DNA from: an uncultured Bacilli bacterium
GTDB lineage: Bacteria > Bacillota_I > Bacilli_A > RF39 > UBA660
Reading direction: 5' to 3'
Assembly: GCA_947589495.1 (NCBI GenBank)
Contig: CANQAK010000008.1
Span: 1-34,453 of the forward strand
Length of the DNA: 34,453 bases
A model generated the notes under the pieces. The model was not told the DNA's origin. It did not search any database and saw nothing but the letters and a program-made list of their open reading frames with translations. This document shows, one piece after another, positions 1 to 34,453 of the stretch. A program made the translations under genes and the position numbers. Each line of letters begins with the position of its first letter. The stretch's first letter is position 1.

Positions 1-385
1 CAGTATTTATGTTATTAGATATTACAGGTCGTGCTTTAGAATCATTTTGTTCTTTATTAGCTCTAGAATTATCATTTACATAATTTAAATCACTATCAGT
101 ATATTTTTCTTTTGGTACTATTTCAATTAAATCACTATTTGTTGCATTTTTGATATATCCAGCAACCTTCTTTGTTGTACCTGTTGCTGAAAAATAAATA
201 ACTGCAATATTTTTATCGTTAGTAACTCGATTATCATTTGTATTTAAATTTACATTAGAATCAATGTTTGAGTTGGTATTAGAACTATTCATTGATTCTG
301 TTTTGTTATAGATAAACCAAATTCCAACTCCTACTACTGCAATGACGACTATTGCAATAATTACACCTATTATTTTTTTATTCAT
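1..385 (-). CDS. Membrane-anchored flavodoxin-family protein (3' part outside the window)
   Basis: Minus-strand reading frame that starts at the ATG at 383-385 and runs off the left edge, so only the first 128 residues are seen. It opens with a lysine pair and a hydrophobic segment (about residues 5-24) with no lipobox cysteine, which suggests a signal anchor. An Asn/Ser/Thr-rich linker follows. Then comes a beta strand IAVIYFSATGTTKKVA, whose S-A-T-G-T-T is the FMN phosphate loop of flavodoxins. It probably carries electrons outside or at the membrane. The ribosome site AGAGGAAAT lies just upstream, and the start is 21 bases past the stop of the amidohydrolase gene, so the two are likely co-transcribed. 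The C-terminal FMN-binding loops cannot be checked here. Confidence 0.8.
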   Translation of the reverse strand, partial: MNKKIIGVIIAIVVIAVVGVGIWFIYNKTESMNSSNTNSNIDSNVNLNTNDNRVTNDKNIAVIYFSATGTTKKVAGYIKNATNSDLIEIVPKEKYTDSDLNYVNDNSRANKEQNDSKARPVISNNINT

Positions 386-406
386 TACTATTTCCTCTTT
401 CTACTT

Positions 407-1312
407 TCAATATTTAAATAATTCTTGTAAATTTTTGTAATATATTTTTTCTTTATCTTTTAAAGAAATTGGTAATGCATCAATAGCCTCTTCTATTTCT
501 TTTGTCGCACCATTCGGCATAATTCCAAATGGAGCATCTGTACCATATAAGACTTTATCAATTCCAAAGTAATATACTGCGAGTTCTAGCGCCTTTGTAT
601 TTCCAAGTATTGCTGTATCTACATAAAACTTTTTGAAATCATCTTTTTTATCTTTCATTATATTATCAATTCTACCTGCAAAGTAAGGCACCATAGCTCC
701 TGCATGATGAACAATAATTTTAATGTTAGGACACTTTGTAAATATACTCGCATTTACTAGATCTAAGATGCCCTGCGATAATTCATATTCCCAACTAAAC
801 ACAATATTATTATCAGGTTTACGGGTGTCAAATACAGGATGAAGTAAAACAAGTAATCCAAGATCTGCACATTTTTTTAGAATTGGTAAATATTCTTTTG
901 AAGCTATACTTTTTCCTAAATGTCTTGTAAAAACTTGAACACCAACAAGTTCTTTTGAAGATGCAATTTCATCTAAAATATTAAGTGCTTCATCTATATT
1001 ATTAAAAGGTAACATTCCAATTCCATAAGGAAACATATCATTATTTTCTCTTACACAATTTATAAGTTCTTCGTTTGCTTCTCGACATAATCTTGCTGAT
1101 TCTTCAGGATTACAGTAATCTTCAGCATTGATATTAGCATAACTTACTATTTGTTTCGTTGTACCATTCCATAATTTTCTTCTTACACTTAAATCTTTTA
1201 ACGATTCTATATTTGTAAAAGCATAAGTTGAGCTAATAGTAGAATCAATATTTAACATCTTTCCATAGTAATTTGGTAATAATACATGAGCAAATACATC
1301 AATTTTTTCCAT
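407..1312 (-). CDS. Amidohydrolase-family (Amidohydro_2) metal-dependent hydrolase or decarboxylase
   Basis: A 301-residue protein with the TIM-barrel pattern of the ACMSD/gamma-resorcylate decarboxylase-like amidohydrolases. Visible ligand-like positions are H9 in DVFAHV, H158 in VLLHPVFD, H202-H203 in VHHAGAMVPY and D259 in LYGTDAPFG. The usual first His of the HxH motif is Phe7, which is odd and may mean a different or weaker metal site. Family members cut or decarboxylate small cyclic or aromatic acids; the substrate here is unknown. It starts one base after the TetR gene and is followed by the flavodoxin, so it is probably the catalytic gene of a small inducible operon. The fold assignment is firm, the reaction is not. 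Confidence 0.85.
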   Translation of the reverse strand: MEKIDVFAHVLLPNYYGKMLNIDSTISSTYAFTNIESLKDLSVRRKLWNGTTKQIVSYANINAEDYCNPEESARLCREANEELINCVRENNDMFPYGIGMLPFNNIDEALNILDEIASSKELVGVQVFTRHLGKSIASKEYLPILKKCADLGLLVLLHPVFDTRKPDNNIVFSWEYELSQGILDLVNASIFTKCPNIKIIVHHAGAMVPYFAGRIDNIMKDKKDDFKKFYVDTAILGNTKALELAVYYFGIDKVLYGTDAPFGIMPNGATKEIEEAIDALPISLKDKEKIYYKNLQELFKY

Positions 1313-1313
1313 A

Positions 1314-1943
1314 TTAAATATTCCTTTCTATAATACCTCCTAATATCTTTTCTAATCCCATTTTTATCATTTCTTTATCGGTATAAAATTTATATTCAAG
1401 TTTTGATTTATGAATGGCTTCTTTCATTTTATCCGTTAAAGAGGTATAAGGATAAATTCCTACTAAAAAAGGCAATATAGTAAATGTAATTTCTTCTTCT
1501 TCACTATCTTTGACATTAAAGAATTTACATAAACATTGTTCTAATAAAGAAATAGTTTCTTTAAATACTAATTTGAAATTAATAATACTTTCAACTCTAC
1601 TATTATCTTCCATTTCAAACATATTCATAGAAATAAGTTTTAATAAAGTTTTTCGCTTTATTAAAGATTCAGTAATTTTATCTATAAAATCTTCTTTTGA
1701 TAGTTTTTCGTTTTTTAGAAGAAGAGTAGATAAATCTTCGTTCCACTTTAGATATTCTCTTTCAAGAAGCGCTAAAAATATTTCTTCTTTCGTTTGAAAA
1801 TAATTATAGATAGAAGTTCTACCAACACTTATTTCACTACTAATAAGCTTAATATTTATATCTTTAAAATCAAGACTTTCGTATAGTTTTTCACAAGCAT
1901 TAATAACTTCTTCTTTTCTGTCATCAATGAGTCGTTTTTCCAT
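1314..1943 (-). CDS. TetR/AcrR-family transcriptional regulator
   Basis: A 209-residue protein. The N-terminal 60 residues form the TetR helix-turn-helix, with the family hallmark VGRTSIYNYFQTKEEIFLALL at about 42-62. The rest is a helical ligand-binding domain without a recognisable subfamily. It is the first gene of the operon with the amidohydrolase. Two 13-bp palindromes of the same sequence type flank its promoter, so autorepression relieved by a small ligand is likely. The ATG at 1941-1943 is preceded by GGGAGGAT at a good distance. The ligand is probably related to the substrate of the downstream enzyme; this is inference from gene order. Confidence 0.9.
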   Translation of the reverse strand: MEKRLIDDRKEEVINACEKLYESLDFKDINIKLISSEISVGRTSIYNYFQTKEEIFLALLEREYLKWNEDLSTLLLKNEKLSKEDFIDKITESLIKRKTLLKLISMNMFEMEDNSRVESIINFKLVFKETISLLEQCLCKFFNVKDSEEEEITFTILPFLVGIYPYTSLTDKMKEAIHKSKLEYKFYTDKEMIKMGLEKILGGIIERNI

Positions 1944-1960
1944 TTTACTTATCCTCCCAC

Positions 1961-1973
1961 TGACACACTGTCA
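1961..1973. promoter_or_regulatory. Palindromic operator O1 (TGACACACTGTCA)
   Basis: Inverted repeat with arms TGACA/TGTCA around CAC, just downstream of the -10 box and therefore at the start of the TetR operon transcript. It matches the second copy at 1994-2006 in 12 of 13 positions. Binding here would block initiation or early elongation. Confidence 0.75.
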
Positions 1974-1978
1974 ATATA

Positions 1979-2007
1979 ATAATACTCCTATAATGACACA
2001 GTGTCAA
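1979..2007 (-). promoter_or_regulatory. Sigma-A promoter of the TetR operon
   Basis: On the minus strand, -35 TTGACA (2002-2007) and -10 TATTAT (1979-1984) are separated by exactly 17 bases. The -35 box overlaps operator O2, and O1 lies just after the -10 box. Confidence 0.8.
1994..2006. promoter_or_regulatory. Palindromic operator O2 (TGACACAGTGTCA)
   Basis: Perfect inverted repeat TGACAC/GTGTCA around one base, overlapping the -35 box. Its centre is 33 bp, about three helix turns, from that of O1, so bound dimers would sit on the same face of the DNA. Confidence 0.75.
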
Positions 2008-2082
2008 TATATACCAATTCATTTTTTAATAAAAAAACAGCTATTAAATATTTAGCCATTTTAAAATTTTCACAAATTTACT

Positions 2083-2793
2083 CTACCTACAATAATTTAT
2101 TAAATCAATATCAGTTTTTTTACTATTCTTTTCAACTTCCCAATATTCATCATCTGTATCAAAATTACATCTATAAACATCATAAAATATGGTATCATAA
2201 TAAATTACATTACCAATATACTTTGTAGTAGTTCTAAACATTGGTGCTTCGTGATTAAATTTTACATTTAAGTAATCGGTAAACAATAATATTCCTATTG
2301 AGAAAGTAAAAATTGTTATAATAAGAAGTAAGCGTATATACCATTTAATTGTATTTAGGATTATTACAATGCCTATCATAAATATTATTATACCAAATAT
2401 TGAATAAATAGAACCCCAACTACTTTCACTAGGAAAAATCATTATTGCTGATATAGAAACAAATAATCCAAATATGATTAAAATTAAAGAAATAGCTTGA
2501 TTATATTTAGTTATTCTTTTAGTAGAATAATCAATAGTATTTACAATATTTTCTTCAAATTTTTCTTGATATTCTTTTTCTTTAACTTTTTTTCCGCTCA
2601 TTAAATCATTTAACGTTATATCTAGTTCCTTACATAGTGGTTTAAATAATGACAAATCAGGCATATTTCTACCATTTTCCCAATTTCCGATAGAACGATC
2701 TGACACTCCTAATTTTTCTGCTAGTTCTTGTTGAGTAATATTTTTTGCCTTTCTCGATTCAGCAATAAATTTTCCTATTTTTTCTAAATCCAT
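2083..2793 (-). CDS. XRE-family regulator with a C-terminal membrane domain
   Basis: A 236-residue protein. Residues 4-62 are a Cro/C1-type helix-turn-helix (ITQQELAEKLGVSDRSIGNWENG). After a charged linker come three to four hydrophobic segments between about residues 98 and 175, then a short polar tail. DNA-binding domains tied to the membrane like this are common in Firmicutes and usually sense envelope stress or an unknown ligand. The start has a good AAAGGAGC site. No partner gene follows in the same direction, because the TetR gene has its own promoter. A candidate small RNA lies upstream. The target genes cannot be read from the sequence. Confidence 0.85.
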   Translation of the reverse strand: MDLEKIGKFIAESRKAKNITQQELAEKLGVSDRSIGNWENGRNMPDLSLFKPLCKELDITLNDLMSGKKVKEKEYQEKFEENIVNTIDYSTKRITKYNQAISLILIIFGLFVSISAIMIFPSESSWGSIYSIFGIIIFMIGIVIILNTIKWYIRLLLIITIFTFSIGILLFTDYLNVKFNHEAPMFRTTTKYIGNVIYYDTIFYDVYRCNFDTDDEYWEVEKNSKKTDIDLINYCR

Positions 2794-2878
2794 ATTTTTG
2801 CTCCTTTCATACTCACATTTTATAATTTAAAAGTTAAATTTGACAGGAAAAGCTTCAAGGATATAAAAATTTTTCATA

Positions 2879-2901
2879 CAAAAATGGAGCCATAAGGCTC
2901 C
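2879..2901 (-). terminator. Intrinsic terminator of the candidate small RNA
   Basis: Perfect six-pair stem GGAGCC/GGCTCC with a 4-base loop, followed on the minus strand by ATTTTTG. Confidence 0.75.
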
Positions 2902-2976
2902 TTCAGGGGGTTTTGGTTGATTCACTCTCACCTTTGAAATTCGTAAGAGTTATCATTAGCATGACATCTATCATGC
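2879..2976 (-). ncRNA. Candidate small structured RNA or leader RNA, unknown family
   Basis: About 98 bases between a near-consensus promoter and an intrinsic terminator, with no reading frame. It is more GC-rich than its surroundings. In transcript order there is a hairpin AGCATGA/TCATGCT, then a longer stem ACTCTTAC/GTGAGAGT (one G-U pair), then a single-stranded stretch with CCAAAACCCCC. The terminator GGAGCC-TTAT-GGCTCC with a U run closes it. The XRE gene starts about 86 bases further on, so it may be a leader with early termination or a free small RNA. I compared it by eye with common riboswitches (SAM, purine, preQ1, THF, glycine, c-di-GMP, fluoride, guanidine), 6S and SRP RNA and saw no match. 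Confidence 0.5.
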
Positions 2977-2983
2977 TATATTA

Positions 2984-3012
2984 ATAATATTATAATTATT
3001 TTTTTTTGTCAA
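2984..3012 (-). promoter_or_regulatory. Sigma-A promoter of the candidate small RNA
   Basis: -35 TTGACA (3007-3012), 17-base A/T spacer, -10 TATTAT (2984-2989) on the minus strand. It is among the best promoters in the window, which supports a separately transcribed RNA rather than read-through from recG. Confidence 0.7.
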
Positions 3013-3049
3013 TTCTGTTAATAAAAATTTTACAAAATATGTCTAATGT

Positions 3050-5029
3050 TTAATTAATAAAAGATATCTCATCAATTAAATTACTATAATATTCATTATC
3101 TTTATACATTTCTTTTTCAATATATTGCAAAGAATCCTCTTTTGCTTGTAAAAGTATTTGATAATCATCTTTTAAGTTAGCAATTTTAAATGACATCACT
3201 CCACTTTGTTTAACTCCAAATAAATCCCCTTGACCACGCATTTGAAAATCTTTTTCACTAATATAAAATCCATCGTTACTTTCTTCTAATACTTTTAATC
3301 TTTCTACTTCTTTATTAGTTATTAAAAAGCAATAACTTTGTACATCATTTCTTCCAACTCTTCCTCTTAATTGATGAAGCGTAGCTAAACCAAATCTCTC
3401 TGCATTATAAACAACAATCATAGTAGAATTAGGAACATCTATTCCTACTTCAATAACTGTAGTAGAAATAAGAATTTTTATATCACCCTTTTTAAAATCA
3501 TTCATTATTTTATCTTTTTCATCACTTTTTAATTTACCATGTAAAACAGATATAGGTATTTTTTTATTAAAAGCTAAATTTAATTTTTCTTCTAAATCAA
3601 AAACACTTTTTAAATCTTGTTCACCATTCGTTTCAATTAAAGGAGAAACAACATAAATTTGATGTCCTAATTTTAATTCTTCTAACATTTTATATAAAAC
3701 ATCTTTTATTTCATTTTCTTTTTTTACTTTAGTAATTATTTCCATCCTACCTTTTGGTTTAGTTTTAATAATAGATAAATCTAAATCTCCATAAATTGTT
3801 AAAGCATAAGTTCTAGGTATTGGAGTTGCTGATAAATATAAAACATCAGGGTTAATTCCCTTATTACTTAATAAATTTCTTTGTTCAACACCAAAACGAT
3901 GTTGTTCATCAGTTATAACTAATCCTAATTTATTAAATATAACATCATTACTTATTAAAGAATGAGTTCCAATTAAAAGATCAATTTCTCCATTTTTTAA
4001 AGACAATAAAATATCATTTTTTTCTCTTTTTTTCATATTTCCTGTTAATAATGCTACATTAATTTTAAATTTACCTAATAATTCTTTTAAATTTTTATAG
4101 TGTTGTTCTGCCAATATTTCAGTAGGTGCCATTAAGGCACTTTGATAATTACTTAAATAATTTAAATAAATAGCATATGTTGCTACTATAGTTTTACCAC
4201 TTCCTACATCTCCTAAAACTAGTCTATTCATTCGATTAATATTTGTCATATCTTTATAAATTTGCTCTAATGCAGTTAATTGATCTTTAGTTAAAGTAAA
4301 AGGTAATTCATTGGTAAAATTAAGAATTGTATCATGATTTAAATTTCTAGCAATACCTTTTACTTTATTATTAATTTTCTTCAAGTAATTTATTTTAAAC
4401 ATAAAATTAAATAATTCTTCATATTTAAGTCTAATAGTAGAAGTTTTAATATCTTCAATTTTATTAGGTTTATGAATTAAATATAAAGCTTCTTTTTTGG
4501 AAATAAAATGATATTTTTCTTTATAAATATTAGGAATATATTCATAATATTCATCATAGTTTAAAGCTTCATTCATTATTTTTATTATATTTTTATTTGT
4601 AAGACCTTCAACTAAATGATAAATTGGTTCTATTTGATGATTACAAATATCAAATTTAATATCACTAGCAACAAATGTATTTTTTAATTTATTATATTTA
4701 CCAATTAAAACAATTTCTTTACCTACAGTTAAGTGAGGCTTTAAAAAAGCCCTATTAAAGATAGTAACATTTAAAATAGTATTATCACTTATTGCTTTAA
4801 AATTTAAACGATTAAAATTTCTTTTTATATATTGAACTTTACAATTATCTATAACTGTTGCTTTAACCGTACTTTTATCTAAATTTTCTGCTTCCTTAAT
4901 ACTAATTATATTGATAAAATTATATCTATATGGATAATTTTCTAATAAATCTTCTACCGTATAAATAGATAAAGAATTTAATTTTTTTTCTAATTGTAAT
5001 CCTACACCTTTAATATTTTTTAATTCCAT
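3050..5029 (-). CDS. recG: ATP-dependent DNA helicase RecG
   Basis: A 659-residue superfamily 2 helicase that remodels stalled replication forks and branched recombination intermediates. The N-terminal wedge/OB-fold region (about 1-150) precedes the helicase core. Core motifs are Walker A VLGDVGSGKT, motif II VITDEQHRFG and motif III YLSATPIPRT, then STTVIEVGIDVPNST, the QLRGRVGR motif VI and the RecG-typical C-terminal QMRGQGDLFGVKQSG. Length is slightly shorter than the E. coli and B. subtilis proteins, but all domains are present. It has its own promoter and is not linked to its usual partners here. The start ATG at 5029 has GGTG upstream. Confidence 0.97.
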   Translation of the reverse strand: MELKNIKGVGLQLEKKLNSLSIYTVEDLLENYPYRYNFINIISIKEAENLDKSTVKATVIDNCKVQYIKRNFNRLNFKAISDNTILNVTIFNRAFLKPHLTVGKEIVLIGKYNKLKNTFVASDIKFDICNHQIEPIYHLVEGLTNKNIIKIMNEALNYDEYYEYIPNIYKEKYHFISKKEALYLIHKPNKIEDIKTSTIRLKYEELFNFMFKINYLKKINNKVKGIARNLNHDTILNFTNELPFTLTKDQLTALEQIYKDMTNINRMNRLVLGDVGSGKTIVATYAIYLNYLSNYQSALMAPTEILAEQHYKNLKELLGKFKINVALLTGNMKKREKNDILLSLKNGEIDLLIGTHSLISNDVIFNKLGLVITDEQHRFGVEQRNLLSNKGINPDVLYLSATPIPRTYALTIYGDLDLSIIKTKPKGRMEIITKVKKENEIKDVLYKMLEELKLGHQIYVVSPLIETNGEQDLKSVFDLEEKLNLAFNKKIPISVLHGKLKSDEKDKIMNDFKKGDIKILISTTVIEVGIDVPNSTMIVVYNAERFGLATLHQLRGRVGRNDVQSYCFLITNKEVERLKVLEESNDGFYISEKDFQMRGQGDLFGVKQSGVMSFKIANLKDDYQILLQAKEDSLQYIEKEMYKDNEYYSNLIDEISFIN

Positions 5030-5055
5030 ACTAACACCATTTAATTTCTAAAATA

Positions 5056-5084
5056 AATATACCATACATTTGTTGCTATTTCAA
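5056..5084 (-). promoter_or_regulatory. Sigma-A promoter of recG
   Basis: -35 TTGAAA (5079-5084), 17-base spacer and -10 TATATT (5056-5061) on the minus strand, about 27 bases from the recG start codon. Confidence 0.65.
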
Positions 5085-5157
5085 ACAACATTATAGGGAC
5101 TTGTGTGTTACCGGACAAATTAATCAACAGTTGAGAAAATATGAGTGGTGATAAACA

Positions 5158-5400
5158 GTGACTGCATTTAAAAGAGATTTTAATTTTGACAAAGATATTA
5201 GAAAAAAGATAGCATTAAATATAAAAAAATACCGTCTTAAAGCAGGTATTACACAAGAACAATTAGCATTAGATATTGGACTTTCTTATGATTTTACAAG
5301 AAGACTAGAATTTAAAAAAGGTAAAGTTGGTTGTTCCATAGATACTTTATATAAAATTTCTGTAGTATTAAATACAAGAATAGATAAATTTTTTGAATAA
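5158..5400 (+). CDS. Small XRE-family (Cro/C1-type) DNA-binding protein
   Basis: An 80-residue protein consisting of little more than one helix-turn-helix domain (about residues 14-70, with ITQEQLALDIGLSYDFTRRLE). The GTG start at 5158 is chosen because GGTGAT lies 9 bases upstream and no in-frame ATG exists; the ATG at 5141 opens a frame that closes after six codons. It runs divergently from recG and converges with the 36-residue basic protein gene. Such short single-domain regulators often control themselves or a nearby mobile gene. No operator or target is evident here. Confidence 0.75.
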   Translation: MTAFKRDFNFDKDIRKKIALNIKKYRLKAGITQEQLALDIGLSYDFTRRLEFKKGKVGCSIDTLYKISVVLNTRIDKFFE

Positions 5401-5420
5401 AAAAAAAGAGAAATTTCTCT
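5398..5420 (-). terminator. Intrinsic terminator shared by converging genes
   Basis: Palindrome AGAGAAATTTCTCT (5407-5420) followed on the minus strand by a run of Ts. It lies directly after the stop of the 36-residue gene and could also stop transcription from the plus strand. Confidence 0.65.
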
Positions 5421-5424
5421 AAAT

Positions 5425-5535
5425 TTATTTATTTTTTTTAGTTTTTTTAATTGGTATTAATTTTACTTTAACTCCTTTTATACGAGTAAATTTCTTTTTT
5501 ACACCTTTTGGTAAATTTTTCTTTAATACTTTCAT
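5425..5535 (-). CDS. Very basic 36-residue small protein, unknown function
   Basis: Minus-strand frame starting at the ATG at 5533-5535 with a strong site (GAGGAGTG, then five As) and ending in TAA just before a terminator hairpin. The product begins MKVLKKNLPKG and contains about 16 Lys/Arg and no acidic residue, so it should bind nucleic acid, ribosomes or membranes. It has no hydrophobic segment and no leader motif. Good ribosome site, own terminator and strongly biased composition argue for a real gene. I do not recognise a family; a ribosome-associated or cationic peptide is possible. Confidence 0.55.
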   Translation of the reverse strand: MKVLKKNLPKGVKKKFTRIKGVKVKLIPIKKTKKNK

Positions 5536-5584
5536 TTTTTCACTCCTCGCCAAAAATTATATCATGTATGCCTTTATATGTAAA

Positions 5585-6004
5585 TTAATAAATTTCTTGA
5601 CATTCATTTGGTTCTGGTCTATAAAAACAATGATTTTTATATCTTCCCGCTAAGGCTTGATTATACCATGTTTGTTTACAATCATTATCCCCTGGAGCAT
5701 AAAACCATAAAGCATGAGTTGCTGGATAATAATATTCCCCTTTTAATACTCTTTTAGCTAAATTTTTTTCTAATGTTGTAGGACTTGCTTGATACAAAGA
5801 ACTATTAATTCCAGAAAATTGATTTTTTTGATAAATTGCATCTGTAATAGAATCAATATCTTTAAAAGTTAAACAATTAGCTATTACTCTATTTGTTACA
5901 ACATTTCCAACCATAAGCATTCCTAAATCACCTTCTGCTAAAGCTTCTGCTCTCATAATCCTTGCAAGTAAATCTAACTCTTTAGTAGTATAATTAATAA
6001 GCAT
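5585..6004 (-). CDS. SleB/CwlJ-type cell wall hydrolase
   Basis: A 139-residue single-domain protein of the Hydrolase_2 family, which contains the spore-cortex lytic enzymes SleB and CwlJ. The typical opening LLARIMRAEALAEG contains the presumed catalytic glutamate (E20). The family block follows: VGNVVTNRV, QFSGI, and ATHALWFYAPGDNDCKQTWYNQ in place of the usual GAT.F. A signal peptide, as in SleB, and a peptidoglycan-binding domain are both missing, which resembles CwlJ. Whether the organism sporulates cannot be judged here; the family also occurs in non-sporulating Firmicutes. The start ATG has AGGTGAT upstream. Confidence 0.85.
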   Translation of the reverse strand: MLINYTTKELDLLARIMRAEALAEGDLGMLMVGNVVTNRVIANCLTFKDIDSITDAIYQKNQFSGINSSLYQASPTTLEKNLAKRVLKGEYYYPATHALWFYAPGDNDCKQTWYNQALAGRYKNHCFYRPEPNECQEIY

Positions 6005-6048
6005 AAAATCACCTATTTTATATTATGCTAGTATTTTAAAAATAATTA

Positions 6049-6057
6049 TGATATAAT
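6049..6057 (+). promoter_or_regulatory. Extended -10 promoter of the tRNA gene
   Basis: TGATATAAT, an extended -10 box (TGn plus TATAAT), 17 bases before the tRNA. The -35 region is poor, as expected for extended -10 promoters. Confidence 0.55.
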
Positions 6058-6074
6058 TTTTACATGAACTTTTT

Positions 6075-6148
6075 AGGGGATTAGTTAAATGGTATAATAG
6101 GAGTCTCCAAAACTTTAGTTGGGAGTTCGATTCTCTCATCCCCTGCCA
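6075..6148 (+). tRNA. trnW: tRNA-Trp (anticodon CCA)
   Basis: A 74-base cloverleaf. The acceptor stem AGGGGAT/ATCCCCT is perfect, and the gene encodes discriminator G and the CCA end. The anticodon arm has the loop CTCCAAA, giving CCA, which reads UGG only. The T arm has the loop TTCGATT. No tRNA reading UGA as Trp is visible in the window, which agrees with UGA acting as stop in tsaB and in the ABC ATPase gene. Confidence 0.95.
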
Positions 6149-6186
6149 TGAAATAACTCGCTTTATTAAGCGATTAATATAAATTT

Positions 6187-6215
6187 CTAGTATTATTAAA
6201 ATGCTAGATTTTTTT
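6187..6215 (+). terminator. Intrinsic terminator after the tRNA
   Basis: Stem CTAGTAT/ATGCTAG (one G-U pair) with a 7-base loop followed by ATTTTTTT. A second hairpin TCGCTT/AAGCGA lies just before it (about 6158-6173). Confidence 0.6.
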
Positions 6216-6235
6216 ATTTTTATATTAAAAAATGT

Positions 6236-6264
6236 TTGAAATATTTTAAAAAAGGGTATATAAT
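6236..6264 (+). promoter_or_regulatory. Sigma-A promoter of the MATE-kinase fusion gene
   Basis: -35 TTGAAA (6236-6241), 17-base spacer, perfect -10 TATAAT (6259-6264). Transcription would start near 6271, leaving a leader of about 100 bases. Confidence 0.75.
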
Positions 6265-6280
6265 TAACAAAGTCTGATCC

Positions 6281-6328
6281 AGCAAAACATGCGTAAAAAC
6301 AAGACAGTTTTTATGCATGTTTTTTTGC
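6281..6328 (+). terminator. Leader terminator (attenuator) upstream of the MATE-kinase gene
   Basis: Fifteen-pair hairpin with one G-U pair (6286-6300 with 6307-6321, loop AAGACA) followed by TTTTTGC. It lies about 15 bases after the predicted transcript start and 44 bases before the start codon. Most transcripts should stop here unless something prevents the hairpin, so conditional read-through is likely. I see no known riboswitch consensus before it, and little room for one. Confidence 0.65.
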
Positions 6329-6371
6329 TTTAAAGATACATAAAATTATCACTTAAAAGGAGGAAGAAAAT

Positions 6372-8351
6372 ATGGAAAATCAAGATGATAATAAATTTTT
6401 AGGAGAAGAAAAAATATCTAAATTACTTTTAAAATTTTCTATACCATGTATTTTATCATTACTTATAAGTTCTCTATATAATATTGTAGATCAAATATTT
6501 ATAGGTAATAGTAAATTAAATTATTTAGGTAATGCTGCTACTGGCGTTGTTTATCCAATAACAATTATTGCTGTGGCTTTTGCTTGGTGTTTTGGTGATG
6601 GTGCAGCTGCCTACTTATCTTTATGTCAAGGTAGAGGTGATACTAAAAATGCACATAAATCAATAGGAAATAGCATATTAGTAACTTTAATTATTAGCAT
6701 TATATTTCTAATTTTAGGATTTATTTTTAAAGATCAATTGTTATACTTATTTGGAGCTAGTGATAAAAGTATAAACTTAGCGAGAGATTATTATGTAATT
6801 ATTTTAGCAGCAATACCAATATATATGCTAGGTAATAGTATGAATGCTGTAATTCGTGCTGATGGATCACCTAAATTTTCAATGGCCTCAACTTCTATTG
6901 GAGCAATCATTAATATTATTTTAGATCCAATATTTATTTTTACATTTGATTGGGGTATTAAAGGAGCTGCTTATGCAACAGTTATTGGTCAAATTGGAAC
7001 TTTGATAATTTCTATTATATATTATATTAGTAAAACTAAAACTTTTAAATTATGTAAGGATAGTTTTAAAATAAATTTTCATATATTTAAAAATGTTATA
7101 AAATTAGGAATATCTACTTTTATTACTCAAATGAGTATTGTTATTATTTCATTAGTTTGTAACATTATGTTAGCAAAATATGGAGCATTAAGTAAATATG
7201 GAGCTGATATTCCAATTGCAGTTATTGGAATAACTATGAAAGTGTTCTCAATCGTTATAAATATAATAGTTGGTTTAATTTTAGGAGCTCAACCTATATT
7301 AGGTTATAACTTTGGTGCTAAAAATATTAAGCGTGTTAAAGAAACATTTAAAAAAGTTGTTATAATTGCTTCTTTAATTGGGATTATTTCAACAATTATC
7401 TTTGAAATATGTCCTCAAGTTATTATAAGAATTTTTGGTTCTAATGAAAATTTATATATGGAATTTTCTGTATTAACATTTAGATTATTTTTAATGCTTG
7501 TTACCTTTACTTGTTTAATTAAATTATGTTCAATCTTTTTTCAAGCCGTTGGAGAACCATTAAAAGCTGCAATTGTATCTTTAGCAAGAGATATTGTATT
7601 TTTTGTACCGCTTGTTATTATACTTCCTAAATATATGGAAATTAAAGGTGTTTTAATTGCAGCTCCTATTGCAGATATGCTTGGAATAATAGTAACCATT
7701 ATTTTAGTTAAGAATTTCTTTAAGAATTTAGATGAAAAAAGAGAAGATAATACTGAAAAAGAATATTTACAAAATTCTAAAAAGGGAGTTATTATTACTA
7801 TTGCTAGAACTCATGGAAGTCAAGGAAAAGCTATTGGAGAATTAGTTGCTAAAAAATTAAATATTCCATATTATTATAAAGAAATGACTCTTCTTGCTGC
7901 TCAAGAAAGTGGATTAGATAAAGAATTTGTTTCAGATATTAATAAAAATCAAAATATTTTACATGATTTATATTTAACATCTTCTCCAGTAAAATATGCA
8001 ATTAAAGCCCAAGATAAAGTAATTAAAATGATTGCAAATAAAGGTTCATGTGTAATAGTGGGACGTGCTGCTGACTATGTTTTAAGAAATTATGAGAATG
8101 TAATTAAAATATTTATTTATGCTCCACTTCCATATCGTATTAAAAATATAATGGAAATGTATAAAGATTCTAAAAATGAAGCTAGAAAAAATATAGAAAA
8201 ATCTGATAAAAATAGAGCAAGTTATTATGAATTAATTTCTGGACAAACTTGGGGAAAAACTGAAAATTATGATTTATGTATTGATTCAAGTATTGGAAAA
8301 GAAAAAACTGCTCAAATTATTTATGAATACATTAAAAACATTACAAAATAA
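6372..8351 (+). CDS. MATE-family multidrug exporter fused to a cytidylate-kinase-like domain
   Basis: A 659-residue protein with two parts. Residues 1 to about 450 are a MATE transporter with about 12 hydrophobic segments and family blocks such as PCILSLLISSLYNIVDQIFIG, ADGSPKFSMASTSIGAIINI and GAQPILGYNFGAKN. MATE proteins expel cationic drugs or metabolites using Na+ or H+. After a charged linker, residues about 471-659 match the cytidylate-kinase-like family: ITIARTHGSQGKAIGELVAKKL stands where the P-loop lies, followed by CVIVGRAADYVLR. The P-loop is degenerate (HGSQGK), so kinase activity is uncertain. No stop or frameshift separates the parts. The start has AAAGGAGGAAG upstream. The C-terminal domain may sense nucleotides or phosphorylate a substrate before export; this is inference. 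Confidence 0.85.
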   Translation: MENQDDNKFLGEEKISKLLLKFSIPCILSLLISSLYNIVDQIFIGNSKLNYLGNAATGVVYPITIIAVAFAWCFGDGAAAYLSLCQGRGDTKNAHKSIGNSILVTLIISIIFLILGFIFKDQLLYLFGASDKSINLARDYYVIILAAIPIYMLGNSMNAVIRADGSPKFSMASTSIGAIINIILDPIFIFTFDWGIKGAAYATVIGQIGTLIISIIYYISKTKTFKLCKDSFKINFHIFKNVIKLGISTFITQMSIVIISLVCNIMLAKYGALSKYGADIPIAVIGITMKVFSIVINIIVGLILGAQPILGYNFGAKNIKRVKETFKKVVIIASLIGIISTIIFEICPQVIIRIFGSNENLYMEFSVLTFRLFLMLVTFTCLIKLCSIFFQAVGEPLKAAIVSLARDIVFFVPLVIILPKYMEIKGVLIAAPIADMLGIIVTIILVKNFFKNLDEKREDNTEKEYLQNSKKGVIITIARTHGSQGKAIGELVAKKLNIPYYYKEMTLLAAQESGLDKEFVSDINKNQNILHDLYLTSSPVKYAIKAQDKVIKMIANKGSCVIVGRAADYVLRNYENVIKIFIYAPLPYRIKNIMEMYKDSKNEARKNIEKSDKNRASYYELISGQTWGKTENYDLCIDSSIGKEKTAQIIYEYIKNITK

Positions 8352-8383
8352 CTATTTATAATGACTAATCTTTTTATTATAAA

Positions 8384-8412
8384 TTGACAATAAATTTTTA
8401 AAAAAATATAAT
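8384..8412 (+). promoter_or_regulatory. Consensus sigma-A promoter of the TSCPD gene
   Basis: Perfect TTGACA (8384-8389), 17-base spacer and perfect TATAAT (8407-8412), suggesting strong expression. Confidence 0.85.
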
Positions 8413-8437
8413 AAAAGAGATTTAATGGAGGGTTGTT

Positions 8438-8695
8438 ATGAAATATAAATTTAAAACTGAAAATACATGTGCTAAATTTATTGAGTTTGAATTAAATGAT
8501 GATATTGTTACAAATGTTAAATTTTTATCAGGAGGATGTCCAGGTAATTTACAAGCATTACCAAAACTTGTTGAAGGAATGACTGTAAAAGATATTGAAG
8601 AAAAACTAGGTGGTATTATGTGTGGAGTTAAAAAAACTTCATGTGCTGATCAATTAGCTAAGGCAGTTAAACAAGCTTATCAAAAATCAAAATAA
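8438..8695 (+). CDS. TSCPD-domain protein (TIGR03905-like)
   Basis: An 85-residue protein of the stand-alone TSCPD family. It has the cysteine positions typical of the group: GGCPGN near residue 34, MCGVKKTSCADQLA near 67-79, and an N-terminal TENTCAK. The domain also occurs at the C-terminus of some ribonucleotide reductases, where the cysteines may bind metal or act in redox; the role of the free form is unknown. The GGAGG ribosome site and the consensus promoter predict abundant product. It is a single-gene unit closed by a strong terminator. Confidence 0.9.
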   Translation: MKYKFKTENTCAKFIEFELNDDIVTNVKFLSGGCPGNLQALPKLVEGMTVKDIEEKLGGIMCGVKKTSCADQLAKAVKQAYQKSK

Positions 8696-8705
8696 TATAT
8701 AAATG

Positions 8706-8742
8706 AAAAAAGTAGAAAGCAAAAATTCTACTTTTTCTTTTT
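8706..8742. terminator. Bidirectional terminator
   Basis: Eleven-pair stem AAAAAGTAGAA/TTCTACTTTTT with T runs on both strands. It ends the TSCPD gene (plus) and the CmpB-like gene (minus), whose TAG stop at 8728-8730 lies inside the stem. Confidence 0.8.
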
Positions 8743-9387
8743 CTTTTTTTTAATAACTTGAAGTTTGGGAAAAGAATTAATTAATCTTGAATATAATGAT
8801 TTATTCATTTCATCTACTTCTTTTCTTACATATTCAGTTACTTTTTCAGTGTTATCTTTTCGAACTAATTGAGCCATTTCTTTAAATTTCCATATAATTT
8901 TAAAAGAAATACATATATCAACAATAAATATTATTAAAAGAATTATACCAATGATTATAAGAATATTATTAGGAATTATATTTACAAGTTTATAAATTAA
9001 AGGATTTATAACATACATAACAAGCATACAACCAAATCCAAAAGGAATTAAATTTTCTAAACAAACTCTACCATTAATATTAAATTTTTTATGTGAATAA
9101 TCCCACCATCTAGTTTTAAATAATTTTTCTAAAATAAAACTTACAATATATTCTATAATTGCACATAATGTTACTGACATTACAAATAAACCAACTGGTT
9201 TAGATATATAATTTTTTAAAAGCCAAGATACAAGTAATAAAGCAATACCATATATGGGACAATATGGTCCGATTAAAAAGCCACGATTTACAAATTTTTT
9301 CTCATGAAATAAAGTGTCACCAACTTCAACAAACCATCCCATTAAAGAATAAATTATAAAAATTATAAAATATTTTATAAAATTCAT
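8728..9387 (-). CDS. CmpB-type putative ABC transporter permease (integral membrane protein)
   Basis: A 219-residue membrane protein of the ABC_trans_CmpB family (PF06541). Characteristic segments are YSLMGWFVEV near the N-terminus, NRGFLIGPYCPIYG, RWWDYSHKKFNINGRVCLENLIPFG, and about six hydrophobic helices. The family is widespread in Firmicutes; its transport role is only predicted and no ATPase lies nearby. The start is put at the ATG at 9385-9387 because GAGGTG lies just before it. The ATG 12 bases upstream overlaps this ribosome site and has none of its own. The C-terminus ends in a run of lysines. Confidence 0.85.
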   Translation of the reverse strand: MNFIKYFIIFIIYSLMGWFVEVGDTLFHEKKFVNRGFLIGPYCPIYGIALLLVSWLLKNYISKPVGLFVMSVTLCAIIEYIVSFILEKLFKTRWWDYSHKKFNINGRVCLENLIPFGFGCMLVMYVINPLIYKLVNIIPNNILIIIGIILLIIFIVDICISFKIIWKFKEMAQLVRKDNTEKVTEYVRKEVDEMNKSLYSRLINSFPKLQVIKKKKKKK

Positions 9388-9446
9388 AGAACACCTCATA
9401 ATTCATTATAACATACTTTTTATATATTTAATTATATTATAGTTAA

Positions 9447-9472
9447 ATAAAAAAAAGTCTAAATGTAGACTT
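9447..9472 (-). terminator. Intrinsic terminator of the amidase-LysM gene
   Basis: Stem AAGTCTA/TAGACTT with a 4-base loop and a run of eight Ts on the minus strand, overlapping the stop codon. Confidence 0.75.
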
Positions 9473-10398
9473 AATTTATTATTAATGTTTGACCAATTGA
9501 TAAAGTATTGCTTGTTAAATTATTTAATTTTTTTATTTCATCAACAGTGGTATTAAAATTTTTAGCAATTTGATATAAAGTATCTCCACTTTTTACTATA
9601 TAAGTTTTATTATTTTTTGTTTCAGATGGAATTTTTAAAACTTGATTTATACTTAATGTATTACTAGTTAAGTTATTAAATTCTTTTAATTCGTTAACAG
9701 AAACTCCATATTTATTAGCTATACTGTATAAAGTATCACCTTGTTTTACAGTGTATGTATTTTCATTTAAAGGCATTGATGGGGAAATTTTTAAAACTTG
9801 ACCTATAGATAATGTATTACTGGTTAAATTATTTAATTCTTTTAATTCATCAACACTTAAATTATATTTTCTAGCTATGCTATAAAGGGTATCACCAGAT
9901 TTAACAGTATAAGTATCAGAAGAAGTTTTTTCCATTTGAGTAGGAATATATAAAAGTTGACCAATTGACAAAGTATTACTTTTTAAATTATTAGCATTCT
10001 TAATATCATCAACAGTTATTCCAAATTTACGTGCAATCCCCCATAAAGTATCATTTTTTTGAACTACATAGTATTCTTCAGCATTCAGAGGTTTATATGG
10101 AACTCCAATATATTCAGCGATAGCTTTAACAACAGCTTCAGCCATTTCTTCCCAATTGTTTTTTATTTGATTAACATCATCATTATTTGAATCAACAAAA
10201 CCATATTCAACAATTATTGATTCATTGTTAGGAGTATCTCTTAAAATATAATAGTAGTCTTTTGCTGGATTACTAGGTAATCTTCTTTGATAGTATTTAC
10301 GAACATTTTGACCAGTTTTTTCAAGTTCAGTGGCAATTTTTTTAGAAAGTGCGTCGCTATTTCTTAAAGCATAAATTATTTCAGCACCATCACCACCT
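9471..10398 (-). pseudogene. 3' part of a disrupted N-acetylmuramoyl-L-alanine amidase with four LysM repeats
   Basis: The frame is open from the element boundary at 10398 down to the TAA at 9471. The first 84 residues, beginning GGDGAEIIYALRNSD, are the C-terminal half of an Amidase_3 domain with the catalytic region IIVEYGFVDS. Four LysM repeats of about 44 residues follow, each with a (D/N)TLxxIAxxx core and a TLSIGQ-like end, and would bind peptidoglycan. The N-terminal third is 9.66 kb away at 20050-20324, beyond the inserted element. An internal ATG at 10145 could start a LysM-only piece, but it has no ribosome site. The fragment alone lacks the zinc ligands and should be inactive. Confidence 0.9.
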
Positions 10399-10416
10399 GG
10401 GGATAGTCAATGTGTA
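10375..10416. other. Element-chromosome junction attL-type site
   Basis: Here the amidase sequence (left) meets element sequence (right). The shared core CCACCT is at 10393-10398. To its right is the element arm GGGGATAGTCAATGTGTA (10399-10416), which is the inverted partner of the arm at the other end. The left side is amidase coding sequence for ALRNSD and upstream residues. Confidence 0.85.
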
Positions 10417-10431
10417 ACAAATTAAAATTGT

Positions 10432-11507
10432 TTATGATATAATTATTTCTTGGTCTATTTCATAATTAATAGGTTTTTTAAAATAACTTAAATATGTTTT
10501 TTGATTTATTACACGTAATTTTGGGTTTTCTAAATCATAAATATAATATGTATAAGCATTTTTATGTTTACAAATAAATTCATCTTCATTGGCAGAGATA
10601 TAAAACTTAATTCTGTTATTACCATTTGATTTATTTGTTTTTACTTCAATAAAAAATTCATTTCCTTCAAAATCATAACTTTTAATATCATAACCAGCAC
10701 CCTCATTTAAAAGATACGTTTTTTCTACTTTCTTTTGCAAATTTGGATATTCTTTTAAAGTTTCTATTTCATAATTATAAGCTAACTCTTCACCAGTTTT
10801 TCCAATATCAATTTTTATTTTAGTTAAATTTATATGATTTCTAGGAGAGAGATTTCTTGATTTTTTATGTTTTGAGTGAGTTTTACTTTCTGCAATTTCA
10901 ATTTTTGTTAAACATTTATCAGATAAGTCATCTGATTCTTTTAAATTTAATTTTTTATATAATTCTTGATAAGTATTAAAAAAAGGATGATTATATATTT
11001 TTCATTTTCATATAAATCTAAAATATGACTCTTTTCAATTTTTTCTATAAAACTTTCTAAAAACATTGTACCATAATAAGTGTTAAACCAATTATTTTTA
11101 AAAAACTTTCGATCTAATTGATTATGTTTTACAGCCCAATAAAATTTCTTTAGTAATACACCACTTAAAGGCATTACATATTTTTTTCCCGATAAATTAT
11201 TTTTTTCAATTTCTTTTTGACGTTTTAATTCTTCATCAATAAGAAAAAGTTCTTGATAATTTAAATTTAAATATTCATATATAACTTTTATTTTTTTAGA
11301 TTTCATTTGTTCTAAAAGTGGAATACAAAAATTGCTATAATAATCTGAAAATGACATATTATTAAACATAACATAATAAAATAAATATTCATCAACATAA
11401 AGTTTTATATTAGAAATAAATTGTTTTCTAGTTTTTGTAATAACATTTTCTTTTAATCCATATAATTCTGCTACTTCTTTATTGGTAATTTTTTCTTTTA
11501 AAAACAA
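10432..11507 (-). pseudogene. DUF3883 nuclease-like gene, frameshifted and possibly lacking its start
   Basis: Two overlapping frames together give one protein. The upstream part (11507 to about 11010) has an N-terminal helix-turn-helix-like stretch (ITNKEVAELYGL) and a helical middle. The downstream part ends in a DUF3883 domain with GKTGEELAYNYE, GAGYDIKSYDFEGN and FFIEVKT, the D...ExK pattern of PD-(D/E)xK nucleases. Adding one A in the run GAAAAAT near 11006-11012 joins them as NEKIYNHPFFNTYQELYKK, so one base is missing in the gene or in the assembly. No ATG, GTG or TTG lies upstream of the TTG at 11507 although the frame stays open for 14 more codons (LTEQDW just before it). The 5' end thus looks damaged at the 18-bp repeat. 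Confidence 0.75.
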
Positions 11508-11530
11508 TTGTTTCCAATCTTGTTCAGTTA

Positions 11531-11548
11531 AAGGGGATGTTAGAAAAT
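11531..11548. repeat. Left copy of an 18-bp perfect inverted repeat
   Basis: AAGGGGATGTTAGAAAAT. Its exact reverse complement is at 11890-11907, so the pair bounds a 377-bp segment. The DUF3883 reading frame becomes homologous-looking (LTEQDW) right at the outer edge of this copy. Confidence 0.85.
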
Positions 11549-11707
11549 AAATAAATTATTTTCTTGACATCTTCTTTTTTAAAATTTTACTTATGGATAA
11601 TGTTTTATCCTTGATTTTTAGCAGAAAAGATTAATATTTTGTTTACAATTTGTACTATTTAACAAATTAAAATTTAACTTTTTTATTAATATATTTTTAT
11701 TCATTTT

Positions 11708-11735
11708 TTGATTTCCTTAAACAATATAGTATAAG
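11708..11735 (+). promoter_or_regulatory. Possible promoter of the plus-strand small RNA
   Basis: -35 TTGATT (11708-11713), 16-base spacer, -10 TATAAG (11730-11735). Moderate match in a very AT-rich stretch. Confidence 0.4.
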
Positions 11736-11741
11736 GAACTA

Positions 11742-11846
11742 GAAAAAATGATTTATTTATATTAAAATATCTATGTGATATTGATTTTCTAGACAAAAAT
11801 CATTTCATTAAAAGTGCCCTTAATCTCTAAGATTAAAGGCTTTTTT
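11742..11846 (+). ncRNA. Candidate plus-strand small RNA inside the element
   Basis: About 105 bases from the predicted start to the end of a terminator. Possible stems are CTAGAAAA/TTTTCTAG enclosing AATATC/GATATT, then the terminator GCCCTTAATC/GATTAAAGGC (one mismatch) and six Ts. It is the only plus-strand transcription unit seen in the element and contains no gene. Function is unknown; it could be an antisense regulator or a remnant of something replaced here. Confidence 0.4.
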
Positions 11847-11860
11847 GAAATTACCTAAAT

Positions 11861-11902
11861 AAAAAAAGATGTTAGAACTTGTTATTGTAATTTTCTAACA
11901 TC
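11861..11902 (-). terminator. Intrinsic terminator of the 188-residue gene
   Basis: Perfect ten-pair stem GATGTTAGAA/TTCTAACATC followed by seven Ts on the minus strand. The upstream arm is part of the coding end (DVRKLQ and stop) of the gene. The DUF3883 gene therefore needs read-through or its own promoter. Confidence 0.75.
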
Positions 11903-12448
11903 CCCTTTTTCTTTTTTTAACAACAAAGAATTATAAAAATTTTTATTATTATTTCTCTCATCTATATAAAAATCATATTCTTCATATTCTATTAAATCTA
12001 ATATTTTAAAAATAGATACTTTATTTAATAGATGAATATCTAAATGAAATTTTAAAGTTTTTTTTCTTTTATTATTGTAATTATGCAAACCAATTTTCAC
12101 TAGTTTTATTTGTGTATGATTTATTTTATCATTATTTTTTACAAAAATATTTCTAATGTTTAAAAGATTATATTCTAATGAATTAACTATTTTAGTTACA
12201 ACTATACGAAAAGCCAATTCAATTTTTTCTGTTAAAATATAATTTTTATGCCATACTCTATAATAATGATAATTAATCTTAGTTAAATTTTGTTCAGTTA
12301 TATCATTACTATTTAATTCAATTATTAAATCATATTCATTTTCATAATAATCATCAACTTTATATCTTTCCCAATTTTTATCAATTAAACTTATAATAGA
12401 TGAATCAAAAATATCGTTATCTAAAACTATTTTTATATTTTGTGCCAT
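11882..12448 (-). CDS. Unknown 188-residue protein of the element
   Basis: Begins MAQNIKIVLDNDIFD and is rich in Asn, Lys, Ile and Tyr, with no membrane segment, signal peptide or known catalytic motif that I can see. It alternates predicted strands and helices and is likely a soluble cytoplasmic protein. The ribosome site GAGGTAGT precedes the ATG and the start is 23 bases after the recombinase stop, so it is translated from the same message. It may be a recombination accessory (directionality) factor or a further defence component. Large serine recombinases often have an accessory protein encoded nearby, but nothing in the residues proves it. Confidence 0.7.
   Translation of the reverse strand: MAQNIKIVLDNDIFDSSIISLIDKNWERYKVDDYYENEYDLIIELNSNDITEQNLTKINYHYYRVWHKNYILTEKIELAFRIVVTKIVNSLEYNLLNIRNIFVKNNDKINHTQIKLVKIGLHNYNNKRKKTLKFHLDIHLLNKVSIFKILDLIEYEEYDFYIDERNNNKNFYNSLLLKKEKGDVRKLQ
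11890..11907. repeat. Right copy of the 18-bp inverted repeat
   Basis: ATTTTCTAACATCCCCTT, the reverse complement of 11531-11548. It encodes the end of the 188-residue protein (KGDVRK) and forms part of its terminator stem. Inverting the segment would still give a stop codon right after KGDVRK. Confidence 0.85.
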
Positions 12449-12471
12449 ATTTACTACCTCATATTTAATTT

Positions 12472-14061
12472 TTATTTTAACATATTATTATTAAAATTGT
12501 ATAAAATTTCAATATTTTTATCTTTATCTATAATTATTTTATAAATAAGAGTTTGTATAAGTTTTCTTGTAGGATTTTCTATATTAATTAGATCTTTAAT
12601 TTTATCTTCGCATTTTTTTAAATTATCAGAAGAATTTGTTATAATTTTGTTATCTTCTTTTAATTTAATTTTTTCTTTTCGTAATTTAGTTAATAAAATT
12701 TCTGTTTCATTTGCAATTCTTTTATACATTTCTTCTGATATTAAACCTTTAAATTTATCTTCATAAAGTGTATCTAATTTATTAAGATATTCTTTTTCTT
12801 TTAAGTCTAATTCTTTTATTTTTTCTTGTATTTTAAAATTATTTCTTTTATTATCATTAATTTCACTAGCAATACTAGATAAATCCATGGCATTTAAATA
12901 TTTTTTACAAGTATTTTTAATTGTATCTAATAAATCATTTTCTAACTTATCATAAGGTATAAAATGTGGCTCACACATTCTTCTTTTTGGATCTCTTGAA
13001 TATCTATTACAATTAATAGTCCAATAATCTTGTTTCTTTTTATAGGTAATCGTAAGCATATTTTCACATTCTTTGCAAAATAATAAATTTTCAAAAAGTC
13101 TTTTTTTTCTTTTTGTGTTTGCTGTATAATTCGTTCTTTTAACATTATCTTGAACACGTTCAAATATAACTCTATCTACTATTGGTTCATGAGTATTTTT
13201 TACAATATCCCAATTACCTTTGGGAAGTGTCTTCTTCTTTTTAGATTTATAAGATACTTTCGTTTGAACACTTTGTACCATATCACCAACATACATTTGA
13301 TTTTTTAAAATTTTTTTAACGGATGATATAGTCCATATAGGATTATATTTATTTTTAGCATAGGGATTTTTTCTTTTAAGATTACTTGGAGTTTTAATTT
13401 TGCTTTCGTTTAGATAAGTTGTTATTGCAGATAATCCAACTCCTTCATATGCCATATCAAATATTTTTTTAACAACTGGTGCATATTCAGGATCAGGTAT
13501 TAAGTGTCCCTTATCATCTGGATCTCTTAAATACCCATAGCTTGGAGCACTACCTATAAACTTACCATTTCTTCTTTTATCATTTAAGACATTACGGATT
13601 TTTATCGAGTTTTGTTTACTATAATAATCATTACAAGCAAATATAAAAGTTGAAGAATCATTACTAGCTTGATTTACTGCATTATCATAACCTTCTTGCA
13701 TAGAAATAAATCTTATTCCATTTTCAGGAAAGAAATTTTCTACATAATAGCCAGTCATAATATGATCTCTTCCAAGTCTAGATAAATCTTTTACAATAAC
13801 TAAGTTGATACGTTTTTGTTTTATATCTTCAATCATTTTTGAAAATCCGGGACGTTCAAAATTAGTTCCAGAATAACCATCATCAACGTATTCGGATGCA
13901 AAGATAAAACCCTTTTCCTTTATAAAATTCATTAACATATTTCTTTGATTAAGGACACTCTCACTATCTGATTCGTAAGTTTTTCCTTCATCAGCCTCAG
14001 ATAATCTTATATATATTCCTGCTTTGTAAAACTCTGGCTCATTTTTTAAAGTGTTATACAA
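12472..14061 (-). CDS. Large serine recombinase (site-specific integrase)
   Basis: A 529-residue integrase that would cut and join attP and attB. The resolvase domain has the nucleophile region GIYIRLSEAD (S21) and the DLSRLGRD arginine motif near residue 93. A Recombinase domain follows (about 180-290), then a zinc ribbon with cysteine pairs in LLFCKECENM and in the NC...MC block. A lysine-rich coiled coil follows (about 400-480). This is the usual layout of large serine integrases. The TTG at 14061 is taken as start because AAAGGAGT lies upstream. It recognises, by inference, the 6-bp core and inverted arms at the element ends. Confidence 0.95.
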   Translation of the reverse strand: MYNTLKNEPEFYKAGIYIRLSEADEGKTYESDSESVLNQRNMLMNFIKEKGFIFASEYVDDGYSGTNFERPGFSKMIEDIKQKRINLVIVKDLSRLGRDHIMTGYYVENFFPENGIRFISMQEGYDNAVNQASNDSSTFIFACNDYYSKQNSIKIRNVLNDKRRNGKFIGSAPSYGYLRDPDDKGHLIPDPEYAPVVKKIFDMAYEGVGLSAITTYLNESKIKTPSNLKRKNPYAKNKYNPIWTISSVKKILKNQMYVGDMVQSVQTKVSYKSKKKKTLPKGNWDIVKNTHEPIVDRVIFERVQDNVKRTNYTANTKRKKRLFENLLFCKECENMLTITYKKKQDYWTINCNRYSRDPKRRMCEPHFIPYDKLENDLLDTIKNTCKKYLNAMDLSSIASEINDNKRNNFKIQEKIKELDLKEKEYLNKLDTLYEDKFKGLISEEMYKRIANETEILLTKLRKEKIKLKEDNKIITNSSDNLKKCEDKIKDLINIENPTRKLIQTLIYKIIIDKDKNIEILYNFNNNMLK

Positions 14062-14092
14062 GTTTTTCTACTCCTTTCTTTTTTGTATAACA

Positions 14093-14185
14093 CTACTCAT
14101 TATTAATCACACTTTTTATATAGTTAGTTATGAGTTCTATTATATTAGGAGAATCCTTTTTAAAAGTTTCTGTTATTTTAAACAT
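14093..14185 (-). CDS. Short 30-residue reading frame before the recombinase
   Basis: Starts at the ATG at 14183-14185 after a strong GAGGTGG site and ends in TAG 31 bases before the recombinase start. The product MFKITETFKKDSPNIIELI... has no membrane segment. Position and ribosome site suggest that it is translated and may couple translation into the recombinase or act as a small regulator. I do not recognise it. Confidence 0.5.
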   Translation of the reverse strand: MFKITETFKKDSPNIIELITNYIKSVINNE

Positions 14186-14215
14186 AAGCCACCTCATTAG
14201 AATTTTATGACTTTG

Positions 14216-15991
14216 TTATTTAAAAATATATTTTTTACCTAAACATTTTTTTAAATGTTCTCTTAATTCTTGATCACAAGCATAAATATATAATCCATTA
14301 ACCCCTCTTGTCATAAGAACTCTTAATTCATTATTCAATAATTTCTCACCAAATTTTCTGTATTCACCATTCATTAATTTTCTATTTCTTGTAGCTTTAT
14401 CATTGCAACTATTTTCAGGGCAAAAAATTAATTTATTATTTCTGTATTTTACAGAAGGACCTATTATAACACCAACATAATTTAGATCAAAACCTTGAAT
14501 TGTAAAAATAGAACCTATTTCATCTATTGTTTGGGGTTGTTCAGCCCAACTTAAATTTTTAATTTTCTTATTTTTAATAGTTGTATAATTTTTAGCTATT
14601 TGATAGTTCCACGGTTTATGCCAATTATCAATGGTTACTTCCCAAAATTTACCGTTATTATATTTGTTATTATTATAAGGCCAATCATATGTTGCTACCA
14701 TTCTAGATAAACAATATTTACTATTTTTAGCTTTCCTTTTTATTTCTTTTTCCAAAAGTAATGGCGTATCAAAAGCTTTAATATCATAATTTCCTAAATT
14801 TGTTGGTAATTTTTTTATTACTCTATTTATAGTAAAATCATCTATCCAATTCAAAACTGTATCATTAGCATGAATTCTTAATTGCTTAAATAACTTTCTA
14901 TAAGTATTACTTTTTTTTGCTTTATTAATATATTTGTTTAATATTTTATATTCCCAATATTGTTCAGTAGATAATACTTGATTAGGATCATACATAACTA
15001 TTGTTACTTTAGATATTTCCATTATATCCTGTAATTGATTTTTTCCAGTATATGATTGTTTACCTTGAGTAAGTAAAAGATGGGCTTCATCAATAAAAAC
15101 AACATCTACATCATCCCTTTTATTAAATTTATTAATAAAAGATGTAGGTTTATAAACAAGTTTTTCGTTATCATTTAAACATAATTTATTAAAAATGTTA
15201 TTGTAAACATTTAATTGTTCATTATGATTGACTAATAAGTAAAAATTTAATTTTTTTTCAATTGTATTTTTATTATCTTTAATTATAGCATCTTTCATGC
15301 AACACAATTCATAAAAAGTACTACTATTTAATACTGTTTTTCCAGTTCCAGCTTCACCCTCTATAAAAATTAATTGCCTCTTTTTTTCAGTTACTAATGT
15401 TTCAGCTATTTTATCTATAATTAATTCTTTTAACATTTTTTGATCATAAGTCAATTTGTGTAAAGGAGAAGATTTAAAAATAGATGAATCTACAACTTTA
15501 CTTTCCAATGGAAAAAGCATTTCATTATCAAATCTCAATTCTTTCCATATTTTATTAAAAATAATATCAAATTCATTTGATGTATAATATTGGTTTTGAG
15601 GGTTGCTTCTAGCATTATGAACTTTTGATACATTATCAACACCAGTTAAATAATGAATCAGTTTATTTTCTATATCTAATGTTAAAGATTTGTTAAAATG
15701 TTCGTGTCCTATAATATATAATTCACTTTTATCATTATTAATATGAACTTGCCAATTACCATAAATTTTACCATCATTATAATGTTCTCTAGTTCTATCA
15801 AAAATATTATTTGATTCCCCAACATATACTTCATACATATTATTTGAATTCTTCCAAGCATGAATGTAAACAACAGGATATTGGATTATGTAATTTTTAT
15901 TCTTTTCATTTAAAAATTCATTTTCCATTTTTTTCAAATTAAAATCATTATCTACTATTTTTTTTATAATAGGTTTTGTAATTTTATTCAT
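14216..15991 (-). CDS. GIY-YIG nuclease domain fused to a DUF2075 (Schlafen-like) helicase
   Basis: A 591-residue protein. Residues about 39-115 fit the GIY-YIG nuclease fold: VVYIHA, then YVGESNNIFDRTREH with the expected Tyr and Arg, and E108 in DIENKLIHYL as the likely catalytic Glu. Residues about 180-590 are a DUF2075 superfamily 1-like ATPase with Walker A GEAGTGKT (212-219) and Walker B VVFIDEAH (297-304). The later blocks are SIFTIQGFDLNYVGVIIGP and RVLMTRGVNGLYIYA, which resemble helicase motifs V and VI. It probably unwinds or translocates on nucleic acid and cuts it. Its ribosome site AGGAG overlaps the stop codon of the MazG gene, so translation is coupled. Confidence 0.85.
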   Translation of the reverse strand: MNKITKPIIKKIVDNDFNLKKMENEFLNEKNKNYIIQYPVVYIHAWKNSNNMYEVYVGESNNIFDRTREHYNDGKIYGNWQVHINNDKSELYIIGHEHFNKSLTLDIENKLIHYLTGVDNVSKVHNARSNPQNQYYTSNEFDIIFNKIWKELRFDNEMLFPLESKVVDSSIFKSSPLHKLTYDQKMLKELIIDKIAETLVTEKKRQLIFIEGEAGTGKTVLNSSTFYELCCMKDAIIKDNKNTIEKKLNFYLLVNHNEQLNVYNNIFNKLCLNDNEKLVYKPTSFINKFNKRDDVDVVFIDEAHLLLTQGKQSYTGKNQLQDIMEISKVTIVMYDPNQVLSTEQYWEYKILNKYINKAKKSNTYRKLFKQLRIHANDTVLNWIDDFTINRVIKKLPTNLGNYDIKAFDTPLLLEKEIKRKAKNSKYCLSRMVATYDWPYNNNKYNNGKFWEVTIDNWHKPWNYQIAKNYTTIKNKKIKNLSWAEQPQTIDEIGSIFTIQGFDLNYVGVIIGPSVKYRNNKLIFCPENSCNDKATRNRKLMNGEYRKFGEKLLNNELRVLMTRGVNGLYIYACDQELREHLKKCLGKKYIFK

Positions 15992-15999
15992 AAAAACTC

Positions 16000-16317
16000 C
16001 TAAATTAATTTATTGTATTTTGTGCTTTTACCTTTAGCTTTTTCCACAGGATATTTTTTTGCTGTTTTTTCCATTTTAGTTAAAACTATTTGTTCAGGAT
16101 TTAATTTTAATTTATCAGCTAATAATAAGCAATAATTTATAACATCTGCTAGTTCTTCTTCTACTTCATTAATGTCAAATTCATTATTCCATTGAAAACA
16201 TTCTAATAATTCACCAGCTTCAATAGAAATACTTTTTGCTAAATTTTCTGGTGAATGAAACTGATCCCAGTCTCTTTCTTCATTAAATTTAATTATTTTA
16301 TTAATTAACTCTTCCAT
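16000..16317 (-). CDS. MazG-like nucleotide pyrophosphohydrolase
   Basis: A 105-residue all-alpha NTP-PPase of the MazG-like/dCTPase group. The metal-binding pattern ExxE...ExxD is complete: E36 and E39 in IEAGELLE, E55 and D58 in EEELADV. It starts with the family-typical FHSPENLAKSISIEAGELLE block. Such enzymes hydrolyse (d)NTPs to the monophosphate and pyrophosphate. In a phage-defence operon this could deplete or remove modified nucleotides; this is inference. The ribosome site GGAGG overlaps the Fic stop codon and the next gene is coupled in the same way, so Fic, MazG and helicase should be made together. Confidence 0.92.
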   Translation of the reverse strand: MEELINKIIKFNEERDWDQFHSPENLAKSISIEAGELLECFQWNNEFDINEVEEELADVINYCLLLADKLKLNPEQIVLTKMEKTAKKYPVEKAKGKSTKYNKLI

Positions 16318-16325
16318 ACTACCTC

Positions 16326-17162
16326 CTAAAACAATTCTTTAACAATCAAATCTTGTGAATGTAAATTATTATTTTTACCTAATAATAAATTTTCATAAAA
16401 TTTAATTAAATACCTTTTATCCTCTTTTATATTTAAATAATTATTAAAATAATTACTTCTTACTAATGCATTTCTAAAATAAACTGATTTATCTTTAAAT
16501 AGTGTATTATCAACATTATAACCAAGACTAATTAAATATTTTTCTATAAATAATGCTGTTGTTCTAGTGTTCCCTTCTCTAAACGGATGTACTTGCCAAA
16601 TATTTGATGAAAAATTAGTTATATTATTAATTAATTCAACAATACCCATTTCTTTATAATTCTTTTCTTTTTCTAACGATATATCATACTCCAATGATTC
16701 TTTTAATGTTTTTGAGTCTCCATAAGCTACCGAATCATTATTTAATATTTTTTCATGCTTAGAAAAATCTATTTTTCTAAATTCTCCAGCAAATTCATAA
16801 ACATCTTGAAATAAATATTTATGAATATATTTTAAATAATCTACAGATAATTCAAAATTATCAATTTGCAATAATTCTACAATTCTAGTAGAAACTAGAT
16901 CACATTCCATTTCATTATGATTTATATCGTTTTGTTTCTCTTTTTCATTATAGTATTCTTTTAATTTTTTTTCTACTTGTTCTATAGTAAGATTCCCCTC
17001 TACATTATCACTAACAAGTCTTTCAAAATATTTAGAAGGTTTTAAATTATCTACTTTTTGAAGCCCAATAGCCATATCCCACTGTAATTGTTTAATATAA
17101 CCCTTAGATTTTACTTGTTCAGTATATTCTACATTACTAGAATCTAAATCTTTTTCACTCAT
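16326..17162 (-). CDS. Fic-family protein with built-in inhibitory helix
   Basis: A 278-residue enzyme. The Fic core carries the complete active-site motif HPFREGNTRT (192-201), so it should transfer AMP or a related group to a target hydroxyl. An N-terminal helical region holds SDNVEG (51-56), which fits the inhibitory (S/T)xxxE(G/N) motif that blocks ATP gamma-phosphate binding in Fic proteins. That would make it an autoinhibited enzyme needing a trigger. The flap region VYEFAGEFRK precedes the core. Start ATG with GGAGGTATTT upstream. Its place between a nuclease-like gene and MazG suggests a conditional toxin role in the cassette, not a stand-alone toxin-antitoxin pair. Confidence 0.9.
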   Translation of the reverse strand: MSEKDLDSSNVEYTEQVKSKGYIKQLQWDMAIGLQKVDNLKPSKYFERLVSDNVEGNLTIEQVEKKLKEYYNEKEKQNDINHNEMECDLVSTRIVELLQIDNFELSVDYLKYIHKYLFQDVYEFAGEFRKIDFSKHEKILNNDSVAYGDSKTLKESLEYDISLEKEKNYKEMGIVELINNITNFSSNIWQVHPFREGNTRTTALFIEKYLISLGYNVDNTLFKDKSVYFRNALVRSNYFNNYLNIKEDKRYLIKFYENLLLGKNNNLHSQDLIVKELF

Positions 17163-17204
17163 TAAATACCTCCTATAAAACTATAACTTTTATTATATGT
17201 AATC

Positions 17205-18449
17205 TTATTTACCATAAATTCTATAATTAGTAGATACTAGTTTAAACTTACTTTTACAAAATAAATCACTAGCTTTAATAACTTTTACTTTTCTTATACT
17301 ATTTTTACAATTATAAACTCGATATATAAAATAATTATCTTTATGTTTTTTAGCAAATTCTATTTCATTTGATGAAATTTCAATTGGAGTGCTTTCATCA
17401 CCTTTAGTTGATTTTACTTCAATATATTTTTCAATAATATTACCTTCATTATCTATATAAAATGATTTAATATCATATCCTTCATCATCCTTTTTATTGT
17501 CAAAAAATCTTTTCATTTCTTCAACTAATTCGTTAATTTTTAATTTCATAACTTGCTTTATTTCATGATCTAAAATGTCTTTTTCCGTAATTTCTCCCTG
17601 AGCTGTATTAACAATTGCACGAGTTACATAATCTATTTTTCCTTTTCTTAATTGTTTATCATAATCCTTTTTATTATATTTTTTTATTTTAATTGGATCA
17701 TCAACAAAATCTAATTTTCGCTCTTTTTTGGATTTTTGTTCTAATTCAGCAAATAATTTTTGAATTTTCTCATATTCTTCTTTACTGTAAACTAATTCTT
17801 CAGTGGAATTTACTAATTTTAGAGGAAATTTATATACTAATCTATTTTTTTCAATGTCTTTATAAGGCTTTCCATTAAGAGCAAAAACTCCTTCAAAATG
17901 AAACTTTAATTCATCATCCTTAGAAAATAAATAAATTGGTAAATTATCTTTACTAGAATTTGCCAAAATTAAATTATTACCTTCTAATTTTTGATCACCA
18001 ATTTTACCTTGACCAGTATAAATTATTTCTCCGTCAGCAATCTCTGAATCTTCATAAAAATCGTTATTACTCAATATTAAAACAATAGAATATGTTTTAT
18101 TTGATTTCATTATTCCTGACATTCCAGATATTTTAAATAAATTTAATAATTCTTCTCTTGTTAAAATATCACCTATTTTTAAAAACGACATACGAACAAT
18201 ATTTTCGTAAAAGCAAGATTTCCATAATCCTGATCCTTTTTCTTTTAACATAAATAATTCGTCTTTATTATTAAAAGCATCAGATTCTTTACAGTTTATT
18301 TCAAGTCTTGCTCTAATAGATGCACCATTATTGGCATTTTTTTTATTTGTAATAATTTCCATCTCTTTATATATATCTGATAAGTGAATGTATTCTGGAT
18401 AATTATTACGATATAAAGTTGCAAATATTCTTAATAAATTTTCTTTCAT
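17205..18449 (-). CDS. SRA-like plus DUF3883 nuclease-like protein (candidate type IV restriction enzyme)
   Basis: A 414-residue protein when started at the ATG at 18447-18449, which has GGAGTG upstream; the GTG two codons earlier overlaps this site. Residues 1-90 resemble a winged helix. Residues about 95-215 resemble the SRA-like domain of McrA-type enzymes: YSIVLILSN, EIIYTGQGKIGDQKLEGNNLILANS, and LKFHFEGVFALNG. Residues about 290-414 are DUF3883, with GYDIKSFYIDNEGN and YIEVKST giving D326, E344 and K346 of a PD-(D/E)xK site. A reader of modified DNA bases tied to a nuclease would cut modified phage DNA. Domain calls rest on motif patterns only. Confidence 0.75.
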   Translation of the reverse strand: MKENLLRIFATLYRNNYPEYIHLSDIYKEMEIITNKKNANNGASIRARLEINCKESDAFNNKDELFMLKEKGSGLWKSCFYENIVRMSFLKIGDILTREELLNLFKISGMSGIMKSNKTYSIVLILSNNDFYEDSEIADGEIIYTGQGKIGDQKLEGNNLILANSSKDNLPIYLFSKDDELKFHFEGVFALNGKPYKDIEKNRLVYKFPLKLVNSTEELVYSKEEYEKIQKLFAELEQKSKKERKLDFVDDPIKIKKYNKKDYDKQLRKGKIDYVTRAIVNTAQGEITEKDILDHEIKQVMKLKINELVEEMKRFFDNKKDDEGYDIKSFYIDNEGNIIEKYIEVKSTKGDESTPIEISSNEIEFAKKHKDNYFIYRVYNCKNSIRKVKVIKASDLFCKSKFKLVSTNYRIYGK

Positions 18450-18483
18450 AAACACTCCATTAAAAATCTAATTTAACTAATTA

Positions 18484-19767
18484 TTATGGTTTTAAAGCAG
18501 TTATAGGAATTACATATACTCCATCTTTTCTTCGATATGCATAATCAATCATTCCACTTATTACACATAAAAATTTAGGCTGTATCTCACAGCTTTTTGA
18601 AAATTTCAATAAATTATTTGAAGCTTCATCTATTTTTCCTACTCCTAATTTTACTTCTATAGCACCATAACTACCATCTCTTAATTCAACAATGGCATCT
18701 ACTTCTTCTTTAGTATTATTATCATGGAAATGATAAATATGGCCACCTAAATATTCAATATATATTCTTAAATCTCTTATAACTAATGATTCAAACATAA
18801 ATCCGAATAATTCTAAATCATTTATTAATTGTTCTTGTTTTAATCCTAAAACTGCACATGCTAAAGAGGGATCAACATAATGTCTTTTAACGGCTTTTCC
18901 TACTCTTACACTAGATCGAATCTTTTCAGAATATGGTAATTGATCTTGAAGTAAATGAATATTTTTTAATACATTTAAATAATCTAATACTGTATTTCTA
19001 CTTACTTTATAATTTTCTTCATTTGTATAATCATCTATATCACTTATTAATTTTTTATTGGTTACTATTGTTGATTCATTTCTTGCAAGTGATCTTAATA
19101 ACATTCTCATTTTTTCTTTATCTCTAAATACGCCATCATAATTAATATCATGGTCAAGAACATCATTTATGTAACTTTCAGGTAGTTTATAATAATTTTT
19201 TTTATCATACTTTAAACTAGCTGGCCATCCACCCCTTATGATTAAGTCAGCAAGAATTTCAATAGTTGGTTTATTTTTTAAATTAATTGCTACATTTTTA
19301 TTATTAAATAAATCCAAAAGAGAAACTAACCCTTCCGAATCATTTGATTCAAATAAAGACATAGTATACATATTTAATTTATAAATTCTTCCTGCCCCAG
19401 AATGAAAGATATTTTCTGGTTTAGCTGGTACCGAAGAACCAGTTAATATAAATTTACCACTTTTTCCATCTTCATCACACTTAGTTCTCACATCATCCCA
19501 TATTTGTTCGATAGATTGCCATTCATCAATTAATTCGGGATATAAATTTGTATAAATTAATTCTCTATTTATTAAAGCTTTTTGATAATCAGAATTAGGA
19601 TTATTAGATTTAGTTAATAATACATATGAGTTAGCATGATTTAAAGCCGTCCATGTTTTACCACAATATTTAGGCCCTTCAATACTTATTGCTCCAAATA
19701 AGTCTAGTAACTCATCTATTTCATCGTCAACTAATCTTTTTGTATAATTTTCTCTAGTTAAAGCCAT
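18484..19767 (-). CDS. AAA-family ATPase with DUF4143 domain
   Basis: A 427-residue protein of the AAA_14/DUF4143 class. Walker A is GPKYCGKT (31-38) and LIDEW (79-83) stands at Walker B; FILTGSS is the sensor region. The C-terminal DUF4143 part ends in EEVDAIVELRDGSYGAIEVKLG, where D357, E371 and K373 give a PD-(D/E)xK-like pattern. Such proteins are abundant in bacteria and mostly uncharacterised. It is the first gene behind the repeat-bearing promoter and lies about 34 bases before the next start, so it leads the operon. It may be cargo of its own or part of the cassette. The ATG has AAAGGTGG upstream. Confidence 0.85.
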   Translation of the reverse strand: MALTRENYTKRLVDDEIDELLDLFGAISIEGPKYCGKTWTALNHANSYVLLTKSNNPNSDYQKALINRELIYTNLYPELIDEWQSIEQIWDDVRTKCDEDGKSGKFILTGSSVPAKPENIFHSGAGRIYKLNMYTMSLFESNDSEGLVSLLDLFNNKNVAINLKNKPTIEILADLIIRGGWPASLKYDKKNYYKLPESYINDVLDHDINYDGVFRDKEKMRMLLRSLARNESTIVTNKKLISDIDDYTNEENYKVSRNTVLDYLNVLKNIHLLQDQLPYSEKIRSSVRVGKAVKRHYVDPSLACAVLGLKQEQLINDLELFGFMFESLVIRDLRIYIEYLGGHIYHFHDNNTKEEVDAIVELRDGSYGAIEVKLGVGKIDEASNNLLKFSKSCEIQPKFLCVISGMIDYAYRRKDGVYVIPITALKP

Positions 19768-19790
19768 TTATATCCCACCTTTCAATTATA

Positions 19791-19819
19791 AATATACCAT
19801 ATTACTAATTTCTTTTCAA
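19791..19819 (-). promoter_or_regulatory. Promoter of the element operon
   Basis: -35 TTGAAA (19814-19819), 17-base spacer and -10 TATATT (19791-19796) on the minus strand, 24 bases before the first gene. No strong terminator is seen before the recombinase end, so one transcript may cover about 8 kb. Confidence 0.65.
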
Positions 19820-19825
19820 CACAAG

Positions 19826-19886
19826 TTGTGCAAATAACATAATTTTCATTGTGCAAATCGCACGATTTTTATTGTGCAAATAACAT
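19826..19886. repeat. Three direct repeats spaced 23 bp upstream of the element promoter
   Basis: TTGTGCAAATAACAT at 19826-19840 and 19872-19886, and the variant TTGTGCAAATCGCAC at 19849-19863. The copies start exactly 23 bp apart, about two helix turns, and the first is 7 bp from the -35 box. This is the pattern of cooperative binding sites for an activator or repressor, or of iterons. Confidence 0.75.
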
Positions 19887-20033
19887 TTAATTTTTATAAC
19901 CTAAATAAATATTTTTAAATGCTGTAGTTGATTTCATAAAGTAATCATTTATTTTTTTAATATTAAAGCAAAAATTAAACTTTATCCAATTAATTTTTAT
20001 TTATTAAATTAGCTTTAATTGTTATACATTAAT
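19887..20033. other. Gene-free right end of the element
   Basis: About 150 bases of AT-rich sequence between the repeats and the recombination arm. I see no gene, promoter or strong hairpin. The amidase frame reads out into it and stops at 20022-20024. Confidence 0.6.
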
Positions 20034-20072
20034 CACACAATGATTATCCCCACCTCCGGCATTTATGTGATT
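20034..20072. other. Element-chromosome junction attR-type site
   Basis: Element arm CACACAATGATTATCCCC (20034-20051), core CCACCT (20050-20055), then amidase coding sequence to the right. Fused with the arm at the other end, this would give an attP with two inverted arms matching at 15 of 18 positions around CCCCAGGTGGGG. Confidence 0.85.
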
Positions 20073-20324
20073 AGAAACCAATATAACATCATTACCATTT
20101 CCATAAAAACTTTGAGCTCTTTTTGGTCTTGTATTAGAATCTAGCGTTTCATCACTAGTTCTAGTCATACTACTATCTATTCCTAAATCATCAAATCTTT
20201 TTTTCATATACTTACTAATCTTTAAAGTATAATCTTTTTCTGTTATTCCATTTCCACTTGTGCCTGGATCACTACCTCCATGTCCAGCATCAATTACAAC
20301 TTTTTTTGTAGCTCTATCATCCAT
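20050..20324 (-). pseudogene. 5' part of the disrupted N-acetylmuramoyl-L-alanine amidase
   Basis: Starts at the ATG at 20322-20324, which has AGGTGAT upstream; the GTG at 20333 overlaps that site. It encodes the N-terminal part of an Amidase_3 domain: VVIDAGHGGSDPGT with the first zinc His, and LVSNHINAGGG with another. The host sequence then breaks at GGG and runs into element DNA, adding a short foreign tail (DNHCVINV) before a stop. Joined to 10398 the frame reads NHINAGGGDGAEIIYALRNSD, a normal Amidase_3 sequence. There is no signal peptide. The piece lacks the catalytic glutamate region and the LysM repeats, so it should be inactive. Confidence 0.92.
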
Positions 20325-20449
20325 GTTTATCACCTATTATAAGGTATGAAAAGTTATTAATTTAGTGAATTTTTATTTTTAGATAATTCTAGTAAAAAAT
20401 CTTTCAAATCTTCAATTTTTTTCGTAGTTTTAAAAGATTTTGTATTTTT

Positions 20450-20471
20450 TTCTACTATATATATAGTAGAA
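20450..20471. promoter_or_regulatory. Perfect 22-bp palindrome before the GG-leader peptide gene
   Basis: Arms TTCTACTATAT/ATATAGTAGAA meet with no gap and end at the ribosome site. It contains TATATA, which could be part of the -10 box. It may be an operator of a dimeric regulator or an mRNA hairpin that controls translation. Confidence 0.6.
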
Positions 20472-20485
20472 GGAGGTGATAATCA

Positions 20486-20602
20486 ATGCAAATATTAAGT
20501 GATAATGATCTTTTTAATATTAATGGCGGTTCATCAATAATAGTTTGTACGTATTATGGATTAATTAAAATTATAAGATGGATTTATAAATTAATAAGTT
20601 AA
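20486..20602 (+). CDS. Double-glycine leader peptide (bacteriocin- or signal-like), 38 residues
   Basis: Starts at the ATG at 20486-20488 behind a near-perfect AGGAGGTGAT. The leader MQILSDNDLFNINGG fits the LSxxEL..I.GG pattern of peptides cut after Gly-Gly by ABC transporters with a C39 peptidase. The 23-residue core begins SSIIVCTYYGLIKI, contains one cysteine and is hydrophobic with three basic residues, so it may act on membranes. A strong terminator follows at once. No transporter or immunity gene lies in the window; those would have to be elsewhere. Only plus-strand gene in this area. The function, bacteriocin or pheromone, is open. Confidence 0.7.
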   Translation: MQILSDNDLFNINGGSSIIVCTYYGLIKIIRWIYKLIS

Positions 20603-20640
20603 GAAAAGCAGAAATTAATTTTTCTGCTTTTCTGCTTTTT
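20602..20640 (+). terminator. Strong terminator after the GG-leader peptide gene
   Basis: Perfect 13-pair stem AGAAAAGCAGAAA/TTTCTGCTTTTCT with a 6-base loop, then GCTTTTT. Confidence 0.85.
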
Positions 20641-20684
20641 CGTTATTGTAATTAAGTAACTTATCGCTCACTGCATATAAAATA

Positions 20685-20716
20685 TAAAAAAGTAATAAAT
20701 TTGTGAAATTTATTAC
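20685..20716 (-). terminator. Terminator of the 163-residue gene
   Basis: Stem GTAATAAAT/ATTTATTAC with a 7-base loop followed by six Ts on the minus strand. Confidence 0.75.
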
Positions 20717-20726
20717 CTTAAAATTA

Positions 20727-21218
20727 CTAATTTTTAACAGCAACAGTTATATTTGAATAATCATATTTTATTTCATTAAGTATTTGCAAAAGTAAATTCA
20801 TCAAAGTTTCTACATCATAGTGAGTTTCTACATATAAATTATTAGCAATTTGAAGAGGCCTAGACATATCATTAGGATTATCAGACAATCTGTTTCTTGT
20901 ATGTCCCAATAAATGGTTACATAATTTTTTTGCTTTAGACATTCTGTTTTTATCTTTAACTGCATCTTTTAAAATTATCTCAAATGCTTTTTTCCAAGTA
21001 GAGACAGTGTATCGATTACCTCCTATAAGTACTGCTACAATTTTTTTACCTTTAAAAATCTTAGTGTTAGAAAGAGGATATTTTATTTCATATTCATTGT
21101 TTTCTACAAGTCCTTCTTGCATTTTAGAAACATCTTTAATAATTTTATCAAAAGTTTCATTTACCATTAATATCATTTCTTCTTGTTTTTTTCTAATTTT
21201 ATCTAAAATATTTGTCAT
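20727..21218 (-). CDS. Unknown 163-residue soluble protein
   Basis: Residues 1-45 are helical and charged. Residues about 50-163 form a compact domain with KGKKIVAVLIGGNRYTVSTWKKAFEIIL, then LSDNPNDMSRPLQIANNLYVETHYDVETLMNLLLQI and a C-terminal YDYSNI. This layout resembles a small module I associate with restriction- or recombination-linked proteins, but I cannot name the family. No membrane segment or catalytic motif is seen. It is a single-gene unit with its own strong promoter, an operator-like palindrome and its own terminator, which suggests tight control. AGGTGG precedes the ATG. Confidence 0.75.
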   Translation of the reverse strand: MTNILDKIRKKQEEMILMVNETFDKIIKDVSKMQEGLVENNEYEIKYPLSNTKIFKGKKIVAVLIGGNRYTVSTWKKAFEIILKDAVKDKNRMSKAKKLCNHLLGHTRNRLSDNPNDMSRPLQIANNLYVETHYDVETLMNLLLQILNEIKYDYSNITVAVKN

Positions 21219-21235
21219 TTACACCACCTAGTTAA

Positions 21236-21264
21236 ATTGTAGCACGTGCGGCACGATATGTCAA
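21236..21264 (-). promoter_or_regulatory. Promoter with operator-like palindromes in the spacer
   Basis: -35 TTGACA (21259-21264), 17-base spacer, -10 TACAAT (21236-21241) on the minus strand. The spacer is GC-rich against the AT-rich background and holds two overlapping palindromes, GCACGTGC (21242-21249) and CGTGCGGCACG (21245-21255). A bound protein here would block the polymerase. Confidence 0.75.
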
Positions 21265-21304
21265 CTACAAATTAACACAAAATAATTAAATTAAATATTT
21301 TCCC

Positions 21305-21332
21305 AAACAAAAAAAGGCTTTTTTAACCTTTT
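21305..21332 (-). terminator. Terminator of the surface-protein gene
   Basis: AAAAAGG/CCTTTTT stem with a T run on the minus strand just after the stop codon. Confidence 0.6.
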
Positions 21333-22133
21333 TTATCCCTTAATAGAACTCTTTCTTTTTAATATAACTAATCCTGCACTACCTAGAGCAATTAATCCAC
21401 AAAATAAACCTAAATTTATATCTGATGTAGGTGGATTTTCGGTTTCAGGAGGATTTTCAACTGTATCAGTTGGTTTTTCAGGTAAAGTTGTATAAATATC
21501 AACCCCATAATTAGCTTTAATATTACATGCCCATAAATATCTAACATCAGTAGCTTTATCGGCATCTGCTACTTTTAATTCTACAAAATCTGTTGTTCCC
21601 AATTCTTTTCCATAATCTAAAACAGTAAATTTTACTTTAATTTTATCATTTTCCTTTTTAAATTCCCATTTATATGTGTACACACCATCTGCATCTATTG
21701 TAGCAATAGGATTTTTACTTGCCCAACCTGCCGTTAAAATAAATTTATCTCCACTTTTTTGTGTCATTACAACTGCTTCTGTTAAATACTCTGGATCTTT
21801 ATTACTTTCTTTCTTATTTAACGCCACTGATAATTCAAATAATTCAGAATTTTGATAATTATCTAAATTAAGTCCAACATATACTTCTTCAGTTATTCCA
21901 TCACTTATTTTTTCTTTACTTGCTTTATTAAATGGTCCTACTTTCATTCCTTCATCTTCTTCTTTTTCACCTTTAAGATTAGTTATATTTGAAGATATTT
22001 TAGTTTTTGTGCCATATTCCTCACCATCTTGCCAATCTTCAAATTTCCATACTGTTAATGCTTTTACTTGTAAAAGAGTAGAAAAAAATAATGAAACACA
22101 AATTAAATTACAAATTAAAAACTTTTTTAAAAT
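21333..22133 (-). CDS. Sortase-anchored surface protein with unusual start
   Basis: The frame stays open upstream of the first ATG (21947) and encodes a signal peptide, LKKFLICNLICVSLFFSTL, then a mature part beginning near LTVWKFED. The middle is beta-rich and unknown. The C-terminus is a cell-wall sorting signal: a Pro/Glu/Thr stretch, NPPTSD, a hydrophobic segment and a basic tail LKRKSSIKG. The next gene upstream is a class B sortase, which fits an NPxTx motif. The N-terminus has no ATG, GTG or TTG. AAAGGAGT sits 7 bases before an ATT (22131-22133), so an ATT start is proposed. A single-base deletion in the A6 run would instead join an upstream ATG at about 22157. Length is 266 residues from the ATT. 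Confidence 0.7.
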   Translation of the reverse strand: MLKKFLICNLICVSLFFSTLLQVKALTVWKFEDWQDGEEYGTKTKISSNITNLKGEKEEDEGMKVGPFNKASKEKISDGITEEVYVGLNLDNYQNSELFELSVALNKKESNKDPEYLTEAVVMTQKSGDKFILTAGWASKNPIATIDADGVYTYKWEFKKENDKIKVKFTVLDYGKELGTTDFVELKVADADKATDVRYLWACNIKANYGVDIYTTLPEKPTDTVENPPETENPPTSDINLGLFCGLIALGSAGLVILKRKSSIKG

Positions 22134-22210
22134 AATAATACTCCTTTCTTTTCATTAAACTATATGTTTTAACTACTATTTTATAACAAAATATTTTGAA
22201 TACATCAATA

Positions 22211-23080
22211 TTAATTTACTTCATTATTTTGCTTTTTAATCAGTTTAGCATGTATCACAATTCTTTCACCTTGTCTATTTTTACAAGTTGATAAGGTAAG
22301 AAATTTATCATTAATATCCACCTCCGTATTAATTGGTAATATATTTCTATCTTTCATTGTATCAATCCATTTTTGTTTCTCAATGCTATTATTAAAATGA
22401 GATGTTATATAATAACTTTCACGTTCAATAGTATAAACAGAAAAAATTTGAAAAATCATACTTTCATAAAGAGTAGAAAAATATATTACATAATTATCTT
22501 TATTATTTTGCCATGACGACAATAAAACATTTCTTAACGATCCAAACATTGTTCCATCTATTCTGGCATGTCCATAAATAATTGTATTATCATCTAAATT
22601 TTTGATATTATTTCGATAATCCATAAATACCCACCCAGCACTATTTATTTTATTATCAAAAGAATGTTTTAAATAATATTCATTATCACTACTTTGAACT
22701 ACTGGATAACTAATAAGTGTATTCTTAACATAAAGGAAAGCCACAGTATCTTTATTTTTATTTAATAAAGAAGAAAAATCGGCTTGATAAAAAGGAAAAG
22801 TGACATAGTAATAATAATTACTATTTTTATTTTGAGGAGGATTTACAAGTATTCCATTTTTATCATTACTATTTAAATTTATATTTTTTTCTATTTCTTT
22901 ATTAATTTGCTTAATCTTATAATTATCATGATTCCATTTAAAAATAACATATAAAGAAACTAAAATAATACTTATACATAGTATTTCTAATAAAATTCTA
23001 AATAGTTTTTGTTTACCATTTTTATTTTTAGACTTTGCTTCTTTATCAAAGTATTCTTTAATAGTTAGATATTTTTTCAC
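22211..23080 (-). CDS. srtB: Class B sortase
   Basis: A 289-residue type II membrane protein: basic N-terminus, one hydrophobic segment (about 28-47), then the extracellular catalytic domain. The triad is complete: H171 in IIYGHARIDG, C266 in TLSTCKN and R273 in GERIVIHAKL. The spacing and the long helix between strands fit class B. It would cleave an NPxTx-type signal and attach the protein to peptidoglycan. The substrate is most likely the downstream gene at 21333-22133, which ends in NPPTSD. About 77 bases separate the two, so they may be one operon or have separate promoters. The start has GGAGTGATT upstream. Confidence 0.9.
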   Translation of the reverse strand: MKKYLTIKEYFDKEAKSKNKNGKQKLFRILLEILCISIILVSLYVIFKWNHDNYKIKQINKEIEKNINLNSNDKNGILVNPPQNKNSNYYYYVTFPFYQADFSSLLNKNKDTVAFLYVKNTLISYPVVQSSDNEYYLKHSFDNKINSAGWVFMDYRNNIKNLDDNTIIYGHARIDGTMFGSLRNVLLSSWQNNKDNYVIYFSTLYESMIFQIFSVYTIERESYYITSHFNNSIEKQKWIDTMKDRNILPINTEVDINDKFLTLSTCKNRQGERIVIHAKLIKKQNNEVN

Positions 23081-23147
23081 TTATAATCACTCCATAATAC
23101 AAAGAAAAATATTTTTTTAACAAAAATTTTCTCTCAATTTAATAGTA

Positions 23148-23176
23148 TTGACAATTATTTAAGGTTATACTATAAT
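23148..23176 (+). promoter_or_regulatory. Consensus sigma-A promoter of htpG
   Basis: Perfect TTGACA (23148-23153), 17-base spacer, perfect TATAAT (23171-23176). Confidence 0.9.
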
Positions 23177-23180
23177 CAAA

Positions 23181-23207
23181 TTAGCAGTTAAACAAATTAA
23201 GTGCTAA
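23181..23207 (+). promoter_or_regulatory. CIRCE-like HrcA operator
   Basis: Arms TTAGCAGTT (23181-23189) and AAGTGCTAA (23199-23207) around exactly 9 bases. The CIRCE consensus is TTAGCACTC-N9-GAGTGCTAA; the left arm differs at 2 positions and the right at 1. It covers the transcript start, the normal place for HrcA repression of heat-shock genes. Confidence 0.8.
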
Positions 23208-23220
23208 AGGAGAGATTTTT

Positions 23221-25041
23221 ATGAAAGAATTTAAAGCAGAATCTAAAAGATTAATGGAGTTAATGATTAATTCAATTTATACAAATAAAGAAATATTTTT
23301 AAGAGAAATTATTTCCAATGCCTCAGACGCGATTGATAAACTTCATTATAAATCTTTAACTGATAAAAATATAAAGATTAATAAAAAGGATTTTTCTATA
23401 ATAATCACCGCTAATAAAAAGAATAGAACTTTAAAAATATCTGATAACGGAATTGGTATGACTAAAGAAGAGTTAGAAACCAATTTAGGAACTATTGCTA
23501 AAAGTGGTTCTTTCGATTTTAAAGAACAAAATAAGAAAAAAGAAAACATTGATATTATTGGTCAATTTGGAGTAGGATTTTATTCAGCTTTTATGGTAGC
23601 TAATAAAGTAGAGGTAATTTCCAAAGCTTATGGTGAAGAAGAAGCACATTCTTGGACATCTTCTGGTATTGAAGGATATACAATTAAAAAATGTAACAAA
23701 GATAACTATGGAACTGATATAATATTAACTATTAAAGATGATGATGAATATAATCGTTACTTAGAAGATTATGAATTAAAAAATTTAATAAAAAAATATT
23801 CAGATTATATAACTTATCCAATAAAAATGGAAAATGGAACTGATAAAGATACAAAAATGGAAACGATTAATAGTTTAGTACCATTATGGCGAAGAAATAA
23901 AAAAGATATTAGTGATGAAGAATATGATACATTTTATTCTGATAAGTTTTTTGATTATGAAAAACCTCTAAGTCATATTCATATTAAAGCTGAAGGTACT
24001 ATTGAATATAATTCTTTAATATATATTCCATCTCATGCTAGTTTTGATTATTATTCTAAAGATTATGAAAAGGGATTACAATTATATTCTAACGGTGTCT
24101 TAATAATGGAAAAATGTGCCGATTTATTACCTGATTATTTTAGTTTTGTAAAAGGTGTTGTTGATTCTTCAGATTTATCACTTAATATTTCTAGGGAAAT
24201 GTTGCAACAAAATAGAATGTTAAAAACTATAGCTAATAATATTCAAAAACATATTAAAAATGAATTAATTAGTATGCAAAAAGAAAAAAGAGAGGATTAT
24301 TTAAAATTTTGGGAAGCATTTGGATTACAAATAAAAGCTGGAATATATAATAGCTATGGAATGGATAAAGATGAACTTCAAGATTTATTAATGTTTTATT
24401 CTTCTAAAGAAGATAAATTAGTTACATTAAAAGAATATATAGACAATAACAAAAATGAAAAAGATATTTATTATGCCTGTGGAACTTCAATTGATCAAAT
24501 TAAAACTTTACCACAAGTAGAGTCAATGATTCTTAAAGATAAAGATATTCTTTTATGTCCTAATTATTTAGATGAATTTGTTTTTAAAGTAATGATGAAA
24601 TATGACGAAAAGAATTTTAAAAATGTTTGTTCAGATAATATAGATAATGAAGAAGAAAAAGAAGAACTTAATAATTTAAATGAATCATCTAAAGATTTAT
24701 TAACATTAATGAAAAATGAAATTGATGTTAAAGAAGTTAAATTTACAAGTAGATTAAAAAATCATCCAGTATGTTTATCTACTGTTGGTGAAATATCTGT
24801 TGAGATGGAAAAAGTAATGAACGCAATGCCAACTAATGAACAAATAAATGCTCAAAAAGTATTAGAAATTAATTTCAATCATCCAATAGCTAAAAAACTT
24901 CAAGATTTATATAAAAATGATAAAGAAGAATTAAAAAAATATAGCAAAGTATTATATGCTCAAGCTCGTTTAATTGAAGGATTAAATATTGAAAATCCAA
25001 CAGAAATAACTAATTTAATTTGTGATATACTAGTAAAATAA
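23221..25041 (+). CDS. htpG: HtpG (bacterial Hsp90) molecular chaperone
   Basis: A 606-residue ATP-dependent chaperone. The N-terminal GHKL ATPase domain shows REIISNASDAIDKL, DNGIGMTKEEL, GTIAKSG and GQFGVGFYSAFMV, which bind ATP. The middle domain carries the expected NISREMLQQNR with the catalytic Arg. The C-terminal dimerisation part is present and the length fits the family. It acts in the cytosol on folding and stress-damaged clients. It is alone in its unit, with a consensus promoter, a CIRCE-like operator at the start point and a terminator, so heat-shock control by HrcA is likely. AAAGGAGAG precedes the ATG. Confidence 0.97.
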   Translation: MKEFKAESKRLMELMINSIYTNKEIFLREIISNASDAIDKLHYKSLTDKNIKINKKDFSIIITANKKNRTLKISDNGIGMTKEELETNLGTIAKSGSFDFKEQNKKKENIDIIGQFGVGFYSAFMVANKVEVISKAYGEEEAHSWTSSGIEGYTIKKCNKDNYGTDIILTIKDDDEYNRYLEDYELKNLIKKYSDYITYPIKMENGTDKDTKMETINSLVPLWRRNKKDISDEEYDTFYSDKFFDYEKPLSHIHIKAEGTIEYNSLIYIPSHASFDYYSKDYEKGLQLYSNGVLIMEKCADLLPDYFSFVKGVVDSSDLSLNISREMLQQNRMLKTIANNIQKHIKNELISMQKEKREDYLKFWEAFGLQIKAGIYNSYGMDKDELQDLLMFYSSKEDKLVTLKEYIDNNKNEKDIYYACGTSIDQIKTLPQVESMILKDKDILLCPNYLDEFVFKVMMKYDEKNFKNVCSDNIDNEEEKEELNNLNESSKDLLTLMKNEIDVKEVKFTSRLKNHPVCLSTVGEISVEMEKVMNAMPTNEQINAQKVLEINFNHPIAKKLQDLYKNDKEELKKYSKVLYAQARLIEGLNIENPTEITNLICDILVK

Positions 25042-25046
25042 AAAAT

Positions 25047-25085
25047 AAAGTAGACAATTTCATAAAAGATATGTCTACTTTTTTT
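25047..25085. terminator. Terminator between htpG and the lipoprotein gene
   Basis: Ten-pair stem AAAGTAGACA/TGTCTACTTT with T runs on the plus strand and a shorter one on the minus strand; it serves both converging genes. Confidence 0.8.
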
Positions 25086-25091
25086 AACTAT

Positions 25092-26012
25092 TTAATTATT
25101 ATTTTTAAAATTTTCATACCAACTGCTTAATTTATCTTTAGCATTATTAAATAATGAACTTCCTACCTTACCAACAATAGAAACTGCATTCTTTGTATAA
25201 AAAATAAATTCATCTTTATCATCTATTATTTCTTGATAGTATTCTTCTCCTAATTTTTCTTTAGCAAAATTTTTAATATTATTAGCACCATTTTTAATTA
25301 CTTCACTCGCTTTAGCAAAAGCTTTGCTTGTTTTATCACTAATTGTTTCTTTATAATCAGGAATATGTTTTTCTATTTTATTATCTATTTTATTTATTAG
25401 TTCTAAAACTTTTTGTTTACCATTATTAGTTAATTCATCAAATGTAATACCATTTATTTCTCCATCATAAAATACAAAATCGACAAGAGTAATAAAAACC
25501 CCTTTAGCTTTATTCTTAACATCCTCAGTTGTACCTTCTTTAAGTAAATTATCAACATTATTATCAATATCTTCAATTGTATTTATAACAACTTTATCTT
25601 CATTTGAGTAAGTAATATTATTACTACTATTATCATTTTCTACATTATTTGAATTGCTATTATCTGGTATTATTGAATCATTTTTATTATAATTATCAGA
25701 AGGTTCATTATTATTTTTATTTTCATTATTATTACTGTTTATTTTATCACTAGCTATATTATTTGAACTTTGGTTAGTATTACTATTTTGTTTTGTTTCT
25801 TTATTTTGATTTTTATTAACTTCATTATTACTTATTTTACTATCCTCTTTAGTGTTATTATTATTTTCTTCACTATTTATGTCATCTTTATTAACATAAC
25901 TTTCAGTTTCTACAGTATTTTTCGCATCTTCTGTAACTTTAATTGTATTCTTTTCTTTTCCACAACCTGTTAAAAATAATAACATTAAAATAACTATTAA
26001 AATTTTTTTCAT
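25092..26012 (-). CDS. Asn-rich lipoprotein, unknown function
   Basis: From the ATG at 26010-26012, 306 residues. The signal peptide ends in the lipobox LTGC, so it should be a membrane-anchored lipoprotein. A long low-complexity linker of Asn, Ser, Lys and Glu (about residues 25-140) could span the wall. The C-terminal domain (about 150-305) is helical, with VFITLVDFVFYDGEINGITFDEL and several amphipathic helices rich in Lys and Asp. I see no known enzyme motif. Two other in-frame starts lie 2 and 3 codons upstream; the chosen one has GTGAT before it. It is a single-gene unit ending at a shared terminator. Confidence 0.8.
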   Translation of the reverse strand: MKKILIVILMLLFLTGCGKEKNTIKVTEDAKNTVETESYVNKDDINSEENNNNTKEDSKISNNEVNKNQNKETKQNSNTNQSSNNIASDKINSNNNENKNNNEPSDNYNKNDSIIPDNSNSNNVENDNSSNNITYSNEDKVVINTIEDIDNNVDNLLKEGTTEDVKNKAKGVFITLVDFVFYDGEINGITFDELTNNGKQKVLELINKIDNKIEKHIPDYKETISDKTSKAFAKASEVIKNGANNIKNFAKEKLGEEYYQEIIDDKDEFIFYTKNAVSIVGKVGSSLFNNAKDKLSSWYENFKNNN

Positions 26013-26082
26013 AAACATCACGCTATATATATTATCATAAACTTTAAAAATTGTTAATTATATTTTAATTATATTTATTTAG

Positions 26083-26757
26083 TTATAGATCTTTATTTTT
26101 AAAAATAGCATATGAAATTATATATGAAATACTATATAACAAAATATTTAAAATTAAACAAATTATTAATGAATTATCATAAAGCATTTTTAAATTAATT
26201 TTTATAAATATTTCTGGAAATATAATAAAAGGAATAAATACTAAAAAACCTATAAACAAAAATATAATAATAGGAACAATAACTGCTTGCATTCTTCCTT
26301 TTTCAACACCCCATTTATAGATACATGGAATATCACAACACATTAAAAATGATGTACTAGTAAACGCTATTAAACTTATTTTAATTGAATCACTTAAATC
26401 AGGAATATTTTTTGTTATTATAACTGTTATTAAAATACTTATTAAAAAACCAAATATTAAAGAAGTTAAAGAATTTAATAATGAAAATAAATATTTAGAT
26501 CTTACTAAGTCTTTTCTACTTACCGGTAAACTTAATAAATATTTTTCACTTTCTGACATTTCGTCATACGAAAAAGTTGATATACCATTCATACCAAAAA
26601 ATATTAAAAATAGAATTGTTCCCGATGCTACCATATTATTTAGTGTAGAAGCAAGACCAATTAGAAAAATAAAAACAAGAATACTAAAAATAATATTTTT
26701 TTTATAACTTTTAAATACATATAAATCTTTTAACATTAAACCAAATAGTGTATTCAT
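26083..26757 (-). CDS. ABC-2-type transporter permease subunit
   Basis: A 224-residue membrane protein with about six hydrophobic helices and the conserved block FSYDEMSESEKYLLSLPVSRKDLVRSKYL typical of this permease family. Its start overlaps the stop of the ATPase gene by 4 bases (ATGA), so the two form one exporter. The cargo is unknown; relatives handle antimicrobial peptides or membrane stress. A dedicated GntR regulator, common in such clusters, is missing here. Confidence 0.9.
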   Translation of the reverse strand: MNTLFGLMLKDLYVFKSYKKNIIFSILVFIFLIGLASTLNNMVASGTILFLIFFGMNGISTFSYDEMSESEKYLLSLPVSRKDLVRSKYLFSLLNSLTSLIFGFLISILITVIITKNIPDLSDSIKISLIAFTSTSFLMCCDIPCIYKWGVEKGRMQAVIVPIIIFLFIGFLVFIPFIIFPEIFIKINLKMLYDNSLIICLILNILLYSISYIISYAIFKNKDL

Positions 26758-27614
26758 ACTTTAACCCCTTTTATAAACATTAACATTACTTCTTCAATAC
26801 TAGCACTTTTTATTTCACTAGTAGGATATTTCTTTTTAAATTCTTTTTTATTTGTAGTAAATAATAAATAGGCATTTTTATACTTTAAATATCTTTCATA
26901 ATCTTTAATATCATATTTATTGAAATCTTCTGGTAAACATTCTAATATTCCAAAATCTTCTTTAAATTCTTTTTTAGTAATATTAAGTAAAATTTTACCA
27001 TCATTAATAAAAATTATTTCATCAGCAATATAATCTAAATCTGTAGTAATATGACTAGAAATAAAAATAGAATTTTCACCATTTTTAACATAATCATTAA
27101 ATATATCTAAAATTTCATATCGAAATACAGGATCAAGACCATTGGTCGGTTCATCTAATATTAATAATTTAGATTTATGAGATATTGCACATATAATTTT
27201 TATTTTCATTTTCATTCCACTAGAAAAATCTTTTAATACTTTATCTTTAGGAATTTTAAATTTTTTAATATATTTATAAAATAACTTTTCATCCCAAGTA
27301 CTATAAAAATTTTTCATTAATTCATTAATATCATCAATATTTAATACATGAGTAAAAAAACTATCATCAAGTACTACTCCTATATTTTCTTTATCTAATT
27401 TTGTTAATTTTTTATTATTTTTACCAAAAATTTTTACTACTCCATTATCTACTTTAATTAAATCTAATATTGCTTTAATTGTCGTTGTTTTTCCACTTCC
27501 ATTTACCCCTACAAAACCTAAAATTTTTCCTTTTGGTAATAAAATATTAACATTATTTAATTTAAAATCTTGATATTTTTTAGTTAATTTTTCTACTTCT
27601 AAATTGTATTCCAT
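26754..27614 (-). CDS. ABC transporter ATP-binding protein
   Basis: From the ATG at 27612-27614, 286 residues. Complete nucleotide-binding domain with Walker A GVNGSGKTTT, signature DFSSGMKMKI, Walker B LLILDEPTNG and the H-loop ISSHITTD. About 75 C-terminal residues follow the domain, as in exporters of this group. The GGTGAT site decides the start; the GTG three codons upstream overlaps it. Pairs with the permease at 26083-26757. The TGA stop inside ATGA is direct evidence that UGA is not a sense codon here. Confidence 0.95.
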   Translation of the reverse strand: MEYNLEVEKLTKKYQDFKLNNVNILLPKGKILGFVGVNGSGKTTTIKAILDLIKVDNGVVKIFGKNNKKLTKLDKENIGVVLDDSFFTHVLNIDDINELMKNFYSTWDEKLFYKYIKKFKIPKDKVLKDFSSGMKMKIKIICAISHKSKLLILDEPTNGLDPVFRYEILDIFNDYVKNGENSIFISSHITTDLDYIADEIIFINDGKILLNITKKEFKEDFGILECLPEDFNKYDIKDYERYLKYKNAYLLFTTNKKEFKKKYPTSEIKSASIEEVMLMFIKGVKV

Positions 27615-27628
27615 TAAAATCACCCAAT

Positions 27629-27835
27629 TTATTTTTTATTTAAATAATAATAATCATCTTCATCTAAATCGACACCATCAGAATCTTCAAAATTATGAAC
27701 ATCGTAATTTCCTTTTCGAACTTCTTCTTTTTCATATTCATCTAAATTATTCCATTCTATTTCTTTTTCAAGTCTTTCATTCTTTTTATTTTTATTATCA
27801 TCATCATTAAAACTAAAAATATTAAAAAAACCCAT
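27629..27835 (-). CDS. Small acidic 68-residue protein
   Basis: Begins MGFFNIFSFNDDDNKNKK. Asp and Glu make up about 30 percent of the residues, with clusters such as DSDGVDLDEDDYYYL, and there is no membrane segment. It starts 9 bases after the nuclease stop codon with GTAGGTGAT upstream, so it is co-translated with the nuclease. An acidic partner of a nuclease could be an inhibitor or DNA mimic, but the nuclease is predicted to act outside the cell, which weakens this idea. No family recognised. Confidence 0.65.
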   Translation of the reverse strand: MGFFNIFSFNDDDNKNKKNERLEKEIEWNNLDEYEKEEVRKGNYDVHNFEDSDGVDLDEDDYYYLNKK

Positions 27836-27844
27836 TTAAATCAC

Positions 27845-28648
27845 CTACTCACTAAGGGAACTTGTCCCATCTAAATAATTAATATTAATCCCTGGTTGAT
27901 TATTATAAACAAAAACATTAAATTCTATACCTTCTCCACTATCTTCAATAGAATATGCTTCAATTAAAGTTCCACTAGCAACTAAATTTTCTCCTTCAAA
28001 AATTGGTGTAACCCTATATAGCACATGATTTTTAGTTTCTCTAATATACTCAGCCACACTATTTTCAAAAGGCAACATTCCATACATATTCATATTTCTA
28101 GTACATGTTATTAAATTATTTTTATTATTATTTTCTCCTGTCAATTGATATCCTATTAAATGACAACGATTGTATAAATATTTCCCACTTACATTTTCAT
28201 ATTCTTTTTGAATGTATCCAGTAGGAACAATAGTAAGTTGTTTTCTTGGTTCTGTTGGCATAATATCTATACCCACATTTGCATAAGCTACGCCACATCT
28301 ACCAAGACTATCTAATTCACTATAACTTTCAAATGATTCAGTAGTATATTCACTTGTTTTAAAATAGGGAATATTATGATTTACTTCAATATAATAACTT
28401 CCATTATAATCCGGAATATCTTCTAAAGAAAAAGTTTCATTATTATCATTTTCAACTATATTATCTTGAGGTTCATTATTTTCTATAACTTCATTTATAT
28501 TTTCATTTGTTTCTTCTAATTTATTATTATTATTAACTTTAATACTTAAATATATTAAATAAAATATTACAATAATTAAAAATATTATTAACAACATGAT
28601 TAATAAACTATATACCCATGTTTTATTATAATTTTTTTCTTTGTTCAT
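27845..28648 (-). CDS. Membrane-anchored DNA/RNA non-specific endonuclease
   Basis: A 267-residue protein. A hydrophobic segment (about 11-35) without lipobox anchors it; an acidic Asn-rich linker follows (40-75). The catalytic part resembles the EndA/Sda1-type beta-beta-alpha-metal nucleases. It has NRCHLIGYQL with the catalytic His (H163) in place of the classic DRGH, and NNLITCTRNMN with the metal-binding Asn. It would degrade extracellular DNA for feeding, DNA uptake or trap escape. The ribosome site GAGGTT precedes the ATG. The next gene is a small acidic protein. Confidence 0.88.
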   Translation of the reverse strand: MNKEKNYNKTWVYSLLIMLLIIFLIIVIFYLIYLSIKVNNNNKLEETNENINEVIENNEPQDNIVENDNNETFSLEDIPDYNGSYYIEVNHNIPYFKTSEYTTESFESYSELDSLGRCGVAYANVGIDIMPTEPRKQLTIVPTGYIQKEYENVSGKYLYNRCHLIGYQLTGENNNKNNLITCTRNMNMYGMLPFENSVAEYIRETKNHVLYRVTPIFEGENLVASGTLIEAYSIEDSGEGIEFNVFVYNNQPGININYLDGTSSLSE

Positions 28649-28712
28649 AATAACCTCTTATTTTCTTATAATGATATTTTATCATATTTTTGTAAAACAT
28701 GGAATTTATTAT

Positions 28713-28745
28713 CAAAAAAAATATGAAACCATTTATTTCATATTT
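28713..28745 (-). terminator. Terminator of the 159-residue membrane protein gene
   Basis: Ten-pair stem AAATATGAAA/TTTCATATTT with a 7-base loop and T run on the minus strand; the gene's stop codon lies in the stem-loop. Confidence 0.8.
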
Positions 28746-29212
28746 CTATACTTATTATTAAAGATTCTTATTGATACTACAAATGTACATATAATTGTAA
28801 TTGTATAAATTATTAAAAAGATAAGATTCCATAATGTATTAATTAAACTATTTGTTGATAATATTTCAATATAATCAAAACCAATATCTCTTACTAAATT
28901 GAATGGTACTTTAATTAATATTAATAAAACCACTATATAAAGTATTTCTATTACCATTTTCTTTTTAGTTGCTTTTTCTTTACTTTTAAATAAATATATT
29001 AATTCATTAATTGCAGAAGTTAAATTATTAATTATTCCTCTATTTAATTTTGAATAATCAATTCCTCTTTCTAAATATATTTGCTTAGCTAATTCTGTAA
29101 TATTTACATTATTATCTACTTTATTAGCATATTCACTTAATATTTTATTTCTTTCATCTTCTACAAAAAAACTTAATTCTTGACTTAATTTTTTTAATTT
29201 ATCTTCATTCAT
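28733..29212 (-). CDS. Unknown membrane protein, 159 residues
   Basis: A soluble, charged N-terminal region of about 80 residues with helical pattern is followed by two hydrophobic segments (about 87-104 and 128-150) and a short basic tail. No catalytic motif and no family recognised. It lies between the mechanosensitive channel and the nuclease genes and is closed by its own terminator. Confidence 0.7.
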   Translation of the reverse strand: MNEDKLKKLSQELSFFVEDERNKILSEYANKVDNNVNITELAKQIYLERGIDYSKLNRGIINNLTSAINELIYLFKSKEKATKKKMVIEILYIVVLLILIKVPFNLVRDIGFDYIEILSTNSLINTLWNLIFLIIYTITIICTFVVSIRIFNNKYRNMK

Positions 29213-29274
29213 AATATCATCCTTATATTAAAATTATATCAAAAATTTATTCTTTATACAAATAGTAATATATA

Positions 29275-30078
29275 CTATTTCTTATTTATTTCTAAATAAT
29301 CAGCTGGTACTTCAATATTATTTTTATCATACTCTTCTTTTAAACATTTCATAAATTCTCTATTAACACTAAAATGATGATCAGCTTTACAATTAATTTG
29401 TACTTTATATATATAATTATTACTATTTAATTTTTCAATTCCTAATAAAAGTATATTACCTTTTACTTCTGACATCTTTTCAACTTTTTTAGCTACATTA
29501 TTTAAGATTTCTTCTAATGTAAGAAGAGATACTTTTTTACTAACAGGAATTTCTAAAAATAAGATTGTATCATACATACTATGATTTATTACACTTGTTA
29601 TTGAACTATTATTTATAATCATAACTTCTCCATTATAAGATTTTATTTTGGTTGTTTGAAGACCTAATTCAATAACTTCTCCTCTAAAACCATTAATTGT
29701 AACAATATCTCCTTGCATATAATGATTATCAAAAATAATAGCTATTCCACTAAGAAAATTTCTTACTGTATCTTGAAAAGCTAAACCAATAATTGCTCCT
29801 GCTACTCCTAAAGATGCAATTATACTTGTTGTTTTTATTCCATAAACTTCTAATACTGCTAATATAAGAATAATAGCAATAATATATTTAATAACACTCT
29901 TGATTAAATTAACAATAGTGTTCTCTCTTTTTAAATGTAAATCACTTTTTTTATTTGTAACTTTGTTAAAAACTAAAGCCTTTTCAACAATTTTACATAA
30001 AAATTTATATATTAAAACTGCAATTAATAAGTAAATAATAGGTAAATAAACTTTAGGAATTAGTATTTTTTTTAACAT
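29275..30078 (-). CDS. Small-conductance mechanosensitive channel, MscS family
   Basis: A 267-residue protein. Two to three N-terminal membrane helices lead to the pore helix with AGAIIGLAFQDTVRNFLSGIAI, and then the cytosolic beta domain with GDIVTINGFRGEVIELGLQTTKI. These are the hallmark MscS segments. It opens on membrane tension to release solutes during osmotic downshock. The start is 2 bases after the stop of the HdeD-like gene, so both are one operon. Confidence 0.95.
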   Translation of the reverse strand: MLKKILIPKVYLPIIYLLIAVLIYKFLCKIVEKALVFNKVTNKKSDLHLKRENTIVNLIKSVIKYIIAIILILAVLEVYGIKTTSIIASLGVAGAIIGLAFQDTVRNFLSGIAIIFDNHYMQGDIVTINGFRGEVIELGLQTTKIKSYNGEVMIINNSSITSVINHSMYDTILFLEIPVSKKVSLLTLEEILNNVAKKVEKMSEVKGNILLLGIEKLNSNNYIYKVQINCKADHHFSVNREFMKCLKEEYDKNNIEVPADYLEINKK

Positions 30079-30080
30079 AT

Positions 30081-30692
30081 TTAATTTCCTTTCTTACTAG
30101 TTTTCTTTTTACCTTTCTTTTTATCTTCTACTACTTCAGCTTCGATAACAACATTTTCTCCTAATTCTTCATCAACTATTTTGAACATATTGCGATAAAC
30201 AAAGTAACTAACAAAATCAATTACACCATATATCATCATAAATATTCCAATAGTAGATAAAACTAAATTTGATACTAATATAATATATATACCAAGACCA
30301 ATTAGAATAATTCCTACTATTAAAAGAGAATAAAATTTTGAACTTCTATCTGTTGTATAAAAAGTTTCTACAATTCTACTTAATCCCGCTATTATAACCC
30401 AAGCTCCGACAATAAATCTTAATAATAATTCAATCGCAGAAGCTAGAAAAATAAATACTATACCTAATACAATCGCCGTTATTCCAAATGCTAATTCATT
30501 TTGATTAACAACTCCTAAATTTTTATTATGAATATAATAATTTACTGTTTTATAAAGCCCTATTAAAATTAATAAACCTCCTAAACAATATGATATAAAT
30601 TTAACAACTGAATCTGGATTAATAAATAAAATTAATCCGATAATAAAAAATGTTATTGAACTCATTAATGAATACTTTCCTTGTACTTTCAT
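30081..30692 (-). CDS. HdeD/DUF308-family membrane protein
   Basis: A 203-residue protein with about six hydrophobic helices in three pairs and glycine-rich repeats such as CLGGLLILIGLYK and GAWVIIAGLSRIVE, as in the HdeD/DUF308 family. Its C-terminal tail is acidic, then strongly basic (KKKGKKKTSKKGN). Family function is uncertain, with HdeD linked to acid resistance in E. coli. It is first in the operon with the MscS channel, behind a good promoter. Confidence 0.85.
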   Translation of the reverse strand: MKVQGKYSLMSSITFFIIGLILFINPDSVVKFISYCLGGLLILIGLYKTVNYYIHNKNLGVVNQNELAFGITAIVLGIVFIFLASAIELLLRFIVGAWVIIAGLSRIVETFYTTDRSSKFYSLLIVGIILIGLGIYIILVSNLVLSTIGIFMMIYGVIDFVSYFVYRNMFKIVDEELGENVVIEAEVVEDKKKGKKKTSKKGN

Positions 30693-30714
30693 AATACACC
30701 AACTTTCTATTTAA

Positions 30715-30743
30715 ATTATACAATTGATTACTATTTTAATCAA
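30715..30743 (-). promoter_or_regulatory. Promoter of the HdeD-like/MscS operon
   Basis: -35 TTGATT (30738-30743), 17-base spacer, perfect -10 TATAAT (30715-30720) on the minus strand. The -35 box and part of the spacer form an inverted repeat TTGATT/AATCAA. Confidence 0.7.
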
Positions 30744-30744
30744 T

Positions 30745-30779
30745 TTAAAAATGTTGATAACTAATAAGTTTTCAACATT
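30745..30779 (-). terminator. Terminator of tsaD
   Basis: Eight-pair stem AATGTTGA/TCAACATT starting at the tsaD stop codon, followed by TTTTT on the minus strand. Confidence 0.7.
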
Positions 30780-31782
30780 AACAAATTCTAGCAGTAGATT
30801 CAGCATTTAAATCTAAATCAGCAAATTCACCTTTTAAATATAAAGGATAAGCAGCTGCTCCAATCATTGCTGCATTATCTGTACAATAAATAAATTCAGG
30901 TAAATTTAGTGTAGCATTATATTTTTTACATAATTCATCTATTTTATTTCTTAAATATTTATTAGCGGAAACTCCTCCTGCAATAATAACATTTTTAATA
31001 TTAGTTTCTTTTAAAGCTTTTTCTAATTTTCTTGTTAATTCCTCAACAGCAGTAGTTTGAAAAGAACAAGCTAAATTAGCTTTATTTATTTCATTACCTC
31101 TTTGTTTTTCATTATTAACTAAATTTATAACACTACTTTTAAGTCCACTATAACTAAAATTATATGAATCATCATGTGCTACTTTAGGAAGTTTATATTC
31201 TGGTTTACCTTCTTCTGCCAATTTTTCAATATTTGGACCTCCAGGATATTTCAACCCTAATACTCTAGCCACTTTATCAAAAGCTTCACCAATTGCATCA
31301 TCTTGAGTTTCTCCTAGTAATTCAAATTCATAATCCCCTGTCATTTTAATAAGTTCAGTATGCCCTCCACTTATAATTAAAGCAAGATTAGGGAATTCTA
31401 AATGATTATCAATTTTATTAGCATAAATATGCCCTATTAAATGATTTACTTTTATTAAAGGTTTATTATATACATATGATAATACTTTAGCAAATTCTAC
31501 TCCGACTAAAAGGGATCCTAGTAATCCAGGAGCGTATGTTACTGCAATAGCATCAACATCTTTTATTTCCATTTTAGCTTTTTGTAAAGTTTCTTCTAAA
31601 ACCATTGTAATATTTTCAGTATGCATTCTTGATGCTATTTCTGGTACAACACCACCATATTTAGCATGTGTATCCATTTGTGTTAATATCGTTAATGCTA
31701 CTACTTCATTACCATTTTTAACAATAGCAATACTTGTTTCATCACATGAAGTTTCTACACTTAATATATAAATATCTTTCAT
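30778..31782 (-). CDS. tsaD: tRNA N6-adenosine threonylcarbamoyltransferase TsaD
   Basis: A 334-residue enzyme that transfers the threonylcarbamoyl group to A37 of ANN-decoding tRNAs, with TsaB and TsaE. Visible family marks are SVETSCDETSIAIV at the N-terminus, the metal-binding HLIGHIYA, LIISGGHTEL, KYPGGPNIEKLAEEGKP and AGGVSANKYLR, followed by YCTDNAAMIGAA. Length is normal. It is the last gene of the cluster, 35 bases after rimI, and ends at a terminator. Essential in most bacteria. Confidence 0.98.
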   Translation of the reverse strand: MKDIYILSVETSCDETSIAIVKNGNEVVALTILTQMDTHAKYGGVVPEIASRMHTENITMVLEETLQKAKMEIKDVDAIAVTYAPGLLGSLLVGVEFAKVLSYVYNKPLIKVNHLIGHIYANKIDNHLEFPNLALIISGGHTELIKMTGDYEFELLGETQDDAIGEAFDKVARVLGLKYPGGPNIEKLAEEGKPEYKLPKVAHDDSYNFSYSGLKSSVINLVNNEKQRGNEINKANLACSFQTTAVEELTRKLEKALKETNIKNVIIAGGVSANKYLRNKIDELCKKYNATLNLPEFIYCTDNAAMIGAAAYPLYLKGEFADLDLNAESTARIC

Positions 31783-31816
31783 ATATATTTAACACACCTT
31801 TCTTAACGTTTATTTA

Positions 31817-32239
31817 TTAGCTTATAATCTTTTTCATTATATAAGCATCTATGCAATTATAATATTTTTTTCTTATACTAATAATATTAAAACCCATTTT
31901 TTTATATAAATTAATTGCATTGTTGTTTTCAACTGATACCTCTAAAAAAATTTGACTATTTTGTTTAGGATAGTTATTAAAAAAATAATCTAATAATTTA
32001 GTACCAATTCCTTTTTTTCTATCTTTTTCATTTACATATATTAATTCTATTTCCCATGTATCAAATGTTTTTAAAACAATTAAAAATGCATTAATATTTA
32101 ATTCTTCATTTACTAATATAAGATAATTACTATTTTTTATATAATCATCTATGTTGTAGGTATTTATAAAATTGGGATAATATAAACTTCCCATATTATT
32201 AATTACATTTATATCTTCTTTTTTAGCTATTCTTATCAT
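31817..32239 (-). CDS. rimI: GNAT-family ribosomal-protein alanine acetyltransferase RimI-like
   Basis: A 140-residue GNAT domain. The acetyl-CoA loop is seen as VNEKDRKKGIGTKLLDYF (the Q/RxxGxG/A motif), then EVSVENNNAINLYKKMGF near the C-terminus. In its usual place between tsaB and tsaD it would acetylate the N-terminus of ribosomal protein S18 or other proteins. Its ATG overlaps the TGA of tsaB (ATGA). Confidence 0.88.
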   Translation of the reverse strand: MIRIAKKEDINVINNMGSLYYPNFINTYNIDDYIKNSNYLILVNEELNINAFLIVLKTFDTWEIELIYVNEKDRKKGIGTKLLDYFFNNYPKQNSQIFLEVSVENNNAINLYKKMGFNIISIRKKYYNCIDAYIMKKIIS

Positions 32240-32784
32240 TTTTCAACATCTAATTTTTTTACATATACAGGATTAACTTCATGAGGTACTAGTTCATCTT
32301 TTTTTAAGGCATATTCAATTATTTTTAAATAATCTAATTTAACTGTAGTATCAACTTGATAATTTTTACTATATTCTTCAAATTCTTTATTAGATAAATA
32401 CTCATAATTGCCAATTAAATTATAATTATTATCAAAAATACCAATATAGTAACCGTTGTTATCACTAAAAGCCACAATTTTATCCTCGGCACTACTGCAT
32501 AAAGCCATGCATTCTAATGAAGAAATAACTCGTATAGAAGTTTTTAAAGTAAAGGCAAGAGTTTTTGCGATTGTAACTCCTAATCTAACTCCTGTAAATG
32601 AACCTGGACCATTAACTACTATAAGTGAATCAGGAACTTTTTGATTCAAAATTTTTTTAATGGTAGGCATAATAAATTTACTAGTGGCCTTTTCATCACT
32701 AATTATTTTTTCTCTTATTATCTTACCATTTTCATATAAGATTATAACAACATCATTTAAATGAGTATCAATAAATAAAGTCAT
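32236..32784 (-). CDS. tsaB: tRNA threonylcarbamoyladenosine biosynthesis protein TsaB
   Basis: A 182-residue inactive homologue and partner of TsaD. The family block VVNGPGSFTGVRLGVTIAKTLAF is clear, and the N-terminal FIDTHLNDVVIILYENG is the ASKHA-type strand pair. It is shorter than the about 230 residues usual in other bacteria, mostly at the C-terminus. Start ATG with GGAGGTAAT upstream, 9 bases after tsaE. Confidence 0.95.
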   Translation of the reverse strand: MTLFIDTHLNDVVIILYENGKIIREKIISDEKATSKFIMPTIKKILNQKVPDSLIVVNGPGSFTGVRLGVTIAKTLAFTLKTSIRVISSLECMALCSSAEDKIVAFSDNNGYYIGIFDNNYNLIGNYEYLSNKEFEEYSKNYQVDTTVKLDYLKIIEYALKKDELVPHEVNPVYVKKLDVEK

Positions 32785-32793
32785 AATTACCTC

Positions 32794-33246
32794 CTATAAA
32801 ACTGATTCACATAATTCTTCATAAACTTTACCATATGGTTTAAAGTATAATACTCTCGTATTTTCATCGACAATTTTAATCAATATTTCTAATCTTTCTT
32901 CAGGAAGTTCATCTTTAATTAATTCTGCCCATTCAATTATAGTAACTCCACCTTTATTATAATAATCTTTGATACCTATACTTTCATCTGCTTCATCAAT
33001 ACGATAAACATCCATATGATAAAGAGGTAATTCTCCAGAAGTATATTCTTTAATAATATTAAAAGTTGGACTAGTAATATTATCTTCTAAACCTAAAGCC
33101 TTAGCAAAACCTTTAACAAAAACTGTTTTACCACTTCCTAATTCACCGTCTAAACATATAACCATATTAGGGAATTTTTCGCTTTCTATATTCTCTGCTA
33201 CATTTAACGTATCATCAATATTTTTTGAAATATATTTAAAATCCAT
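32794..33246 (-). CDS. tsaE: tRNA threonylcarbamoyladenosine biosynthesis ATPase TsaE
   Basis: From the ATG at 33244-33246, 150 residues. AAAGGTGAT lies just upstream of this ATG, whereas the longer frame starting at 33291 has no such site. P-loop ATPase that drives the TsaB-TsaD complex: LDGELGSGKTVFVKGFAKALG (Walker A), SPTFNIIKEY, LYHMDVYRI and IIEWAELI are all family marks. First gene of the t6A cluster tsaE-tsaB-rimI-tsaD. Confidence 0.96.
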   Translation of the reverse strand: MDFKYISKNIDDTLNVAENIESEKFPNMVICLDGELGSGKTVFVKGFAKALGLEDNITSPTFNIIKEYTSGELPLYHMDVYRIDEADESIGIKDYYNKGGVTIIEWAELIKDELPEERLEILIKIVDENTRVLYFKPYGKVYEELCESVL

Positions 33247-33359
33247 ATTATCACCTTTATTAATTATAAATAAAAAATAAACTTTAAACAAGTAGATTAT
33301 TAACTTATTTAATTATAATCATGATAAGACTTAGAAAAATCCCTAATTATTTTATATTT

Positions 33360-34019
33360 TTACTTTTTTAAAATTAAAGATATGTCTTCTAAAGAAGAAT
33401 TTATTAACAATTTATAATAAGCATTTTTATCAGTTAAATTCTTTTTAATAGAACCGTTTATTAAATTATTACGTATAACTTCAAAATTAATTCTAATATT
33501 TAATATTCCTTTTTTTGAGGATATTATTACTTTATCTCTATTTATCTTTAATAATTTTAGTAATGAATAAACAAAATCAATATCATTTTCATCTAATGAC
33601 CTGTTTTTAGTAAATAATACTTTATACATATTAGTTAAAGAATTTCTATTACTTCCAAGCTCATTTAAATACATTTTTAAGTCAATACCATTTTTTTCTT
33701 TACTTTGACTAATAATATTTATAATTCCTTTTCTTTCACATAATCTTAAGATATATGTTGTTATGGATTGACTGTAACTCATATAACCAATTTTAGTTGC
33801 ATTAGAATAAATTTCTAAATTTTGAAATAAATGAAACAAAGATAAAAAGAATACTAAAGCGGGATCACTATAAATAAGTGATTTTAAAATTAAAGGAATA
33901 GAAGTAAGATTTTGTTCAATAAAATAAACATCTTCTAATAACAGGTAAGAATATTTCATATTATGAATTAAATAAAATTCATTCCAAAAATCAAATGGTT
34001 TAACAACTTTAAAAAACAT
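33360..34019 (-). CDS. Unknown 219-residue protein next to the rRNA operon
   Basis: From the ATG at 34017-34019, with AGGTGAT upstream; the GTG at 34028 overlaps this site. Helical, with Leu/Ile/Lys/Asn-rich composition, a short hydrophobic patch (ALVFFLSLFHLFQNL, about residues 50-70) and a middle part, SYSQSITTYILRLCERKGII, that looks like a winged-helix segment. No known family recognised. It follows the 5S gene after an intrinsic terminator and precedes tsaE by about 110 bases. Confidence 0.7.
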   Translation of the reverse strand: MFFKVVKPFDFWNEFYLIHNMKYSYLLLEDVYFIEQNLTSIPLILKSLIYSDPALVFFLSLFHLFQNLEIYSNATKIGYMSYSQSITTYILRLCERKGIINIISQSKEKNGIDLKMYLNELGSNRNSLTNMYKVLFTKNRSLDENDIDFVYSLLKLLKINRDKVIISSKKGILNIRINFEVIRNNLINGSIKKNLTDKNAYYKLLINSSLEDISLILKK

Positions 34020-34030
34020 ATTTATCACCT

Positions 34031-34061
34031 AAAAAAAAATAAAACTTAAATAATAAGTTTT
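34031..34061 (-). terminator. Terminator of the rRNA operon
   Basis: Stem AAAACTTA/TAAGTTTT with a 5-base loop followed by a run of Ts on the minus strand, about 50 bases after the 5S gene. Confidence 0.7.
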
Positions 34062-34112
34062 ATTATACAAAAAAACTGTTATATTTGTAAATTAAAATTT
34101 TTGCAAAAAAAA

Positions 34113-34215
34113 ACTGGCGACTACCTATTTTTGCTTACACTATCGTCGGCGTATTAGTGCTTAACTTCTCTGTTCGGGATGGGAAGAGGTGTTTCCACTA
34201 AGCTATCGTCACCAA
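34113..34215 (-). rRNA. rrf: 5S ribosomal RNA
   Basis: On the minus strand it begins TTGGTGACGATAGC and contains CATCCCGAACAGAGAAGTTAAG, the conserved core of 5S rRNA. It ends near GGTAGTCGCCAG, which pairs with the 5' end. About 103 bases. Ends are estimated to within a few bases. Confidence 0.93.
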
Positions 34216-34274
34216 TAAAGGATTTTGTCCTTTAAAAACTTGATAATGCTTCATCAAACAATTAAATAAATTAA

Positions 34275-34453
<179 letters not shown>

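Follow-up and report, generated by a model that had tools for sequence, protein, structure and literature searches.

A MATE exporter joined to a cytidylate-kinase-like domain behind a candidate riboswitch leader in an uncultured Bacilli bacterium

Architecture and recurrence of the fusion

In an uncultured RF39 bacterium (assembly GCA_947589495.1), a 34,453-nucleotide stretch of contig CANQAK010000008.1, called the window here, holds a reading frame in which a MATE exporter is followed directly by a domain resembling cytidylate kinase. Is this a single gene, and if so, what would a nucleotide-kinase-like domain do on an export pump? The original prediction of one uninterrupted frame for both parts is borne out (ORF 6372–8351, with two matches to PF01554 and one to PF13189), and the gene has the following features:

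6372–8351, + strand: whole fused MATE–Cytidylate_kin2 gene (659 aa, one unbroken ORF)
6358–6364, + strand: Shine-Dalgarno AGGAGGA of the fused gene (from the sequence)
6372–7721, + strand: MATE exporter half, residues 1–450 (PF01554 twice, TIGR00797)
7722–7787, + strand: linker, residues 451–472, fast-evolving (dN; low pLDDT)
7788–8348, + strand: Cytidylate_kin2 domain of predicted NMP-kinase fold, residues 473–659 (PF13189, AlphaFold2, Foldseek)
7806–7829, + strand: non-canonical P-loop, R479-THGSQGK-486 (alignments)

By its domain matches, the 659-residue product is a MATE-family exporter with a Cytidylate_kin2 domain; export itself, of a drug or metabolite, is predicted. The two MatE repeats score 136 bits (Pfam PF01554, cut-off 24.9), the NCBIfam matE model TIGR00797 scores 193 bits (cut-off 147), and Cytidylate_kin2 (Pfam PF13189) matches residues 474–640 with 158 bits (cut-off 28; E 3.6e-46), while the protein falls below the cut-offs of the NCBIfam MepA and FepA models. 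The nearest solved MATE to the exporter half, by sequence, is BH2163 from Bacillus (4LZ6, 5C6O). Two MatE repeats and a full-length match are common to the fused protein and the DinF/MepA-type MATEs BH2163, MepA, and FepA, but the fused protein has about 200 extra C-terminal residues, which make up the NMP-kinase-fold domain. In the full-length AlphaFold2 model the MATE half is helical across residues 15–455, mostly at pLDDT 76–95, and residues ~457–463 of the linker have very low pLDDT.

The neighbouring RecG, SleB-like, and TSCPD genes are not conserved near homologues, so the fused gene appears to be a self-contained unit. The TSCPD gene, which encodes a small four-cysteine protein, follows on the same strand (8438–8695, +), and a 5S gene and the end of a 23S rRNA lie at the contig edge (34112–34453, −).

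Independent genomes of the same genus carry fused genes of 80–81% identity and 658–678 aa, with one frame through the junction. In a 395-genome sample of the class there are 16 intact fused genes, spread over six families, besides many stand-alone kinases; these 16 contradict the notion that homologues are always encoded as two genes. The fusion also occurs in Lachnospiraceae (complete genome CE91-St56, L131), in Spirochaetia (Treponema, Spirochaetota), and in one Bacteroidales MAG. The original prediction had proposed looking for split versions as well, and adjoining pairs were indeed found: the MATE gene precedes the kinase gene by 13 nt in Lachnospira eligens and Roseburia sp. 831b, and in Hungatella, Oscillibacter, Prevotella, and other genera the two genes overlap or lie almost end to end. 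Side-by-side pairs, present in Phocaeicola too, range in gap from −11 to +106 nt, and in one locus (L081) the order is reversed, with the kinase gene first and overlapping the MATE gene. Because the two are fused or side by side in so many gut bacteria, MATE and Cytidylate_kin2 form a genuine, repeated partnership.

That assembly, a frameshift, or a missed stop has artificially united two genes is therefore extremely improbable. Two-gene versions do occur, and some relatives have frameshifts, but the identical single frame crosses the junction in many independent assemblies, the complete CE91-St56 among them, and linker length is similar among the fused homologues. A missed stop or frameshift near 7740, which the original prediction had raised as grounds for doubt, is not seen, same-genus genomes having the same frame there; an artefactual origin was rejected on the intact junction in those genomes and in the 16 class-sample genes. 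In two genomes of the same genus (G030 and G036) the MATE half is interrupted by frameshifts of one base, each at its own site, and in these the fused gene may be decaying or mis-assembled. Such frameshifts in the fused genes of relatives (loci L088, L087, and L095), at differing positions within the MATE half, reflect either genuine decay or errors in the MAGs.

Both halves are known families, and their combined architecture is implicit in domain databases. The suggestion that the fusion lacks obvious precedent stands insofar as no paper describing a MATE–Cytidylate_kin2 fusion was found in the literature searched; it does not stand as a claim of singularity, since the fusion recurs in many genomes. 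A fused MATE–kinase homologue (40% identity over 90%) is present on MT839947.1, a 6-kb contig filed as bacteriophage that is probably bacterial DNA.

The kinase-like domain

AlphaFold2 predicts the tail domain confidently, with a pLDDT of 89.6, and in this model the domain has an NMP-kinase fold. Foldseek places 3HDT first (TMt 0.87, E 9.5e-14), together with 3FDI, followed by S. aureus CMP kinase and other NMP and shikimate kinases. The two leading matches, from Clostridium symbiosum (3HDT) and Eubacterium ventriosum (3FDI), are stand-alone Cytidylate_kin2 proteins with the same fold, invariant residues, and a non-canonical P-loop; the fused domain differs from them in being tethered to a transporter and in its P-loop sequence (H-G-S-x-G-K, against Y-G-S-G-G-R). 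With bacterial Cmk (PF02224) and archaeal (d)CMP kinase (TIGR02173) it has in common the fold and overall motif order, although TIGR02173 scores only 25.5 bits on the fused protein, below its cut-off of 102, and the Cmk Walker A motif GxGK[ST] is replaced by RTHGSQGKA, with the basic residue shifted by one. We take this residue to lie one place after the Walker lysine, in a register that we set by our own alignment to known Cmk sequence.

The altered P-loop HGSQGK, predicted earlier, is present at residues 481–486, but it is a family-wide trait and not peculiar to this gene. Alignment with stand-alone members gives R-E-[YFH]-G-S-x-G-[KR] for the Cytidylate_kin2 family where CMP kinases have GxGK[ST], so the alteration belongs to the family, of which the fused clade has the form H-G-S-x-G-K. 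Family invariants are retained in the fused copies (R479, G482, G485, the VGR[AC]AD motif with R565, and the lid arginine R615). Nonsynonymous divergence (dN) is 0.10–0.12 in the MATE half, 0.14–0.22 in the kinase domain, and 0.34–0.71 in the linker; dS in the kinase domain, at 0.5–1.7, is near saturation. Judged from these substitution rates, the kinase domain is under purifying selection. Since the classical Walker lysine position is lost, nucleotide binding by the tail can only be presumed.

Cmk is a near-universal enzyme whose loss is unusual. The window genome has no match to PF02224 at E ≤ 0.001, and none of the 28 genomes of its genus has one above the cut-off, whereas every other genus tested has a match. 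This raises the idea that the domain is the organism's substitute CMP/dCMP kinase, which merely happens to be attached to a membrane protein. Presence and absence were compared across 117 family genomes with a completeness of at least about 90%, unlisted genomes being counted as without a match. Cmk is found in 22 and missing in 95, and PF13189 is found in 28; Cmk occurs in 6 of the 28 genomes with PF13189 and in 16 of the 89 without it, and most Cmk-less genomes have neither. Against the idea, then, the two families are not complementary; a stand-in for the housekeeping enzyme is not supported by these 117 genomes, and we consider it quite improbable.

The leader RNA

The original prediction mentioned neither the leader RNA that lies just upstream of the fused gene nor an MMPL transporter bearing the same domain. 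The ~56-nt leader, transcribed from a promoter of the gene's own, is preceded by a tRNA gene (6075–6145, +) and has these elements:

6236–6264, + strand: sigma-70-type promoter TTGAAA-17-TATAAT (11 of 12 consensus matches)
6270–6330, + strand: leader RNA, with 5′ single strand, terminator hairpin, and U-tract (covariance-model hit 6270–6325, fold z-score −5.4)
6272–6275, + strand: candidate pseudoknot 5′ strand GUCU (complementary to loop 6302–6305; the equivalent pair covaries in homologues)
6302–6305, + strand: candidate pseudoknot 3′ strand AGAC, in the terminator loop (complementary to 6272–6275)
6284–6323, + strand: intrinsic terminator hairpin, 17 pairs, loop of 6 (1 found, 0.0 expected in shuffles)

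Homologous leaders, with the core GWGURGC ... GCGUAARUCC, have in common the 5′ strand, a ...CAGC/GUAGC element, GCGUA (6291–6295 in the window, inside the terminator hairpin), and the terminator, and TATAAT or TATACT stands at a constant distance from them. At 8 of 13 pairs in the terminator stem, both partners have changed. Across 16 distinct leaders of type B, the pseudoknot strands form 56 contiguous base pairs where 29.5 would be expected, a value that none of 20,000 shuffles equalled; the control dealt the loops out among the leaders, keeping composition and ignoring relatedness, so the p-value overstates independence. Co-varying strands include UCAAU/AUUGA, CAAC/GUUG, and AAUGU/ACAUU, and the GUCU/AGAC of the window leader is in the same register. 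Read by eye, some Lachnospiraceae variants appear to carry GCGUAAAUCC on another stem, within the apical loop, and its conservation even there argues for a role other than pairing. A leader peptide was also considered: window-type leaders read ATG-CGT-AAA-AAC-AAG, but Lachnospiraceae leaders have no start codon, and hence it is the RNA rather than a peptide that is conserved. A divergent variant, GUGGC...GCGUAAAUCUGAU with a GACAC/GUGUC closing stem, is found upstream of MATE genes that belong to this same group (L117, L128, L146, and L147), and the leader stands in tandem copies before a single MATE gene in L161, L163, and L245.

A covariance model (R1) built from 33 leaders has a sole plus-strand hit in the window genome, at 6270–6325 (E 8.9e-9). 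In 247 genomes of the class it finds 19 distinct places, 16 of them directly upstream of MATE genes; the remaining three precede a CarD-like gene (twice, with proteins 70% identical) and an MFS fragment (once). The leader may thus control a CarD-like transcription factor too; one of the two CarD-like loci (L092:4252–4307, −; L219:1501–1557) adjoins a fused MATE–kinase gene. The same leader also precedes MATE genes without the kinase domain, and no recognisable leader was found in 24 of 50 sampled fused genes with enough upstream sequence. Because about half of the sampled fused genes show none, leader and domain appear linked through the MATE clade and not to each other. A strict DNA pattern, GTGTAGC-N-GCGTAARTCC, had just 4 hits in 392 genomes and none in the reversed control, and is too strict to define a regulon.

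Guanidine-IV riboswitches, which often precede or control MATE genes (PMC12186494, PMC7736828, PMC9788692, PMC11611296), offer the closest comparison. Guanidine-IV and Gd4v have, as this leader does, a pseudoknot between the terminator loop and an upstream element and a MATE gene downstream, and the leader could be a member or degenerate variant of either, the MATE exporting guanidine or a derivative. The gene type and the logic of an ON switch with a pseudoknot into the terminator loop (PMC12186494, PMC7736828, PMC9788692) favour this. However, guanidine-IV consists of two hairpins joined by the pseudoknot (PMC9788692), whereas here the leader begins at 6270, just 6 nt past the end of the −10 box (6264), so that a 5′ hairpin has no place and the terminator hairpin is the sole one. 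The spacing is also shorter, the partners being ~24–27 nt apart in this leader group and ~41 nt apart in C. botulinum, where positions 30–71 and 29–72 pair (PMC11611296); moreover, the leader has a conserved core of its own and no match over the gathering score in Rfam 15, which may not include a guanidine-IV model. Membership is therefore unlikely in our judgement. The leader looks like an orphan riboswitch that resembles guanidine-IV in its logic; it is apparently undescribed and, on sequence grounds, may represent a new class.

Roles of the tethered domain

Whether leader, MATE exporter, and cytoplasmic nucleotide-binding tail together make up an inducible export unit is, in our view, an even call. 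In such a unit the leader hairpin would end transcription by default, when ligand is absent. If the 5′ end docks in the loop of this hairpin, an interaction that the cargo or a compound akin to it probably stabilises, read-through would follow, as in an ON switch; exporter and tail domain would then be made, and the MATE half would export the cargo. In the least certain step, the tail on the cytoplasmic side would bind a nucleotide (CMP/NMP- or ATP-like) and set the activity of the exporter. Against the model, many MATE relatives manage without the domain, whose contribution may be small, and the leader is also found before the CarD-like genes and the MFS fragment described above.

The phylogeny of the two halves bears on what the tail does. 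The window clade of the kinase tree comprises 40 rows, all of them fused; four of these (L064, L065, L096, and L168) combine a window-type kinase domain with a MATE half from a distant MATE clade (~27% identity in L064, L065, and L096). Conversely, MATEs without the domain (e.g., L123, L128, L130, and L133) are nested within the fused MATE clade. The fused state requires 16 changes on the MATE tree (at least 12 by starred branches) and 4 on the kinase tree, which implies that the domain was gained, lost, or exchanged several times; the trees (FastTree and quick trees) include long branches, and details are provisional. By these trees, its history is one of gain, loss, and transfer among distant MATE lineages. 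The domain also forms the C-terminus of a 929-residue MMPL/RND-type transporter (L242:1422–4211, −; genome G440).

A regulatory role, with the tail an accessory regulator of the pump and not a housekeeping kinase, has a slight edge, since the domain is not obligatory and pumps of different families carry it. We hold this reading tentatively, a little short of even, in view of the catalytic-type residues kept in the tail. These residues would suit a working kinase for small molecules or nucleotides. It would phosphorylate the cargo, its precursor or relative, or a toxin resembling a nucleoside, either ahead of export or in its place, so that kinase and pump would be the two arms of a detoxification. 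Chloramphenicol phosphotransferase is an example of this fold modifying drugs, and the NMP-kinase/shikimate-kinase fold, the conserved lid arginine and GR[AC]AD motif, and purifying selection on the domain point the same way. Yet the MATE and MMPL pumps that carry the domain have cargoes different in kind, and kinase-less MATEs have the same leader, so that a pump under that inducer need not carry the domain; phosphorylation by the tail thus seems rather unlikely, and that it does something else altogether is also doubtful.

The leader may tentatively be regarded as a new riboswitch class that senses a gut compound, and the tethered kinase domain as controlling or priming export of that compound; we think this conceivable without giving it the better half of our confidence. 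The compound that switches the leader on should identify what a widespread group of "multidrug" MATE pumps naturally exports. No description of transporters with a tethered nucleotide-kinase-fold domain was found in the literature searched, and the presence of Cytidylate_kin2 on pumps from two families with no relation to each other suggests a general module for efflux control or chemistry in gut anaerobes.

The gene divergent from the MMPL–kinase gene resembles, by eye, a TetR-type regulator. In genome G112 (L067:5376–6759, −), Cytidylate_kin2 follows a sub-threshold match to DUF6198 (23.5 bits, cut-off 27), the remainder of which lies in an overlapping upstream ORF; this arrangement suggests a frameshifted third fusion of the domain to a membrane protein.
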